A stretch of DNA of 40,314 bases. Source: a virus. The stretch lies in the IMG/VR virus record IMGVR_UViG_3300021378_002320, positions 1 through 40,314 of that record; one strand, 5' to 3'. The notes below the pieces were generated by a model. It saw only the letters and a list, made by a program, of their open reading frames with translations. It had not been told where the DNA came from and did not search any database. Positions 1-40,314 of the stretch are shown here, in pieces (position 1 is the stretch's first letter; each line of letters starts with the position of its first letter). A program made the position numbers and the translations under genes.

Positions 1-555
1 TACGGCAAGACCTTCCAGGACTTCAAATGCAATGTCCATATATCAGGCAGACAAGGTCCAGCCGGTATCAAACACGCAGTTAACACAAGATTATCTCAAG
101 AAGCGAGAAACTGCATTACGATCGAAAACGATGAAAACAAATGGGGCATCATGGACAGTCTTGAACTGGTCGACACCTGTGCCCTCGTACTTGACATACA
201 CCATCACTGGTGCCGTGAAGGTGAATACATTCGTCCTACCGACGATAGATTTACTCGCGTAATAGATTCGTGGCGTGGTGTACGTCCTGTGATACATTAT
301 TCATATAGCAGAGATGAAGCACTGCCAGAAGGCTTTGCACACAATACTATGCCTGACATGCCTGCACTATTAGAAGCAGGATACAAGAAAGGCAAACTAA
401 GAGCCCACAGTGACTACTATCCTAATAATGCTGTTAATGACTGGGCATTATCATTTTTACCATATGCAGATATTATGTGTGAAAGCAAAGCAAAAAATCT
501 AGCAAGTATTAACTTGCATAAATATTGTTATGAATTTGCAAGAAATCACAGATAG
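1..555 (+). CDS. uvsE: UV-damage endonuclease UvdE/UvsE, C-terminal part
   Basis: The frame is open from base 1, so the 5' end lies outside the window. 184 residues are visible, while the family is usually about 300 aa. The enzyme is a TIM-barrel endonuclease that nicks DNA 5' to UV photoproducts in a light-independent repair pathway. Family residues visible are the IENDENKWG segment (metal-ligand Glu), LDIHHHW (His ligands), VIHYS, HSDYY and the terminal CESKAKN motif, in the usual order. This is one of the clearer family matches in the window. The last 26 bases overlap the start of sodC, so a late promoter and the next start codon are embedded in this gene's 3' end. A phage copy would repair sunlight damage in surface seawater; that role is inferred from the family. 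Confidence 0.88.
   Translation, partial: YGKTFQDFKCNVHISGRQGPAGIKHAVNTRLSQEARNCITIENDENKWGIMDSLELVDTCALVLDIHHHWCREGEYIRPTDDRFTRVIDSWRGVRPVIHYSYSRDEALPEGFAHNTMPDMPALLEAGYKKGKLRAHSDYYPNNAVNDWALSFLPYADIMCESKAKNLASINLHKYCYEFARNHR
517..524 (+). promoter_or_regulatory. T4-type late promoter motif CATAAATA for sodC
   Basis: The octamer CATAAATA is followed by exactly five bases (ttgtt) and then the ATG at 530. In T4 late promoters (TATAAATA at about -13 to -6) that spacing puts +1 on the A of the start codon. The motif lies inside the end of the UV endonuclease gene. No Shine-Dalgarno precedes the ATG. Confidence 0.6.
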
Positions 556-1084
556 CAGATGTGCTAGAACAAAAGCAGAGAACTGCGATTGTACACAATT
601 ATCAGCACTAACTGAATCACAATCACATGTTACAGCCATGTGCGAACTAGAACAAAGTGAAACAGTAAAAGGTACTATCTTACTAAGACAAATAAACGAA
701 GGTGAAGGCACTGTAATTGTAGGACGTATTACAGGACTTGAACCAGGCAAACATGGATTTCATATACACGAATTTGGTGATTTGACAAATGGCTGTGAAA
801 CTGCTGGTGGCCACTACAATCCGGATAATGTAGATCACGGCGGATTACAGAACGGTCACGTTGGCGATTTAGAAAATGTTACAGCGAACACGGACGGCAT
901 AGCCGACTTCACTATCATTGCAAAACGTATTGACCTTATAGGCGAACGAAGTGTAGTGGGACGTAGTATTGTAATTCATTCAGATGAGGACGATCTTGGC
1001 AACGGCGGAGATGAAGAATCACTCAAAACCGGAAACGCAGGTGAAAGATTAGCCTGTGGGGTAATTATATTAACAGACAAATAG
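530..1084 (+). CDS. sodC: Cu/Zn superoxide dismutase
   Basis: Dismutates superoxide to oxygen and hydrogen peroxide. All metal ligands can be placed: His78, His80, His95 and His150 for copper; His95, His103, His110 and Asp113 for zinc. The disulfide pair Cys89/Cys176 and the active-site Arg173 (in ERLACG) are also present. The SOD fold begins near residue 34. Before it lies an unusual hydrophilic extension with Cys11 and a Cys19-x-Cys21 motif. There is no signal peptide, although bacterial SodC is normally periplasmic, so a cytoplasmic or virion location is likely. The start at 530 is chosen because a late promoter lies exactly five bases upstream. The alternative ATG at 638 would remove the extension and has no ribosome-binding site either. 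Confidence 0.9.
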   Translation: MNLQEITDSRCARTKAENCDCTQLSALTESQSHVTAMCELEQSETVKGTILLRQINEGEGTVIVGRITGLEPGKHGFHIHEFGDLTNGCETAGGHYNPDNVDHGGLQNGHVGDLENVTANTDGIADFTIIAKRIDLIGERSVVGRSIVIHSDEDDLGNGGDEESLKTGNAGERLACGVIILTDK

Positions 1085-1093
1085 GAGAATAAG

Positions 1094-1270
1094 ATGTTTG
1101 GATGGTTAACACGACTATTTTCTGCGGAAGAAACTCTTGTACTTACAAAAGAAATGGAAGTAAAAGAGAAGAAACCTAAGAAGAAAACAGTTACAAAGAA
1201 AAAAGCGCCTGCTAAAAAAGCGGCCAAAAAAATTGTTGCAAAGAAAAAAACAACAACAAAAAAGAAATAA
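1094..1270 (+). CDS. Small lysine-rich protein, histone-H1-tail-like composition
   Basis: A 58-aa ORF with a good Shine-Dalgarno (GGAG, 6 nt before ATG). The N-terminal 20 residues are mixed and slightly amphipathic (starts MFGWLTRLF). From about residue 24 to the end the protein is almost only Lys, Ala, Thr and Val, with KKAPAKKAAKK-type runs like those of histone H1 C-terminal tails and bacterial AlgP/HU-tail proteins. Nucleic-acid binding, perhaps genome condensation, is the obvious guess from composition, but no fold can be recognised. It lies 9 bp after sodC and 11 bp before the next gene, so it is probably in the same transcript. Function unknown. Confidence 0.6.
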   Translation: MFGWLTRLFSAEETLVLTKEMEVKEKKPKKKTVTKKKAPAKKAAKKIVAKKKTTTKKK

Positions 1271-1281
1271 AGGGGACACAG

Positions 1282-1422
1282 ATGTGCGGTTGCGGAAGAA
1301 GTCCAACTGGAAAATGCATAGGATGGCATTCACTTACTGAAGAACAGTATAAAGAAAAACTAGCACAGTATGAGGCTAGGCAACAAACTAAAAAGGGAAA
1401 TGACAATGAAAAATTGGATTAA
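1282..1422 (+). CDS. Small Cys-rich conserved phage protein
   Basis: A 46-aa ORF starting MCGCGRSPTGKCIGWH, preceded by AGGGGA (Shine-Dalgarno, about 6 nt). Cys2, Cys4 and Cys12 with His16 form a compact possible metal site at the N-terminus. The rest is a charged helix (SLTEEQYKEKLAQYEA). I recall similar CGCGRSPTG-type peptides from other marine T4-like phages, always of unknown function. The 3' end overlaps the start of the next ORF by 17 bases, in keeping with a tight late operon. Confidence 0.6.
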   Translation: MCGCGRSPTGKCIGWHSLTEEQYKEKLAQYEARQQTKKGNDNEKLD

Positions 1423-1570
1423 AGCAAGACTTGAAGAGCGTACATCGATTGATGGAGCGGCTCTTATTGCATTAGGAATTATTGTTCTTATTGCGGGACC
1501 ATTTGCTAAACTAGCGGCATATGCGGCTATTGCATATGGTGCATGGACTATTTGGAAAAAAGAGGACTAA
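1406..1570 (+). CDS. Small single-pass membrane protein
   Basis: 54 aa, MKNWIKARLEERTS... The start at 1406 is preferred over ATG 1400 because an AAAGGGA Shine-Dalgarno lies about 9 nt upstream. A charged amphipathic N-terminus (residues 1-15) is followed by a long hydrophobic Ala/Ile/Gly-rich segment (about 17-47) and a short charged tail (KKED). That pattern fits an inner-membrane protein. No family function is known to me; similar short proteins occur in marine myoviruses. The stop TAA shares its last A with the ATG of the next gene, which implies translational coupling. Confidence 0.6.
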   Translation: MKNWIKARLEERTSIDGAALIALGIIVLIAGPFAKLAAYAAIAYGAWTIWKKED

Positions 1571-1938
1571 TGCAGAATGAATCAAATGCCTTTGAAAAAA
1601 CTTTAGACAATGTACAAGAAGATCCTGTACTACGTGATGAAGTACGTTCATCAGTAATTGATGCTCTAAAAGGGATATTTGATCCTGAAATTTCTATAAA
1701 CATATACGACCTAGGGTTGATATATGATCTTAAAATTACAGCAGACGGTACATTACATGTATTAATGACATTTACTAGTGCATGGTGTCCGTTTGCTGAT
1801 GAACTTCTTAAACAAGTGCAAGAACTTACACTCGAAGCACATGATAAAATTAATAAAGTTGAAGTAGTGACTACTATGCTTCCGCAATGGAGCAAGGATA
1901 ATGTTGCAGAAGAATGGCAACTTGCTTTAAACTTTTAA
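1570..1938 (+). CDS. DUF59 / MIP18-family protein (SufT/PaaD-like)
   Basis: 122 aa. The DUF59 core is clear: DPE at 38-40, the IYDLGLIYDL strand-helix (45-54) and the reactive Cys73 in AWCPFADELL. Members of this family (SufT, PaaD, eukaryotic MIP18/CIA2) help mature Fe-S proteins or assemble oxygenase complexes. The start at 1570 overlaps the previous stop by one base. With the A-type carrier at 2280 and the ferredoxin at 20929 it suggests a phage interest in Fe-S cluster supply; that link is an inference. The 3' end overlaps the reverse-strand zinc protein by four bases. Confidence 0.82.
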   Translation: MQNESNAFEKTLDNVQEDPVLRDEVRSSVIDALKGIFDPEISINIYDLGLIYDLKITADGTLHVLMTFTSAWCPFADELLKQVQELTLEAHDKINKVEVVTTMLPQWSKDNVAEEWQLALNF

Positions 1939-2222
1939 ATTTTACTAATATCTAAACTACTACCTGCAGGCATATTCCACACAAGACGTTTTTGAACGCC
2001 TTTCTTTTGTGCAAATCTCTTAGGATCACAGTTTTCACACACATGGAAATAATTATCGCTTAATCTTTTAGGATCAACCTTTCCTTTTTCACGCTTAAAT
2101 TCTTGTTCACACTCATCACAAACAAATACTGCTATTTGTTTCATGCGTTTATAAGGGTGAAACTTACCCTTTTTACTCTTACGATAGTAATGTGTAATGC
2201 TGTTTTCGACTCTAATAAACAT
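1935..2222 (-). CDS. Small zinc-binding protein with two CxxC motifs
   Basis: 95 aa on the reverse strand. Cys35/Cys38 and Cys62/Cys65 form two CxxC knuckles about 24 residues apart in a basic context (VCDECEQEF and HVCENCDPKRF), which fits a treble-clef or zinc-ribbon nucleic-acid-binding module. The C-terminal segment RLVWNMPAGSSLDISKI is not recognised. No good Shine-Dalgarno precedes the ATG at 2222. A late-type motif AGTAAATA sits eight bases upstream on the same strand, so the mRNA leader may be only about 3 nt. It is convergent with the DUF59 gene and divergent from the Fe-S carrier. Confidence 0.65.
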   Translation of the reverse strand: MFIRVENSITHYYRKSKKGKFHPYKRMKQIAVFVCDECEQEFKREKGKVDPKRLSDNYFHVCENCDPKRFAQKKGVQKRLVWNMPAGSSLDISKI

Positions 2223-2230
2223 TTCAGTTG

Positions 2231-2238
2231 TATTTACT
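2231..2238 (-). promoter_or_regulatory. Late-type promoter motif AGTAAATA (reverse strand)
   Basis: Read on the minus strand the octamer is AGTAAATA, eight bases before the ATG at 2222. With T4 geometry +1 would be near 2225, giving a 3-nt leader. It is divergent to the CATAAATA at 2267-2274, and the two motifs lie 28 bp apart. Confidence 0.4.
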
Positions 2239-2266
2239 CGTTTACATTCGGATTATAAAATTTTAA

Positions 2267-2274
2267 CATAAATA
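2267..2274 (+). promoter_or_regulatory. T4-type late promoter motif CATAAATA for the Fe-S carrier
   Basis: CATAAATA is followed by ttgac (5 nt) and the ATG at 2280, so predicted +1 is the A of the start codon. The 16-base string is almost identical to the one before sodC at 517-532. No Shine-Dalgarno is present. Confidence 0.6.
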
Positions 2275-2279
2275 TTGAC

Positions 2280-2603
2280 ATGAGCATCGTAAATGTAACA
2301 GATTCAGCAAAAGAACACATGGAAAGCGTAATTGCCAAGGAAGGCACAAAGTACGTTAAATTAAGCGTTAAGGGCGGCGGATGTGCTGGTTTTACGTATG
2401 AGTGGAATGCTGTAAACGAAGTAAACAAAGACGATGAAGTAATAGAATTAAACAATGGTAGTTTTGCCATTGATGGAGCAGGTCTAATGTTTGTAGCAGG
2501 TACAACAGTAGACTTTAAGAAAGAAGTTTTTGGTTCTTATATGAATATTAGCAATCCTAACGCAACAAGCAGTTGCGGATGTGGGGAAAGTTTCGGAGTT
2601 TAA
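2280..2603 (+). CDS. A-type iron-sulfur carrier, HesB/IscA/ErpA family
   Basis: 107 aa, the normal length. The three conserved cysteines that bind an Fe-S cluster or iron are Cys35 (GGGCAGFTYEW) and the C-terminal Cys99-Gly-Cys101 (SSCGCGESF). The carrier receives clusters from a scaffold and passes them to apo-proteins; which subtype it is cannot be told by eye. It is only 3 bp upstream of the 2195-aa fibre gene and shares its late promoter, so expression should be late, with virion genes. HesB-like genes next to fibre genes are a known oddity of marine T4-like phages, and iron in tails has been proposed. No such role can be shown here. Confidence 0.9.
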   Translation: MSIVNVTDSAKEHMESVIAKEGTKYVKLSVKGGGCAGFTYEWNAVNEVNKDDEVIELNNGSFAIDGAGLMFVAGTTVDFKKEVFGSYMNISNPNATSSCGCGESFGV

Positions 2604-2606
2604 AAT

Positions 2607-5600
2607 ATGGCACGTAAAGAAGTAAACATTGGTACTACGGGTAATGACGCTACCGGTGATAGTATTAGAGTAGGTTTTGATAAAGTTAATAACAACTTTG
2701 TTGAAATTTATGCGGCACTAGGACTAGGTGGTGGTTTAAACTTTCAAAACTTAGATAATACTCCTTCAGCAATTACAGCAAATAAAATTTTAGCAACAAA
2801 TGTAACCGGTGATGCAGTTGTAGAAAAAGAATTACAAGGTGAAGGCCTTACTATTGATAATGCTACTGATCCTACAAAAATTATTATTAGAAATACAGGT
2901 ACAGAAGTTGTACGTGATACAAGTCCGGAACTTGGTGGTAACTTAGATGCTAACAACTTTTTAATTGAAAACTTAGGTACTCCGTTAAAAACAGGAGATG
3001 CCGCAACTAAAGATTATGTTGATACTAACTTTTTAGCAGGTGGTGGTGATACTGCCACTGGACAAATTCTTTTAAGAAATGGTAGTGACCCAAGAGTTCC
3101 TACACTAGCAGATGAAGCAGTAAACAAAAAATATGCAGATTCAAAAGTTGCACTAGCAGGCGATATAATGACTGGTCCACTATTATTAAGTGAGACACCA
3201 TCATTTGCAGATCCATCATTACAAGCGGCGACAAAAGGTTATGTAGATAAAAATAGTTTTACAAGTACAAACAATATTTTTGTAAGTAAATCAGGTAGAA
3301 CAGAAGCACAAATGAAAGCATCAGGTGCTGATGAAAATCAAATTGGTCGTGCTCAATCATATGCATTTAACTCTGTACGTGAAGCATGTTTTTATGCAGA
3401 ACGTATTATGAAAGGTGATATAGTTCTTAAAGATCAAGGATTATTCACAGGAGATGTTTATTGGAAAGTTCCTTCTAAAAAACCTGGACCATACACAGTT
3501 AACCTAGCGGCAGACGGTACTGAAGATTTAACAAATGTACTTGCTAACAAGTTGCTTGTTGATAACAGAAGATTTATTCAAGAAGAAACTCTTGCATTTA
3601 TTGAAAACGAAATCAACGATGGTGACAACACAGATGACTTTGCAGATACATTTACATTTAACAGAGACAAGTGTTTTAGAGACTTAGGATTAATTATTGA
3701 TGCTGTAAGTTTTGATTTAACTTATGTAGGTAATTCAAAAACTGTTGATGCGGCATTAAGTTATTGGGATGGTGCTACATCTAGAGTTGCAGGACAACAA
3801 AGTGAAACAGTAGCGGCAATTAACTTTGCTAAAAATTTAATTACAACAAATGTTCTAACAAACACTGCATATGTTGCTCCAAGCAATACTAGAAATCCAT
3901 ATGCACATGATTTAATTACACAAAACTTAGATTATGTTGCTGAAGAAACTATTGCATATATTAATGATCAAATTACGAATAATGTAGGTATTTGGACAGG
4001 CTTTACATATAATGAATCTAAATGTAGACGTGATACAAAATTAATTTTAGAAGGCGTTGCATTTGATTTAAAATTTGGTGGTAACACTAAATCAAGAGAT
4101 AACGCACAAAACTATTGGGATGGTGCAACAAGTCAAGTTGCTGGACAACAGGCACAAACTGTCGATGCATTAGAATTTGCTAAAGACCTAGTAAGAAACT
4201 TTGTTTTACAAAACTTGTCATATACAAGTAGTAAACAATCAACATATACACAATACACAAGTTCAAACAACGGTGAAGGCGCGGCAAGTACAAAAGTAAA
4301 CAACTTAATGAACAGTATTACAACTGTTATTAATTCAGGACTTGGATCATTACCAACATTTGAAGGTACATTTAGTAATCAAAGTGGATATGCACAATTT
4401 GTTGATGCGGCGATTATTGCAGAATCAGGAGCGTCTACTACTATTGGTACATTGATGGACATTATTACTAATGTGATTACAAATGGTACAGGTGTTGCTC
4501 CAACAAAAACAGGCGGTGAAGGTAGAGAAACAAATATTCCATTACCTGAAATTACAATTTTTGTTGAGTCAGGACTTTACGAAGAATACTTTCCAATTGT
4601 ATTGCCAGAAAACGTTTCACTTAAAGGTGATGAGTTTAGACGTACAATTATACAACCATTAGTTGGAGTTAGACCTCCTTCACGTGCAATCAATTTAACA
4701 TATGAAAAAGGTGACTTATTAAGATATAACGGAACAGCACTTCCAAAAGAATCAAGATTTAGAAATCACTATGACTCACAGTATTCACGTGCAGATACAT
4801 TTAGTGGTGCAGTTAACCAACTTGGTAGTAATCAAATTACAATCAAAGACGTTGCTTATCCTCCAGTCAATGGATTATATTTTGAAAATGGTGGTGTAAC
4901 ATATTATGTTAAAGATTGGGCAAGTGATCCAGATGCTGTTGGAGATACTAGTAGATGGAGAGGTAATATTTACTCTGATATCAATACAACAACGGCTACA
5001 ACACTTGGTGCAACAATTAATAACAATACAGTAATTGAACTTAAGAAACTAAACCAACATATGGATATGTTCTTAATGAACAATGCTACAATCCTACGTA
5101 ATTTAAGTTTACGTAGACATCAGGGTTTTATTAACGTACTTGATCCAGAAGGACAAATTTTAACTAAATCACCTTATGTACAAACAGTTTCAAGTTTCTC
5201 AGGACAAGGCGGTGGTGGTCAATATGTTGACGGTAACGCAGGTGTACAATATGGTACAGTAGTTGATAATCCTGCAAGTGGATCTACTATCACACTACAA
5301 GGTTTAACAAGAGAAATACAATTACCAACAACATTCTTATACCAAGATTCAAGAAACTTTGTATCTGGCGTAAGTGACTTTGAAAAATTTACACATAGAG
5401 TAATTGGAGCAACAGCACCAGTTGATGACGGACTAGGTGCAGGTACATTTAAACAAACTCTTACACTTGCAAGTACAACAACAATTATATCAAGAACAAG
5501 TTCTAACTCAACAGGTAACATTCCACAAACAACTGAAATTAGATTAGAAACTGCTGGTAACAAGTCTATGACTTGTAATGACTATACACAAATCAACTCA

Positions 5601-8600
5601 GACGGATTTGGATTGATTGCAACTAACGCAGGACTAATTGAAGCAGTATCTGTGTTCACATATTATTGTGATACATCTTATTGGGCAAGAAACGGTGGAC
5701 AAATTAGATCACTTAACGGTTCAAGTTGTTATGGACGTATTGGTTTAAAAGCAGAAGGTAGTGATCCAAACGAAAACTTACAAAGTGGTGTAACATTCTT
5801 TAGACATGTTAACGCACAAGCAACCGGTTCACCAGATCCAGATTATACACAGATTGTTAAAGCAGACACAGTAGGTTCTACTGTTAACAAATCAGGTAAT
5901 ACAGAAATAAAAATTAAAGACTTTGACTATTTGCCTTTTGAAGATTCAAGAATTGAATTAACAGCATACTCAACAAACAGTGACACAACAGAATATGTAG
6001 TAAATGAAATTACAGGTGCTAGATTTGAAATTGCTAGTATTAACGTAGGTAGTGCAACTAAAATTACAACAAGTTCTGCACACGGATTTAGACATGGTTC
6101 GGTTGTAGTAATTGAAGGACTTGACGGAAACGGTTTTAGTACAATAGACGGAGCATACTATATTGATGTTACTAGTGGTAACGGAACTACAGAATTCTTT
6201 ATGTACACAAACTCAAGTTTAAGTACAGGATTTGATGCAACATCAGTGGTAGACGGAGCATACAGTGGATCAGGCGCAGATGCAATATTTGGTGGTAAAG
6301 CAACACTATCATTAGGATCAGCACTAAACATTGGAACAGGAACACAAGTTCCAAACGATGCTAACATTACACTTACAATTGGTAAAAAAGTTCTACTAAC
6401 AGGCATTACAGATGCTCCAAGAGTTTTACCAAGTAGTGCATTGAAATTTGCTGGAGTTGGTATTGACGCACAAGTATTTAGAATTCTAAACGTAGAAAGA
6501 TTTGACGTACAAGAACCAAGCGGTACAGTTTCTAATGTACAAGAACATTTATTAGATTTACGTGTTCCGCCAAACTTATCAAGTGGTACAACATCAATTG
6601 TTACAACACGTATTTCTACAATGAGAGCAACAGGACACGACTTCCTAAACATTGGTTGGGGTAACTATATTGACAGTAACTATCCAAACAACGTTTACGG
6701 ATCACCTGCAGGTAAACCAGACTTTAGTGCAGACCAAGCAAACGAAGCAGTTGAAGTTGGATCAGGTAGAACATTCTATGCAAGTACAGACCAAGATGGT
6801 AACTTTAGAGTTGGACAGTTCTTCCGTGTTAACCAAGGTGATGGTTCAGTTGAACTTAATGCAAACATTGGTTTAACAAACGTTGACAGTTTAAAATTTA
6901 CAAAAGGTACATCAATTGATGAATTCTCAACTGATAGAAAAATGCAAGGACAGTCAGATGATGCTGTACCAACAGAATCAACTTTAGTCAAATATCTTAA
7001 CAGTAGTATTATTGGTCAGCACGAAGACGGAAGTGATTTTCCTGAGCCAAGTACAACAGGATCACAATCGGCTGGTGGTACATTTGGATTATTAAATAGA
7101 GCAGGCTACAATGGCACTAACCTTGCTTGGAACAGAATGAATGGCGAACTTAATCTAAACGCTAACAAAATTACAAACATTTTCCAAGGAACAAACAACA
7201 CTGATGCAATTAACAAATTATATGCAGACAGTGTATTCAAAGGTGACTTTACAGACAGTGTTAGAACTGATGTAACAGCATTTGTAATGTTAAATGATAG
7301 TACTATTGACAGTGGATCAATTGACATGAACGGTAACAGAATTAAATCGTTACGTGATCCAGTTGACGGAAGTGATGCAGTTACTAAACAATATGTAGAT
7401 ACACAAAACAGTATTGGTGGATTAGAAGGAACAACTATTACAGGAAATCCTGCTAACACAGATTTATTAATGTTCACAGGAACAAATACTGTAGACGGTT
7501 TAGGTAATCCAATTGTTGGAATGGTTAATACTGCACTTAATACTACAACTGATGCAGTTAGTGGTTCAAGAACATTTGGTGAACCGACAGGCACAGGCAG
7601 TGACATTAGATTTATAAGAGCAGGTAATTCAATACAAGTTGGATTAGCGACAGGTTCTATTAAAGATCCTGATGTTAGTGAAATTGCAGGAATACAACAA
7701 TCTAAATTGAGCATGGAACTTGCATCTACAAGAGCAAGTGCTAACGCAGGTGGTAAAGCAATTAGTGGCATTACTTTAAGTAACCCAATTAGAATTACTA
7801 CTTCATCTACACACGATCTTGTTAATGGAGATTTAATTGGTATTAACGATATTGCTGGTACAATTGAACTTAACACAAACTTTTATTATATTAGTAAAGT
7901 TGATAATACAAACTTTACAATTTACACTGACCAAGCACTAACAGGTACAGTAAACGGAACAGTTGGATTTACACCTTATATCAGCGGTGGCTTTGTTACA
8001 AACTCACGTATGCTACAACAATCAAGTGGACTTGCGGCGTTTGATAATGCACAATTTACAATTGACACAGGTTGGGTTACTTTAAAAACTTCAACAGGAC
8101 TAACAGACGGTATTCCATTAAGCAAAATTGTACACCAAGCGGCATCAAGTATTTTAGGTGTACCTGCAGGCGGAGGCGCGGCGTCAGCAGTTAATCCACT
8201 TACACCTGCACAGGTAAGAACTATTGCTAATGTTGAAGATGGTGCAGATGTAACAGATTATGCAAACGTAAAAACTGCTGGTGCTTTAATGAAAGACGGC
8301 ACAGTAAGTATGAACGATGCTACTACTTTACGTGTTGTTAATTTAGAACCTAAAGTAGATAACACAACTGATTTAGGATCTAGTACAAAATTTTGGAATG
8401 ATATTTACGGTACAACATTACATACAGAAGTCATTAAGAAAAAAGATTCAGGCACAAACTTCACAATTCAAAATAGTGCAGGAGCAACAGCACTTACAAT
8501 AGCAGAAGTTGTTGCTAACTCATCATTTGCAGGTAGTGCGGCTAAACTTACAACAGCAAGAGCAATATCAGTATCAGGCGCAGTAACAGGTACAGTTAAC

Positions 8601-9194
8601 TTTGATGGTAGCGGTGCCGCAGATATTAGTACAACTGTTAATCACAATCACGATGCAGACTATGTAGATATTGATGGCGATACAATGACAGGTACATTGA
8701 TAGGCCGTGCTATTAGACCAAGTGCAAATAATACATATGATCTTGGAACAACAGGTAACAAATATGCTAATGTATATGCAACTTTATTCCAAGGTACTGC
8801 AACAAGTGCTAGATTTGCTGACTTGGCGGAGAATTATTTAGGTGACAATACTTATGAGCCAGGCACAGTTATTATGTTTGGTGGCGAAAATGAAGTTACC
8901 AAAGCAAACGAAATGATGACTACTAAAGTTGCAGGAGTAGTTTCAACTAATCCAGCACACTTAATGAATGCGGACCTAGCAGGAGACTTTGTTGTTACTG
9001 TAGCACTAACAGGTCGTGTACCATGTAAAGTAGTAGGTAATATTACAAAAGGTGATATGATTGTAACAAGTGATGTTCCAGGAGTTGGAATTGCAATGGA
9101 CAATCCAAAATTAGGGAGTGTTATCGGTAAGGCACTGCAAGATTATAATTCAACAGATATTGGAACCATCGAAGTTGTGGTTGGTAGACTGTAA
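2607..9194 (+). CDS. Very large tail-fibre/adhesin protein (2195 aa)
   Basis: Largest gene in the window. Residues about 1-38 form a module (NIGTTGNDATGDSIRVGFDKVNNNF) shared with the 996-aa fibre. Residues about 120-215 hold fibre repeats of the type GxLxL...AATKDYVD, and further AVTKQYVD-type units occur near residue 1600. A duplicated domain of about 100 residues lies at about 322-420 and 439-536. From about 645 the text ITIFVESGLYEEYFPIVLPENVSLKG is typical of a pectin-lyase-like beta-helix. The last 130 residues (from about 2065, FADLAENYLGDNTYEPG onward) look like the C-terminal domain seen on many marine phage fibres, possibly a self-cleaving or chaperone-like tip; that is a tentative match. 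The role is probably host recognition. It is co-transcribed with the Fe-S carrier. Confidence 0.82.
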   Translation: MARKEVNIGTTGNDATGDSIRVGFDKVNNNFVEIYAALGLGGGLNFQNLDNTPSAITANKILATNVTGDAVVEKELQGEGLTIDNATDPTKIIIRNTGTEVVRDTSPELGGNLDANNFLIENLGTPLKTGDAATKDYVDTNFLAGGGDTATGQILLRNGSDPRVPTLADEAVNKKYADSKVALAGDIMTGPLLLSETPSFADPSLQAATKGYVDKNSFTSTNNIFVSKSGRTEAQMKASGADENQIGRAQSYAFNSVREACFYAERIMKGDIVLKDQGLFTGDVYWKVPSKKPGPYTVNLAADGTEDLTNVLANKLLVDNRRFIQEETLAFIENEINDGDNTDDFADTFTFNRDKCFRDLGLIIDAVSFDLTYVGNSKTVDAALSYWDGATSRVAGQQSETVAAINFAKNLITTNVLTNTAYVAPSNTRNPYAHDLITQNLDYVAEETIAYINDQITNNVGIWTGFTYNESKCRRDTKLILEGVAFDLKFGGNTKSRDNAQNYWDGATSQVAGQQAQTVDALEFAKDLVRNFVLQNLSYTSSKQSTYTQYTSSNNGEGAASTKVNNLMNSITTVINSGLGSLPTFEGTFSNQSGYAQFVDAAIIAESGASTTIGTLMDIITNVITNGTGVAPTKTGGEGRETNIPLPEITIFVESGLYEEYFPIVLPENVSLKGDEFRRTIIQPLVGVRPPSRAINLTYEKGDLLRYNGTALPKESRFRNHYDSQYSRADTFSGAVNQLGSNQITIKDVAYPPVNGLYFENGGVTYYVKDWASDPDAVGDTSRWRGNIYSDINTTTATTLGATINNNTVIELKKLNQHMDMFLMNNATILRNLSLRRHQGFINVLDPEGQILTKSPYVQTVSSFSGQGGGGQYVDGNAGVQYGTVVDNPASGSTITLQGLTREIQLPTTFLYQDSRNFVSGVSDFEKFTHRVIGATAPVDDGLGAGTFKQTLTLASTTTIISRTSSNSTGNIPQTTEIRLETAGNKSMTCNDYTQINSDGFGLIATNAGLIEAVSVFTYYCDTSYWARNGGQIRSLNGSSCYGRIGLKAEGSDPNENLQSGVTFFRHVNAQATGSPDPDYTQIVKADTVGSTVNKSGNTEIKIKDFDYLPFEDSRIELTAYSTNSDTTEYVVNEITGARFEIASINVGSATKITTSSAHGFRHGSVVVIEGLDGNGFSTIDGAYYIDVTSGNGTTEFFMYTNSSLSTGFDATSVVDGAYSGSGADAIFGGKATLSLGSALNIGTGTQVPNDANITLTIGKKVLLTGITDAPRVLPSSALKFAGVGIDAQVFRILNVERFDVQEPSGTVSNVQEHLLDLRVPPNLSSGTTSIVTTRISTMRATGHDFLNIGWGNYIDSNYPNNVYGSPAGKPDFSADQANEAVEVGSGRTFYASTDQDGNFRVGQFFRVNQGDGSVELNANIGLTNVDSLKFTKGTSIDEFSTDRKMQGQSDDAVPTESTLVKYLNSSIIGQHEDGSDFPEPSTTGSQSAGGTFGLLNRAGYNGTNLAWNRMNGELNLNANKITNIFQGTNNTDAINKLYADSVFKGDFTDSVRTDVTAFVMLNDSTIDSGSIDMNGNRIKSLRDPVDGSDAVTKQYVDTQNSIGGLEGTTITGNPANTDLLMFTGTNTVDGLGNPIVGMVNTALNTTTDAVSGSRTFGEPTGTGSDIRFIRAGNSIQVGLATGSIKDPDVSEIAGIQQSKLSMELASTRASANAGGKAISGITLSNPIRITTSSTHDLVNGDLIGINDIAGTIELNTNFYYISKVDNTNFTIYTDQALTGTVNGTVGFTPYISGGFVTNSRMLQQSSGLAAFDNAQFTIDTGWVTLKTSTGLTDGIPLSKIVHQAASSILGVPAGGGAASAVNPLTPAQVRTIANVEDGADVTDYANVKTAGALMKDGTVSMNDATTLRVVNLEPKVDNTTDLGSSTKFWNDIYGTTLHTEVIKKKDSGTNFTIQNSAGATALTIAEVVANSSFAGSAAKLTTARAISVSGAVTGTVNFDGSGAADISTTVNHNHDADYVDIDGDTMTGTLIGRAIRPSANNTYDLGTTGNKYANVYATLFQGTATSARFADLAENYLGDNTYEPGTVIMFGGENEVTKANEMMTTKVAGVVSTNPAHLMNADLAGDFVVTVALTGRVPCKVVGNITKGDMIVTSDVPGVGIAMDNPKLGSVIGKALQDYNSTDIGTIEVVVGRL
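3573..4215 (+). repeat. Internal tandem duplication coding ~100-residue domains in the 2195-aa fibre
   Basis: Two successive domains align throughout. Both contain EET(L/I)A(F/Y)I near the start, then C(F/R)RD-x2-L(I)I-x2-(A/G)V(S/A)FDL, then YWDGATS(R/Q)VAGQQ, and end with FAK(N/D)L. The DNA copies have diverged, so this is an old protein-level duplication rather than a recent DNA repeat. Confidence 0.7.
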
Positions 9195-9197
9195 ATA
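9190..9197 (+). promoter_or_regulatory. Late promoter motif TGTAAATA before the 996-aa fibre
   Basis: TGTAAATA overlaps the stop codon of the upstream fibre gene. Predicted +1 is near 9203, giving a 13-nt leader with a GTAGGA ribosome-binding site before ATG 9216. Confidence 0.4.
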
Positions 9198-9215
9198 AAG
9201 GTGTAGGAAACTATT

Positions 9216-12206
9216 ATGGCAATACAAACAATTAATATAGGTACTAATCCAAATGATGGTACAGGTGACGATCTAAGAACAGCGTTTGATAAAGTTAATG
9301 ATAACTTTACAGAATTACTTGCTGTTGGAGGAGAAACTAATACTGCTTCAAACCTAGGTATAGGTGAAGGAGTATTTAAAGTAAAAACTGCACAGAATTT
9401 AGAATTTAAATCATTACGAAACAGTGATGGTACTATTGCACTTACATCTGATGGTAACAGCGTATACATCAACACAACAAATTTAGCAGACAACGACTTT
9501 GGAGCAATTCAAGTAGATAATGGTGATACATTAACTGCTAGTTCATCAGGACAACTAGTTGGAATAAAAAGCGGTAATGCAAATATTGTTGTTACTAAAA
9601 GTGGAAATGATATTGTAATCACAGGAGCATTTGAAGTTGGTGATGATGCTACTCCGCAACTTGGCGGTGACCTTAGTATTTTAGGTAATAGTATTATTGG
9701 TGGAGCCGGTAGTACAATTACATCTATTGGTTCAATTGATTCAGACTCAATGAATACTGATAACTTAACAGTAAACACTAATGCTATAATTACAGGAACA
9801 TCACAGTTTGGTGGATTGATTACTGCTAACGGTGGACTTACACTAGGTGCAGGACAAACAATTTCAGGAAATATTAACGGTGGAATTCAAGGACAACTTA
9901 CAGGAACACTTGATACAAATGCACAAACAATAAGTGGTGATGGTAAAGTTATTATTGACACTGCTGATATTAGTGTACAAGGACAATTAGGTAGTGAGTT
10001 TGGTTTAGCATATAGAACTAAACCTAGTCCATTAACAGTACAAACAAGTGTTGATTTACCTGTAGATTTAATTACAGTAACAAGTTTCCGTAACATTGCA
10101 CTAAATGCTCTTAACATAGAAACAGTAGTTAACAAAGCATTATCCGGTGGACAAACATATACAACTGGTGCTGGTTCAACAATATCATTTACAATTAACG
10201 ACAGTGATAATAATTCATTAGGATTAGGTGCTGTCGGTGCAAGTGTTGTAGATGCTACAGTTAACCAAGTTGCATTACTTCCGTTCCAAACAGGAAGACC
10301 ACCTGCTAGTCAACCAGTTTACTTTACATTTAATTCAAGCGGTGTTGCTACACTTAATGATATTGAAATTAGTGAAACAGGAATTAAAACAAATGTTTCA
10401 AATAAAGATTTAACATTAGATGCTAACGGTACAGGTACTGTTGATTTCTATAACGCATACCAGTTTCCAAGAACAATTGGTAACGCAGGCGAAGTTTTAG
10501 TTGTACCAGTTTCAGGTACAGAATTAGCATGGGGTGCTGGCGGAGGTGGCGGAGGTGGTTCATCTACATTCGTTGGCTTATCAGACACGCCGGCTTCATA
10601 TGCAGGTTCAGCCGCAGACGCAGGCAAATTTGTTAGAGTTGCATCAAGTGGAACAGCATTAGAATTTGTAACACTTGATGGTGATTTTACAGGTAGTGTG
10701 TTTGGAGATGATAGTACATTACTAGTTGATGGTAACAATAATAAAATTGTTGGCAATATTGAAACAGCAAGTTTAAGAACAAGTGAAACAAAAATTACAC
10801 TTGGTAGTAGTGCAGGAGCAACAACTCAAGGTGCTAACACAGTAGCAATTGGTAATGAAGCAGGTAAAACAACGCAAGGTGCATATGGCATTGCACTTGG
10901 ATATCAAGCAGGTAAAACTACTCAAGGTGATTCAGCAGTAGCAGTTGGAGATGAAGCAGGCGAATTAGTTCAAGGCATACAGGCTGTTGCAATTGGACGG
11001 AAAGCAGGTAATAACAGCCAAAGTGCGGACGCAGTGGCAGTTGGGTACGCCGCAGGTCAATTATATCAAGGCATAGAAGCAATAGCACTTGGTAAAACAG
11101 CAGGTTATGACAATCAAGGTGACAACGCAGTAGCAGTTGGGTACGGCGCAGGAAGTTTTACTCAAGGCGACAACGCAATAGCACTTGGAATAAACTCCGG
11201 TTATACAGGTCAAGGTACCGATGCAATAGCAATTGGTAATCAAGCAGGCTATTCAAACCAAGCCGCAAACTCAATTGTACTTAACGCAACTAGCAATATT
11301 GTAAACAACACTCAAGCAAGTAGTTTAGTAATTACACCTATTAGAAGTGCTGTTGGTACAACTATACTGATGTACAACTCAAGCACAGGTGAGATCACAC
11401 ATACAACAAGTCCTGTACTTACAGGTGACTTAACAGGTAGTGTATTTGGAGATGATAGTACATTACTAGTAGATGGAGTTGCTAACAAAGTATTATTAAC
11501 TAACAATACTACTGATAATTTGCCAGAAGGTTCAAGTAACCTTTACTTTACAAACACAAAAGTAGATGCAAGAGTAACACAAAGTTTTGTAAACGCATTG
11601 GGTATTACAGCAACAAGCACAGTAGGAACAGTTGACGGCGACTTAACAGGTAGTGTGTTTGCTGATGATTCTAGTTTAATTGTTGACGGTGTAAACAATG
11701 CTATTACTACAACAAAAGCAGATGTTGGTAGTTTACATATTGAAGGAACACAAATTGCAGGACCTTCTAACTCAAACTTAACAATTACATCACAAGGTAC
11801 AGGACATATTCACTTAGACGGCGATGTAAGAATTGACGGTACTTTATCTAGTGTAAGTAATCAAGCACTTACTATTGCAGGTACTGCTTCGCCGCAGACT
11901 ATTGAAACTTCTTCACAGTTTAGTTTTGTTACAACGGCAGATTGGACAGCAGTTGGTGCAGATTTAGCATATGGTAATTTAGGTGCTGGATCAGTTGACG
12001 GACAAACAAAGACAATTAAAGTTGTAAGCAGAGGACAATTTAGTGTTAACGGCGGTGCTACATTTACTGATAGACATTTACAAGTAAACTTAACAATTAA
12101 CGGTTCTGTTGGTACTTTAAATATTTCACAAAATTCAGAGTATGGCTCTGTAACGCTAGTATGGTATAACTCAAGTTGGTGGATTGTAAGTCAGTTTGAT
12201 AGTTAA
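9216..12206 (+). CDS. Tail-fibre protein with YadA-head-like repeats (996 aa)
   Basis: The N-terminal module NIGTNPNDGTGDDLRTAFDKVNDNFTEL (residues 5-32) matches the start of the 2195-aa fibre and is probably the attachment or folding segment. Residues about 538-681 are nine 16-residue repeats of the form QG-x3-A(V/I)A(V/I/L)G-x2-AG-x3, the left-handed beta-roll pattern of trimeric autotransporter (YadA) heads. They are bracketed by three copies of GD(F/L)TGSVF-x-DDS-x-L-x-VDG, one before and two after. A Gly-rich hinge (GAGGGGGGGSS) lies near residue 445. The C-terminal 100 residues contain QSLTIAGTASPQT-like beta text and end SSWWIVSQFDS, like many phage fibre tips. Likely a trimeric receptor-binding fibre. 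Confidence 0.8.
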   Translation: MAIQTINIGTNPNDGTGDDLRTAFDKVNDNFTELLAVGGETNTASNLGIGEGVFKVKTAQNLEFKSLRNSDGTIALTSDGNSVYINTTNLADNDFGAIQVDNGDTLTASSSGQLVGIKSGNANIVVTKSGNDIVITGAFEVGDDATPQLGGDLSILGNSIIGGAGSTITSIGSIDSDSMNTDNLTVNTNAIITGTSQFGGLITANGGLTLGAGQTISGNINGGIQGQLTGTLDTNAQTISGDGKVIIDTADISVQGQLGSEFGLAYRTKPSPLTVQTSVDLPVDLITVTSFRNIALNALNIETVVNKALSGGQTYTTGAGSTISFTINDSDNNSLGLGAVGASVVDATVNQVALLPFQTGRPPASQPVYFTFNSSGVATLNDIEISETGIKTNVSNKDLTLDANGTGTVDFYNAYQFPRTIGNAGEVLVVPVSGTELAWGAGGGGGGGSSTFVGLSDTPASYAGSAADAGKFVRVASSGTALEFVTLDGDFTGSVFGDDSTLLVDGNNNKIVGNIETASLRTSETKITLGSSAGATTQGANTVAIGNEAGKTTQGAYGIALGYQAGKTTQGDSAVAVGDEAGELVQGIQAVAIGRKAGNNSQSADAVAVGYAAGQLYQGIEAIALGKTAGYDNQGDNAVAVGYGAGSFTQGDNAIALGINSGYTGQGTDAIAIGNQAGYSNQAANSIVLNATSNIVNNTQASSLVITPIRSAVGTTILMYNSSTGEITHTTSPVLTGDLTGSVFGDDSTLLVDGVANKVLLTNNTTDNLPEGSSNLYFTNTKVDARVTQSFVNALGITATSTVGTVDGDLTGSVFADDSSLIVDGVNNAITTTKADVGSLHIEGTQIAGPSNSNLTITSQGTGHIHLDGDVRIDGTLSSVSNQALTIAGTASPQTIETSSQFSFVTTADWTAVGADLAYGNLGAGSVDGQTKTIKVVSRGQFSVNGGATFTDRHLQVNLTINGSVGTLNISQNSEYGSVTLVWYNSSWWIVSQFDS
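10827..11258 (+). repeat. Nine 48-bp units coding YadA-like 16-residue repeats
   Basis: Each 48-base unit codes for a Gln-Gly start, an A(V/I)A(V/I/L)G core and an Ala-Gly turn. A tenth, partial unit follows at 11259. The protein periodicity is strict but codons vary between units, so repeat number has not changed by very recent slippage. Confidence 0.75.
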
Positions 12207-12214
12207 GGTAAATA
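12207..12214 (+). promoter_or_regulatory. Late promoter motif GGTAAATA before the 750-aa fibre
   Basis: GGTAAATA followed by CTGG. Predicted +1 is near 12220, and the leader carries an AAGAGGA ribosome-binding site before ATG 12233. Confidence 0.45.
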
Positions 12215-12232
12215 CTGGTAAGAGGATATAAA

Positions 12233-14485
12233 ATGGCTAAACCAGTATGGACAACTTCAGCAGGTAGTTTAGGAACGGTTCAAGAAAGAACAACGCAGTC
12301 TTTCACGTTAGATGCTACTGATGCTACTACATTTTCTTTACAGAGTGGAACACTTCCAGGTGGATTACGTCTTGAAGGTAATAGAATTATAGGTACACCT
12401 TTTGAGGTATCAGATACACAAACAAATAAGTTTGTAATACGTGCATCAAATAACGAAGGTAGTATAGACAGAACTTTTACAATTACAGTTGAAGGAGAAG
12501 ATGCTCCGTTTTGGTTAACTCCAGAAGGAACATTACCAATTGGACCACAAGGCGAACAATTTATTTTAAATAGAAGTGTTGTAGATTTTCAGTTAAGTGC
12601 AGGAGATTCTGACTTAACAGCAGGAGAAACTTTAGAATACTACTTAGACGATTTGTTTGGAGAACTTCCGCCAGGCTTAACATTATCCAAAGATGGAAAA
12701 TTAAGTGGAATAATTGAAGCAGAACTTACTGTTGATTATAAAGCATCAAGTACTAATTACGATAGACAACAATACGATCAATTTCCTTTTGATTATGGCG
12801 GAGGAGATGACGGTAGTGGTGCTCCAAAATATCTAAATAGATTTTACGAATTTTTTGTTACTGTTAGTGATGGTGTTACAAGAGCAAGAAGAAGGTTTAG
12901 AATATTTGTTGTTAATGAACAAAACTTTAGATCAGATACACTAGCAATTCAAGCAGACACAGAAACATTTATTTCAAGTGCTACATATTTGAGAACTCCT
13001 ATATGGTTAACAACAGGTAACCTAGGAATAAAAAGAGCAAATAATTTTATTACTATACCACTTGAAGTATATGATCCTAATCAATTTAGTGGTGCTGTTA
13101 CATATGAATTAATTAATAACGAAGATTCAAGTGCTAGTATTTTACCTCCAGGTATGACACTAGATGCAACTAATGGTGTGTTGTTTGGTAAAGTTCCGTA
13201 TCAACCTGCAGTAACAGAAACATACACATTTACAATACAAATTAAAAGACAAGACATTTACTCCACTGAATCAGTAATTCATTCACGTCAGTTTATATTA
13301 AAGATTCAAGGTGAAGTTGATAGTACAATTAAGTTTACAACACCAGAGTTAATTGGTACATTAAGTCCAAACCAAACAAGTACATTAAGAATAGATGCAA
13401 CTACAATTTTATCTAATGCAGATGTAAGATATAGATTTCTAAGCGGAGTACTACCACCAGGAATTATTCTAAGTGGTGGTGGCGAATTAATTGGAAAAAT
13501 TAGTCAGTTTGAATCTACAGCAGGTGCTGGAGATGGATTAACTACTGTTGATTTAACAGACTTTGGTTTAAACAGTTTTACATTAGACGGTGGAACTACT
13601 TCAATTGATAGAGAGTTTAGATTTACTGTACAGGCTAGAGATTATTATCAACAAAGTGCTGTAGAAAAACAATTTAGAATTGCTGTAACAGCAGATACAC
13701 TTACACAGTACAGTAATATATTTTTACAACCATTGTTACCAAAACCTAAACGTCAGTATTATTATGACTTCATAACTAACAATACTATCTTTCCAGATAA
13801 TATTTTATATAGACCTAATGATCCTGCTTTTGGTACACAAAATCAAATTAAGATGTTATTACAGTATGGTATTGAAACTTTAAAAATTGAAGAATATGTT
13901 CCAGCACTAGTAAGAAACTTCCACAGAAAAACTTTTAAGTTCGGTGATGTTAAAATTGCAACAGCAAAAGATGACAATAATAATGTAATATATGAAATCC
14001 TTTATGTAGATATATTTGACGATGCTGAAAAGATAAACGGTAGTGTAGCAAGTAAAATAGATATTACTAAAACTAGTAAAGACTTAACAGTAGATACTGA
14101 TCAGTATAAAGCAAGTACAAACATTATTACAATAGATCAACTAGTAAAACGGTTCTTATATCCAAATAGTGTTAGCAATATGCAAAAGCGCCTAAAGGAA
14201 CTTTATCCTGATGGTGATAGTACTATTATAAATATCAACGAGAAATTCATTCCATTATGGATGAATAGTACGCAAACAACAACAGGGACTGCCCTAGGAT
14301 ACACTAAGGCTGTACCAATTGCCTACGCTAAACCCGGATACGGTGCAACTGTACTTGAAAATATACAAGATAGTGGCTTTGATTTTAAGACTATTAACTT
14401 TGAAGTTGATAGACTCACAATCGACAGTGTAGAAGGTGAAGCAGGCGATAAATACATTGTATTCCCAAAAAGGAAGGTAATTTAA
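12233..14485 (+). CDS. Virion/fibre protein with Ig-like (He_PIG type) repeats (750 aa)
   Basis: The protein contains at least four copies of the putative-Ig signature LP(P/G)G(L/M/I)-x-L-x(3-5)-G-x-(L/I)-x-G: near residues 43-56, 143-156, 304-318 and 402-416. Between them are strand-rich stretches ending in TFTITV- or TFTIQI-like edges. Such domains are common in phage adhesins and bacterial surface proteins, where they bind sugars or act as spacers. The C-terminal 250 residues are different: they start near LLPKPKRQYYYDF, are alpha/beta and not recognised, and may attach to the baseplate or fibre. It sits between two fibre genes under its own late promoter, so a structural role is likely. 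Confidence 0.7.
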   Translation: MAKPVWTTSAGSLGTVQERTTQSFTLDATDATTFSLQSGTLPGGLRLEGNRIIGTPFEVSDTQTNKFVIRASNNEGSIDRTFTITVEGEDAPFWLTPEGTLPIGPQGEQFILNRSVVDFQLSAGDSDLTAGETLEYYLDDLFGELPPGLTLSKDGKLSGIIEAELTVDYKASSTNYDRQQYDQFPFDYGGGDDGSGAPKYLNRFYEFFVTVSDGVTRARRRFRIFVVNEQNFRSDTLAIQADTETFISSATYLRTPIWLTTGNLGIKRANNFITIPLEVYDPNQFSGAVTYELINNEDSSASILPPGMTLDATNGVLFGKVPYQPAVTETYTFTIQIKRQDIYSTESVIHSRQFILKIQGEVDSTIKFTTPELIGTLSPNQTSTLRIDATTILSNADVRYRFLSGVLPPGIILSGGGELIGKISQFESTAGAGDGLTTVDLTDFGLNSFTLDGGTTSIDREFRFTVQARDYYQQSAVEKQFRIAVTADTLTQYSNIFLQPLLPKPKRQYYYDFITNNTIFPDNILYRPNDPAFGTQNQIKMLLQYGIETLKIEEYVPALVRNFHRKTFKFGDVKIATAKDDNNNVIYEILYVDIFDDAEKINGSVASKIDITKTSKDLTVDTDQYKASTNIITIDQLVKRFLYPNSVSNMQKRLKELYPDGDSTIININEKFIPLWMNSTQTTTGTALGYTKAVPIAYAKPGYGATVLENIQDSGFDFKTINFEVDRLTIDSVEGEAGDKYIVFPKRKVI
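14447..14454 (+). promoter_or_regulatory. Late promoter motif GATAAATA inside the end of the 750-aa gene
   Basis: GATAAATACA lies 33 bp before the ATG of the 196-aa gene. Predicted +1 is near 14460, and the leader contains AAAAGGAAGG (Shine-Dalgarno). It overlaps codons for DKY in the upstream gene, so it could be chance. Confidence 0.4.
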
Positions 14486-14486
14486 T

Positions 14487-15077
14487 ATGGCAACAAGTAA
14501 CGATATAAACACAGGTGGTATTGACGCTCTTTATCCTGTAGCAGGACAAGATAATGATTCGCAAGGGTTTAGAGATAATTTTAGCAATATCAAAACTGCA
14601 ATAGACAGTGCGAAAAGTGCAATTAGTACTATTGAAGGTACTGCACCGAGTAAACAAGCAGATAACGATTTTAACGATAACACTATTTCAAAAGTAATTT
14701 TACAAGATAGTGGATTAGCGGCACCAAGTGCTGAAACACTTGCAGGTGAAACTAATGTAGATTTTACAGCAGGACATTATCGTAGATTAATTTGTACTAC
14801 TGAAAAGCCAAGTACAAACACTGTAGTTGTACAAAATTGGGGACCTGCTAATGCACTAAGCCATATGACATTAGAAGTAAGATCCAACAACACAAGTCAA
14901 AAGTTTTTAAACTTTAGTACACCTTCAGGAAACATTTTAACCGACTCAACTAATTTAAACTTGACAAGCGACTTTGATATGACAGATGGAAATAATACTA
15001 CAAAACATATTTTTGAATTGTGGTCACCAGATCAAGGTGCTAATATCTTTATCTACTATAAAGGCAAGTTTGAATAA
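14487..15077 (+). CDS. Putative tail-fibre/virion protein (196 aa)
   Basis: The N-terminal part, with GFRDNFSNIKTAIDSAKSAI at residues 30-49, is a shorter relative of the 'FDKVNNNF' module that opens the two larger fibres. The rest is Asn/Ser/Thr-rich beta text ending WSPDQGANIFIYYKGKFE. There is no catalytic motif. It follows the 750-aa gene after a single base and has a strong ribosome-binding site, so it is translated from the same late mRNA or from the promoter at 14447. Probably a small fibre or fibre-associated protein; homology beyond the N-terminal motif cannot be judged by eye. Confidence 0.6.
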   Translation: MATSNDINTGGIDALYPVAGQDNDSQGFRDNFSNIKTAIDSAKSAISTIEGTAPSKQADNDFNDNTISKVILQDSGLAAPSAETLAGETNVDFTAGHYRRLICTTEKPSTNTVVVQNWGPANALSHMTLEVRSNNTSQKFLNFSTPSGNILTDSTNLNLTSDFDMTDGNNTTKHIFELWSPDQGANIFIYYKGKFE

Positions 15078-15079
15078 TA

Positions 15080-15331
15080 ATGTTTAATCCGTTAGCAAAA
15101 GATCCTAACTCTTTATCGGATGATGAACTACAAGAAACCATTTCAGGTTTACAAAAAAAATATTTAATTGCATCTAGAATACCGAACCAGTCTGTGTTAT
15201 TTCAATTACAGAACTCACTAACTATGTATAGTGAAGAACAACGTAAAAGAAGTAACGATAAGTTACGTGAACAACAAACACAAAGCAAAGATGACGGCAA
15301 GGATTTAGGTGAATTAATTAATGTACAATAA
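15080..15331 (+). CDS. Conserved small phage protein, unknown function (83 aa)
   Basis: Starts MFNPLAKDPNSLSDDELQETISGLQKKYLIA. The first 60 residues look like two amphipathic helices. The tail is Gln/Lys/Asp-rich and charged. I recall FNPL...LSD-E-LQ openings from other marine T4-like phages in the same place beside fibre genes, all without a function. It begins 2 bp after the 196-aa gene and overlaps the next ORF by 11 bases, which suggests coupled translation. Perhaps a small structural or assembly factor. Confidence 0.5.
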   Translation: MFNPLAKDPNSLSDDELQETISGLQKKYLIASRIPNQSVLFQLQNSLTMYSEEQRKRSNDKLREQQTQSKDDGKDLGELINVQ

Positions 15332-15947
15332 AGACCAAGACGAAACACTAAACTTTTTTAGTTGGAAAGGACATTTTGATGCTACAGTTGTAGTTGACGA
15401 TGTTGTATATCCTAATAGATATAACTTAGAAATAAGTTTTATTCCTAAATCTAAAGAAATATCACAGCAAAATATTGGATTTGACAAAATTAAATATCTT
15501 GTTGAACGTCTTTGTGAAAACTCAGTAGTATTTTCTCCAACAAATAAAACAGAATCAATATGGTTTAAAATGCCAGTTAATAAAATATTATTACCCGGAG
15601 CACCATATGATCAACTACTTGCTGTAACATTATACCAAAAAATTCAATCAATTGCAGGAAAATATTTCTATTTTGGCAATATAACGGTTGACAGCAAACT
15701 AGGAGATAGTGTAAAATATACTATAGACAGTAACAGTTATGAAAACAAACATTTACAAGTTACAGATTGGATTGATGATAAAATTGTTCCGTGGTGGCTT
15801 AGAGATGACACTGCAACATTTGATCAACGCATTGATGCAAAAACAATTTGGACAGGTGCCGCAAGTTGGAAAGATTTAGGATATGAACTCGCAGAAAAGA
15901 AAAACAGTTTCAAACCAACAGTCATCGACGGTGGCCGAGACAACTAG
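15321..15947 (+). CDS. Conserved phage protein, unknown function (208 aa)
   Basis: An alpha/beta-looking protein: an Asp/Val-rich N-terminus (HFDATVVVDDVVYPNRYNLEISFIP), a helix (GFDKIKYLVERLCENSVVF), then GAPYDQLLAVTLYQKIQSIAGKYFYFGNITV and an acidic Trp-rich segment (WIDDKIVPWWLRDD). The general pattern of strand-helix with a 'KIKYLVE...S(I/V)' segment is vaguely like tunnelling-fold enzymes, but no catalytic residues can be matched, so I assign no function. It overlaps its neighbours by 11 and 65 bases, in a tight late operon. Confidence 0.5.
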   Translation: MYNKDQDETLNFFSWKGHFDATVVVDDVVYPNRYNLEISFIPKSKEISQQNIGFDKIKYLVERLCENSVVFSPTNKTESIWFKMPVNKILLPGAPYDQLLAVTLYQKIQSIAGKYFYFGNITVDSKLGDSVKYTIDSNSYENKHLQVTDWIDDKIVPWWLRDDTATFDQRIDAKTIWTGAASWKDLGYELAEKKNSFKPTVIDGGRDN

Positions 15948-16452
15948 TATTGGTCAATCATCTGTTAGCGAAAGTAATATTATTGAATTAATTTATCAAA
16001 ACAAATTTGATAACATTAAACATTGTATTATTCCAGAAGAACTAGCAAACAAGTACAACGCAATCATAGATAGTAATAGAGATGATATTACAAGATTATC
16101 GTCAACAGTTGATACGACTGTAGATCAAGATGGATATGATCAAGATAATAGATTAAATTGGTTTATGCCAGAAGAGTATAAACAGTTTGATATAGAAGAT
16201 TATGTATTAGGACGTTGTGAAACACCTGAAGAAAAACAACGTGTAGAGTATGAGTTAGACTTATACAAGTCACATGCTATGATGGACGTTTTACAATTCC
16301 TTAAATACATGGTGGATACACTACGTAAAAACAATATCGTATGGGGTGTTGGACGTGGGTCTAGTGTAGCCAGTTATGTCTTGTATTTGTTAGAAGTACA
16401 CAAAGTAAACTCTATAAAATACAATTTAGATCCCACAGAATTTTTAAGATAA
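15883..16452 (+). CDS. DnaE-like fragment (DNA polymerase III alpha-related), no catalytic residues
   Basis: 189 aa. The C-terminal segment WGVGRGSSVASYVLYLLEVHKVNSIKYNLDPTEFLR (residues about 154-189) closely follows the bacterial DnaE text G-x-GRGSS-x-GS-x-VAY...D-PL-x-(Y/F)-x-L-x-(F)-ERFL, which lies just before the polymerase catalytic aspartates. The protein stops exactly there, so PHP and catalytic Asp residues are absent. A helical part (about 90-150) resembles the region preceding it in DnaE. The start at 15883 (AGGAT immediately upstream) overlaps the previous gene by 65 bases. It could be a remnant that acquired a new role, such as binding the beta clamp or another host replication protein; that is speculation. 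Confidence 0.6.
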   Translation: MNSQKRKTVSNQQSSTVAETTSIGQSSVSESNIIELIYQNKFDNIKHCIIPEELANKYNAIIDSNRDDITRLSSTVDTTVDQDGYDQDNRLNWFMPEEYKQFDIEDYVLGRCETPEEKQRVEYELDLYKSHAMMDVLQFLKYMVDTLRKNNIVWGVGRGSSVASYVLYLLEVHKVNSIKYNLDPTEFLR

Positions 16453-16475
16453 CTACCTATACAAAGGAGAATATT

Positions 16476-16937
16476 ATGGGAAGAACATATAGAACAATGA
16501 ACGGACGTTCAGTTGACATGGACAAATTACGTTCTCAAAACGAACTTACTCCAGCAGTAGGTAATATGAAAGTAAATGCTAGAGGCGACGAACTCGGCGC
16601 TGGTGGCAAAATTACTCGTACACGTGAACAAATTGTAAGTTCATATTACGATTCAAATCCAAAAGCAACACCAGACGCAGATGTTCCAGCAGGAGAACCT
16701 GCAAAACCATCTACAGCACCAAACAATCCACCTTCGCAAACAATGACTATTGAAGATACTCAACCAAGTTCTATTGTTAATGAAGTTGAATCTGCTGTAG
16801 AAGAAGTTCCTGCGAAACAAGAAGCAACAAAACAACCAGAACAAGTAGAAGAAAAAGTGTTAGAAGTAGGTGTTGAAGCAGTTAAAAGAGCAAGAACAAG
16901 ACGCAAAGGCATATCGGACGCTACAGGAGAAAAGTAA
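16476..16937 (+). CDS. Conserved phage protein, disordered C-terminus (153 aa)
   Basis: The N-terminus (MGRTYRTMNGRSVDMDKLRSQNELTPAVGNMKVNARGDELG) looks like a conserved block; I recall similar NGR-VDMD-LR-QNE-TPAVGN text in marine T4-like phages. The middle (residues 60-100) is Pro/Ala/Thr-rich and probably disordered. Then comes a Glu/Val/Lys-rich helix and a basic end (KRARTRRKG). The Shine-Dalgarno AAAGGAGA is strong. It overlaps the co-chaperonin gene by one base (TAATG), so the two are coupled. Function unknown. Confidence 0.55.
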   Translation: MGRTYRTMNGRSVDMDKLRSQNELTPAVGNMKVNARGDELGAGGKITRTREQIVSSYYDSNPKATPDADVPAGEPAKPSTAPNNPPSQTMTIEDTQPSSIVNEVESAVEEVPAKQEATKQPEQVEEKVLEVGVEAVKRARTRRKGISDATGEK

Positions 16938-17329
16938 TGGCAAGAATTAAAACTGGAGGAATTAGACCAATCCACGATCATGTTTTAGTTACTGACTTAT
17001 ACTTTGGTGAACAGAAAACCAAAGGTGGAATTATTATTAGAGATGATAACGGTACTGCAAGAGGCGTTTATCCTCGTTGGGCAAAAGTTCATGCTAAAGG
17101 TCCTACGAACAAAGAAGAATATAACGTAGGTGATTATATCTTAGTTGAACATGGTCGTTGGACAAGAAAAATGGAATTAGATATAAATGGTGAAGACATT
17201 ACTTTACATAGAGTAGATGTTGATGCTATAATTGCTGTAAGCGATTCAAAGCCAGAAGACTACAAGATTGGCGATGAGTTTAACACAGCACCCGACCAAG
17301 TCAGACCAGAAGACTTTGGCGCTAGATAA
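16937..17329 (+). CDS. groES: GroES/gp31-like co-chaperonin (130 aa)
   Basis: The cpn10 start IRPIHDHVLVTDLYFGE, the mobile-loop region (EQKTKGGIIIRDDNGTAR, residues about 24-42) with its hydrophobic III GroEL-binding tripeptide, and the GDYILVEHGRW strand all fit. At 130 aa it is longer than bacterial GroES (about 95). The extra length is in a loop (GVYPRWAKVHAKGPTNKEEYN) and an acidic C-terminal tail, as in viral versions. In T4, gp31 replaces host GroES on GroEL so that the major capsid protein fits and folds. No groEL is present here, so the host chaperonin must be the partner. Strong Shine-Dalgarno. Confidence 0.88.
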   Translation: MARIKTGGIRPIHDHVLVTDLYFGEQKTKGGIIIRDDNGTARGVYPRWAKVHAKGPTNKEEYNVGDYILVEHGRWTRKMELDINGEDITLHRVDVDAIIAVSDSKPEDYKIGDEFNTAPDQVRPEDFGAR

Positions 17330-17343
17330 AAACGAGGAATAAA

Positions 17344-17763
17344 TTGAAAAACGTAGATCTAAACAAATATAAAGAATTTGTAAAACAAGTAACCAGTGAT
17401 GAATCACTATCAAGTATGCAGATGTATAATCGTATGATTGATATCGAAACTGTTGAAAGTGGAACAAAAGTTAATGCCGCATCACTTATGACAGGTGCTA
17501 TTGGCATTGCAAGTGAAGGAGGCGAATTTGCAGAAATTGTTAAAAAATGTATCTTCCAAGGTAAACCTATGGACGATGAAACTATATTTCATTGTAAACG
17601 AGAACTTGGCGATATTATGTGGTACTGGATTACTAGTTGTAGGGCTCTTAGTTTGGACCCTAACGAAGTAATCGAAGAAAACGTAAACAAATTAAAGTCA
17701 CGCTACCCTGGTGGAGAGTTCGACGTACACTATAGTGAGAATCGCAAAGACGGTGATCTTTAA
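17344..17763 (+). CDS. mazG: MazG-like nucleotide pyrophosphohydrolase
   Basis: 139 aa. The all-alpha NTP-PPase signature is present: Glu61-x-x-Glu64 in EGGEFAEIVKK and Glu87-x-x-Asp90 in KRELGDIMWYW. These bind Mg and the triphosphate. Family members hydrolyse (d)NTPs to (d)NMP plus pyrophosphate, and cyanophage MazG has been discussed in ppGpp and dNTP metabolism. The start is TTG with AGGA 6-7 nt upstream; no in-frame ATG occurs before Met25. It is followed directly (overlapping TAATG) by a HAD 5'-nucleotidase-like gene, which would give a dNTP to dNMP to nucleoside sequence. Confidence 0.82.
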   Translation: MKNVDLNKYKEFVKQVTSDESLSSMQMYNRMIDIETVESGTKVNAASLMTGAIGIASEGGEFAEIVKKCIFQGKPMDDETIFHCKRELGDIMWYWITSCRALSLDPNEVIEENVNKLKSRYPGGEFDVHYSENRKDGDL

Positions 17764-18332
17764 TGAAAATACTTATCGACGTTGATGGAGTAGTTTTAGA
17801 TTGGGAACCTGCATTTGATGCATGGATGACTAAACAAGGGTTTCGTGTAAAGAAGCCTGACGTATATAGTCAATATGTACGTTACGGGTTTCAACGTAAA
17901 AAACAATGCGATATCTTAGTAAAACAGTTCAACGAAAGTGCATGGATTGGTTACTTAAAACCTTTGCGTGATAGTGTTGAATGGGTTAGAAAATTTAAAC
18001 AACAAGGTTATAAGTTTGATGCTATTACTAGTTTATCAGAAGATGAATGTTCTGGTAAATTACGTGCATATAATTTAGAACAGGTATTTGGTACAGATAC
18101 ATTTGACCGTGTGTTATGCATTGGAACAGGCTCTGATAAAGACGAAGCACTATCTGAATATGATAAAGGACATTGGTGGATTGAAGATAAACCGGATAAC
18201 TGTGACGCAGGACTACGTGCAGGCCACAAACCTATTATTATATCACACAAATGGAACTTAGACTACGACAATCCCGATGTACAAAGAGCAGAAAACTGGG
18301 AAGACGTATATAAAATTATCACTTCTAATTAA
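17763..18332 (+). CDS. HAD-family phosphatase, 5'(3')-deoxyribonucleotidase-like
   Basis: 189 aa. HAD motif I is Asp6-x-Asp8 (MKILIDVDGVVLDW), followed by a helical cap (FDAWMTKQGF). Motif II is the Thr/Ser of the strand ending FDAITSLSEDE, and motif III/IV is WWIEDKPDNCDAGLRAGH (acidic IEDKPDN). The DVDGV-V pattern and size match NT5C-type nucleotidases. The substrate is not provable by eye, but the MazG-like gene is directly upstream and overlaps it. A second DMDGV HAD protein lies at 35810, with an extra N-terminal peptide and a basic tail. Confidence 0.75.
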   Translation: MKILIDVDGVVLDWEPAFDAWMTKQGFRVKKPDVYSQYVRYGFQRKKQCDILVKQFNESAWIGYLKPLRDSVEWVRKFKQQGYKFDAITSLSEDECSGKLRAYNLEQVFGTDTFDRVLCIGTGSDKDEALSEYDKGHWWIEDKPDNCDAGLRAGHKPIIISHKWNLDYDNPDVQRAENWEDVYKIITSN

Positions 18333-18337
18333 GTACC

Positions 18338-18345
18338 ACTAAATA
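18338..18345 (+). promoter_or_regulatory. Late promoter motif ACTAAATA
   Basis: ACTAAATA is followed by six bases (cttgtg) and ATG 18352. Predicted +1 is one base before the start codon. No Shine-Dalgarno. The sequence after the motif (ACTAAATACTT) extends the AAATACT preference seen at other sites. Confidence 0.45.
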
Positions 18346-18351
18346 CTTGTG

Positions 18352-18516
18352 ATGCAAAAGAACGAGTATTATACACAACGAGATTGGGATCGTGTTATAG
18401 GTTGGGGTACTGTTCCTACAAAATATCAGTATCCACATCTACGCAATACAAAAGAGTATAAAGATTCTAATTCGGCAAATAAAAATACAAAAAAACTTGA
18501 CAAGACTATAAAATAA
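18352..18516 (+). CDS. Small basic/aromatic ORF (54 aa), unknown
   Basis: MQKNEYYTQRDWDRVIGWGTVPTKYQYPHL... then a Lys/Asn-rich tail. It has no Shine-Dalgarno, but a late promoter motif sits six bases before the ATG. The following host-type promoter for the cytidylyltransferase begins inside its 3' end (TTGACA at 18497). The Trp/Tyr-rich first 30 residues suggest a real small folded or binding peptide rather than chance, yet no family is recognised. Confidence 0.45.
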   Translation: MQKNEYYTQRDWDRVIGWGTVPTKYQYPHLRNTKEYKDSNSANKNTKKLDKTIK

Positions 18517-18525
18517 CTGTATATT
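18497..18525 (+). promoter_or_regulatory. Sigma70-type promoter TTGACA-17-TATATT
   Basis: A perfect -35 (18497-18502), a 17-base spacer and -10 TATATT (18520-18525). The ATG at 18532 lies after six further bases, which is the usual position of +1, so the message would be leaderless. It would be read by unmodified host RNA polymerase, as expected for an early gene. Confidence 0.7.
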
Positions 18526-18531
18526 TATAGT

Positions 18532-18945
18532 ATGATTGTTAAAGGAATTACATTCTCATCTTTTGATCTTTTCCATAGCGGACATGTTGCTATGCTTAAA
18601 GAAGCAAGAGCAAACTGCGACTATCTAATGGTAGGACTGCAAACTGATCCTACGCTTGACAGACCAGAAAAAAATAAACCTATTCAAAGTGTATTTGAAA
18701 GATATGTACAACTTGAAGGTTGCAAGTACATTGACGAAATCATTCCATATGCTACAGAACAAGATTTGCTTGACATACTATTAACGTATGACGTCAACAA
18801 ACGTTTTATTGGCGAAGAATATCGGACAAAAGACTTTACAGGAAAGCAATTATGTGTTGACAAAAGCATAGAAATTTATTATAATAAAAGACAACATTCA
18901 TTTAGTACAAGTGGATTACGCAAAAGGATAGAACAAAATGGCTAA
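18532..18945 (+). CDS. Cytidylyltransferase, glycerol-3-phosphate type (TagD-like)
   Basis: 137 aa. The nucleotidyltransferase signature HxGH is His15-Ser-Gly-His18 (FSSFDLFHSGHVAML). RYVQLEGCKYIDEIIPY matches the middle of TagD, and SFSTSGLRKRI near the end corresponds to the RTEGISTT-type phosphate-binding motif. The family transfers CMP from CTP to glycerol-3-phosphate or similar alcohol phosphates for envelope polymers; the phage substrate is unknown. Its promoter has host -35/-10 boxes and puts +1 on the ATG, with no Shine-Dalgarno. It overlaps gene 44 by eight bases, so it may head an early replication transcript. Confidence 0.82.
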   Translation: MIVKGITFSSFDLFHSGHVAMLKEARANCDYLMVGLQTDPTLDRPEKNKPIQSVFERYVQLEGCKYIDEIIPYATEQDLLDILLTYDVNKRFIGEEYRTKDFTGKQLCVDKSIEIYYNKRQHSFSTSGLRKRIEQNG

Positions 18946-19858
18946 AGAACTATGGGTAGAAAAGTATCGTCCAAGCACAGTAGGTGACTATGTGTTTAGA
19001 GATCAAACACAAAAAGATCAAGTAAACGGTTGGGTGAAAGAGAAAAGTATTCCTCATTTGTTATTCAGTGGTCATGCAGGTATTGGTAAGACAACACTTG
19101 CTAAAGTATTGTTAAATGAATTAGAAATAAATGAATATGATGTACTAGAGATTAATGCTAGTAGAACAAACAGTGTAGAAGATGTACGTGACAAGATTGT
19201 AAACTTTGTACAAATGATTCCATTTGGTGACTTTAAGGTTGTACTACTTGATGAGGCAGATTATTTGTCGCCAAACGCACAAGCGGCATTGCGTGGTGTA
19301 ATGGAAGAGTATCATACTACTAGTAGGTTTATTTTAACTTGTAACTATCCTAACAGAATTATTCCTGCACTACATAGTAGATGTCAAGGCTTTCATATTA
19401 CAAACGTTGATCAAACAGAATTTACTGCACGTATTGCAACAATACTATTAGAAGAAGGTGTAGAACCTGATTTAGATGTGTTAGACACATTTGTTAAAGC
19501 AACATATCCTGATATGAGAAAATGCATTAACATGTGTCAGATGAATAGTACAACAGGTAAACTTACTCCGCCACAAAAAGGCGATACAGGAGAAAGTGAT
19601 TACAAAGTAGAAATGGTTGAACTATTTAAAGCAGGTAACATTGCACAAGCACGTAAACTAATTTGTACACAGGCAAGGCCTGAAGAGATGGAAGATATTT
19701 TCCGTTGGATGTATGATAACTTGGAAGTGTTTACAAAAGAAGATGATAAACAAGATCAAGCAATATTAATAATTAAACAAGGATTAGTCGATCATTCATT
19801 TGTCGCTGATCCGGAAATAAACATGAGTGCTACGTTGGTAAAACTAGCACGGCTATAA
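18938..19858 (+). CDS. 44: Clamp-loader subunit gp44 (AAA+ ATPase)
   Basis: 306 aa, close to the T4 gp44 length (319). It begins KELWVEKYRPSTVGDYV, the RFC/gp44 opening. Walker A is GHAGIGKTT (45-53), Walker B is VVLLDEADYL (101-110), and sensor text TCNYPN (134-139) and the SRC arginine-finger motif (147-149) follow. With gp62 it loads the gp45 sliding clamp onto primer-template DNA. Neither gp62 nor gp45 is in this window. It overlaps the cytidylyltransferase by eight bases, and the small 68-aa gene follows 11 bp downstream with its own ribosome-binding site. Confidence 0.92.
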   Translation: MAKELWVEKYRPSTVGDYVFRDQTQKDQVNGWVKEKSIPHLLFSGHAGIGKTTLAKVLLNELEINEYDVLEINASRTNSVEDVRDKIVNFVQMIPFGDFKVVLLDEADYLSPNAQAALRGVMEEYHTTSRFILTCNYPNRIIPALHSRCQGFHITNVDQTEFTARIATILLEEGVEPDLDVLDTFVKATYPDMRKCINMCQMNSTTGKLTPPQKGDTGESDYKVEMVELFKAGNIAQARKLICTQARPEEMEDIFRWMYDNLEVFTKEDDKQDQAILIIKQGLVDHSFVADPEINMSATLVKLARL

Positions 19859-19869
19859 AAAGGAGTACA

Positions 19870-20076
19870 ATGCCAAATGAAATAAATCGTGCCTACGACT
19901 CTGTGAGTGATCCAGAGGCGCCACAAAAAAGACAAGAACAACTTGACGAATCAATTAAAAAATTCTTAGCCAACGGTGGAAAGATTGAAAAGATCCCAAC
20001 AGGAATGACAGGCGAAGAATACAAAGAATATAAAAAAGGCAACGGTAAAAAGAAAAAGGCATCTAAACGTAAATAA
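19870..20076 (+). CDS. Small Lys-rich protein with 'FLANGGKIEKIP' motif (68 aa)
   Basis: Strong Shine-Dalgarno (AAAAGGAG). Residues 22-48 contain LDESIKKFLANGGKIEKIPTGMTGEEYKEY, followed by a KKKKASKRK basic tail. Short proteins with a FLAxGGKI motif occur in many phages and resemble part of the RNA-polymerase-binding regulator SutA; this likeness is weak and not evidence of function. It sits directly downstream of gp44 in the T4 replication neighbourhood, and its stop overlaps the start of the next gene by one base. Confidence 0.5.
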   Translation: MPNEINRAYDSVSDPEAPQKRQEQLDESIKKFLANGGKIEKIPTGMTGEEYKEYKKGNGKKKKASKRK

Positions 20077-20321
20077 TGAAAATACGATACTATCATAATA
20101 TTAATGGATGGCGTTGGTTAGGCTTTATTCTAGCAATGATCAGTGCTTTCCTTTTAAGCGGTGGTAATCCTGAAGTGCAATGGATAGGCTGGGCAGTTGC
20201 TACAGTTAGTTGTACAATGTGGGTTTACTTTGGTATTAAGGACGGGGATACTCCTAGAGCATTGATGGAAGGTATGTATTTGTTACTTGCAGTAAGAGGA
20301 ATATATAATTGGGTGCTTTAA
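20076..20321 (+). CDS. Small membrane protein, three predicted helices (81 aa)
   Basis: Hydrophobic segments at about residues 13-31 (WLGFILAMISAFLL), 36-54 (WIGWAVATVSCTMWVYFG) and 65-80 (MEGMYLLLAVRGIYNWV). The turn GIKDGDTPRALMEGMY between helices 2 and 3 is reminiscent of small PnuC-like or other phage membrane proteins, but the match is not firm. It is translationally coupled to the preceding gene (TAATG). The next gene starts at the base after the stop. Transport or membrane modification is possible; unknown. Confidence 0.55.
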   Translation: MKIRYYHNINGWRWLGFILAMISAFLLSGGNPEVQWIGWAVATVSCTMWVYFGIKDGDTPRALMEGMYLLLAVRGIYNWVL

Positions 20322-20927
20322 GTGGATAATATTACTAGATTTCATCAAGGTATATATTTAGAAAAACTTTTTCCTACAGTAATTGGTATCGCTGATTGTC
20401 CTTTTATTAACGATATACAAGATCCTTATAAAAAAATATTATATACAATACCAAGTGATGATGATTCTGAGTTAAAATATTATCAAATTCATACAGATGA
20501 AAGATTTAATCAACTTACAGAGTGGATAACAAATAGAGTGCAAGACTATGCAAACGAACACAATTTTCCAGGACAGTATGAACCGTTTGAGTCTTGGTGT
20601 ATAGACTATAAAGCAGGAAGTTACAATCCTGCACATATGCATACTGGCAGTACAATTAGTACAAGTTTTTATTTAGAAGGTTATACATCTGATGTACCTA
20701 TTTCGTTTAGAGGACCATATTTTAATGACATGAATAACCCATTAAAAATTACTCCAAAGCAAAACGGTGAAGCAAGCCACTTTAATGACTTTACATCGCC
20801 TTCGCATTGGTACTATCCATTGTCTGGAAGACTGCTTATATTCAGAAGTTTTACTGAACATGAAGTAGATAAAAAAGTAAATAACGATAACAGAATTGTT
20901 ATATCAATGAATTTTAAGGAGAAATAA
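20322..20927 (+). CDS. Putative 2-oxoglutarate/Fe(II)-dependent oxygenase
   Basis: 201 aa, GTG start immediately after the previous stop. The double-stranded beta-helix pattern is visible. [20 protein letters not shown] (residues about 103-122) supplies the first metal histidine, followed by a long loop. [14 protein letters not shown] (about 170-183) supplies the distal His, and [12 protein letters not shown] carries the Arg that holds 2-oxoglutarate. This layout fits the phage 2OG-Fe(II) oxygenase group (TIGR02466-type) that is abundant in marine myoviruses. The substrate is unknown. The ferredoxin gene follows after only 1 bp, so the two are co-expressed. Confidence 0.7.
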
Positions 20928-20928
20928 T

Positions 20929-21267
20929 ATGGCACACGTGGTTGATAGTAAATGTATAATGTGTAAGCACACAACTTGCGTAGATGTGTGTCCTGTAGAT
21001 TGTTTTTACGAAGGTGAAAACATGTTAGTAATTAATCCAGACGAATGTATAGATTGCGGAGTATGTATACCTGAATGTCCAGAAGAAGCAATATACCAGA
21101 CCGACGATGAAGACGATCCGTGGTTCAAACACAACTTGTATTTTGCCGAAGAAGCAAACTGGCCAAACATAACTGACGCTAAAGATCCAATGCCTGAGTA
21201 TGAAAAGTATAGTGGACAGTCGGACAAAACTAAACTTTTCAAAAAATTACCTTACAAGGAAATTTAA
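20929..21267 (+). CDS. fdxA: 7Fe ferredoxin, FdxA type ([3Fe-4S][4Fe-4S])
   Basis: 112 aa. Nine cysteines (9, 12, 17, 21, 25, 40, 43, 46, 50) match Azotobacter ferredoxin I (8, 11, 16, 20, 24, 39, 42, 45, 49) with a constant shift of one, so both clusters should form. Similarity continues through [21 protein letters not shown] and the C-terminal [13 protein letters not shown] segment, which is characteristic of proteobacterial FdxA. It carries electrons at low potential. Strong Shine-Dalgarno (AAGGAGAA). The stop codon is interleaved with that of reverse-strand phoH (convergent). It likely works with a host oxidoreductase; the upstream oxygenase is the nearest candidate partner, but that is an inference. 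Confidence 0.92.
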
Positions 21268-21992
21268 TCTTCGCCGTATATATCTAGTATTTCTTTTACT
21301 GCTTCGTGTCTTTCAACATCTCCCGTTCCAAATGTACATACACCAATATGATTAAGATTATCTCTAGACTCTACTTTATTTGTAAAGTCTAACAAACCAT
21401 TAGATTTCATTCTATCTGCTTGTTGTAAATCTCCTGTTACTACCATTCGACTACCTTCGCCGATCCTAGTTAATAACATTTTCATTTGACTTGGTGTAGC
21501 ATTTTGCATTTCATCTGCTACGATGTACGCTTTCTTAAAAGTTCTACCTCGCATAAAAGCCAACGGCGATATTTCAATCACCCCCTCTTGTAGCATTCCG
21601 CTGATTTCTTTTTGATAGTAGTATTCATTAAAAACGTCAAATATAGGCTTTGTCCATGGCTCCATCTTTTGCTCTAAAGTTCCAGGTAGAAAGCCGTGTT
21701 GCTCGTCCACGCTTACAGCGGGTCTTGTCACTACGATTCTGTCTACGTTTCCTTCTTGGAATGCTTTAATAGCCATCTGTACACCAATAAGGGTCTTACC
21801 TGTACCTGCTGGTCCAATAGCAAATACTATGTGCTTCTTATAGTCTTTAAGTGTCTCTAGGTAAGTCTCTTGGCTTAGGTTCCTAGGTAGAACCTCTACT
21901 TGCCGTCTTTTGTTAGGGATTGGATTAATATATGTTATATTACCCGATTGCGAACGCTCCCTATTGCGTTCTTTGCGTTTTGCTCTTGACAA
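21264..21992 (-). CDS. phoH: PhoH-like P-loop ATPase
   Basis: 242 aa with TTG start at 21992. Walker A is [11 protein letters not shown], followed by [24 protein letters not shown], Walker [13 protein letters not shown] and [10 protein letters not shown], the complete PhoH core. PhoH proteins are predicted RNA-linked ATPases and are very common in marine phages; their role is unresolved. The TTG start is chosen because AAAAGGAGGAC lies five bases upstream. The frame stays open to a TTG at 22034, but that overlaps the predicted transcript start from the late motif at 22038-22045. The basic N-terminus ([13 protein letters not shown]) may contact nucleic acid. Confidence 0.88.
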
Positions 21993-22037
21993 ACTGTCCT
22001 CCTTTTTAATAATTAGAACTTTGTCCGACTGCAAAAG

Positions 22038-22045
22038 TATTTAAC
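22038..22045 (-). promoter_or_regulatory. Late-type promoter motif GTTAAATA (reverse strand, phoH)
   Basis: On the minus strand the sequence is GTTAAATACTT. Predicted +1 is near 22032, giving a leader of about 40 nt that contains the AAGGAGG site before the TTG start at 21992. Confidence 0.4.
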
Positions 22046-22099
22046 ATGTATTACAGATAATAAACTGATGTGTTTATTTTTTGATCATTCTCTCGATTC

Positions 22100-22107
22100 G
22101 ATAAATA
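22100..22107 (+). promoter_or_regulatory. Late promoter motif GATAAATA
   Basis: GATAAATA followed by ATAG. Predicted +1 is near 22113 and GTGGAG acts as ribosome-binding site before ATG 22125. Together with the reverse motif at 22038 it makes a divergent late promoter pair. Confidence 0.5.
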
Positions 22108-22124
22108 ATAGTGGAGACTAAAGT

Positions 22125-22658
22125 ATGTATGATATTGTAAAAATTATAGAAAATGTAAAGACCATATATGAGTCTAATACGCATATGCGTGTATTAAAGG
22201 ACTTTGAGCGTGTTATTGATGAATTAGACATGTATGTGTTTGAAAACTGGAAAAAAGGTGAACTTATTTCAGGACCTAATGTAAATAGACACACAGTAGA
22301 GTGTTCGTTTATGTGGCCTAGAGAAGAAATGCCTAATCCTACAGCAGGAAAAAGACTACTTGATTATGGTTGTAAAGTATCATACAAAAAAGACTTTTTA
22401 ACAAAACCTCGTAAAATTGAATCACCAGACGATTACAGACCCGGAACTAAAAAGGGTAAAATTGATCAACATCCTATCTGGATTGTAAGCATTGACATGC
22501 CAAAACAATTAATGTTTGATATGTACAAAGGTTACATGAGAGAAACAGATGAATATGTAATGGCTGGTTTACAACAAACAACTACACAACCAGATATAAT
22601 TCCAGACGCTGAACAAGATGCAGATATAGGAGAAGTTAATAATGAGCCTACAGCCTAA
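22125..22658 (+). CDS. Conserved late phage protein, unknown function (177 aa)
   Basis: The N-terminal half is helical (VKIIENVKTIYESNTHMRVLKDFERVIDELDMYVF). A segment with GPNVNRHTVECSFMWPREEMPNP and GCKVSYKKDFLTKPRKI is beta-rich. The tail (residues 150-177) is Gln/Asp-rich and probably disordered. No motif of a known enzyme is present. It is under a late promoter and overlaps the next gene by 17 bases, and that pair is directly upstream of the endolysin, so a virion or assembly role is likely but unproven. Confidence 0.5.
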   Translation: MYDIVKIIENVKTIYESNTHMRVLKDFERVIDELDMYVFENWKKGELISGPNVNRHTVECSFMWPREEMPNPTAGKRLLDYGCKVSYKKDFLTKPRKIESPDDYRPGTKKGKIDQHPIWIVSIDMPKQLMFDMYKGYMRETDEYVMAGLQQTTTQPDIIPDAEQDADIGEVNNEPTA

Positions 22659-23361
22659 CGATTTAAAGACTTTCGTTAACGAGATCTTTACAATTGATTC
22701 ATATAAATCTAAAATGGGTCAAGACAAAGAAATTTCTGTATTAGCATTTGAAGTTCTAACACAAGAGCCTGCAAAAGACTTAATGAACTTTATTGAAAAA
22801 GGATATGATTTTGTACTTGATGCTGATATTAGTGCAGGTGAAAATCGTAAAGGCAAATATGATGTGTTTGTTGAAATTGAAAGAGATAGACATTTACCTA
22901 AAAATATAGGTGCATTGTTAGATGACGTTTCAAAATTAGCAGGCATTGATGAGTGGAAATATAGATATTATAAGAATGTAGAAAGTAAAGCGTTTACAAT
23001 TGAAGACGCTGAAAACGATATTCCCTTAGATAGTAACACATACGAAAGTATGATTAACGAGTACAATCAAACAGAACTAGATAGATTCTTTAACAAAGGT
23101 GTTACAGAACAAAAATTTGTTAAAGATAATGTTATCGAGTTTGGAAGACATGCTTCGGGCAAAGTTAGAATGGAAGTAGTTGAAGAAGGTTCAACTGAAG
23201 AATTACTTACCAAATATGCCGGTGCTGTTAGTTTGGACGAAACTTCAATTTCAGAAGTGATGTTCTTAACAAAGTTTATGGGTAACTATAACATACAGAA
23301 ACTAGGTGAAAACCTGTTCTTTACTAATGGTAACAGAACAAAAATATTAAAAAGGATATAA
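22642..23361 (+). CDS. Conserved late phage protein, unknown function (239 aa)
   Basis: A mixed alpha/beta protein starting MSLQPNDLKTFVNEIFTIDSYKSKMGQDKEISVLAFEV. Two features stand out: a segment (IEKGYDFVLDADISAGENRKGKYDVFVEIERDRHLP) resembling a small beta-sheet domain, and the later helix-strand text VSLDETSISEVMFLTKFMGNYNIQKLGENLFFTNG. It overlaps the upstream gene by 17 bases with an AGGAGAA ribosome-binding site. Probably a structural or morphogenesis protein judged only by its late promoter and position. No enzyme motif seen. Confidence 0.5.
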   Translation: MSLQPNDLKTFVNEIFTIDSYKSKMGQDKEISVLAFEVLTQEPAKDLMNFIEKGYDFVLDADISAGENRKGKYDVFVEIERDRHLPKNIGALLDDVSKLAGIDEWKYRYYKNVESKAFTIEDAENDIPLDSNTYESMINEYNQTELDRFFNKGVTEQKFVKDNVIEFGRHASGKVRMEVVEEGSTEELLTKYAGAVSLDETSISEVMFLTKFMGNYNIQKLGENLFFTNGNRTKILKRI

Positions 23362-23363
23362 CA

Positions 23364-23876
23364 ATGGCAAGTGTAAACTACGATAAGTGTTTAGAAACAA
23401 TTCTACACCACGAAGGAGGTTATGTAAACCATCCAAAAGACCCAGGCGGCGAAACTAACTTGGGTGTTACAAAAAGAGTTTACGAAGATTGGGGCGGAAC
23501 TAAAGATATGAAAGATCTTTTAGTTGAAGATGTTGCTCCCATTTATAAAAAGAACTACTGGGATCGTGTTAAAGGCGATGACTTACCAGCAGGTTTAGAT
23601 CTATGCGTATTTGACTTTGGTGTTAATGCAGGTACAGGTCGAAGTGCAAAATACTTACAAACATTAATTGGTACTACTGCTGATGGCGGTATTGGACCAA
23701 ATACATTAAAGTGTTTAGATGATTATGTAAGTAAGCATGGTGTTGAAGATACTATTAAAAACTTCCAAGAAGCAAGACAAGGTTACTATGAAAGCCTAAG
23801 TACATTTGATACTTTTGGTAGAGGATGGACTCGCAGAGTTACAGAAACTACAGAACTTGCTTTGACAATGGTATGA
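23364..23876 (+). CDS. Endolysin, glycoside hydrolase family 108 lysozyme-like
   Basis: 170 aa. The GH108 catalytic segment is ILHHEGGYVNHPKDPGGETNLGVT (residues 13-36) with the catalytic Glu17. KKNYWDRVKGDDLPAGLDLCVFDFGVNAG (about 62-90) and GIGPNTLKCLDD (peptidoglycan-binding-3-like) complete the usual two-part layout. It cleaves the glycan strands of peptidoglycan at the end of infection. There is no signal peptide, so it needs a holin to reach the wall. It starts the lysis cassette, with good Shine-Dalgarno (AAAAAGGAT). The stop overlaps the next ATG (ATGA). Confidence 0.88.
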   Translation: MASVNYDKCLETILHHEGGYVNHPKDPGGETNLGVTKRVYEDWGGTKDMKDLLVEDVAPIYKKNYWDRVKGDDLPAGLDLCVFDFGVNAGTGRSAKYLQTLIGTTADGGIGPNTLKCLDDYVSKHGVEDTIKNFQEARQGYYESLSTFDTFGRGWTRRVTETTELALTMV

Positions 23877-24016
23877 GTCAATACTGCCAAAACTGCGGTA
23901 GAAAGCACGAAGGTAGATTAATAGAAACATTTACTGACGGGGATAATAAACCACTTGAAATAGTAGTGTGTGATTATCCTCGTTACATTACAAAAGAAGA
24001 TAAGGATAATGTTTAG
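23873..24016 (+). CDS. Tiny zinc-knuckle protein in the lysis cassette (47 aa)
   Basis: Starts MSQYCQNCGRKHEGRLIETF at an ATG overlapping the endolysin stop (ATGA). Cys5-x-x-Cys8 and His12, with a later Cys33 (VVCDYPRY), could bind one zinc. It is translated by coupling from the endolysin and overlaps the i-spanin start by eight bases. No family known to me. Confidence 0.5.
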   Translation: MSQYCQNCGRKHEGRLIETFTDGDNKPLEIVVCDYPRYITKEDKDNV

Positions 24017-24494
24017 TTCAATTAAGATAGCAATAGTATTAATGATGTTAGCAGGCGCTGGCGGAGGATTTATATACGTAAAAAATCTACAGGCAGACTT
24101 AGCAACATCAGAAGCAAACAACTTAAAGTTAGAAGAAAGTGTTGCTGATCAAAAAGCAGTTATCGCACAACAGGCTAATGATTTTAAATCAATACTAGCG
24201 GCGAACAAAGCACTCGATGAACAAAATAAAATTTTATCAAAAGAATTTAAAGCACTTGACCAACGCTTTAATAAAATTAACGGTCAAGGCGAAGTACGTG
24301 ACATTGGCAAACTTGCTGAAGAACGTCCTAAATCAGTTGAACGTGTTATTAACGGTGCAACTATAAAAGCAATGAGATGTGTAGAAATTGCTATGGGATC
24401 GCCATTAACGGAGAAAGAGATAAATGCAACTAAGAAATCTGAGATCAATTCTGAGTGTCCTAGCATTGCTAATCCTAACTACGTTCCTTACTAG
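24009..24494 (+). CDS. i-spanin (Rz-like), inner-membrane lysis protein
   Basis: 161 aa. The N-terminal transmembrane anchor (IKIAIVLMMLAGAGGGFIYV, residues about 5-24) is followed by a long coiled-coil periplasmic helix (about 25-100: NLQADLATSEANNLKLEESVADQKAVIAQQ...), then a region ending CPSIANPNYVPY. This is the Rz architecture: it bridges the periplasm and joins the outer-membrane lipoprotein (Rz1) to disrupt the outer membrane. The o-spanin gene starts inside its 3' end in another frame (71-base overlap), the hallmark of Rz/Rz1 pairs. ATG preceded by AAGGAT. The C-terminal SIANPNYVPY is typical of marine myovirus members. Confidence 0.8.
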   Translation: MFSSIKIAIVLMMLAGAGGGFIYVKNLQADLATSEANNLKLEESVADQKAVIAQQANDFKSILAANKALDEQNKILSKEFKALDQRFNKINGQGEVRDIGKLAEERPKSVERVINGATIKAMRCVEIAMGSPLTEKEINATKKSEINSECPSIANPNYVPY

Positions 24495-24813
24495 TTGTAG
24501 TTCAGTAAGGCAGTTAGACGTATTTAAAACAGAGGTTGAAAGAACACCTTTGAATCTCCCTAATCCTGAAACTCCTCAACTTGAACCTTTAAAATGGATT
24601 ATTATTACAAGCGATAATGCAGAAGAAGTATTTGCTAAAATGAAAGAGCAAGGTAAAGATCCTGTGCTGTTTGGTTTAAGCGATGATGATTATGAATTAT
24701 TATCTAAAAACTTTGCACAGATCCGTGCATATATGATCCAACAAGGCATGACCTTAAAGCAGTATAGAGAATACTACGAGCCTACAGAGTCAGAAAAATC
24801 AGACAAGCAATAA
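24424..24813 (+). CDS. o-spanin (Rz1-like) outer-membrane lipoprotein
   Basis: 129 aa. A positively charged n-region, a hydrophobic stretch (ILSVLALLILTTFL) and lipobox Leu22-Thr-Ser-Cys25 predict cleavage before Cys25 and lipid attachment. The +2 residue is Ser, not Asp, so it should be sorted to the outer membrane. Pro-rich text just after (PLNLPNPETPQLEPL) is typical of Rz1 proteins. It overlaps the i-spanin gene by 71 bases in another frame and is preceded by GGAGAAAGAG (ribosome-binding site). At 129 aa it is longer than Rz1 (about 60 aa), with an extra helical C-terminal domain. Confidence 0.8.
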   Translation: MQLRNLRSILSVLALLILTTFLTSCSSVRQLDVFKTEVERTPLNLPNPETPQLEPLKWIIITSDNAEEVFAKMKEQGKDPVLFGLSDDDYELLSKNFAQIRAYMIQQGMTLKQYREYYEPTESEKSDKQ

Positions 24814-24920
24814 TAATAAGTCTAATAGTTATACCCGGGTGTATTTCTTCACAAACCAATTCTTCTGAAGTTGCAACAGATTATTTAGGTCTGCACGAAT
24901 ATTATGATAGAAGAGAACTA
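24798..24920 (+). other. In-frame lipoprotein signal leader without a canonical start codon
   Basis: The frame of the wall peptidase at 24921 is open upstream to a stop at 24765-24767. It codes for a basic n-region (VRKIRQ), a hydrophobic core (AIIISLIVIP) and a lipobox-like PGC (Cys codon at 24840), then SSQTNSSEVATDYLGLHEYYDRREL, which belongs to the peptidase family's N-terminus. No ATG, GTG or TTG occurs between 24768 and 24920. Only ATC (24798) or ATA (24810, 24813, 24816) could begin it, or a -1 shift out of the o-spanin reading frame, whose stop is at 24811-24813. Confidence 0.5.
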
Positions 24921-25271
24921 ATGGATTTATTAGATGTAGATCCTTTACGTACAGAATGGTGTGCGGCATTTGTTAATAGCATATTAGAAAAAGATAGCGT
25001 ACCAAACTTGTATGCATTAGATTCTAAATATCCGTTAGCCGCAAGAAGTTTCTTAGATTGGGGTTTTAGCATTGACCCTGATGATATTCAAGCAGGAGAT
25101 ATAGTTGTTTTTCCTCGTGGTAATGAACCATGGCAAGGACATGTAGGCTTTTATGTAAGCACTACAGAAGCAGGAAGATGGGTTATACTAGGCGGAAATC
25201 AAGATAACACAGTAAGTTATAAAGTATATAATCCTAATAAAGTACTGGGTATAAGACGCTGGATAGAATAA
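24921..25271 (+). CDS. NlpC/P60-CHAP-like wall peptidase (TIGR02594 type)
   Basis: The canonical ORF gives 116 aa, but the coding signal clearly begins upstream (see the leader at 24798). Catalytic elements are TEWCAAFVN (nucleophile Cys14), GDIVVFPRG, GHVGFYVS (catalytic His) and GGNQDN, the layout of the CHAP/NlpC-like TIGR02594 family, which cuts peptide crosslinks or amide bonds in peptidoglycan. It is next to the spanins, so it is a second wall-degrading enzyme in the lysis cassette, and its probable lipoprotein leader would place it in the envelope. It ends with the basic text KVLGIRRWIE. The start codon remains uncertain. Confidence 0.72.
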   Translation: MDLLDVDPLRTEWCAAFVNSILEKDSVPNLYALDSKYPLAARSFLDWGFSIDPDDIQAGDIVVFPRGNEPWQGHVGFYVSTTEAGRWVILGGNQDNTVSYKVYNPNKVLGIRRWIE

Positions 25272-25274
25272 ATA
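25267..25274 (+). promoter_or_regulatory. Late promoter motif AATAAATA
   Basis: AATAAATACTCATATAAT. Predicted +1 is near 25280; AAAGGAG lies before ATG 25300. The bases after the octamer (CTCATATAA) recur after the motifs at 33082 (CTCACATAA) and 37285 (CTCGTATAA). Confidence 0.55.
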
Positions 25275-25299
25275 CTCATATAATACAAAGGAGCGAATT

Positions 25300-25581
25300 A
25301 TGTGGGAAATGATTGAAAGAATGGCAAGCGATCGCTTGTGGATATACACAGCATTAGTTGGATCGCTTTTCGGACTTGCTTTTTCTACGTATTTCAAAAG
25401 CACACGAATTGGTCTTTGGCTATATGCTAAATTTGATTTATGTGTAGATTTTTTAGTTGAGCGATATGGCTGGACTTGGTTACAACAACCTAAAGATGCT
25501 TGGCGTAAAAAGTATCCACATGTAACTAAAAAAATAGATGAGTTAGAATCTCGTCTTAAAAAATTAGAGGGTAAAAAATAA
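25300..25581 (+). CDS. Small membrane protein with coiled-coil tail (93 aa)
   Basis: One clear hydrophobic segment (WIYTALVGSLFGLAFSTYF, residues about 14-32), then an aromatic amphipathic region (IGLWLYAKFDLCVDFLVERYGWTWL) and a charged coiled coil (TKKIDELESRLKKLEGKK, 76-93). Strong Shine-Dalgarno (AAAGGAG), late promoter upstream. Placed between the wall peptidase and a two-helix membrane protein, it could be a holin, antiholin or other lysis accessory; sequence alone does not decide. Its stop overlaps the next start by one base (TAATG). Confidence 0.55.
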   Translation: MWEMIERMASDRLWIYTALVGSLFGLAFSTYFKSTRIGLWLYAKFDLCVDFLVERYGWTWLQQPKDAWRKKYPHVTKKIDELESRLKKLEGKK

Positions 25582-25877
25582 TGAGTGATCCAATTAAAAA
25601 GAGCGTACAAATTGATCTTGAAGTAGACACAACTACTACTGACAGTTCACAAAATCCTTACCAAGGACTTATCCATTTAGCAAAGGCAGTTGATGCTTGG
25701 AGAATTTTTCCAAGATTGTTCTTAACTGTTTATATTGTATTGTTATACAAGTGTGTTATTTGGTACATGAACTTACCTGCACCTACAATGGAACAATCAG
25801 GTTTAATTAGTATCGTAGTTGGTGCTGGCGCGGCTTGGTTTGGTCTTTATACAGGTACATCTAAAAGTAAAAAATAA
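25581..25877 (+). CDS. Two-helix small membrane protein, holin candidate (98 aa)
   Basis: A soluble Thr/Asp-rich N-terminus (1-40) is followed by two hydrophobic helices: FPRLFLTVYIVLLYKCVIWYM (about 43-63) and SGLISIVVGAGAAWFGLYTG (about 73-92), with a short basic tail (TSKSKK). Size, two helices, a charged C-terminus and location after endolysin and spanins match class II holins, which make the inner-membrane lesion that releases the endolysin. The family is otherwise unknown to me, so holin is an inference. AGGG ribosome-binding site; coupled to the upstream gene. Confidence 0.55.
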   Translation: MSDPIKKSVQIDLEVDTTTTDSSQNPYQGLIHLAKAVDAWRIFPRLFLTVYIVLLYKCVIWYMNLPAPTMEQSGLISIVVGAGAAWFGLYTGTSKSKK

Positions 25878-25880
25878 CAC

Positions 25881-25909
25881 TTGACAGATGTTTGATTCTG
25901 TCATATAAT
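25881..25909 (+). promoter_or_regulatory. Perfect sigma70 promoter TTGACA-17-TATAAT before dnaJ
   Basis: Consensus -35 (25881-25886), 17-base spacer and consensus -10 (25904-25909). The ATG is at 25917, after seven bases, so +1 falls on or one base before the start codon. No Shine-Dalgarno is present. This is the strongest host-type promoter in the window. Confidence 0.85.
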
Positions 25910-25916
25910 TAATACT

Positions 25917-26777
25917 ATGAACTACTATGACACTTTGGGCATCTCCCGTGGCGCTTCAGCCACAGATATTAAAAAAGCATACAAGAAACAAAGTATGCAA
26001 CACCATCCAGATCGGACAGGTGGCGATGATACCAAATTCAAAGACATTAACGAAGCATATCAAGTATTAAAAGATCCACAAAAGAAAGCCATGTATGATC
26101 AGTACGGAACTGCTGATCCACAACAAGCAGGACAACATAATATGGGAGATATTAATGATATATTCTCTCAAATGTTTGGCGGAGATATGAGTGGACAATT
26201 TGGAGACATGTTTGGACAACGTAGACAACAACGTCAACAAAAAAATAAAACTTTGAATATTAATTATGATCTAACACTTGAAGATGCATACAAAGGAAAA
26301 AGTGTAGTATTCGAAATACCATTACCAAGTGGACGTAAACAAACAATTGATACACGTATGCCAGCAGGCATTGAAAACGGACAGTCAATAAAATTACGTG
26401 GACTAGGTGATGATAGTATTCCAAATGTTCCACCAGGCGACTTAACAATTACGGCTCGTATTTCTAAAGATTCAAGATTTACACGTACAGGCTGTGATTT
26501 ACACAAAACAATAGTGTTAACTGTATATGAACTAATACTAGGCTGTAAGGTCGAAATAGAACACTTTAATCAAGGATTTTTATTAAACGTTCCTGCAGGA
26601 ACACAACCAGGTACTGTTTTTAGTATGAAAGAATTGGGCATGCCAATAGTGAATGCCCCTGGCCTTGGAACGTTATACATAAAAGTAAAGGGAACTGTTC
26701 CTAAGAATATAAATGATGCACATAAAGACCTAATTGAGCGAGCAAGGATCTTGACAAAAACTAAAAAGGAAGTATAG
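25917..26777 (+). CDS. dnaJ: DnaJ-like co-chaperone without zinc finger (type B / CbpA-like)
   Basis: 286 aa. The J domain (1-65) has HPD at 30-32 (QHHPDRTGG). A Gly/Phe/Met/Gln-rich linker (about 66-110: MFGGDMSGQFGDMFGQRRQQRQQ) follows, then two beta-sandwich substrate-binding domains (KTLNINYDLTLEDAYKGK to the end). The four CxxCxGxG zinc repeats of type A DnaJ are absent, so it is a type B protein. It stimulates host DnaK ATPase; no dnaK is present here. It has its own consensus promoter with +1 at the ATG and heads a DnaJ-deformylase-ClpA group, so early expression by host polymerase is likely. Confidence 0.9.
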   Translation: MNYYDTLGISRGASATDIKKAYKKQSMQHHPDRTGGDDTKFKDINEAYQVLKDPQKKAMYDQYGTADPQQAGQHNMGDINDIFSQMFGGDMSGQFGDMFGQRRQQRQQKNKTLNINYDLTLEDAYKGKSVVFEIPLPSGRKQTIDTRMPAGIENGQSIKLRGLGDDSIPNVPPGDLTITARISKDSRFTRTGCDLHKTIVLTVYELILGCKVEIEHFNQGFLLNVPAGTQPGTVFSMKELGMPIVNAPGLGTLYIKVKGTVPKNINDAHKDLIERARILTKTKKEV

Positions 26778-26778
26778 T
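26751..26778 (+). promoter_or_regulatory. Sigma70-type promoter TTGACA-16-TATAGT before def
   Basis: Consensus -35 (26751-26756), a 16-base spacer and -10 TATAGT (26773-26778). The ATG at 26786 follows seven bases later, again near +1. A second AT-rich hexamer TATAAT (26780-26785) directly abuts the ATG and is badly spaced. The promoter overlaps the end of dnaJ. Confidence 0.5.
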
Positions 26779-26785
26779 ATATAAT

Positions 26786-27301
26786 ATGTTAGAAATAATT
26801 AAATATCCAGCAGAAGTATTAAACAAACAAATGCCTGCATTTGACTTTGAAAATCCAATTATGGATCCAATTGAACTTAAAGAAAAAATGTTAGAAGCAC
26901 AATTTGCTAATAAGGGTGTAGGGTTAAGTGCATGTCAAGTTGGCATTGAAACTGCGGCATTTACTATGGGCAGTGAACAATACAAAGACAAAGCACAAAT
27001 CTTTATTAATCCTACTGTATTAGATTCTAGTACTGATGTAGTTTTAGATATTGAAGGTTGTTTAAGTTTTCCTGGAGTGTTTGTACAAGTTAAAAGACCA
27101 ACTTGGATTGTTGCAGAGTTTTGGGATCAAAACGGAGAAAAACAAGTAGGAAGAATAGAAGGATACGATGCTCGTTGCTATCTACACGAGTGTGATCATT
27201 TAAATGGCATTGTGTTTAAAGACCGTGTTTCAAATTTAAAATGGGATATGGCTAGTAAACGTGCTAGAAAAAATATTAAAAAAGGATTATTTAATGCTTG
27301 A
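26786..27301 (+). CDS. def: Peptide deformylase
   Basis: 171 aa. All three catalytic motifs are intact: GVGLSACQ (44-51, motif GxGLAAxQ), EGCLS (90-94, metal ligand Cys92) and HECDH (134-138, ligands His134 and His138, catalytic Glu135). It removes the formyl group from nascent N-termini. It is of full bacterial length; some phage deformylases lack the C-terminal helix, but this one has a basic tail (ASKRARKNIKKG). It has a sigma70-type promoter with +1 at the ATG. The 3' end overlaps clpA by eight bases. Function in infection is inferred, for example faster maturation of phage or host photosystem/envelope proteins in relatives. Confidence 0.93.
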   Translation: MLEIIKYPAEVLNKQMPAFDFENPIMDPIELKEKMLEAQFANKGVGLSACQVGIETAAFTMGSEQYKDKAQIFINPTVLDSSTDVVLDIEGCLSFPGVFVQVKRPTWIVAEFWDQNGEKQVGRIEGYDARCYLHECDHLNGIVFKDRVSNLKWDMASKRARKNIKKGLFNA

Positions 27302-29567
27302 ACCTAATGAACAGTTAGAAGGAATTTTTGAAGAAGCAATCAAACTTGCTCAAACAGGTGAACATGAATATGTAACCATTGAACACTTTGCTATGGCATT
27401 AGTTTGTGATGAAGAATTTTCAAAAACACTAATAGAGTTTGGTGCAGACACAACTGCTATTAAAAAAGAATTGTCAGCATTTATTGGAGATAAACTTCAG
27501 GATATTATTGTACCTAATTTTAAAGGACGTCCTAAAAAAACACAAGCAATGGAACGTATGCTTAATAGAGCATTTACGCAAACACTATTCAGTGGTAGAA
27601 CTACAATAGATCCAATTGATGTGTTTTTATCATTATTAAAAGAAAAGAAATCATTTTCTGCATTCTGTATGCGGAAGCATGGTATTGACTCTGAAAAGTT
27701 TAGTAATTTTATTGAAGCAGAGCAAATAGTAGGTGAAGCGGCAAGTGAACAGTACAGCATGTCACAATTAGAAAAAATTATTTCATCATTCTGTGAAAAC
27801 CTTTCTGCAAAAGCAAAACGTGGTAAGATTGATCCAGTTATTGGTCGTGCTAACGAAATTGAAGAAACTGTGCTTATTCTTGCACGTAGACAAAAAGCAA
27901 ATGTAATGTTGGTTGGTGATCCTGGCGTAGGTAAAACTGCTATTGCTGAAGGACTTGCTGTTGAAATAGCAAATGATAATGTACCAGAGTTTATTAAAGG
28001 TAGTACAGTTTATTCATTAGACATTGGTGCTCTAGTAGCAGGTAGCAAATATAGAGGTGACTTTGAAGAACGTTTAAAAATGGTTATCCATGCATTAGAG
28101 AAAAAAGAAAAAGCAATCTTGTTCATTGACGAAGCACATATGATGAGTGGTGCTGGTTCAGGCGGTAGTGGACAATCAAATGATATGGCTAATATGTTAA
28201 AGCCTGCATTAGGTAAAGGAACTATTAAAGTAGTTGCTTCAACTACATGGGAAGAATATCGTAAGCACTTTGAAAAGGATCGTGCATTAATGCGTAGATT
28301 CCAACGTGTAACAGTTGACGAACCTACAGCAGAAGTTACTATAGATATTTTACACGGACTTAAAAAGTATTATGAAGCACATCACGGTGTAACAATTACC
28401 GACAAAGCAATTAATGGTGCTGTAACATATTCAGAAAAGTATATGGCAGATAAGAAACTACCAGATAAAGCAATTGATATTATTGACCGTGCTGGTGCTA
28501 GGTTTAAAGTTAAAGATGAAGAAAACGGTATAGTAGATCATGATCAGGTTGTTTTTGAAGTAAGTAAAATGACAAACTTACCATTAGAGCAAATTGCATC
28601 AAAAGAAACCGAAACACTTAAAGATTTAGAAGGTGGAATGAAAACAAAAGTATATGGGCAAGATGAAGCCATTGACGGACTACTTGATAAAATCTTTATT
28701 GCACAAGCAGGGCTGAAATCACTTAATAAACCCGTTGGTTCATTCTTATTTGTTGGTCCTACTGGTTGTGGTAAAACAGAAACAGCAAAAGTACTTGCAA
28801 GTGAAATGGGCACTGAACTTGTACGTTTTGATATGAGTGAATTCCAAGAAAGACATTCAGTTGCTAAATTTATAGGTGCACCTCCAGGATATGTAGGATT
28901 TGAAGAAGACGCAGGTCAACTTATTACTAAACTACAAGAACATCCTAATTGTGTACTATTGTTAGACGAAATTGAAAAAGCACACAAAGATGTTTCAAAT
29001 GTGTTGTTAGGATTAATGGACAATGGATTTGTTACAGGTTCAAATGGTAAAAAAGCAGATGCTCGTAATGCTATTGTTATTATGACATCTAACTTAGGTG
29101 CTAGAGAGATGGAGAAAAATGGTATTGGATTTGGTGACATGGATCGTTCAGGAGAACAAGACAATGCAGTAACAGATTTCTTTGCACCAGAATTTAGAAA
29201 CAGACTTGATGGTATTATTAAGTTTGATAAACTAGAAAGATCAACTATGATGTTAATCGTAGATAAGTTTATTAAAGAAGTTAATGATATGTTAGCAGAC
29301 AAAGGTATACTTATTGAACTTACTGATACAGTCAAAGAGTTTTTAGTTAAAAAAGGATTCAACAAAAAAATGGGTGCGAGACCATTGCAACGTGTTATTG
29401 ATGATCAAATTAAAAAGCCAATGAGTAAAGAAGTACTGTTTGGTAAGTTGGTTAACGGTGGACATGTTACTGTTGATTTAGAGGGTGAAAATATTACGTT
29501 AGATATACAGGAATTTATGCCAACGTTAGGAAAGGATACCCAACTTGAAGACCTCGCACACGACTAA
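27294..29567 (+). CDS. clpA: ClpA-like AAA+ unfoldase with intact ClpP-docking IGF loop
   Basis: 757 aa; E. coli ClpA is 758. The N-domain (1-150: EGIFEEAIKLAQTGEHEYVTIEHFAMAL) is complete. The first AAA+ has Walker A GDPGVGKT (residues 208-215) and Walker B ILFIDEAH (about 275-282). The second has GPTGCGKT (488-495) and LLLDEIEK (about 554-561). The loop NGIGFGD gives an IGF tripeptide at 611-613, at the position of the E. coli ClpA IGL loop (617-619) that docks on ClpP. So it can in principle feed the host protease; no clpP is in the window. The start at 27294 is preferred over an upstream alternative because AAAAAGGATT precedes it. It overlaps def by eight bases, so the two are coupled. 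Confidence 0.93.
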   Translation: MLEPNEQLEGIFEEAIKLAQTGEHEYVTIEHFAMALVCDEEFSKTLIEFGADTTAIKKELSAFIGDKLQDIIVPNFKGRPKKTQAMERMLNRAFTQTLFSGRTTIDPIDVFLSLLKEKKSFSAFCMRKHGIDSEKFSNFIEAEQIVGEAASEQYSMSQLEKIISSFCENLSAKAKRGKIDPVIGRANEIEETVLILARRQKANVMLVGDPGVGKTAIAEGLAVEIANDNVPEFIKGSTVYSLDIGALVAGSKYRGDFEERLKMVIHALEKKEKAILFIDEAHMMSGAGSGGSGQSNDMANMLKPALGKGTIKVVASTTWEEYRKHFEKDRALMRRFQRVTVDEPTAEVTIDILHGLKKYYEAHHGVTITDKAINGAVTYSEKYMADKKLPDKAIDIIDRAGARFKVKDEENGIVDHDQVVFEVSKMTNLPLEQIASKETETLKDLEGGMKTKVYGQDEAIDGLLDKIFIAQAGLKSLNKPVGSFLFVGPTGCGKTETAKVLASEMGTELVRFDMSEFQERHSVAKFIGAPPGYVGFEEDAGQLITKLQEHPNCVLLLDEIEKAHKDVSNVLLGLMDNGFVTGSNGKKADARNAIVIMTSNLGAREMEKNGIGFGDMDRSGEQDNAVTDFFAPEFRNRLDGIIKFDKLERSTMMLIVDKFIKEVNDMLADKGILIELTDTVKEFLVKKGFNKKMGARPLQRVIDDQIKKPMSKEVLFGKLVNGGHVTVDLEGENITLDIQEFMPTLGKDTQLEDLAHD

Positions 29568-30267
29568 ACTTTTTTATAAAAAGTACAAGTACAAAGCAGT
29601 TGTAAAGACACCAAGAACTAGTTTTATTCGATATGCTAAACGTAGCGATATTGAATCACTGTTTAATGCAGAAAGAATGGAACAATGGAAAGGCATAGGT
29701 GATTTAAACTATGCATACAGTTCTTTATCATTAGGTATAAACGATAACAGGCACAACTCGCATAAAGAAATATGGGAAAATAGATTTACCTTGTATAAGT
29801 TATACAATTGGATTCAAAAACATTACGTTCATGAAGTACATAAGATTCGTAATGAAGGTGATAAACTTGGCTTCTTTACAAACGATAAAGTAGTATGGGA
29901 AAACTTTTGCGGTACATTTAAAGATCATTTACACGAAATGGTTTGGCCTAAAAACAAAAAGCAAGAAGATTACTTTACTAATAACCCAAACAATATAATA
30001 TGTCAACGTTTACCATACGACAAATACAGGTTTAAAATACATCTAAAAGGAAAACTAGTACGCCAAGCAGGGTTTGAAGAATGGGTAGAAAACTATGCAG
30101 GCGAATTAAAGGCATCAAAAAAATTGATTGAAAATTGCTACTATTCCGATGGAAGATTTTTGTACTCAACAGATTCACAGATGTTGCTGTTGTTACAAAT
30201 GTACTTAGGCGACTCAATTAGAAACACACAACAATATATAACAGAGGCAGAAATAAATGAACAATAA
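29545..30267 (+). CDS. Conserved marine phage protein, unknown function (240 aa)
   Basis: Starts with TTG at 29545, preceded by AGGAAAGGA (about 8 nt), and overlaps clpA by 23 bases. The opening THTTKLFYKKYKYKAVV-like block (SHTTKLFYKKYKYKAVVKTP, residues 4-23) looks conserved, which supports this start; no ATG lies near it. The middle is helical and aromatic (YSSLSLGINDNRHNSHKEIWENRFTLYKLYNWIQKHY), and RLPYDKYRFKIHLKGK is beta-like. It is basic overall. No catalytic motif recognised. It is translationally linked to clpA and the next ORF (11-base overlap). Confidence 0.5.
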   Translation: MKTSHTTKLFYKKYKYKAVVKTPRTSFIRYAKRSDIESLFNAERMEQWKGIGDLNYAYSSLSLGINDNRHNSHKEIWENRFTLYKLYNWIQKHYVHEVHKIRNEGDKLGFFTNDKVVWENFCGTFKDHLHEMVWPKNKKQEDYFTNNPNNIICQRLPYDKYRFKIHLKGKLVRQAGFEEWVENYAGELKASKKLIENCYYSDGRFLYSTDSQMLLLLQMYLGDSIRNTQQYITEAEINEQ

Positions 30268-30535
30268 AATAATCAAAGAACTAATCAAACGTAAAATAAT
30301 CAAAAAAGGTACAACAATTAATGCTACTGTAAGGGCAAACGGTATTGGAGGTCAAGTAGTTGAAGTACCTAAAGATATTGATGTTACTATTGTTGATGAG
30401 AACGGTGTAGTAGCATGGGAACTCGACTATGCTGGTAGAGACCACAAATACAACGTTAAATTAACGGATATTAATGATGTTGAAGGTATGGAAATTACTA
30501 GGTTAGCAAAAGCCTATAAGATTAAAATTACATAA
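30257..30535 (+). CDS. Small unknown protein (92 aa)
   Basis: A basic helical start (MNNKIIKELIKRKIIKKGTT) is followed by strand-like text (TINATVRANGIGGQVVEVPKDIDVTIVDENGVVAWELDYAGRD), suggesting a small beta-barrel or SH3-like fold. It overlaps the preceding gene by 11 bases with a GAGGC ribosome-binding site. No family recognised. A late promoter for the next gene overlaps its stop. Confidence 0.45.
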   Translation: MNNKIIKELIKRKIIKKGTTINATVRANGIGGQVVEVPKDIDVTIVDENGVVAWELDYAGRDHKYNVKLTDINDVEGMEITRLAKAYKIKIT

Positions 30536-30538
30536 ATA
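30531..30538 (+). promoter_or_regulatory. T4-type late promoter motif CATAAATA
   Basis: CATAAATA overlaps the previous stop codon. Five bases (agtgt) separate it from ATG 30544, so +1 is predicted on the start codon. No Shine-Dalgarno. Confidence 0.55.
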
Positions 30539-30543
30539 AGTGT

Positions 30544-30927
30544 ATGCCAGCAAACAGTACAACATTACAATTTATCGATCAGGACGGAACAACAATTTCG
30601 GCTGTAGCACAAACACCTGAAGCAGATAGTACACAAACAGTTTTAACTTCGGATAAAGTTAAAGGTGACGGATACTATAAAGGTGGAGATGGTCTACATA
30701 CTGTACATTACAGTATTACAGATTTTTCAGGAGAAGTCAAAATGCAGGCTTCGTTAGCCACTTCGCCTGCGGGATCTGACTGGTTTGATATTACAGGAAC
30801 AACATACACAACAAGTTCAGATACCGATACTGACTTTGTTGCTAACTTTACAGGTAACTTTGTTTGGTTAAGAGCAATAGCAACATACACAAACGGACGT
30901 ATCAATTCAATTAAGGTAAACTACTAA
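30544..30927 (+). CDS. Putative virion beta-sandwich protein (127 aa)
   Basis: All-beta text: VKGDGYYKGGDGLHTVHYSITDFSGEVKMQASLATSPAGSDWFDITGTTYTTSS... ending TGNFVWLRAIATYTNGRINSIKVNY. The DG-x-HTVHYSI and GNFVWLRA segments are typical of small phage decoration or neck/collar Ig-like proteins in marine myoviruses; I recall the pattern but cannot name a gene. Late promoter at five bases from the ATG, no ribosome-binding site. The stop overlaps the next start (TAATG). Probably structural. Confidence 0.55.
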   Translation: MPANSTTLQFIDQDGTTISAVAQTPEADSTQTVLTSDKVKGDGYYKGGDGLHTVHYSITDFSGEVKMQASLATSPAGSDWFDITGTTYTTSSDTDTDFVANFTGNFVWLRAIATYTNGRINSIKVNY

Positions 30928-31214
30928 TGAACGAACACTTTATAAGATTTATTTTTAATGAAGATCAAGGCGATGCTTTTTTAAAAGTATTTGCAGGAGC
31001 AATGGCTTCAACTGTAAACGAAAGTTTAAATGAAAGCACTCAAGGCGACATTATGTTTGAATCATACACTACAGAAGGTATGCATGTATACGAAGTTGCA
31101 CTAAACAATGATATTGACGATGCTACAGCAGAAGAAATGGCTAACGTTGTTGCGAAAGCCATTCCAAAAGATTTTGATATTGAAGTAAGCGGTGGCGACG
31201 ACTCTAGTCGCTAA
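30927..31214 (+). CDS. Small acidic protein, unknown (95 aa)
   Basis: MNEHFIRFIFNEDQGDAFLKVFAGAMASTVNESLNES... is acidic, with alternating helix and strand; the ferredoxin-like pattern (strand-helix-strand, IMFESYTTEGMHVYEVALNN, then DDATAEEMANVVAKAIPKDFDIEVSG) suggests a small beta-alpha-beta fold. Coupled to the previous gene. It ends over the tail of a convergent gene. Function unknown. Confidence 0.45.
   Translation: MNEHFIRFIFNEDQGDAFLKVFAGAMASTVNESLNESTQGDIMFESYTTEGMHVYEVALNNDIDDATAEEMANVVAKAIPKDFDIEVSGGDDSSR
31195..31211. terminator. Possible small hairpin between convergent genes
   Basis: GCGAC (31195-31199) and GTCGC (31207-31211) could pair around a seven-base loop at the end of two convergent genes. 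The following TAATTTTA is a weak U-tract. Short stem, so only a candidate. Confidence 0.25.
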
Positions 31215-31887
31215 TTTTAAGATAATTTACTAAAGTTTCTTTACAGTCATACCATTTGCTTTGGCTATGATTTTTTACTTTAAAATCTAAGTTATATTCA
31301 TTACCCTCAACTAACTTTTCCACTTTCCAATCAGTAGGATGTTTACTACTAAAATGTGTGATCAAATTACCGTCACTTATAAAAGTATAAACATGAAAGT
31401 CACGTGTTCTAATATAACGTGCTTCGTGTAACAATGCACGTACAGATACTTTGGCACCTTTAGTACCAATGTGTGTTGAATTACTTATTTCTTTAACAAA
31501 TAACTCTCTTTGTATTTCTTGTTCGTAAAGTGAAGGCAACGGAGCAATGAACCCTAAGTCTTTGCGTGTAACTGTATCTTTTGTAATAATTTGGTATATA
31601 CGGTCTGTAAAATCATTTGAAGAATCTGATAACACTTTAAATATTAATCCTTGATAATGGTTATAAATGTCATTTGTCATATCTTGACAACTACCATCAA
31701 TAAAGAAATCACCAGTATCATAAAAGTCTTTCATCATTTGTTTATTACTCTTTGCAGTAACTGACTCTAATGAACCGTTTTCTGTTTTGATATATTCCCA
31801 AGTATTTTCTTTTCTATACGACCCGATAATATTATGTGCTTGTACAGCCAGATTGATAGCATCTTTAATTGGAATTTCTTTTTGCAT
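31204..31887 (-). CDS. Reverse-strand unknown protein (227 aa), early-type promoter
   Basis: MQKEIPIKDAINLAVQAHNIIGSYRKENTWEYIKTENG... The first 100 residues are helical and polar. The C-terminal half contains GTKGAKVSVRALLHEARYIRTRDFHVYTFISDGNLITHFSSKHPTDWKVEKL, a beta-rich region with an S(D)GNLITHF-type strand pair, possibly an OB-like or SRA-like nucleic-acid or small-molecule binding fold; this is only a structural guess. The ATG at 31887 has AAGGAAA before it and a consensus sigma70 promoter farther up. It is one of only three genes on the minus strand here, divergent from the 103-aa gene. Function unknown. Confidence 0.55.
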   Translation of the reverse strand: MQKEIPIKDAINLAVQAHNIIGSYRKENTWEYIKTENGSLESVTAKSNKQMMKDFYDTGDFFIDGSCQDMTNDIYNHYQGLIFKVLSDSSNDFTDRIYQIITKDTVTRKDLGFIAPLPSLYEQEIQRELFVKEISNSTHIGTKGAKVSVRALLHEARYIRTRDFHVYTFISDGNLITHFSSKHPTDWKVEKLVEGNEYNLDFKVKNHSQSKWYDCKETLVNYLKISD

Positions 31888-31918
31888 TTTGGATTTCCTT
31901 TTGCCTAACTATACTTAT

Positions 31919-31947
31919 ATTATAGTTGGTTTTACCACTCTTGTCAA
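31919..31947 (-). promoter_or_regulatory. Consensus sigma70 promoter (reverse) TTGACA-17-TATAAT
   Basis: Read on the minus strand, TTGACA is at 31947-31942 and TATAAT at 31924-31919, with a 17-base spacer. An inverted repeat TTTTACC (31930-31936) / GGTAAAA (31961-31967) straddles the -35 box and could be an operator. The leader to ATG 31887 is about 25 nt, with AAGGAAA as ribosome-binding site. Confidence 0.75.
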
Positions 31948-31974
31948 CCACTTTTATTTTGGTAAAATAAAAAC

Positions 31975-32003
31975 TTGATTTTTACAACGATTTGTTGTAT
32001 TAT
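31975..32003 (+). promoter_or_regulatory. Sigma70-type promoter with palindrome operator candidate
   Basis: TTGATT (31975-31980), a 17-base spacer and TATTAT (31998-32003). The spacer contains the perfect inverted repeat TACAAC-gattt-GTTGTA (31983-31999), which runs into the -10 box, an ideal site for a repressor. It drives the 103-aa gene at 32064 with a leader of about 55 nt. It is back to back with the reverse promoter at 31919-31947. Confidence 0.5.
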
Positions 32004-32063
32004 GTATATATTATGTTTAATTTAATTAAGCACTTTTTTAATAATCTAAACAAGGAGATAGAA

Positions 32064-32375
32064 ATGGCTAGAACAAAACAATTTGTTGTATACACTAGAG
32101 AATTTCAAAAAGGAAACGTAAACTCAAAAGTTGGCGTGTTCGTTGAAGAAGCAAACAAATACATGGTTAACGGATCAGTTAACGGTGGAGCAATTAAATT
32201 TGCAAATTTAAAAATGACTAGACCAACTGCTACAAAAAAATTAGTAGATGCTGGTTATGACTTTAATGTAAGAGTACTAGGTACTACATCATTACAAGGC
32301 GCAATGGCAATGAAAGATCAGTTAGTTAACTTGTTATCAAGTACTAACAAAACTGTAATCAATCAAGCGGCGTAA
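32064..32375 (+). CDS. Small basic protein, unknown (103 aa)
   Basis: MARTKQFVVYTREFQKGNVNSKVGVFVEEANKYMVNGSVNGGAIKFANLKMTRPTATKKLVDAGYDFNVRVLG... Strand-rich, basic and Asn-rich, with no known motif. The start at 32064 is chosen for the AAGGAGA eight bases upstream; a longer frame opens upstream without one. It has its own host-type promoter with a palindrome and ends in a TTCG hairpin, so it is a single-gene unit. That arrangement is typical of an early or constitutively transcribed phage gene. Confidence 0.55.
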   Translation: MARTKQFVVYTREFQKGNVNSKVGVFVEEANKYMVNGSVNGGAIKFANLKMTRPTATKKLVDAGYDFNVRVLGTTSLQGAMAMKDQLVNLLSSTNKTVINQAA

Positions 32376-32388
32376 ATTGGACAAACAG

Positions 32389-32408
32389 AGTGGCGTTTCG
32401 ACGCCACT
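32389..32408 (+). terminator. TTCG hairpin after the 103-aa gene
   Basis: AGTGGCGT (32389-32396), loop TTCG and ACGCCACT (32401-32408): a perfect 8-bp stem with the very stable UUCG tetraloop. Downstream is TTGG rather than a long T-run, so it may stabilise the mRNA 3' end more than terminate. Confidence 0.6.
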
Positions 32409-32424
32409 TTGGTTAAACAAAGTC

Positions 32425-32453
32425 TTTACAAACTTATTATTAGACTGTATTAT
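32425..32453 (+). promoter_or_regulatory. Sigma70-type promoter TTTACA-17-TATTAT
   Basis: TTTACA (32425-32430) and TATTAT (32448-32453) with a 17-base spacer, just after the TTCG hairpin. The leader to ATG 32504 is about 45 nt and carries TAGGAGA. Confidence 0.6.
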
Positions 32454-32503
32454 ATACAAGTGAATGTGAAAATAGTTTTCGCATAGACAACTAGGAGAAA
32501 ATA

Positions 32504-32761
32504 ATGTCAAACACAATTCAATCAAAAGTACTAACTGCCCTTTCAAACGGCAACGAACTTACAGCAAAACAAATTAAATCACGTTTTGGTGCAGGTAACC
32601 CGGCCGCAGTAATTCAGGCACTAAGGTTTTCAGGTTATTCAATCTACTTGAACACTCACACTGATACAAAAGGCAGAGTAACTAACAAGTATCGTTTAGG
32701 TACTGCAAGTCGTAAAGTAATTGCGGCTGGTTACAAAGCACTTGCTACAAAAGTAGCCTAA
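32504..32761 (+). CDS. Small winged-helix/HTH-like protein (85 aa)
   Basis: ALSNGNELTAKQIKSRFGAGNPAAVIQALRFSGYSIYLN (residues about 11-49) reads as helix, LTAKQI turn, recognition helix (NPAAVIQALRFSGY), then a beta wing (NTHTDTKGRVTNKYRLG), the order of a winged helix. Similar small proteins occur in marine T4-like phages. It is probably a DNA-binding regulator; the palindromes in the two promoters 500 bp upstream are obvious candidate targets, which is an inference. Own promoter, strong ribosome-binding site (AGGAGA) and a textbook terminator. Confidence 0.6.
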   Translation: MSNTIQSKVLTALSNGNELTAKQIKSRFGAGNPAAVIQALRFSGYSIYLNTHTDTKGRVTNKYRLGTASRKVIAAGYKALATKVA

Positions 32762-32777
32762 GTGTAACACATTGAAG

Positions 32778-32803
32778 AAAGACCCCTTCGGGGGTCTTTT
32801 TTT
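32778..32803 (+). terminator. Rho-independent terminator with TTCG loop
   Basis: AAAGACCCC (32778-32786), TTCG, GGGGTCTTT (32791-32799), then more Ts to 32803: a GC-rich 9-bp stem, tetraloop and U-tract. The clearest terminator in the window. Confidence 0.93.
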
Positions 32804-32833
32804 ATACCTACATTTTCAACAACGGAGATATCG

Positions 32834-33067
32834 ATGGCTCAATACAGAGAAGAACTACCAAAAACAATTTTAGTAACATGTACAGACAATGATCAAGTAG
32901 TTGAAGCAGATTTGTTTTCATATCAAGAAGATAAGCACATAGACGTAATCCTTAATACAGTGCGTGTACGCTTGGTTTGGAAGGGCAGATATTTTGTAGG
33001 TAATCAATTCGGCTATGAATTCACAGCATTGCCACCACGTAAAGTAGTATTCAAACAACACCGCTAA
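32834..33067 (+). CDS. Small unknown protein, possible SH3/OB fold (77 aa)
   Basis: ATG preceded by ACGGAGA. Strand-rich text (KTILVTCTDNDQVVEADLFSYQEDKHIDVILNTVRVRLVWKGRYFVGNQFGYEFTALPPRKVVFKQHR) looks like a five-stranded barrel. Basic C-terminus. It stands alone between the terminator and the late promoter of the next gene, with no promoter of its own that I can see. Function unknown. Confidence 0.5.
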   Translation: MAQYREELPKTILVTCTDNDQVVEADLFSYQEDKHIDVILNTVRVRLVWKGRYFVGNQFGYEFTALPPRKVVFKQHR

Positions 33068-33081
33068 TTGGTCCATTCTAT

Positions 33082-33089
33082 AATAAATA
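33082..33089 (+). promoter_or_regulatory. Late promoter motif AATAAATA
   Basis: AATAAATACTCACATAAGG. Predicted +1 is near 33095, and AAGGAGAG is the ribosome-binding site for ATG 33112. It shares the extension CTC-x-x-ATAA with the motifs at 25267 and 37285. Confidence 0.6.
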
Positions 33090-33111
33090 CTCACATAAGG
33101 AGAGTATAACT

Positions 33112-34335
33112 ATGGATTTCAGAGAACTAATAAACAAACTTGATTCTTTTAATGTAGAAGCAAAGAAAGAACCAGAGAGGATGCAGTTTAGTGATGCAAT
33201 TAATCACGTAAACGATATCACTTTTACGCCACCAACACCAGCACAAAACGAATACAGCATTGCTAACAATGTAGCATTTAAAGGCAAAGACCTAACTGAT
33301 CCAAAAGTAAAACTTGCATTATTTCAAGATGAACTAAAACGCTCTCCAGGCAGATTGTTAGGTGAAATTGCACAACGCATTAAACCATCATCAGATGCAC
33401 AAATTGAATTAAGTATGTTTGTTGGTGAACTCAGTGAAAAAGAAAAAGGCACGATGTCTAAAGAACAACAGACACTTGCTATCGCAGTTATCAAACAAGC
33501 AATACGCAGTATGGATATTGAAAGAGATGCTGATCAAAGCACGTACAAAGATAGTGACGAGCCTGATGCATCTGAAATGGAATCAACGAACGAAGCAGAC
33601 TTTGACAGAAGTAGTGTAACCTATGATGAAGTATTACCATTTGTAAAGATGACTTACAAAGAGTTACTAACTGATCTTCAAACTGCAAGAAAAGATATAG
33701 AAACTTACAAAGCAGGTGGCGACACTGGAGAAGAAGGTGGCGACATAGATATGGTAATGCCATACCTTAGAGATTTAAAAGATATGCAAGTGAAAGTGAA
33801 AGCGATTCTTGATAATCCAGACATGGACATCGAAACTGTTGTTGACTATATGATGCCAGCAGATTTAGATACATCTCCAAGAGAAGATCTAATTGGAAGA
33901 TTTAAAAAATCATTTGCTAAAGATCCACAACTTGCAAAAAAATTATTTAAAGATCCTCAATTAGATTTTTATTCAGAAGGCGTAGAAGCAACTGAAGATG
34001 CAGAATGGTTTAAAGGACTAACTGATGTATCATTTAATGGTGATGAATTTTATGAAGCATTTGGTTGGATTGAAGAAAATGATGAAAATGTTGTAGAAGC
34101 AGAATACCAAGGACGTACTGTTAAACTAAACAAACCAATGCGTGGTGATGTTAAAAAGTTTAAAGTATACGTTACAAATCCAAAAGGCAATGTAGTTAAA
34201 GTTAACTTTGGTGATCCGGATATGAGAATTAAAAAATCTAATCCAGCAAGACGTAGAAGTTTCCGTGCTAGACACAACTGTGACAATCCTGGTCCTAAGA
34301 CTAAGGCACGTTACTGGTCATGTAGAAAATGGTAA
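33112..34335 (+). CDS. Putative internal-head/prohead protein with basic Cys C-terminal module (407 aa)
   Basis: It opens MDFRELINKLDSF, the first of a series of short related N-termini in this cluster. Residues 10-170 are helical and acidic with a disordered acidic stretch (DEPDASEMESTNEADFD). Residues about 300-360 form a beta-rich part (VEAEYQGRTVKLNKPMRGDVKKFKVYVTNPKGNVVKVNFGDP). It ends with MRIKKSNPARRRSFRARHNCDNPGPKTKARYWSCRKW, a basic Cys/Trp module found at the ends of prohead-associated proteins in marine T4-like phages. Late promoter upstream. Role in head assembly or packaged protein is inferred. Confidence 0.55.
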   Translation: MDFRELINKLDSFNVEAKKEPERMQFSDAINHVNDITFTPPTPAQNEYSIANNVAFKGKDLTDPKVKLALFQDELKRSPGRLLGEIAQRIKPSSDAQIELSMFVGELSEKEKGTMSKEQQTLAIAVIKQAIRSMDIERDADQSTYKDSDEPDASEMESTNEADFDRSSVTYDEVLPFVKMTYKELLTDLQTARKDIETYKAGGDTGEEGGDIDMVMPYLRDLKDMQVKVKAILDNPDMDIETVVDYMMPADLDTSPREDLIGRFKKSFAKDPQLAKKLFKDPQLDFYSEGVEATEDAEWFKGLTDVSFNGDEFYEAFGWIEENDENVVEAEYQGRTVKLNKPMRGDVKKFKVYVTNPKGNVVKVNFGDPDMRIKKSNPARRRSFRARHNCDNPGPKTKARYWSCRKW

Positions 34336-34341
34336 TTACAC

Positions 34342-34701
34342 ATGTTATTAAAAGAACTTTTTACATCAGACAGCAATAAGAATACTCCGCAATACGACTT
34401 AATAGATGATATTAGTTTCTTCATTGATAATGACGATTCAATCCATAAAGAATTCTTTTTACCTGCTATAGCAGATCTAAAAAGAAAAAATATTGTTGAA
34501 AAAGATTCAATTGAAGAAGTTGCACCATACTTTGAAGCAATGGTTACAGCAGGTTGTATGAAGTACAACGAAACTTATAATATATCTGGCAAGACTGAAG
34601 AAGTTTACACACAAGAGTTAATGTCTAGTATATGTCACAAACTAGCGGAAAAACACCTACCACACATTAAAGACGGCGCATACGATACCAAGGAGGCTTA
34701 A
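34342..34701 (+). CDS. Small protein with capsid-targeting-like N-terminus (119 aa)
   Basis: Starts MLLKELFTSD, a second member of the M-x-L-x-E-L series, with a possible L-K-E cleavage site. The body (YDLIDDISFFIDNDDSIHKEFFLPAIADLKRKN) is helical and acidic with no enzyme motif. CysHis text near the end (GCMKYNETYN, ICHKLAEKHLPH) could bind a metal weakly. It starts 6 bp after the previous stop and ends at the base before the next ATG. Unknown function. Confidence 0.5.
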   Translation: MLLKELFTSDSNKNTPQYDLIDDISFFIDNDDSIHKEFFLPAIADLKRKNIVEKDSIEEVAPYFEAMVTAGCMKYNETYNISGKTEEVYTQELMSSICHKLAEKHLPHIKDGAYDTKEA

Positions 34702-35601
34702 ATGCTACTCAACGAACTGCTTGAAGCACAACCAAAGAAGACAGCAGTAGTTGCTTGGGGAAGAATGAATCCGCCAACTATAGGTCACCAAAAAGTTATA
34801 GATGTTGTTAATCAACATGCACAAAAGTTTATGGGTGATCCTATTTTGTTTTTAACTAAAACACAAAAACCAAAAACAGACCCATTATCATTTGCAGAAA
34901 AATTACATTTTGCTCAAGAAATGTTTAATGTACCCGTAGATAAAAATACTAGTATAAAAACTATTATTCAAATGTTTCAACATCTACAAGGTAAAGGTTA
35001 TGATAATGTTATACTTGTTGCAGGAAGTGATAGAGTACAACAATATCAAGATTTAATTGACAAGTATAATAATAAACCAGATACTAAGGGTGAAATTCCA
35101 TTTAAGTTTGCAAACGCAAAAGTAGTAAGCAGTGGCGAACGTGATCCTGATGCAGAAGGAGTTGCTGGTATGAGTTCTAGTAAGGTAAAGAAACTTGCCG
35201 CTGAAGGAAAATTTGAAGATTGGAAAGACGAAACAGATCAAACACAGCCTGGTTTTAAAAGCAGTGTTCCTGGTAACGAAACTCTTGCAAAACAAATGTA
35301 CAATAGAGTACGTCAAGGTATGGGATTAGAAGTAAATGAAATAATGGGGTTTGCAACTAGAACTCCAAAAAGAAATGTAGTTAAAAGACGGCCTCCAGAA
35401 CCAGAAGAATTAAGTGTTGCAGATAAAATTAAAAAACGTAGAGCAATGGCCAATAAGGTAGGTGTAGATAAAGCATTCAAACATAACAGTTTACAGAAAC
35501 AAGAAGCCGCAGGTGTTGGCATTGTTACAAAGCAAAACACAACTAAAGATGTTAAAAAAGGTACTCTTAAAAAAATGATGAAAGCGTACAAACTAATATG
35601 A
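34702..35601 (+). CDS. Nucleotidyltransferase (NadR/cytidylyltransferase superfamily) with capsid-targeting-like N-terminus
   Basis: 299 aa. Residues 1-9 (MLLNELLEA) hold an L-L-E|A site like that of gp21. Then AVVAWGRMNPPTIGHQKVID gives the superfamily's (H/T)xGH as Thr26-Ile-Gly-His29; AGSDRVQQY and GMSSSKVKKLA (about 157-165, equivalent of the ISSTxxR motif) complete the alpha/beta phosphodiesterase-like fold seen in NMN adenylyltransferases. Residues 210-299 are a basic helical tail (NVVKRRPPEPEELSVADKIKKRRAMANK). AMP or CMP transfer to a phosphate substrate is expected; the substrate is unknown. It lies in a probable head-protein cluster. Confidence 0.7.
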   Translation: MLLNELLEAQPKKTAVVAWGRMNPPTIGHQKVIDVVNQHAQKFMGDPILFLTKTQKPKTDPLSFAEKLHFAQEMFNVPVDKNTSIKTIIQMFQHLQGKGYDNVILVAGSDRVQQYQDLIDKYNNKPDTKGEIPFKFANAKVVSSGERDPDAEGVAGMSSSKVKKLAAEGKFEDWKDETDQTQPGFKSSVPGNETLAKQMYNRVRQGMGLEVNEIMGFATRTPKRNVVKRRPPEPEELSVADKIKKRRAMANKVGVDKAFKHNSLQKQEAAGVGIVTKQNTTKDVKKGTLKKMMKAYKLI

Positions 35602-35813
35602 CATTAGATGAGTTAAAAAGATTAGCAGGTGTAGATGTTGTTAGAAATGATAATCATCAAACATTAGAAAACATGTCACATACTGCACAAGAACTAAAAG
35701 ATAAAGAACGTAAGTTAGGTGTCAAACCCGGTGACAAAGAATGGTTTGAATTATGGTTTTCAAGACCTTATATGACTGGCGCAGGATTTAAAGGATTTAG
35801 AGGACGTAAATGA
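35598..35813 (+). CDS. Small unknown protein (71 aa), coupled between nucleotidyltransferase and HAD genes
   Basis: Starts MTLDELKRLAGV, with ATG overlapping the previous stop (ATGA), and its own stop overlaps the next ATG. The N-terminus again fits M-x-L-x-E-L. Then a helix (NMSHTAQELKDKERKLGVKPGDKEWFELWFSRPYMTG) with a WF-ELWFSRP motif and a basic end (GFRGRK). Probably a small helical binding protein. No family recognised. Confidence 0.5.
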   Translation: MTLDELKRLAGVDVVRNDNHQTLENMSHTAQELKDKERKLGVKPGDKEWFELWFSRPYMTGAGFKGFRGRK

Positions 35814-36517
35814 GATTATTTGAAATCAGTAGTAATTCAAAATCTGAAATCTATGTAGACATGGATGGTGTACTTGTTGACTTCTTTGGTGCCTGGGCAA
35901 AACTTATGGGTACAAAAGACTTTCGTGATATTAAAGATATCGATGCAGGTCTTCAAGCAATTAGAGATGCAGACAACTTTTGGTTAGATCTCGAACCTAC
36001 TCCTAACGCAGGAAAACTTTTGGCTTTGATTCAAAAACATAAAGGCAGTTATACTATTTTAAGTTCGCCTTTGGCTGACGATCCTAGATCAGAACCACAT
36101 AAACGTATGTGGGTGAAAAACAATCTTAAACAGTTTCCACCTAAATCAGTAATCATCACAGGAAACAAAGCCAAGTATGCACAGCAAAGTGATGGTACTC
36201 CTAACATACTAATAGATGATTTTGGGCAAAATATTGATAAATGGAACGCCGCCGGCGGACTTGGAGTCAAGCACAAAGATCATAAATTCGAAAGAAGTTT
36301 TAAAGCAATACTATTACACTTAGATAGTAATAATGTAAAAGAAAACTTTGCCGACGGTAAAAAAAAGGGTAAAAGTCGTCCGGGAAGAGTAAAGAAGTCG
36401 GGTGCTAGTTGTAACGGATCAGTTACAAGTTTAAGAGCAAAGGCTAAAAAAGCAAGTGGTGAAAAGGCTAAAATGTATCACTGGTGTGCTAATATGAAGA
36501 GTGGAAAGAAGAAATAA
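35810..36517 (+). CDS. HAD phosphatase (NT5C-like) fused to a basic Cys tail
   Basis: 235 aa. The short N-terminal peptide MRLFEISSNS is followed by HAD motif I Asp17-x-Asp19 (IYVDMDGVLVDF). The cap and core run through SYTILSSPLADDP (motif II Ser) and ILIDDFGQNIDKW (motif III/IV acidic pair), the pattern of 5'(3')-deoxyribonucleotidases. From about residue 182 there is a separate module: GKKKGKSRPGRVKKSGASC...AKMYHWCANMKSGKKK, Lys/Ser-rich with two Cys and a Trp, probably nucleic-acid binding. A plain HAD relative without these additions is at 17763. The domain order suggests a packaged or DNA-bound nucleotidase; inference only. Confidence 0.75.
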   Translation: MRLFEISSNSKSEIYVDMDGVLVDFFGAWAKLMGTKDFRDIKDIDAGLQAIRDADNFWLDLEPTPNAGKLLALIQKHKGSYTILSSPLADDPRSEPHKRMWVKNNLKQFPPKSVIITGNKAKYAQQSDGTPNILIDDFGQNIDKWNAAGGLGVKHKDHKFERSFKAILLHLDSNNVKENFADGKKKGKSRPGRVKKSGASCNGSVTSLRAKAKKASGEKAKMYHWCANMKSGKKK

Positions 36518-36519
36518 TA

Positions 36520-36711
36520 ATGTTAAGTAAACAATGTAAACTACACCTAAAAGAACAAGGTGAAACAGGATTACAGCATATGAGGAAGGCAATTAAAACA
36601 GCAGTAAAATTACAACTGCTAGTACCTGCACTACTAGTACATAGTATTGCTCCAAGATGCTTTACTAATACAGCAACTAATGTTATGAAAAACATTCTTA
36701 AAGATAGGTAA
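36520..36711 (+). CDS. Small DUF6356-like protein (63 aa)
   Basis: MLSKQCKLHLKEQGETGLQHMRKAIKTAVKLQLLVPALLVHSIAPRCFTNTATNVMKNIL. The S-K-x-C-K-x-HL-x-E-x-G...H...VHSI-P-x-x-F-x-x-T-x-x-N pattern matches a family of short alphaproteobacterial and phage proteins that I recall as DUF6356. A hydrophobic helix lies at about 29-43. The function is unknown. It starts 2 bp after the HAD gene. The next gene's late promoter motif overlaps its 3' end. Confidence 0.55.
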   Translation: MLSKQCKLHLKEQGETGLQHMRKAIKTAVKLQLLVPALLVHSIAPRCFTNTATNVMKNILKDR

Positions 36712-36714
36712 ATA
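36707..36714 (+). promoter_or_regulatory. T4-type late promoter motif GGTAAATA
   Basis: GGTAAATA overlaps the previous stop codon, then five bases (tcaat) and ATG 36720. Predicted +1 is on the start codon. No Shine-Dalgarno at a usable distance. Confidence 0.5.
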
Positions 36715-36719
36715 TCAAT

Positions 36720-37289
36720 ATGCGTTTAAAAGACTTAGTAGAAGCAATAAAAAAATTAGAACCAAGTAAATCACGTGATCCTAATTGGCGTGATATGGAA
36801 GCACTACGTAAAAGCGGTGCATCTGGCTCTCATAAAGATAAAACTAAGACTATTCCACGTAAAGAAAAATACAAAAAAACACCTATGGAACAACAGTTTG
36901 AAAGTTTTGTATCTGAAAAGATTACTAAAGATACTGAAATGGGTGATGTTATTAAAGATTTCTACAAAAGCGATGCTCCGCAATTTAAAGGTAAGAGCAA
37001 AGCAAAACGTAGACAAATGGCTATTGCGGCCAAACTTAGTCAAGAATCTAGCGATATATTCAAAGGATTAGAACAAGTTGAAGAAACAGCAACAGCAGGG
37101 GCAACAGTTTCTGCTAGTATTGCATCAGTTGCAAGTCCGCATTTAGCAATAGGTGACGAAAACACACGTAAAAAATACGGTTTAGTAGGCGGTTTACCTA
37201 ATCCTCCCAAAGCAAAAAAGCAAAAGCCAACAGATAATGCTCTTAATATGAAAGACACATCTATCTTCGGCGGACCCCTCAAACGATAA
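36720..37289 (+). CDS. Basic phage protein with capsid-targeting-like N-terminus (189 aa)
   Basis: Starts MRLKDLVEAIKKLEPSK, with an L-V-E|A site at residues 6-9 like the T4 gp21 target. Then NWRDMEALRKSGASGSHKDKTKTIPRKEKYKK, a Lys/Arg-rich low-complexity part; a middle (EMGDVIKDFYKSDAPQFKGKSKAKRRQMAIAAKL, residues about 72-105) I recall from other marine phages; and an Ala-rich then Pro/Lys-rich end. No enzyme motif. Probably nucleic-acid binding or an internal head protein. Leaderless transcription is likely. Confidence 0.5.
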   Translation: MRLKDLVEAIKKLEPSKSRDPNWRDMEALRKSGASGSHKDKTKTIPRKEKYKKTPMEQQFESFVSEKITKDTEMGDVIKDFYKSDAPQFKGKSKAKRRQMAIAAKLSQESSDIFKGLEQVEETATAGATVSASIASVASPHLAIGDENTRKKYGLVGGLPNPPKAKKQKPTDNALNMKDTSIFGGPLKR

Positions 37290-37292
37290 ATA
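37285..37292 (+). promoter_or_regulatory. Late promoter motif GATAAATA
   Basis: GATAAATACTCGTATAAT overlaps the stop of the upstream gene. Predicted +1 is near 37298; TAGGAG is the ribosome-binding site for ATG 37330. The extension matches the motifs at 25267 and 33082. Confidence 0.55.
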
Positions 37293-37329
37293 CTCGTATA
37301 ATACAGTAAACACATTATAGGAGCAGTCA

Positions 37330-37782
37330 ATGATCAATGAAGACCAGTACGATGAACCAGCATCAAAGTACGAAGATGAAATGCTTGCCAATCAGGTTGC
37401 ATACATCAAATACGCAGTAGAAGAAATTCATGACCATGTACACAAGGGTGGAACATTCCCTGAGTGGTTTCAAAACAAATTCAGTGGTGTACACGAAAAA
37501 GTAAAAACACTTCATGCTTATATGGAAGGCGAGCGTATGCAAGCCAAAGAACGTGAACGTATGATGAGTATGAAGGATGCCAAAGATGATTATTTTGAAT
37601 CACTAGAACGTAAACTTAACGAGTCTAAAGGTATTTGCAAAGAATGTGGCAAGCCAAGTTATACTACATTGCCTGAAGAAAAGCAAAAAGGTGTTGACGG
37701 TAAAGTATGCTGGAAAGGCTACAAGCGTATGGGCACCAAGAAAAAAGGCGGAAAGACTGTAGACAACTGTGTCAAAATGTAG
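37330..37782 (+). CDS. Head-cluster protein with Cys-rich basic C-terminus (150 aa)
   Basis: MINEDQYDEPASKYEDEMLANQVAYIKYAVEEIHDHV... The first 100 residues form acidic amphipathic helices (likely coiled coil), including the Met/Arg-rich GERMQAKERERMMSMKDAK. The last 50 residues contain a possible zinc knuckle (GICKECGKPSY) and CWKGYKRMGTKKKGGKTVDNCVKM, a motif common at the ends of phage proteins. So this gene, like 33112 and 35810, pairs an individual body with a basic Cys-containing C-terminal module. Unknown function, late promoter and strong ribosome-binding site. Confidence 0.5.
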   Translation: MINEDQYDEPASKYEDEMLANQVAYIKYAVEEIHDHVHKGGTFPEWFQNKFSGVHEKVKTLHAYMEGERMQAKERERMMSMKDAKDDYFESLERKLNESKGICKECGKPSYTTLPEEKQKGVDGKVCWKGYKRMGTKKKGGKTVDNCVKM

Positions 37783-37791
37783 GGAGTAATT

Positions 37792-38379
37792 ATGGCAGAC
37801 TTACAAAAAATTCTAAACAAACTTACTGAATTAGGAATTGAAAATAAAGGACTTACTGTAGATGCTCCGCAACAAGGACAGGCTTTACAAGAACAAAAAA
37901 GTAATAGCCAAGGTACAGATGCTACATCTCATGCACGTATGGTTGCAGAAAGTATTAAAGGAAAACATATTCCTGGTGTAAGTGATACTAGTGCAAGTGA
38001 TATGGCCGCACTAGCAGGAGTAGGTAATACAACTCCAAATGTGCAGAAAAGTGTTGAAGTTGTTCAAACTTATCCGCAAAATACTGTAGACAATAAGTGG
38101 CATGAAGTAGACAGTAGACTTTCAAAAATTGAAAATACACTAGCAAAAGTGTTTGAAAGCCTTGAAGGTTTAAAACAAATGAGTAACGAAGAATATCGAG
38201 AAAAAAGAAAAGCGTTACAAGATATACAATTAAATCCTGAAACAAACAAAGATCCTAAACTTAAAAAAGAGTTAATACGTAGGAAGTTTGAATTAGAAAA
38301 AGATTATAAAGCAGGTAAAATAACTACAGAAGATACTTTGAAAAAAGGATTTGCAAGTTTTTTGAAAGAGTTTGAGTAA
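37792..38379 (+). CDS. Helical coiled-coil protein of unknown function (195 aa)
   Basis: MADLQKILNKLTELGIENKGL... Residues 25-95 are Gln/Ser/Thr-rich, low complexity. Residues 100-195 are helical (NKWHEVDSRLSKIENTLAKVFESLEGLKQM, then KKELIRRKFELEKDYKAGKITTEDTLKKGFASFLKEFE), likely coiled coil, as in scaffold or core proteins. GGGAG ribosome-binding site. Its stop overlaps the start of the following 51-aa ORF by one base. I have no family name. Confidence 0.5.
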   Translation: MADLQKILNKLTELGIENKGLTVDAPQQGQALQEQKSNSQGTDATSHARMVAESIKGKHIPGVSDTSASDMAALAGVGNTTPNVQKSVEVVQTYPQNTVDNKWHEVDSRLSKIENTLAKVFESLEGLKQMSNEEYREKRKALQDIQLNPETNKDPKLKKELIRRKFELEKDYKAGKITTEDTLKKGFASFLKEFE

Positions 38380-38534
38380 TGAAAATATGTGAAGTAACAG
38401 ATTACTTCTACGGATTAGATCCGGCACATATGTCATACAAGCATAAAATAGGCGATGTGTATGGCAAGAAAAATTTAAAAGTACCACATGCAAAACTGCA
38501 TGTAAAAAAGAAACAAAAGAAACAAAAGAAATAA
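38379..38534 (+). CDS. Tiny Lys-rich ORF (51 aa)
   Basis: MKICEVTDYFYGLDPAHMSYKHKIGDVYGKKNLK... ends with a KKKQKKQKK run. It overlaps the previous stop by one base (TAATG), so coupling is likely. The N-terminus (M-K-I-x-E-V) loosely fits the short N-terminal pattern of this cluster. The body is too short to judge. No motif. Confidence 0.4.
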   Translation: MKICEVTDYFYGLDPAHMSYKHKIGDVYGKKNLKVPHAKLHVKKKQKKQKK

Positions 38535-38537
38535 AGT

Positions 38538-39191
38538 ATGGCATTCTTAGTACATAACTTACCTCCTGTTGAAGTTTATGTGAAAAAAGAATATCTATAT
38601 GACCACCAAAAAGGGCATGGAGAAGTTACTCCTGGTATTTGGATTAGTATTAGAAGTATAATGGGTAAAGCATTATACGTAGAAACATTACTTACAGAAT
38701 ACGGTGCATTGTACGATAAATTACCTATTAGTGCGTTTGTATGGAAAGATGATTACTTACACAGTGACCAATTACCTTTAGACACACTACAAATATGGGA
38801 TTGTTTTGATTATGATATTACATTAATTAAAAAGCCTATGTTAGCAGACTGTGAATTCTTTGGTAAAGATAAAAAGATGCACAAAGGCGAATATATGTTT
38901 ACACTTGATACTTGTCATGCACAACACTCAACACTAAATGTAAATTTTAGTGAACACGATCCAGAACACAAAAGTTTTAACTTTATTAAACTAGATAACG
39001 GACAGTTTGCCGCACAACCTAATAATAGAGTTATTTTTACAGACCAAAGTTTAGTAATTGGAGATCGAAAGATGCCAGACTTTAAAGTTTGTACACAAAA
39101 TTATACAGTAGAAAATAATCCTAAATGGTCAGTTGGACACACTGACGAATGGGCATATAAATCAAAAGATGAGGCAGAAAACATTGGCTAA
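38538..39191 (+). CDS. Conserved marine phage protein, unknown function (217 aa)
   Basis: MAFLVHNLPPVEVYVKKEYLYDHQKGHGEVTPGIWISIRSIMGKALYVETLLTEYGALYDKLPISAF... I recall very similar starts (a conserved LPPVEVYVRKEYLYD-x-x-x-GHGE block) in other cyano- and pelagiphages. It is beta-rich with HTLD-like strand ends (MFTLDTCHAQHSTLNVNFSEHDPEHKSFNFI) and His/Asp-rich loops, perhaps a metal-binding jelly-roll. No enzyme family assigned. The ATG is 3 bp after the previous stop; weak ribosome-binding site (AAAGAA). Confidence 0.6.
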   Translation: MAFLVHNLPPVEVYVKKEYLYDHQKGHGEVTPGIWISIRSIMGKALYVETLLTEYGALYDKLPISAFVWKDDYLHSDQLPLDTLQIWDCFDYDITLIKKPMLADCEFFGKDKKMHKGEYMFTLDTCHAQHSTLNVNFSEHDPEHKSFNFIKLDNGQFAAQPNNRVIFTDQSLVIGDRKMPDFKVCTQNYTVENNPKWSVGHTDEWAYKSKDEAENIG

Positions 39192-39723
39192 TGATAAAAT
39201 TAAAATTAAAAGAACAATCGAATACACCGGACCTAATAAAAGAGATTACTTCCTAGCAGACTTATTTAAAAAAATACAACCAACAGTAGGTTGCGAGGTT
39301 GGTGTACGAAACGGTAGAACAACATTTCATTTACTAGAAGCATTTCCAAAATTAAAAATGTATGCTATTGACTATAACATAAAGTTGTTTTATAAAGATA
39401 ACATGATAATAAAGTATGGTCCTAGGCTAAAAGCAATACAAGGACATAGTCATACAGTACACGAACAGATAGAAAACGGCAGTTTAGACTTCGTATTCAT
39501 TGATGCTAGTCACGATTATGATAGCGTAAAAGGTGATATTGAATACTACACACCTAAATTAAAACCAAACGGTTGGCTATGTGGACATGATATGGACTTT
39601 CCTGGTGTAAACAAAGCAGTCAACGAACTACTACCTAATGACTATCATATAGGTCCAAATAATGTTTGGTTTAAATGTTTAGACAAAACGGTGCCAATTC
39701 CGTTTAAATTACTTGACAACTAG
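39169..39723 (+). CDS. Class I SAM-dependent methyltransferase (184 aa)
   Basis: CEVGVRNGRTTFHLLEAFPKLKMYAIDYN is the glycine-rich SAM-binding loop and the acidic end of strand 2. SLDFVFIDASHDYDSVKGDIEYYTPKLKPNGWLCGHDMDF matches methyltransferase-24-type enzymes. Start: TTG 39133, ATG 39169 and TTG 39184 are possible. ATG 39169 is chosen because TATAAATC, one base off the T4 late consensus, ends exactly five bases before it, and no Shine-Dalgarno supports the others. It overlaps the upstream gene by 23 bases. Substrate unknown; sugar O-methylation is one possibility. A consensus sigma70 promoter begins at its stop. Confidence 0.75.
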   Translation: MRQKTLANDKIKIKRTIEYTGPNKRDYFLADLFKKIQPTVGCEVGVRNGRTTFHLLEAFPKLKMYAIDYNIKLFYKDNMIIKYGPRLKAIQGHSHTVHEQIENGSLDFVFIDASHDYDSVKGDIEYYTPKLKPNGWLCGHDMDFPGVNKAVNELLPNDYHIGPNNVWFKCLDKTVPIPFKLLDN

Positions 39724-39741
39724 CATAAATCTATATATAAT
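39713..39741 (+). promoter_or_regulatory. Perfect sigma70 promoter TTGACA-17-TATAAT
   Basis: Consensus -35 (39713-39718), a 17-base spacer and consensus -10 (39736-39741), overlapping the end of the methyltransferase gene. +1 is near 39748. The leader is about 20 nt, with AAAAGGAG before ATG 39769. Unlike the promoters at 18497 and 25881, this one makes a leadered message. Confidence 0.85.
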
Positions 39742-39768
39742 ATAACAAATTACTAAAAGGAGTCTCAC

Positions 39769-40032
39769 ATGAGTGACAAAGTATTTGGTGCTGAAGAGAA
39801 AGCAAAACTAATTCAGATCGTTAACGAAGGTGTAAATGTTTTGCAAGAAGTTACAGACCTACAAGAAGGTTTAAGAGATACTGTAAAAGCAGTAGCAGAA
39901 GAAATGGATGTTAAGCCAAGTCTAATTAACAAAGCAATTAAGATTGCACAAAAAGGTGAATGGCATAAAGCCGTTGATGAGTTTGAAGACCTAGAAACTA
40001 TTATGGTTACTACTGGTCGCGACAAACTCTAA
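39769..40032 (+). CDS. dsbA: DsbA-like double-stranded DNA-binding protein (87 aa)
   Basis: VLQEVTDLQEGLRDTVKAVAEEMDVKPSLINKAIKIAQKGEWHKAVDEFEDLETIM aligns by eye with T4 DsbA (same length, about 89 aa), which binds dsDNA at late promoters and helps transcription there: the order of helix, (A)-x-E-(L/M)-x-V, N-(K/R)-x-(I/L)-x-(I/L), K-x-x-x, E-x-E-D-L is kept. It is distinct from the disulfide oxidase also named DsbA. It is driven by a consensus host promoter, so the protein would be made before late transcription, which fits a late-transcription factor. Its stop overlaps the next gene by one base. Confidence 0.7.
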   Translation: MSDKVFGAEEKAKLIQIVNEGVNVLQEVTDLQEGLRDTVKAVAEEMDVKPSLINKAIKIAQKGEWHKAVDEFEDLETIMVTTGRDKL

Positions 40033-40313
40033 TGCAAAAGGTAAAAGATTTTTGGATCAATAGTTACAAAAGTGATCAGGTTGCTTTTGGTTTTGAACTA
40101 ATAAGTTTTATATTTACGGTAGTAGCAAGTTTGACTTTGGCATTTAATGCTGTAGATCCAAACATGCTAATTATATATCCGTTCTTCTTTGTAGGATCGG
40201 TAACTCAATGCTACGCGGCAGTACGTAGAGGCGCGGCATGGGTAATGTTATTAACAGGATATTTTGCTGTTATTAATGTATTTGGATATGGGGTTGCCGC
40301 CATGTGGTGGTAA
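40032..40313 (+). CDS. Small membrane protein, three predicted helices (93 aa)
   Basis: Hydrophobic segments at about residues 18-38 (FGFELISFIFTVVASLTLAF), 44-60 (MLIIYPFFFVGSVTQCY) and 68-90 (AAWVMLLTGYFAVINVFGYGVAA). A KDFWINSYKSDQ start and a YAAVRRGAAW loop between helices 2 and 3. I recall similar proteins in marine T4-like phages, always of unknown function. Coupled to dsbA (TAATG). Complete: the stop is 1 bp before the end of the window. Confidence 0.6.
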   Translation: MQKVKDFWINSYKSDQVAFGFELISFIFTVVASLTLAFNAVDPNMLIIYPFFFVGSVTQCYAAVRRGAAWVMLLTGYFAVINVFGYGVAAMWW

Positions 40314-40314
40314 A

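Follow-up and report, generated by a model that had tools for sequence, protein, structure and literature searches.

Genes for probable head-internal cargo proteins with capsid-targeting-like leaders in a marine T4-like phage

Organization of the island

The window analysed here, a 40,314-nucleotide stretch, is the 40-kb fragment of a marine T4-like phage recorded as IMGVR_UViG_3300021378_002320 and not a whole genome. Between 33112 and 38534 it harbors a run of tightly packed genes, several of which overlap by a few bases, that we refer to as the island. The features considered are listed below, with a slash marking a putative protease cut.

518..524, + strand: late promoter box, exactly 5 nt upstream of the superoxide dismutase (SOD) start codon
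530..1084, + strand: Cu/Zn SOD, leader MNLQEI (PF00080, 3e-46)
17763..18332, + strand: control HAD/NT5C paralogue outside the island, starting at the domain (PF06941; MKILIDVDGVVLDW)
18532..18945, + strand: control cytidylyltransferase-like paralogue outside the island, starting at the domain (PF01467, 2.2e-12; MIVKGITFSSFDLFHSGH)
33083..33089, + strand: T4-type late promoter box ATAAATA preceding the island, from sequence
33112..34335, + strand: 407-aa protein, conserved N-terminus with long leader MDFRELINKLDSFNVE/AKKE (phrog_7595)
34342..34701, + strand: 119-aa helical protein, leader MLLKELF (its pattern retained in 27 relatives), no function assigned
34702..35601, + strand: NMNAT/cytidylyltransferase-like enzyme (PF01467; phrog_3041, 4.5e-41); leader MLLNELLE/A (34702-34725) immediately precedes the domain
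35598..35813, + strand: 71-aa protein whose N-terminal LDELKRLAGV (about 35604-35633) matches the gp22 C-terminal motif
35810..36517, + strand: HAD 5'-nucleotidase-like enzyme, leader MRLFEISSN (PF06941, 1.3e-7; phrog_2643)
36520..36711, + strand: 63-aa DUF6356 protein, no leader, low leader-test score (PF19883, 7.5e-9)
36720..37289, + strand: 189-aa basic protein, leader MRLKDLVE/A (36720-36743)
37286..37292, + strand: second late promoter box ATAAATA, from sequence
37330..37782, + strand: 150-aa protein, leaderless here, whose C-terminal module is basic and two-Cys (CWKGYKRMG...NCVKM)
37792..38379, + strand: 195-aa protein ending GFASFLKEFE; its long leader MADLQKILNKLTELGIE is similar to the 33112 leader
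38379..38534, + strand: 51-aa basic protein (pI 9.9), leader MKICEVTD, from the leader profile

A preliminary description of this DNA had placed the island under late promoters and had proposed that six of its seven genes from 33112 to 37289 share an N-terminal peptide attached to a nucleotidyltransferase, a HAD phosphatase and other bodies; the N-termini and bodies are as described, and the placement under late promoters is supported. The boxes at 33083 and 37286, together with a strand bias of nine ATAAATA on the coding (+) strand to one on the minus strand across the window, support late expression, which itself remains an inference. The named genes begin MDFREL (33112), MLLKEL (34342), MLLNEL (34702), MTLDEL (35598), MRLFEI (35810) and MRLKDL (36720), such that six of the seven conform to M-x-[L/F]-x-[E/D]-[L/I], the exception being 36520 (MLSKQC). 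Both enzymatic bodies were confirmed, 34702 by PF01467 and phrog_3041 and 35810 by PF06941. Judged by its PF01467 score above cut-off, its GRxNPPTxGH and SSSKxKK nucleotidyltransferase-fold motifs and its invariant alignment columns, 34702 meets our requirements for a predicted NMNAT-like nucleotidyltransferase fold; its substrate is not assigned. The 35810 product carries the DMDGVL and DD motifs of HAD 5'-nucleotidases (NT5C), likewise with PF06941 above cut-off. The gene at 38379-38534 was missed in the preliminary description.

Several island proteins are modular. In 33112 an acidic, variable middle is followed by a conserved basic two-Cys C-terminal module (RHNC...YWSC; phrog_7595, E 5e-12), and in relatives the N-terminus is kept while the length ranges from 293 to 842 aa. 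A basic two-Cys C-terminal module begins at about 36341 in 35810, and in L010 this module stands alone behind a leader (MRIFEVVE/NFADGKKKG...). The module of 37330 lies behind leaders in relatives (MRIIEVTE/GTRCWKGY..., MKIMEVTNNTCPEC...), and for the 37792 protein some relatives begin MDFNKILNKFNDLGIEAK, as in 33112; C-termini there read SLFKEYLEF. For 34342, AlphaFold2 gave mostly low confidence (<50) over residues 1-16 and a helical bundle from residue 17, and in a fold search no PDB entry matched at E below 0.001.

A conserved leader precedes unrelated bodies

The pattern M.h.[EDQ]h is found in six of the seven genes from 33112 to 37289 and in 2 of the window's 47 other ORFs (Fisher p=7e-6); this pattern was picked post hoc, yet one of the two outside matches is the leader-bearing SOD. 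Both enzyme folds also have leaderless paralogues elsewhere in the window. In an independent test among relatives, a leave-one-family-out profile of residues 2-10 scored 16 of the 26 island families higher than 95% of the 170 families from outside; the KS p of about 3e-11 is optimistic because some subfamilies have common ancestry. The leader recurs, with its letters changed and its pattern kept, on many unrelated proteins, which satisfies the criterion that a short N-terminal peptide of common pattern should precede non-homologous bodies. In the 34342 family, where bodies diverge to 16-20% identity, residues 3 and 6 are hydrophobic in 27/27 members and residue 5 is E/D in 25/27. Likewise, 47 of 75 distinct nucleotidyltransferase N-termini match a T4-type tag, against 7 of 165 in the background. 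Loss of the peptide in relatives that conserve the bodies had been named beforehand as a refutation of the cargo proposal; when run, this comparison favored the proposal, with residues 3, 5 and 6 kept. About 8 of the 75 nucleotidyltransferases and two HAD homologues (L010, L012) have no leader.

The tight packing and few-base overlaps of these genes could mean that the common N-terminus reflects a constraint on translation or gene overlap, such as start-codon context, and not a protein signal. We consider this barely credible, given that the same residues are written with different codons (MLL as ATGTTATTA and ATGCTACTC; MRL as ATGCGTTTA and ATGAGATTA), that the pattern is rare (2/47) in equally packed genes elsewhere, and that residues 3, 5 and 6 are conserved while positions between them are free. 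RNA-level and start-codon explanations were rejected on the grounds that codons differ, as was a signal peptide, for which the leader is too short and charged.

T4 prohead cleavage follows an L/I-x-E rule, and T4 capsid-targeting sequences (CTS) of 10-19 residues are documented (PMC9026906). In the T4 record, leaders read MKTYQEFIAEA (IPII and IPIII), MELITELFDED (Alt), MLKEQLIAEA (gp22) and MAKINELLRES (gp24). A profile built only from marine nucleotidyltransferase leaders ranked ten T4 core, internal or cleaved head proteins ahead of the other T4 proteins (p=7e-4). With a mixed-register profile IPI ranked 88th and gp21 171st of 253; because these two ranked poorly, we regard single-protein prediction by that profile as weak and use only the group trend.

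The (L/I)xE/A sites previously proposed for the 34702 and 36720 leaders fit the rule, as LLE/A and LVE/A, and are the only clean ones among the named genes. Those of 33112, 34342 and 35810 are not clean; in 33112 the conserved E/A departs from a strict (L/I)xE site, the hydrophobic residue being shifted one place. The LKE, LDE and LFE triplets also pointed out in other leaders are present, but a hydrophobic residue comes next and the sites are weak. We discarded the idea that the protease cuts every one of the six named leaders, as the 35598 motif differs and several sites precede a hydrophobic residue. An (L/I)xE ends the leader of 34702, 36720 and most nucleotidyltransferase relatives, from which cleavage is inferred on sequence alone.

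Tagged homologues are detected in virions of relatives

Published mass spectrometry identified homologues of 34702 in the virions of S-SM1, S-SCSM1, S-CREM2 and S-SZBM1 (PMC3037559, PMC9602691, PMC10665884, PMC9146016). These homologues (S-SM1 T4-GC190, S-SCSM1 ORF91, S-CREM2 ORF154, S-SZBM1_140) begin MKKFSAFLNE/A, MKSFLQFLKE/A, MKNFSSFLTE/A and MRFRQFIIE/A, all four being T4-like tags that end (L/I)xE/A. In S-SM1, S-SCSM1 and S-SZBM1 the gene sits between helicase and primase, as does the matching S-SCSM1 island, in which 7 of 9 genes (89-93, 95, 97) are annotated as virion proteins, not all of them with such a leader. The published reports of the NMNAT-like enzyme in Kyanoviridae virions, in the portions available, mention no targeting peptide. 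This evidence concerns homologues in four Kyanoviridae, from which virion presence of the window's own proteins is inferred.

These proteins might instead be ordinary late or auxiliary metabolic enzymes of the infected cell, detected in virions of relatives through carry-over of abundant proteins. In the S-CREM2 proteome the enzyme rests on only 3 unique peptides, and its authors caution that carry-over is possible (PMC10665884); in S-SZBM1 the peptides are likewise few. We nonetheless find carry-over quite improbable: different groups made the detections independently in four phages, along with same-island neighbors, and it leaves a leader with an (L/I)xE/A site without a role.

Copies of capsid and scaffold motifs in probable cargo proteins

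The 36720 protein has a second predicted protease site, VEE/TATAGAT, at 37085/37086. The same segment, [LIV]xE/[TV]A[TS]AGATSAGN[IV]A, is shared by relatives and by the site where the capsid protein gp23 is matured, and in the proposed cargo it stands behind [LIVM]xE. The gp23 site RKYLxE/[AST]ATAGATSAGN is present in 70/70 relatives, with L and E invariant. Cyanophage virion proteins such as S-CREM2 ORF160 and S-SCSM1 ORF97 contain GFTGxxAxxGPxAGYDP, a proposed counterpart of this capsid segment. The motif at the start of 35598 (LxxLRxLAG) is found at the C-terminus of the scaffold gp22 in 74/74 relatives and at either end of 0/1319 other ORFs with 80 aa or more; 35598 scored poorly with the leader profile, its conserved motif being distinct from the leader.

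The window's own gp21, gp22 and gp23 are not seen because the fragment lacks head genes, and the absence of a prohead protease model match in this fragment is uninformative, those genes lying elsewhere. A further criterion is that the phage should have a T4-type scaffold and capsid protein alongside a prohead protease of matching specificity. It is fulfilled in G001, a relative that carries both island and head genes, and not in the window fragment. In G001, gp23 has the LxE site followed by ATAGATSAGN; its gp21-like protein has no clear N-terminal site.

Virion mass spectrometry cannot separate inside from outside, so detection does not place a protein, and the leader could direct proteins to the baseplate, tail or outer capsid, or into the scaffold as assembly helpers, with no injected cargo. 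That 35598 copies the scaffold tail motif and 36720 the mature N-terminus of the capsid protein would suit assembly factors or inner-wall proteins. Against this, a nucleotidyltransferase, a nucleotidase and an SOD are unlikely as scaffolding, and the leaders resemble those of T4 internal proteins and precede prohead-protease-type sites; we hold such other destinations to be unlikely without dismissing them.

Internal-protein cargo also fits the SOD, in which the leader is followed by a Cys-rich basic module, an LTE/S site (after 616) and the SOD domain. Across 42 distinct relatives this site has I/L at P3 in 37, a variable P2 and A/S at P1' in 36. The gene at 530-1084 is a probable second cargo site, 32 kb from the island.

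Discussion

Leader recurrence, virion homologues, the gp23-like site and the gp22-like motif lead us to regard this as an island encoding cargo of the same kind as the T4 internal proteins. We are fairly confident that the genes from 33112 to 38534, with the SOD gene, encode the internal proteins that a marine myophage of the T4 type carries as cargo, bearing a CTS-like leader for prohead targeting, gp21 trimming and ejection; targeting, cleavage, head location, ejection and host role are all inferred. The cargo island first proposed is therefore largely supported by tag conservation and by virion homologues in four isolated relatives, with the qualification that 36520 and 37330 are untagged and 35598 has a scaffold-tail-like motif instead. 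The set is also wider than was described, taking in 38379-38534 and the SOD at 530-1084, and some HAD homologues are untagged.

Under this model, late transcripts would yield proteins with a detachable N-terminal leader, often ending (L/I/V)-x-E/A, which would act as a T4 capsid-targeting sequence to bring them into the prohead scaffold core. A gp21 homologue would remove the leader and make a second, internal cut in 36720 and SOD, so that the nucleotidyltransferase, the 5'-nucleotidase-like enzyme, SOD and the small, basic proteins with two cysteines come to lie within the packaged DNA. This cargo would then be ejected into the next host, where, as infection begins, the enzymes would most likely act in nucleotide/NAD metabolism and in defence against oxidants. 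Since a tagged enzyme is found in purified particles of relatives, ready-made enzymes are probably injected with the DNA. We can put forward only tentatively, as a proposal slightly short of an even chance, that cargo in marine T4-like phages is marked by a code of several signals, in which the CTS-like leader is joined in some proteins by a copy of the gp23 maturation site and mature N-terminus and in others by the gp22 C-terminal motif. Protease, shell and scaffold would then each draw in cargo, among it an SOD and an NMNAT-like enzyme that are injected together with the DNA.

If the cargo reading is true, phages that abound in the ocean bring finished enzymes for metabolism and protection into the host along with the genome, ahead of phage gene expression; the repeated, unexplained finding of NMNAT-like enzymes in cyanophage virions gains a mechanism; and for thousands of phages not yet in culture, internal cargo could be predicted by a sequence-only rule. 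With the leader, the capsid site and the scaffold-tail motif in hand, packaging can be tested directly in relatives that are in culture.

Among known systems, phiKZ and SPN3US have inner-body and ejection proteins whose propeptides are cut after E by a gp21-related protease. These are head-internal like the proposed cargo, but belong to another lineage and are other proteins, and we know of no short CTS-like leader of the island pattern in them. The virion NMNAT/cytidylyltransferase of Kyanoviridae is like 34702 in homology and in its T4-like leader, whereas the 34702 leader is shorter and directly abuts the domain. Like the hypervariable internal-protein loci of T-even phages, the island is a late locus of plastic content whose small proteins are tagged but unrelated to one another, and it differs in its metabolic enzymes; known T4-type roles are anti-restriction (IPI) and RNA polymerase modification (Alt). 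As in T4 IPI, IPII, IPIII and Alt, which have a CTS and are gp21-processed, a short leader of the same shape precedes unrelated bodies and there is an (L/I)xE site; the genes are late, there are small basic bodies, bodies are not conserved between phages, and Alt is also an enzyme. Unlike T4, the cargo described here has leaders mostly of 8-9 residues with a core M-[R/K/L]-h-x-E-h, NMNAT-like, 5'-nucleotidase-like, SOD and two-Cys bodies, several such genes in one operon, and additional gp23-like and gp22-like segments. None of these bodies matched T4 IPs or Alt in the searches made. The island adds new bodies and, apparently, extra assembly signals to the T4 kind.

A shared leader within and beyond the island

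The virus record of 40,314 bases and its relatives place the source of the window as a marine T4-like myophage. The preliminary description listed seven ORFs at 33112-37289, most of which begin with a peptide resembling the T4 capsid-targeting sequence (CTS), and we confirmed both these ORFs and the start pattern M-x-[L/F]-x-[E/D]-[L/I] in six of them, as compared to 2 of 47 window ORFs elsewhere (Fisher p=7e-6). One of these two is a Cu/Zn superoxide dismutase (SOD, 530-1084), which proves to belong to the same story. The island does not stop at 37289 as had been proposed and runs further downstream, and two leaderless proteins serve as within-window controls:

37792, gene with a long leader resembling that of 33112, beyond the proposed island end
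38379-38534, 51-aa basic protein starting MKICEVTD, also beyond that end
17763, second HAD, starting directly at its domain (control)
18532, second cytidylyltransferase-like protein, starting directly at its domain (control)

Of the attached bodies, 34702 is an NMNAT/cytidylyltransferase-like enzyme (the nucleotidyltransferase) and 35810 a 5'-nucleotidase-like HAD; 36520, a DUF6356 protein, has no leader. Four short basic modules with two cysteines are found repeatedly, either at the C-terminal end of larger proteins or, in relatives, immediately after a leader, in which case cleavage would release small basic peptides. Segments resembling the CTS are also seen at the C-termini of S-SM2_163, S-SCSM1_93 and window 37792 (KKRTFKEFLEYIE, GKTLKEFLENI, SLFKEYLEF, GFASFLKEFE), a hint that targeting tags may exist at that end too. 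Other genes on the window are:

1543-1938, iron-sulphur assembly protein
16937-17329, GroES-like co-chaperonin
26786-27301, peptide deformylase
27261-29567, Clp-type AAA+ ATPase

The leader is conserved and detachable

Scans of viral contigs recovered the nucleotidyltransferase in 23 loci (80 with a more distant search), SOD in 69 and the leader-bearing gene 36720 in 49. Islands of relatives contain many additional unrelated small genes sharing this kind of start, such as MRARDFIIEGKQ, MRYYEIISEAW, MRIIEVTEGTRCW, MRICEVTEVV, MRFKEFDQKN and MRIFEVVENFADG. In a leave-one-family-out profile test, whose p-value is optimistic owing to kinship among some subfamilies, 16 of 26 island families scored above 95% of 170 outside families. 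Within the family of island gene 34342, residues 3 and 6 are each hydrophobic in 27/27 members and residue 5 is acidic in 25/27, with body identity falling to 16-20%; in the AlphaFold2 model of 34342, confidence is low over most of residues 1-16, and a helical bundle begins at residue 17. A T4-type tag fits 47 of 75 distinct nucleotidyltransferase N-termini versus 7 of 165 background families, and because approximately 8 of the 75 lack it and begin directly at the domain, the tag behaves as a detachable module.

In the Methylophilales phage Melnitz (L024, 82-1131), a RimK-like ATP-grasp enzyme starting [M]TQKFSQFITE↓E (arrow, predicted cut) is a candidate additional cargo enzyme.

Probable cargo proteins carry scaffold and capsid motifs

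Island gene 35598 gets a low score from the leader profile. Its N-terminal sequence LDELKRLAGV is conserved and matches the end of scaffold protein gp22, whose C-terminus is of the LxxLR[KR]LAG[LI] type in 74 of 74 relatives. Among 1319 further ORFs (80 aa or longer), none carries this motif at either terminus. 35598 may share a binding partner with the scaffold tail.

The window is without head genes; a relative's 181.9-kb contig, G001 (locus L022), has both island and head genes, the latter assigned by gp23 homology, gene order and sequence. Its major capsid protein gp23 has the site RKYLAE↓AATAGATSAGNVATLNRV. When 70 distinct N-termini of gp23 from this clade are compared, LxE varies only in its middle residue, and the stretch that follows is mostly [STA]ATAGATSAGN[VI]AT; by sequence, this suggests that the lineage has a prohead protease of T4-type specificity. 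The same stretch, preceded by [LIVM]xE, is present in the 36720 family:

37085/37086, VEE↓TATAGAT site in 36720, based on the match to the gp23 stretch

Relatives of 36720 have LDE↓VASAGATSAGNVA and LNE↓IASAGATSAGSIA at this site, and tiny proteins join a leader directly to the gp23-like stretch (MRAKEFISE↓VATAGATSAGSIA, MRIKEVITE↓VASAGATSAGNIA). Virion proteins S-CREM2 ORF160 and S-SCSM1 ORF97 contain GFTGxxAxxGPxAGYDP, which resembles the N-terminal region of cyanophage gp23. Least expected among our results are these copies of capsid site and scaffold tail in the proposed cargo.

The SOD extension likewise has a site following the LxE rule immediately before the enzyme domain: among 42 distinct sequences, P3 is I/L in 37, P2 varies freely and P1' is A/S in 36. 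The search pattern itself fixed P1 as E and allowed six residues at P3.

SOD 530-1084 and those of L128-L196 comprise a CTS-like leader, a Cys-rich basic module (CPRTKAxxCxC) and LxE↓[AS] before the enzyme domain; SOD lies behind another leader-bearing body in L173 and L179, and appears in one reading frame with a nucleotidyltransferase in L148. Leader-bearing genes of G001 outside its island (140008, 142610 and 83044, reverse-complement coordinates) start MDFKKYLAE↓A, MRIYELTE↓R (57-aa basic) and MLLKEFFYFD, the last adjoining a portal-like gene.

Homologues are present in virions of isolated cyanophages

S-SM1 virions contain a putative cytidylyltransferase, T4-GC190 (PMC3037559); the S-SM1 gene bearing that cluster number starts MKKFSAFLNE↓A. 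Likewise detected in virions are S-SCSM1 ORF91 (MKSFLQFLKE↓A), S-CREM2 ORF154 (MKNFSSFLTE↓A) with neighbours 155, 156 and 160, and S-SZBM1 cytidylyltransferase 140 (MRFRQFIIE↓A). The window homologue of the virion cytidylyltransferases, 34702, starts MLLNELLE↓A. Virion proteins in the S-SCSM1 record (ORFs 89-93, 95, 97) represent 7 of 9 genes of a syntenic island between mazG/helicase and primase. Carry-over as a possible source of detection is discussed in one of these papers, and all direct evidence of proteins in virions concerns homologues from isolated relatives. The available portions of the cyanophage papers do not mention a targeting peptide, and a literature search on capsid targeting in cyanophages matched only a T4 review. 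Overall, the proposed pattern was right, and its proposed meaning, head-packaged cargo, is very probably correct with the corrections described here.

Proposed route of the cargo

Sequence evidence places late promoter boxes of the island at 33083 and 37286, from which it would be transcribed late. The leader is inferred to bind the scaffold core and to be trimmed by the prohead protease, a cleavage we infer from sites recognized in sequence; the enzymes would then stay with the DNA and be ejected at infection. A plausible but purely conjectural benefit would be control of NAD or nucleotides and of oxidants during the initial minutes, a time at which the host may be raising a defence.

Of 332 unique contexts from the window and the nucleotidyltransferase, SOD and 36720 loci, 81 have ATAAATA at a distance of exactly 5 nt upstream of ATG (next best spacing, 14), counts that are not independent because contexts are partly homologous. 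Window boxes noted for this spacing are:

518, late promoter box ATAAATA
2268, late promoter box ATAAATA
30532, late promoter box ATAAATA

Were transcripts to initiate in the manner of T4 late promoters, the A of AUG would be the first nucleotide of such mRNAs, leaving them leaderless; our literature search found no report of late-promoter box spacing giving leaderless mRNAs.

Comparison with T4 internal proteins

T4 internal proteins are brought to the core by propeptides of 10-19 residues; in IPIII, residues 4 and 7 are important for targeting and residues 8 and 10 are important for processing, and the protease gp21 cleaves behind L/I-x-E (PMC9026906). When sequences from the T4 record were ranked with a profile built from marine nucleotidyltransferase leaders, ten core, internal or cleaved head proteins outranked, as a group, the remaining T4 proteome (p=7e-4), with modest individual ranks. 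The small basic peptides expected from leader-borne two-cysteine modules in relatives are a further likeness to T4 internal proteins, and the island is a new variation on the T4 internal-protein system.
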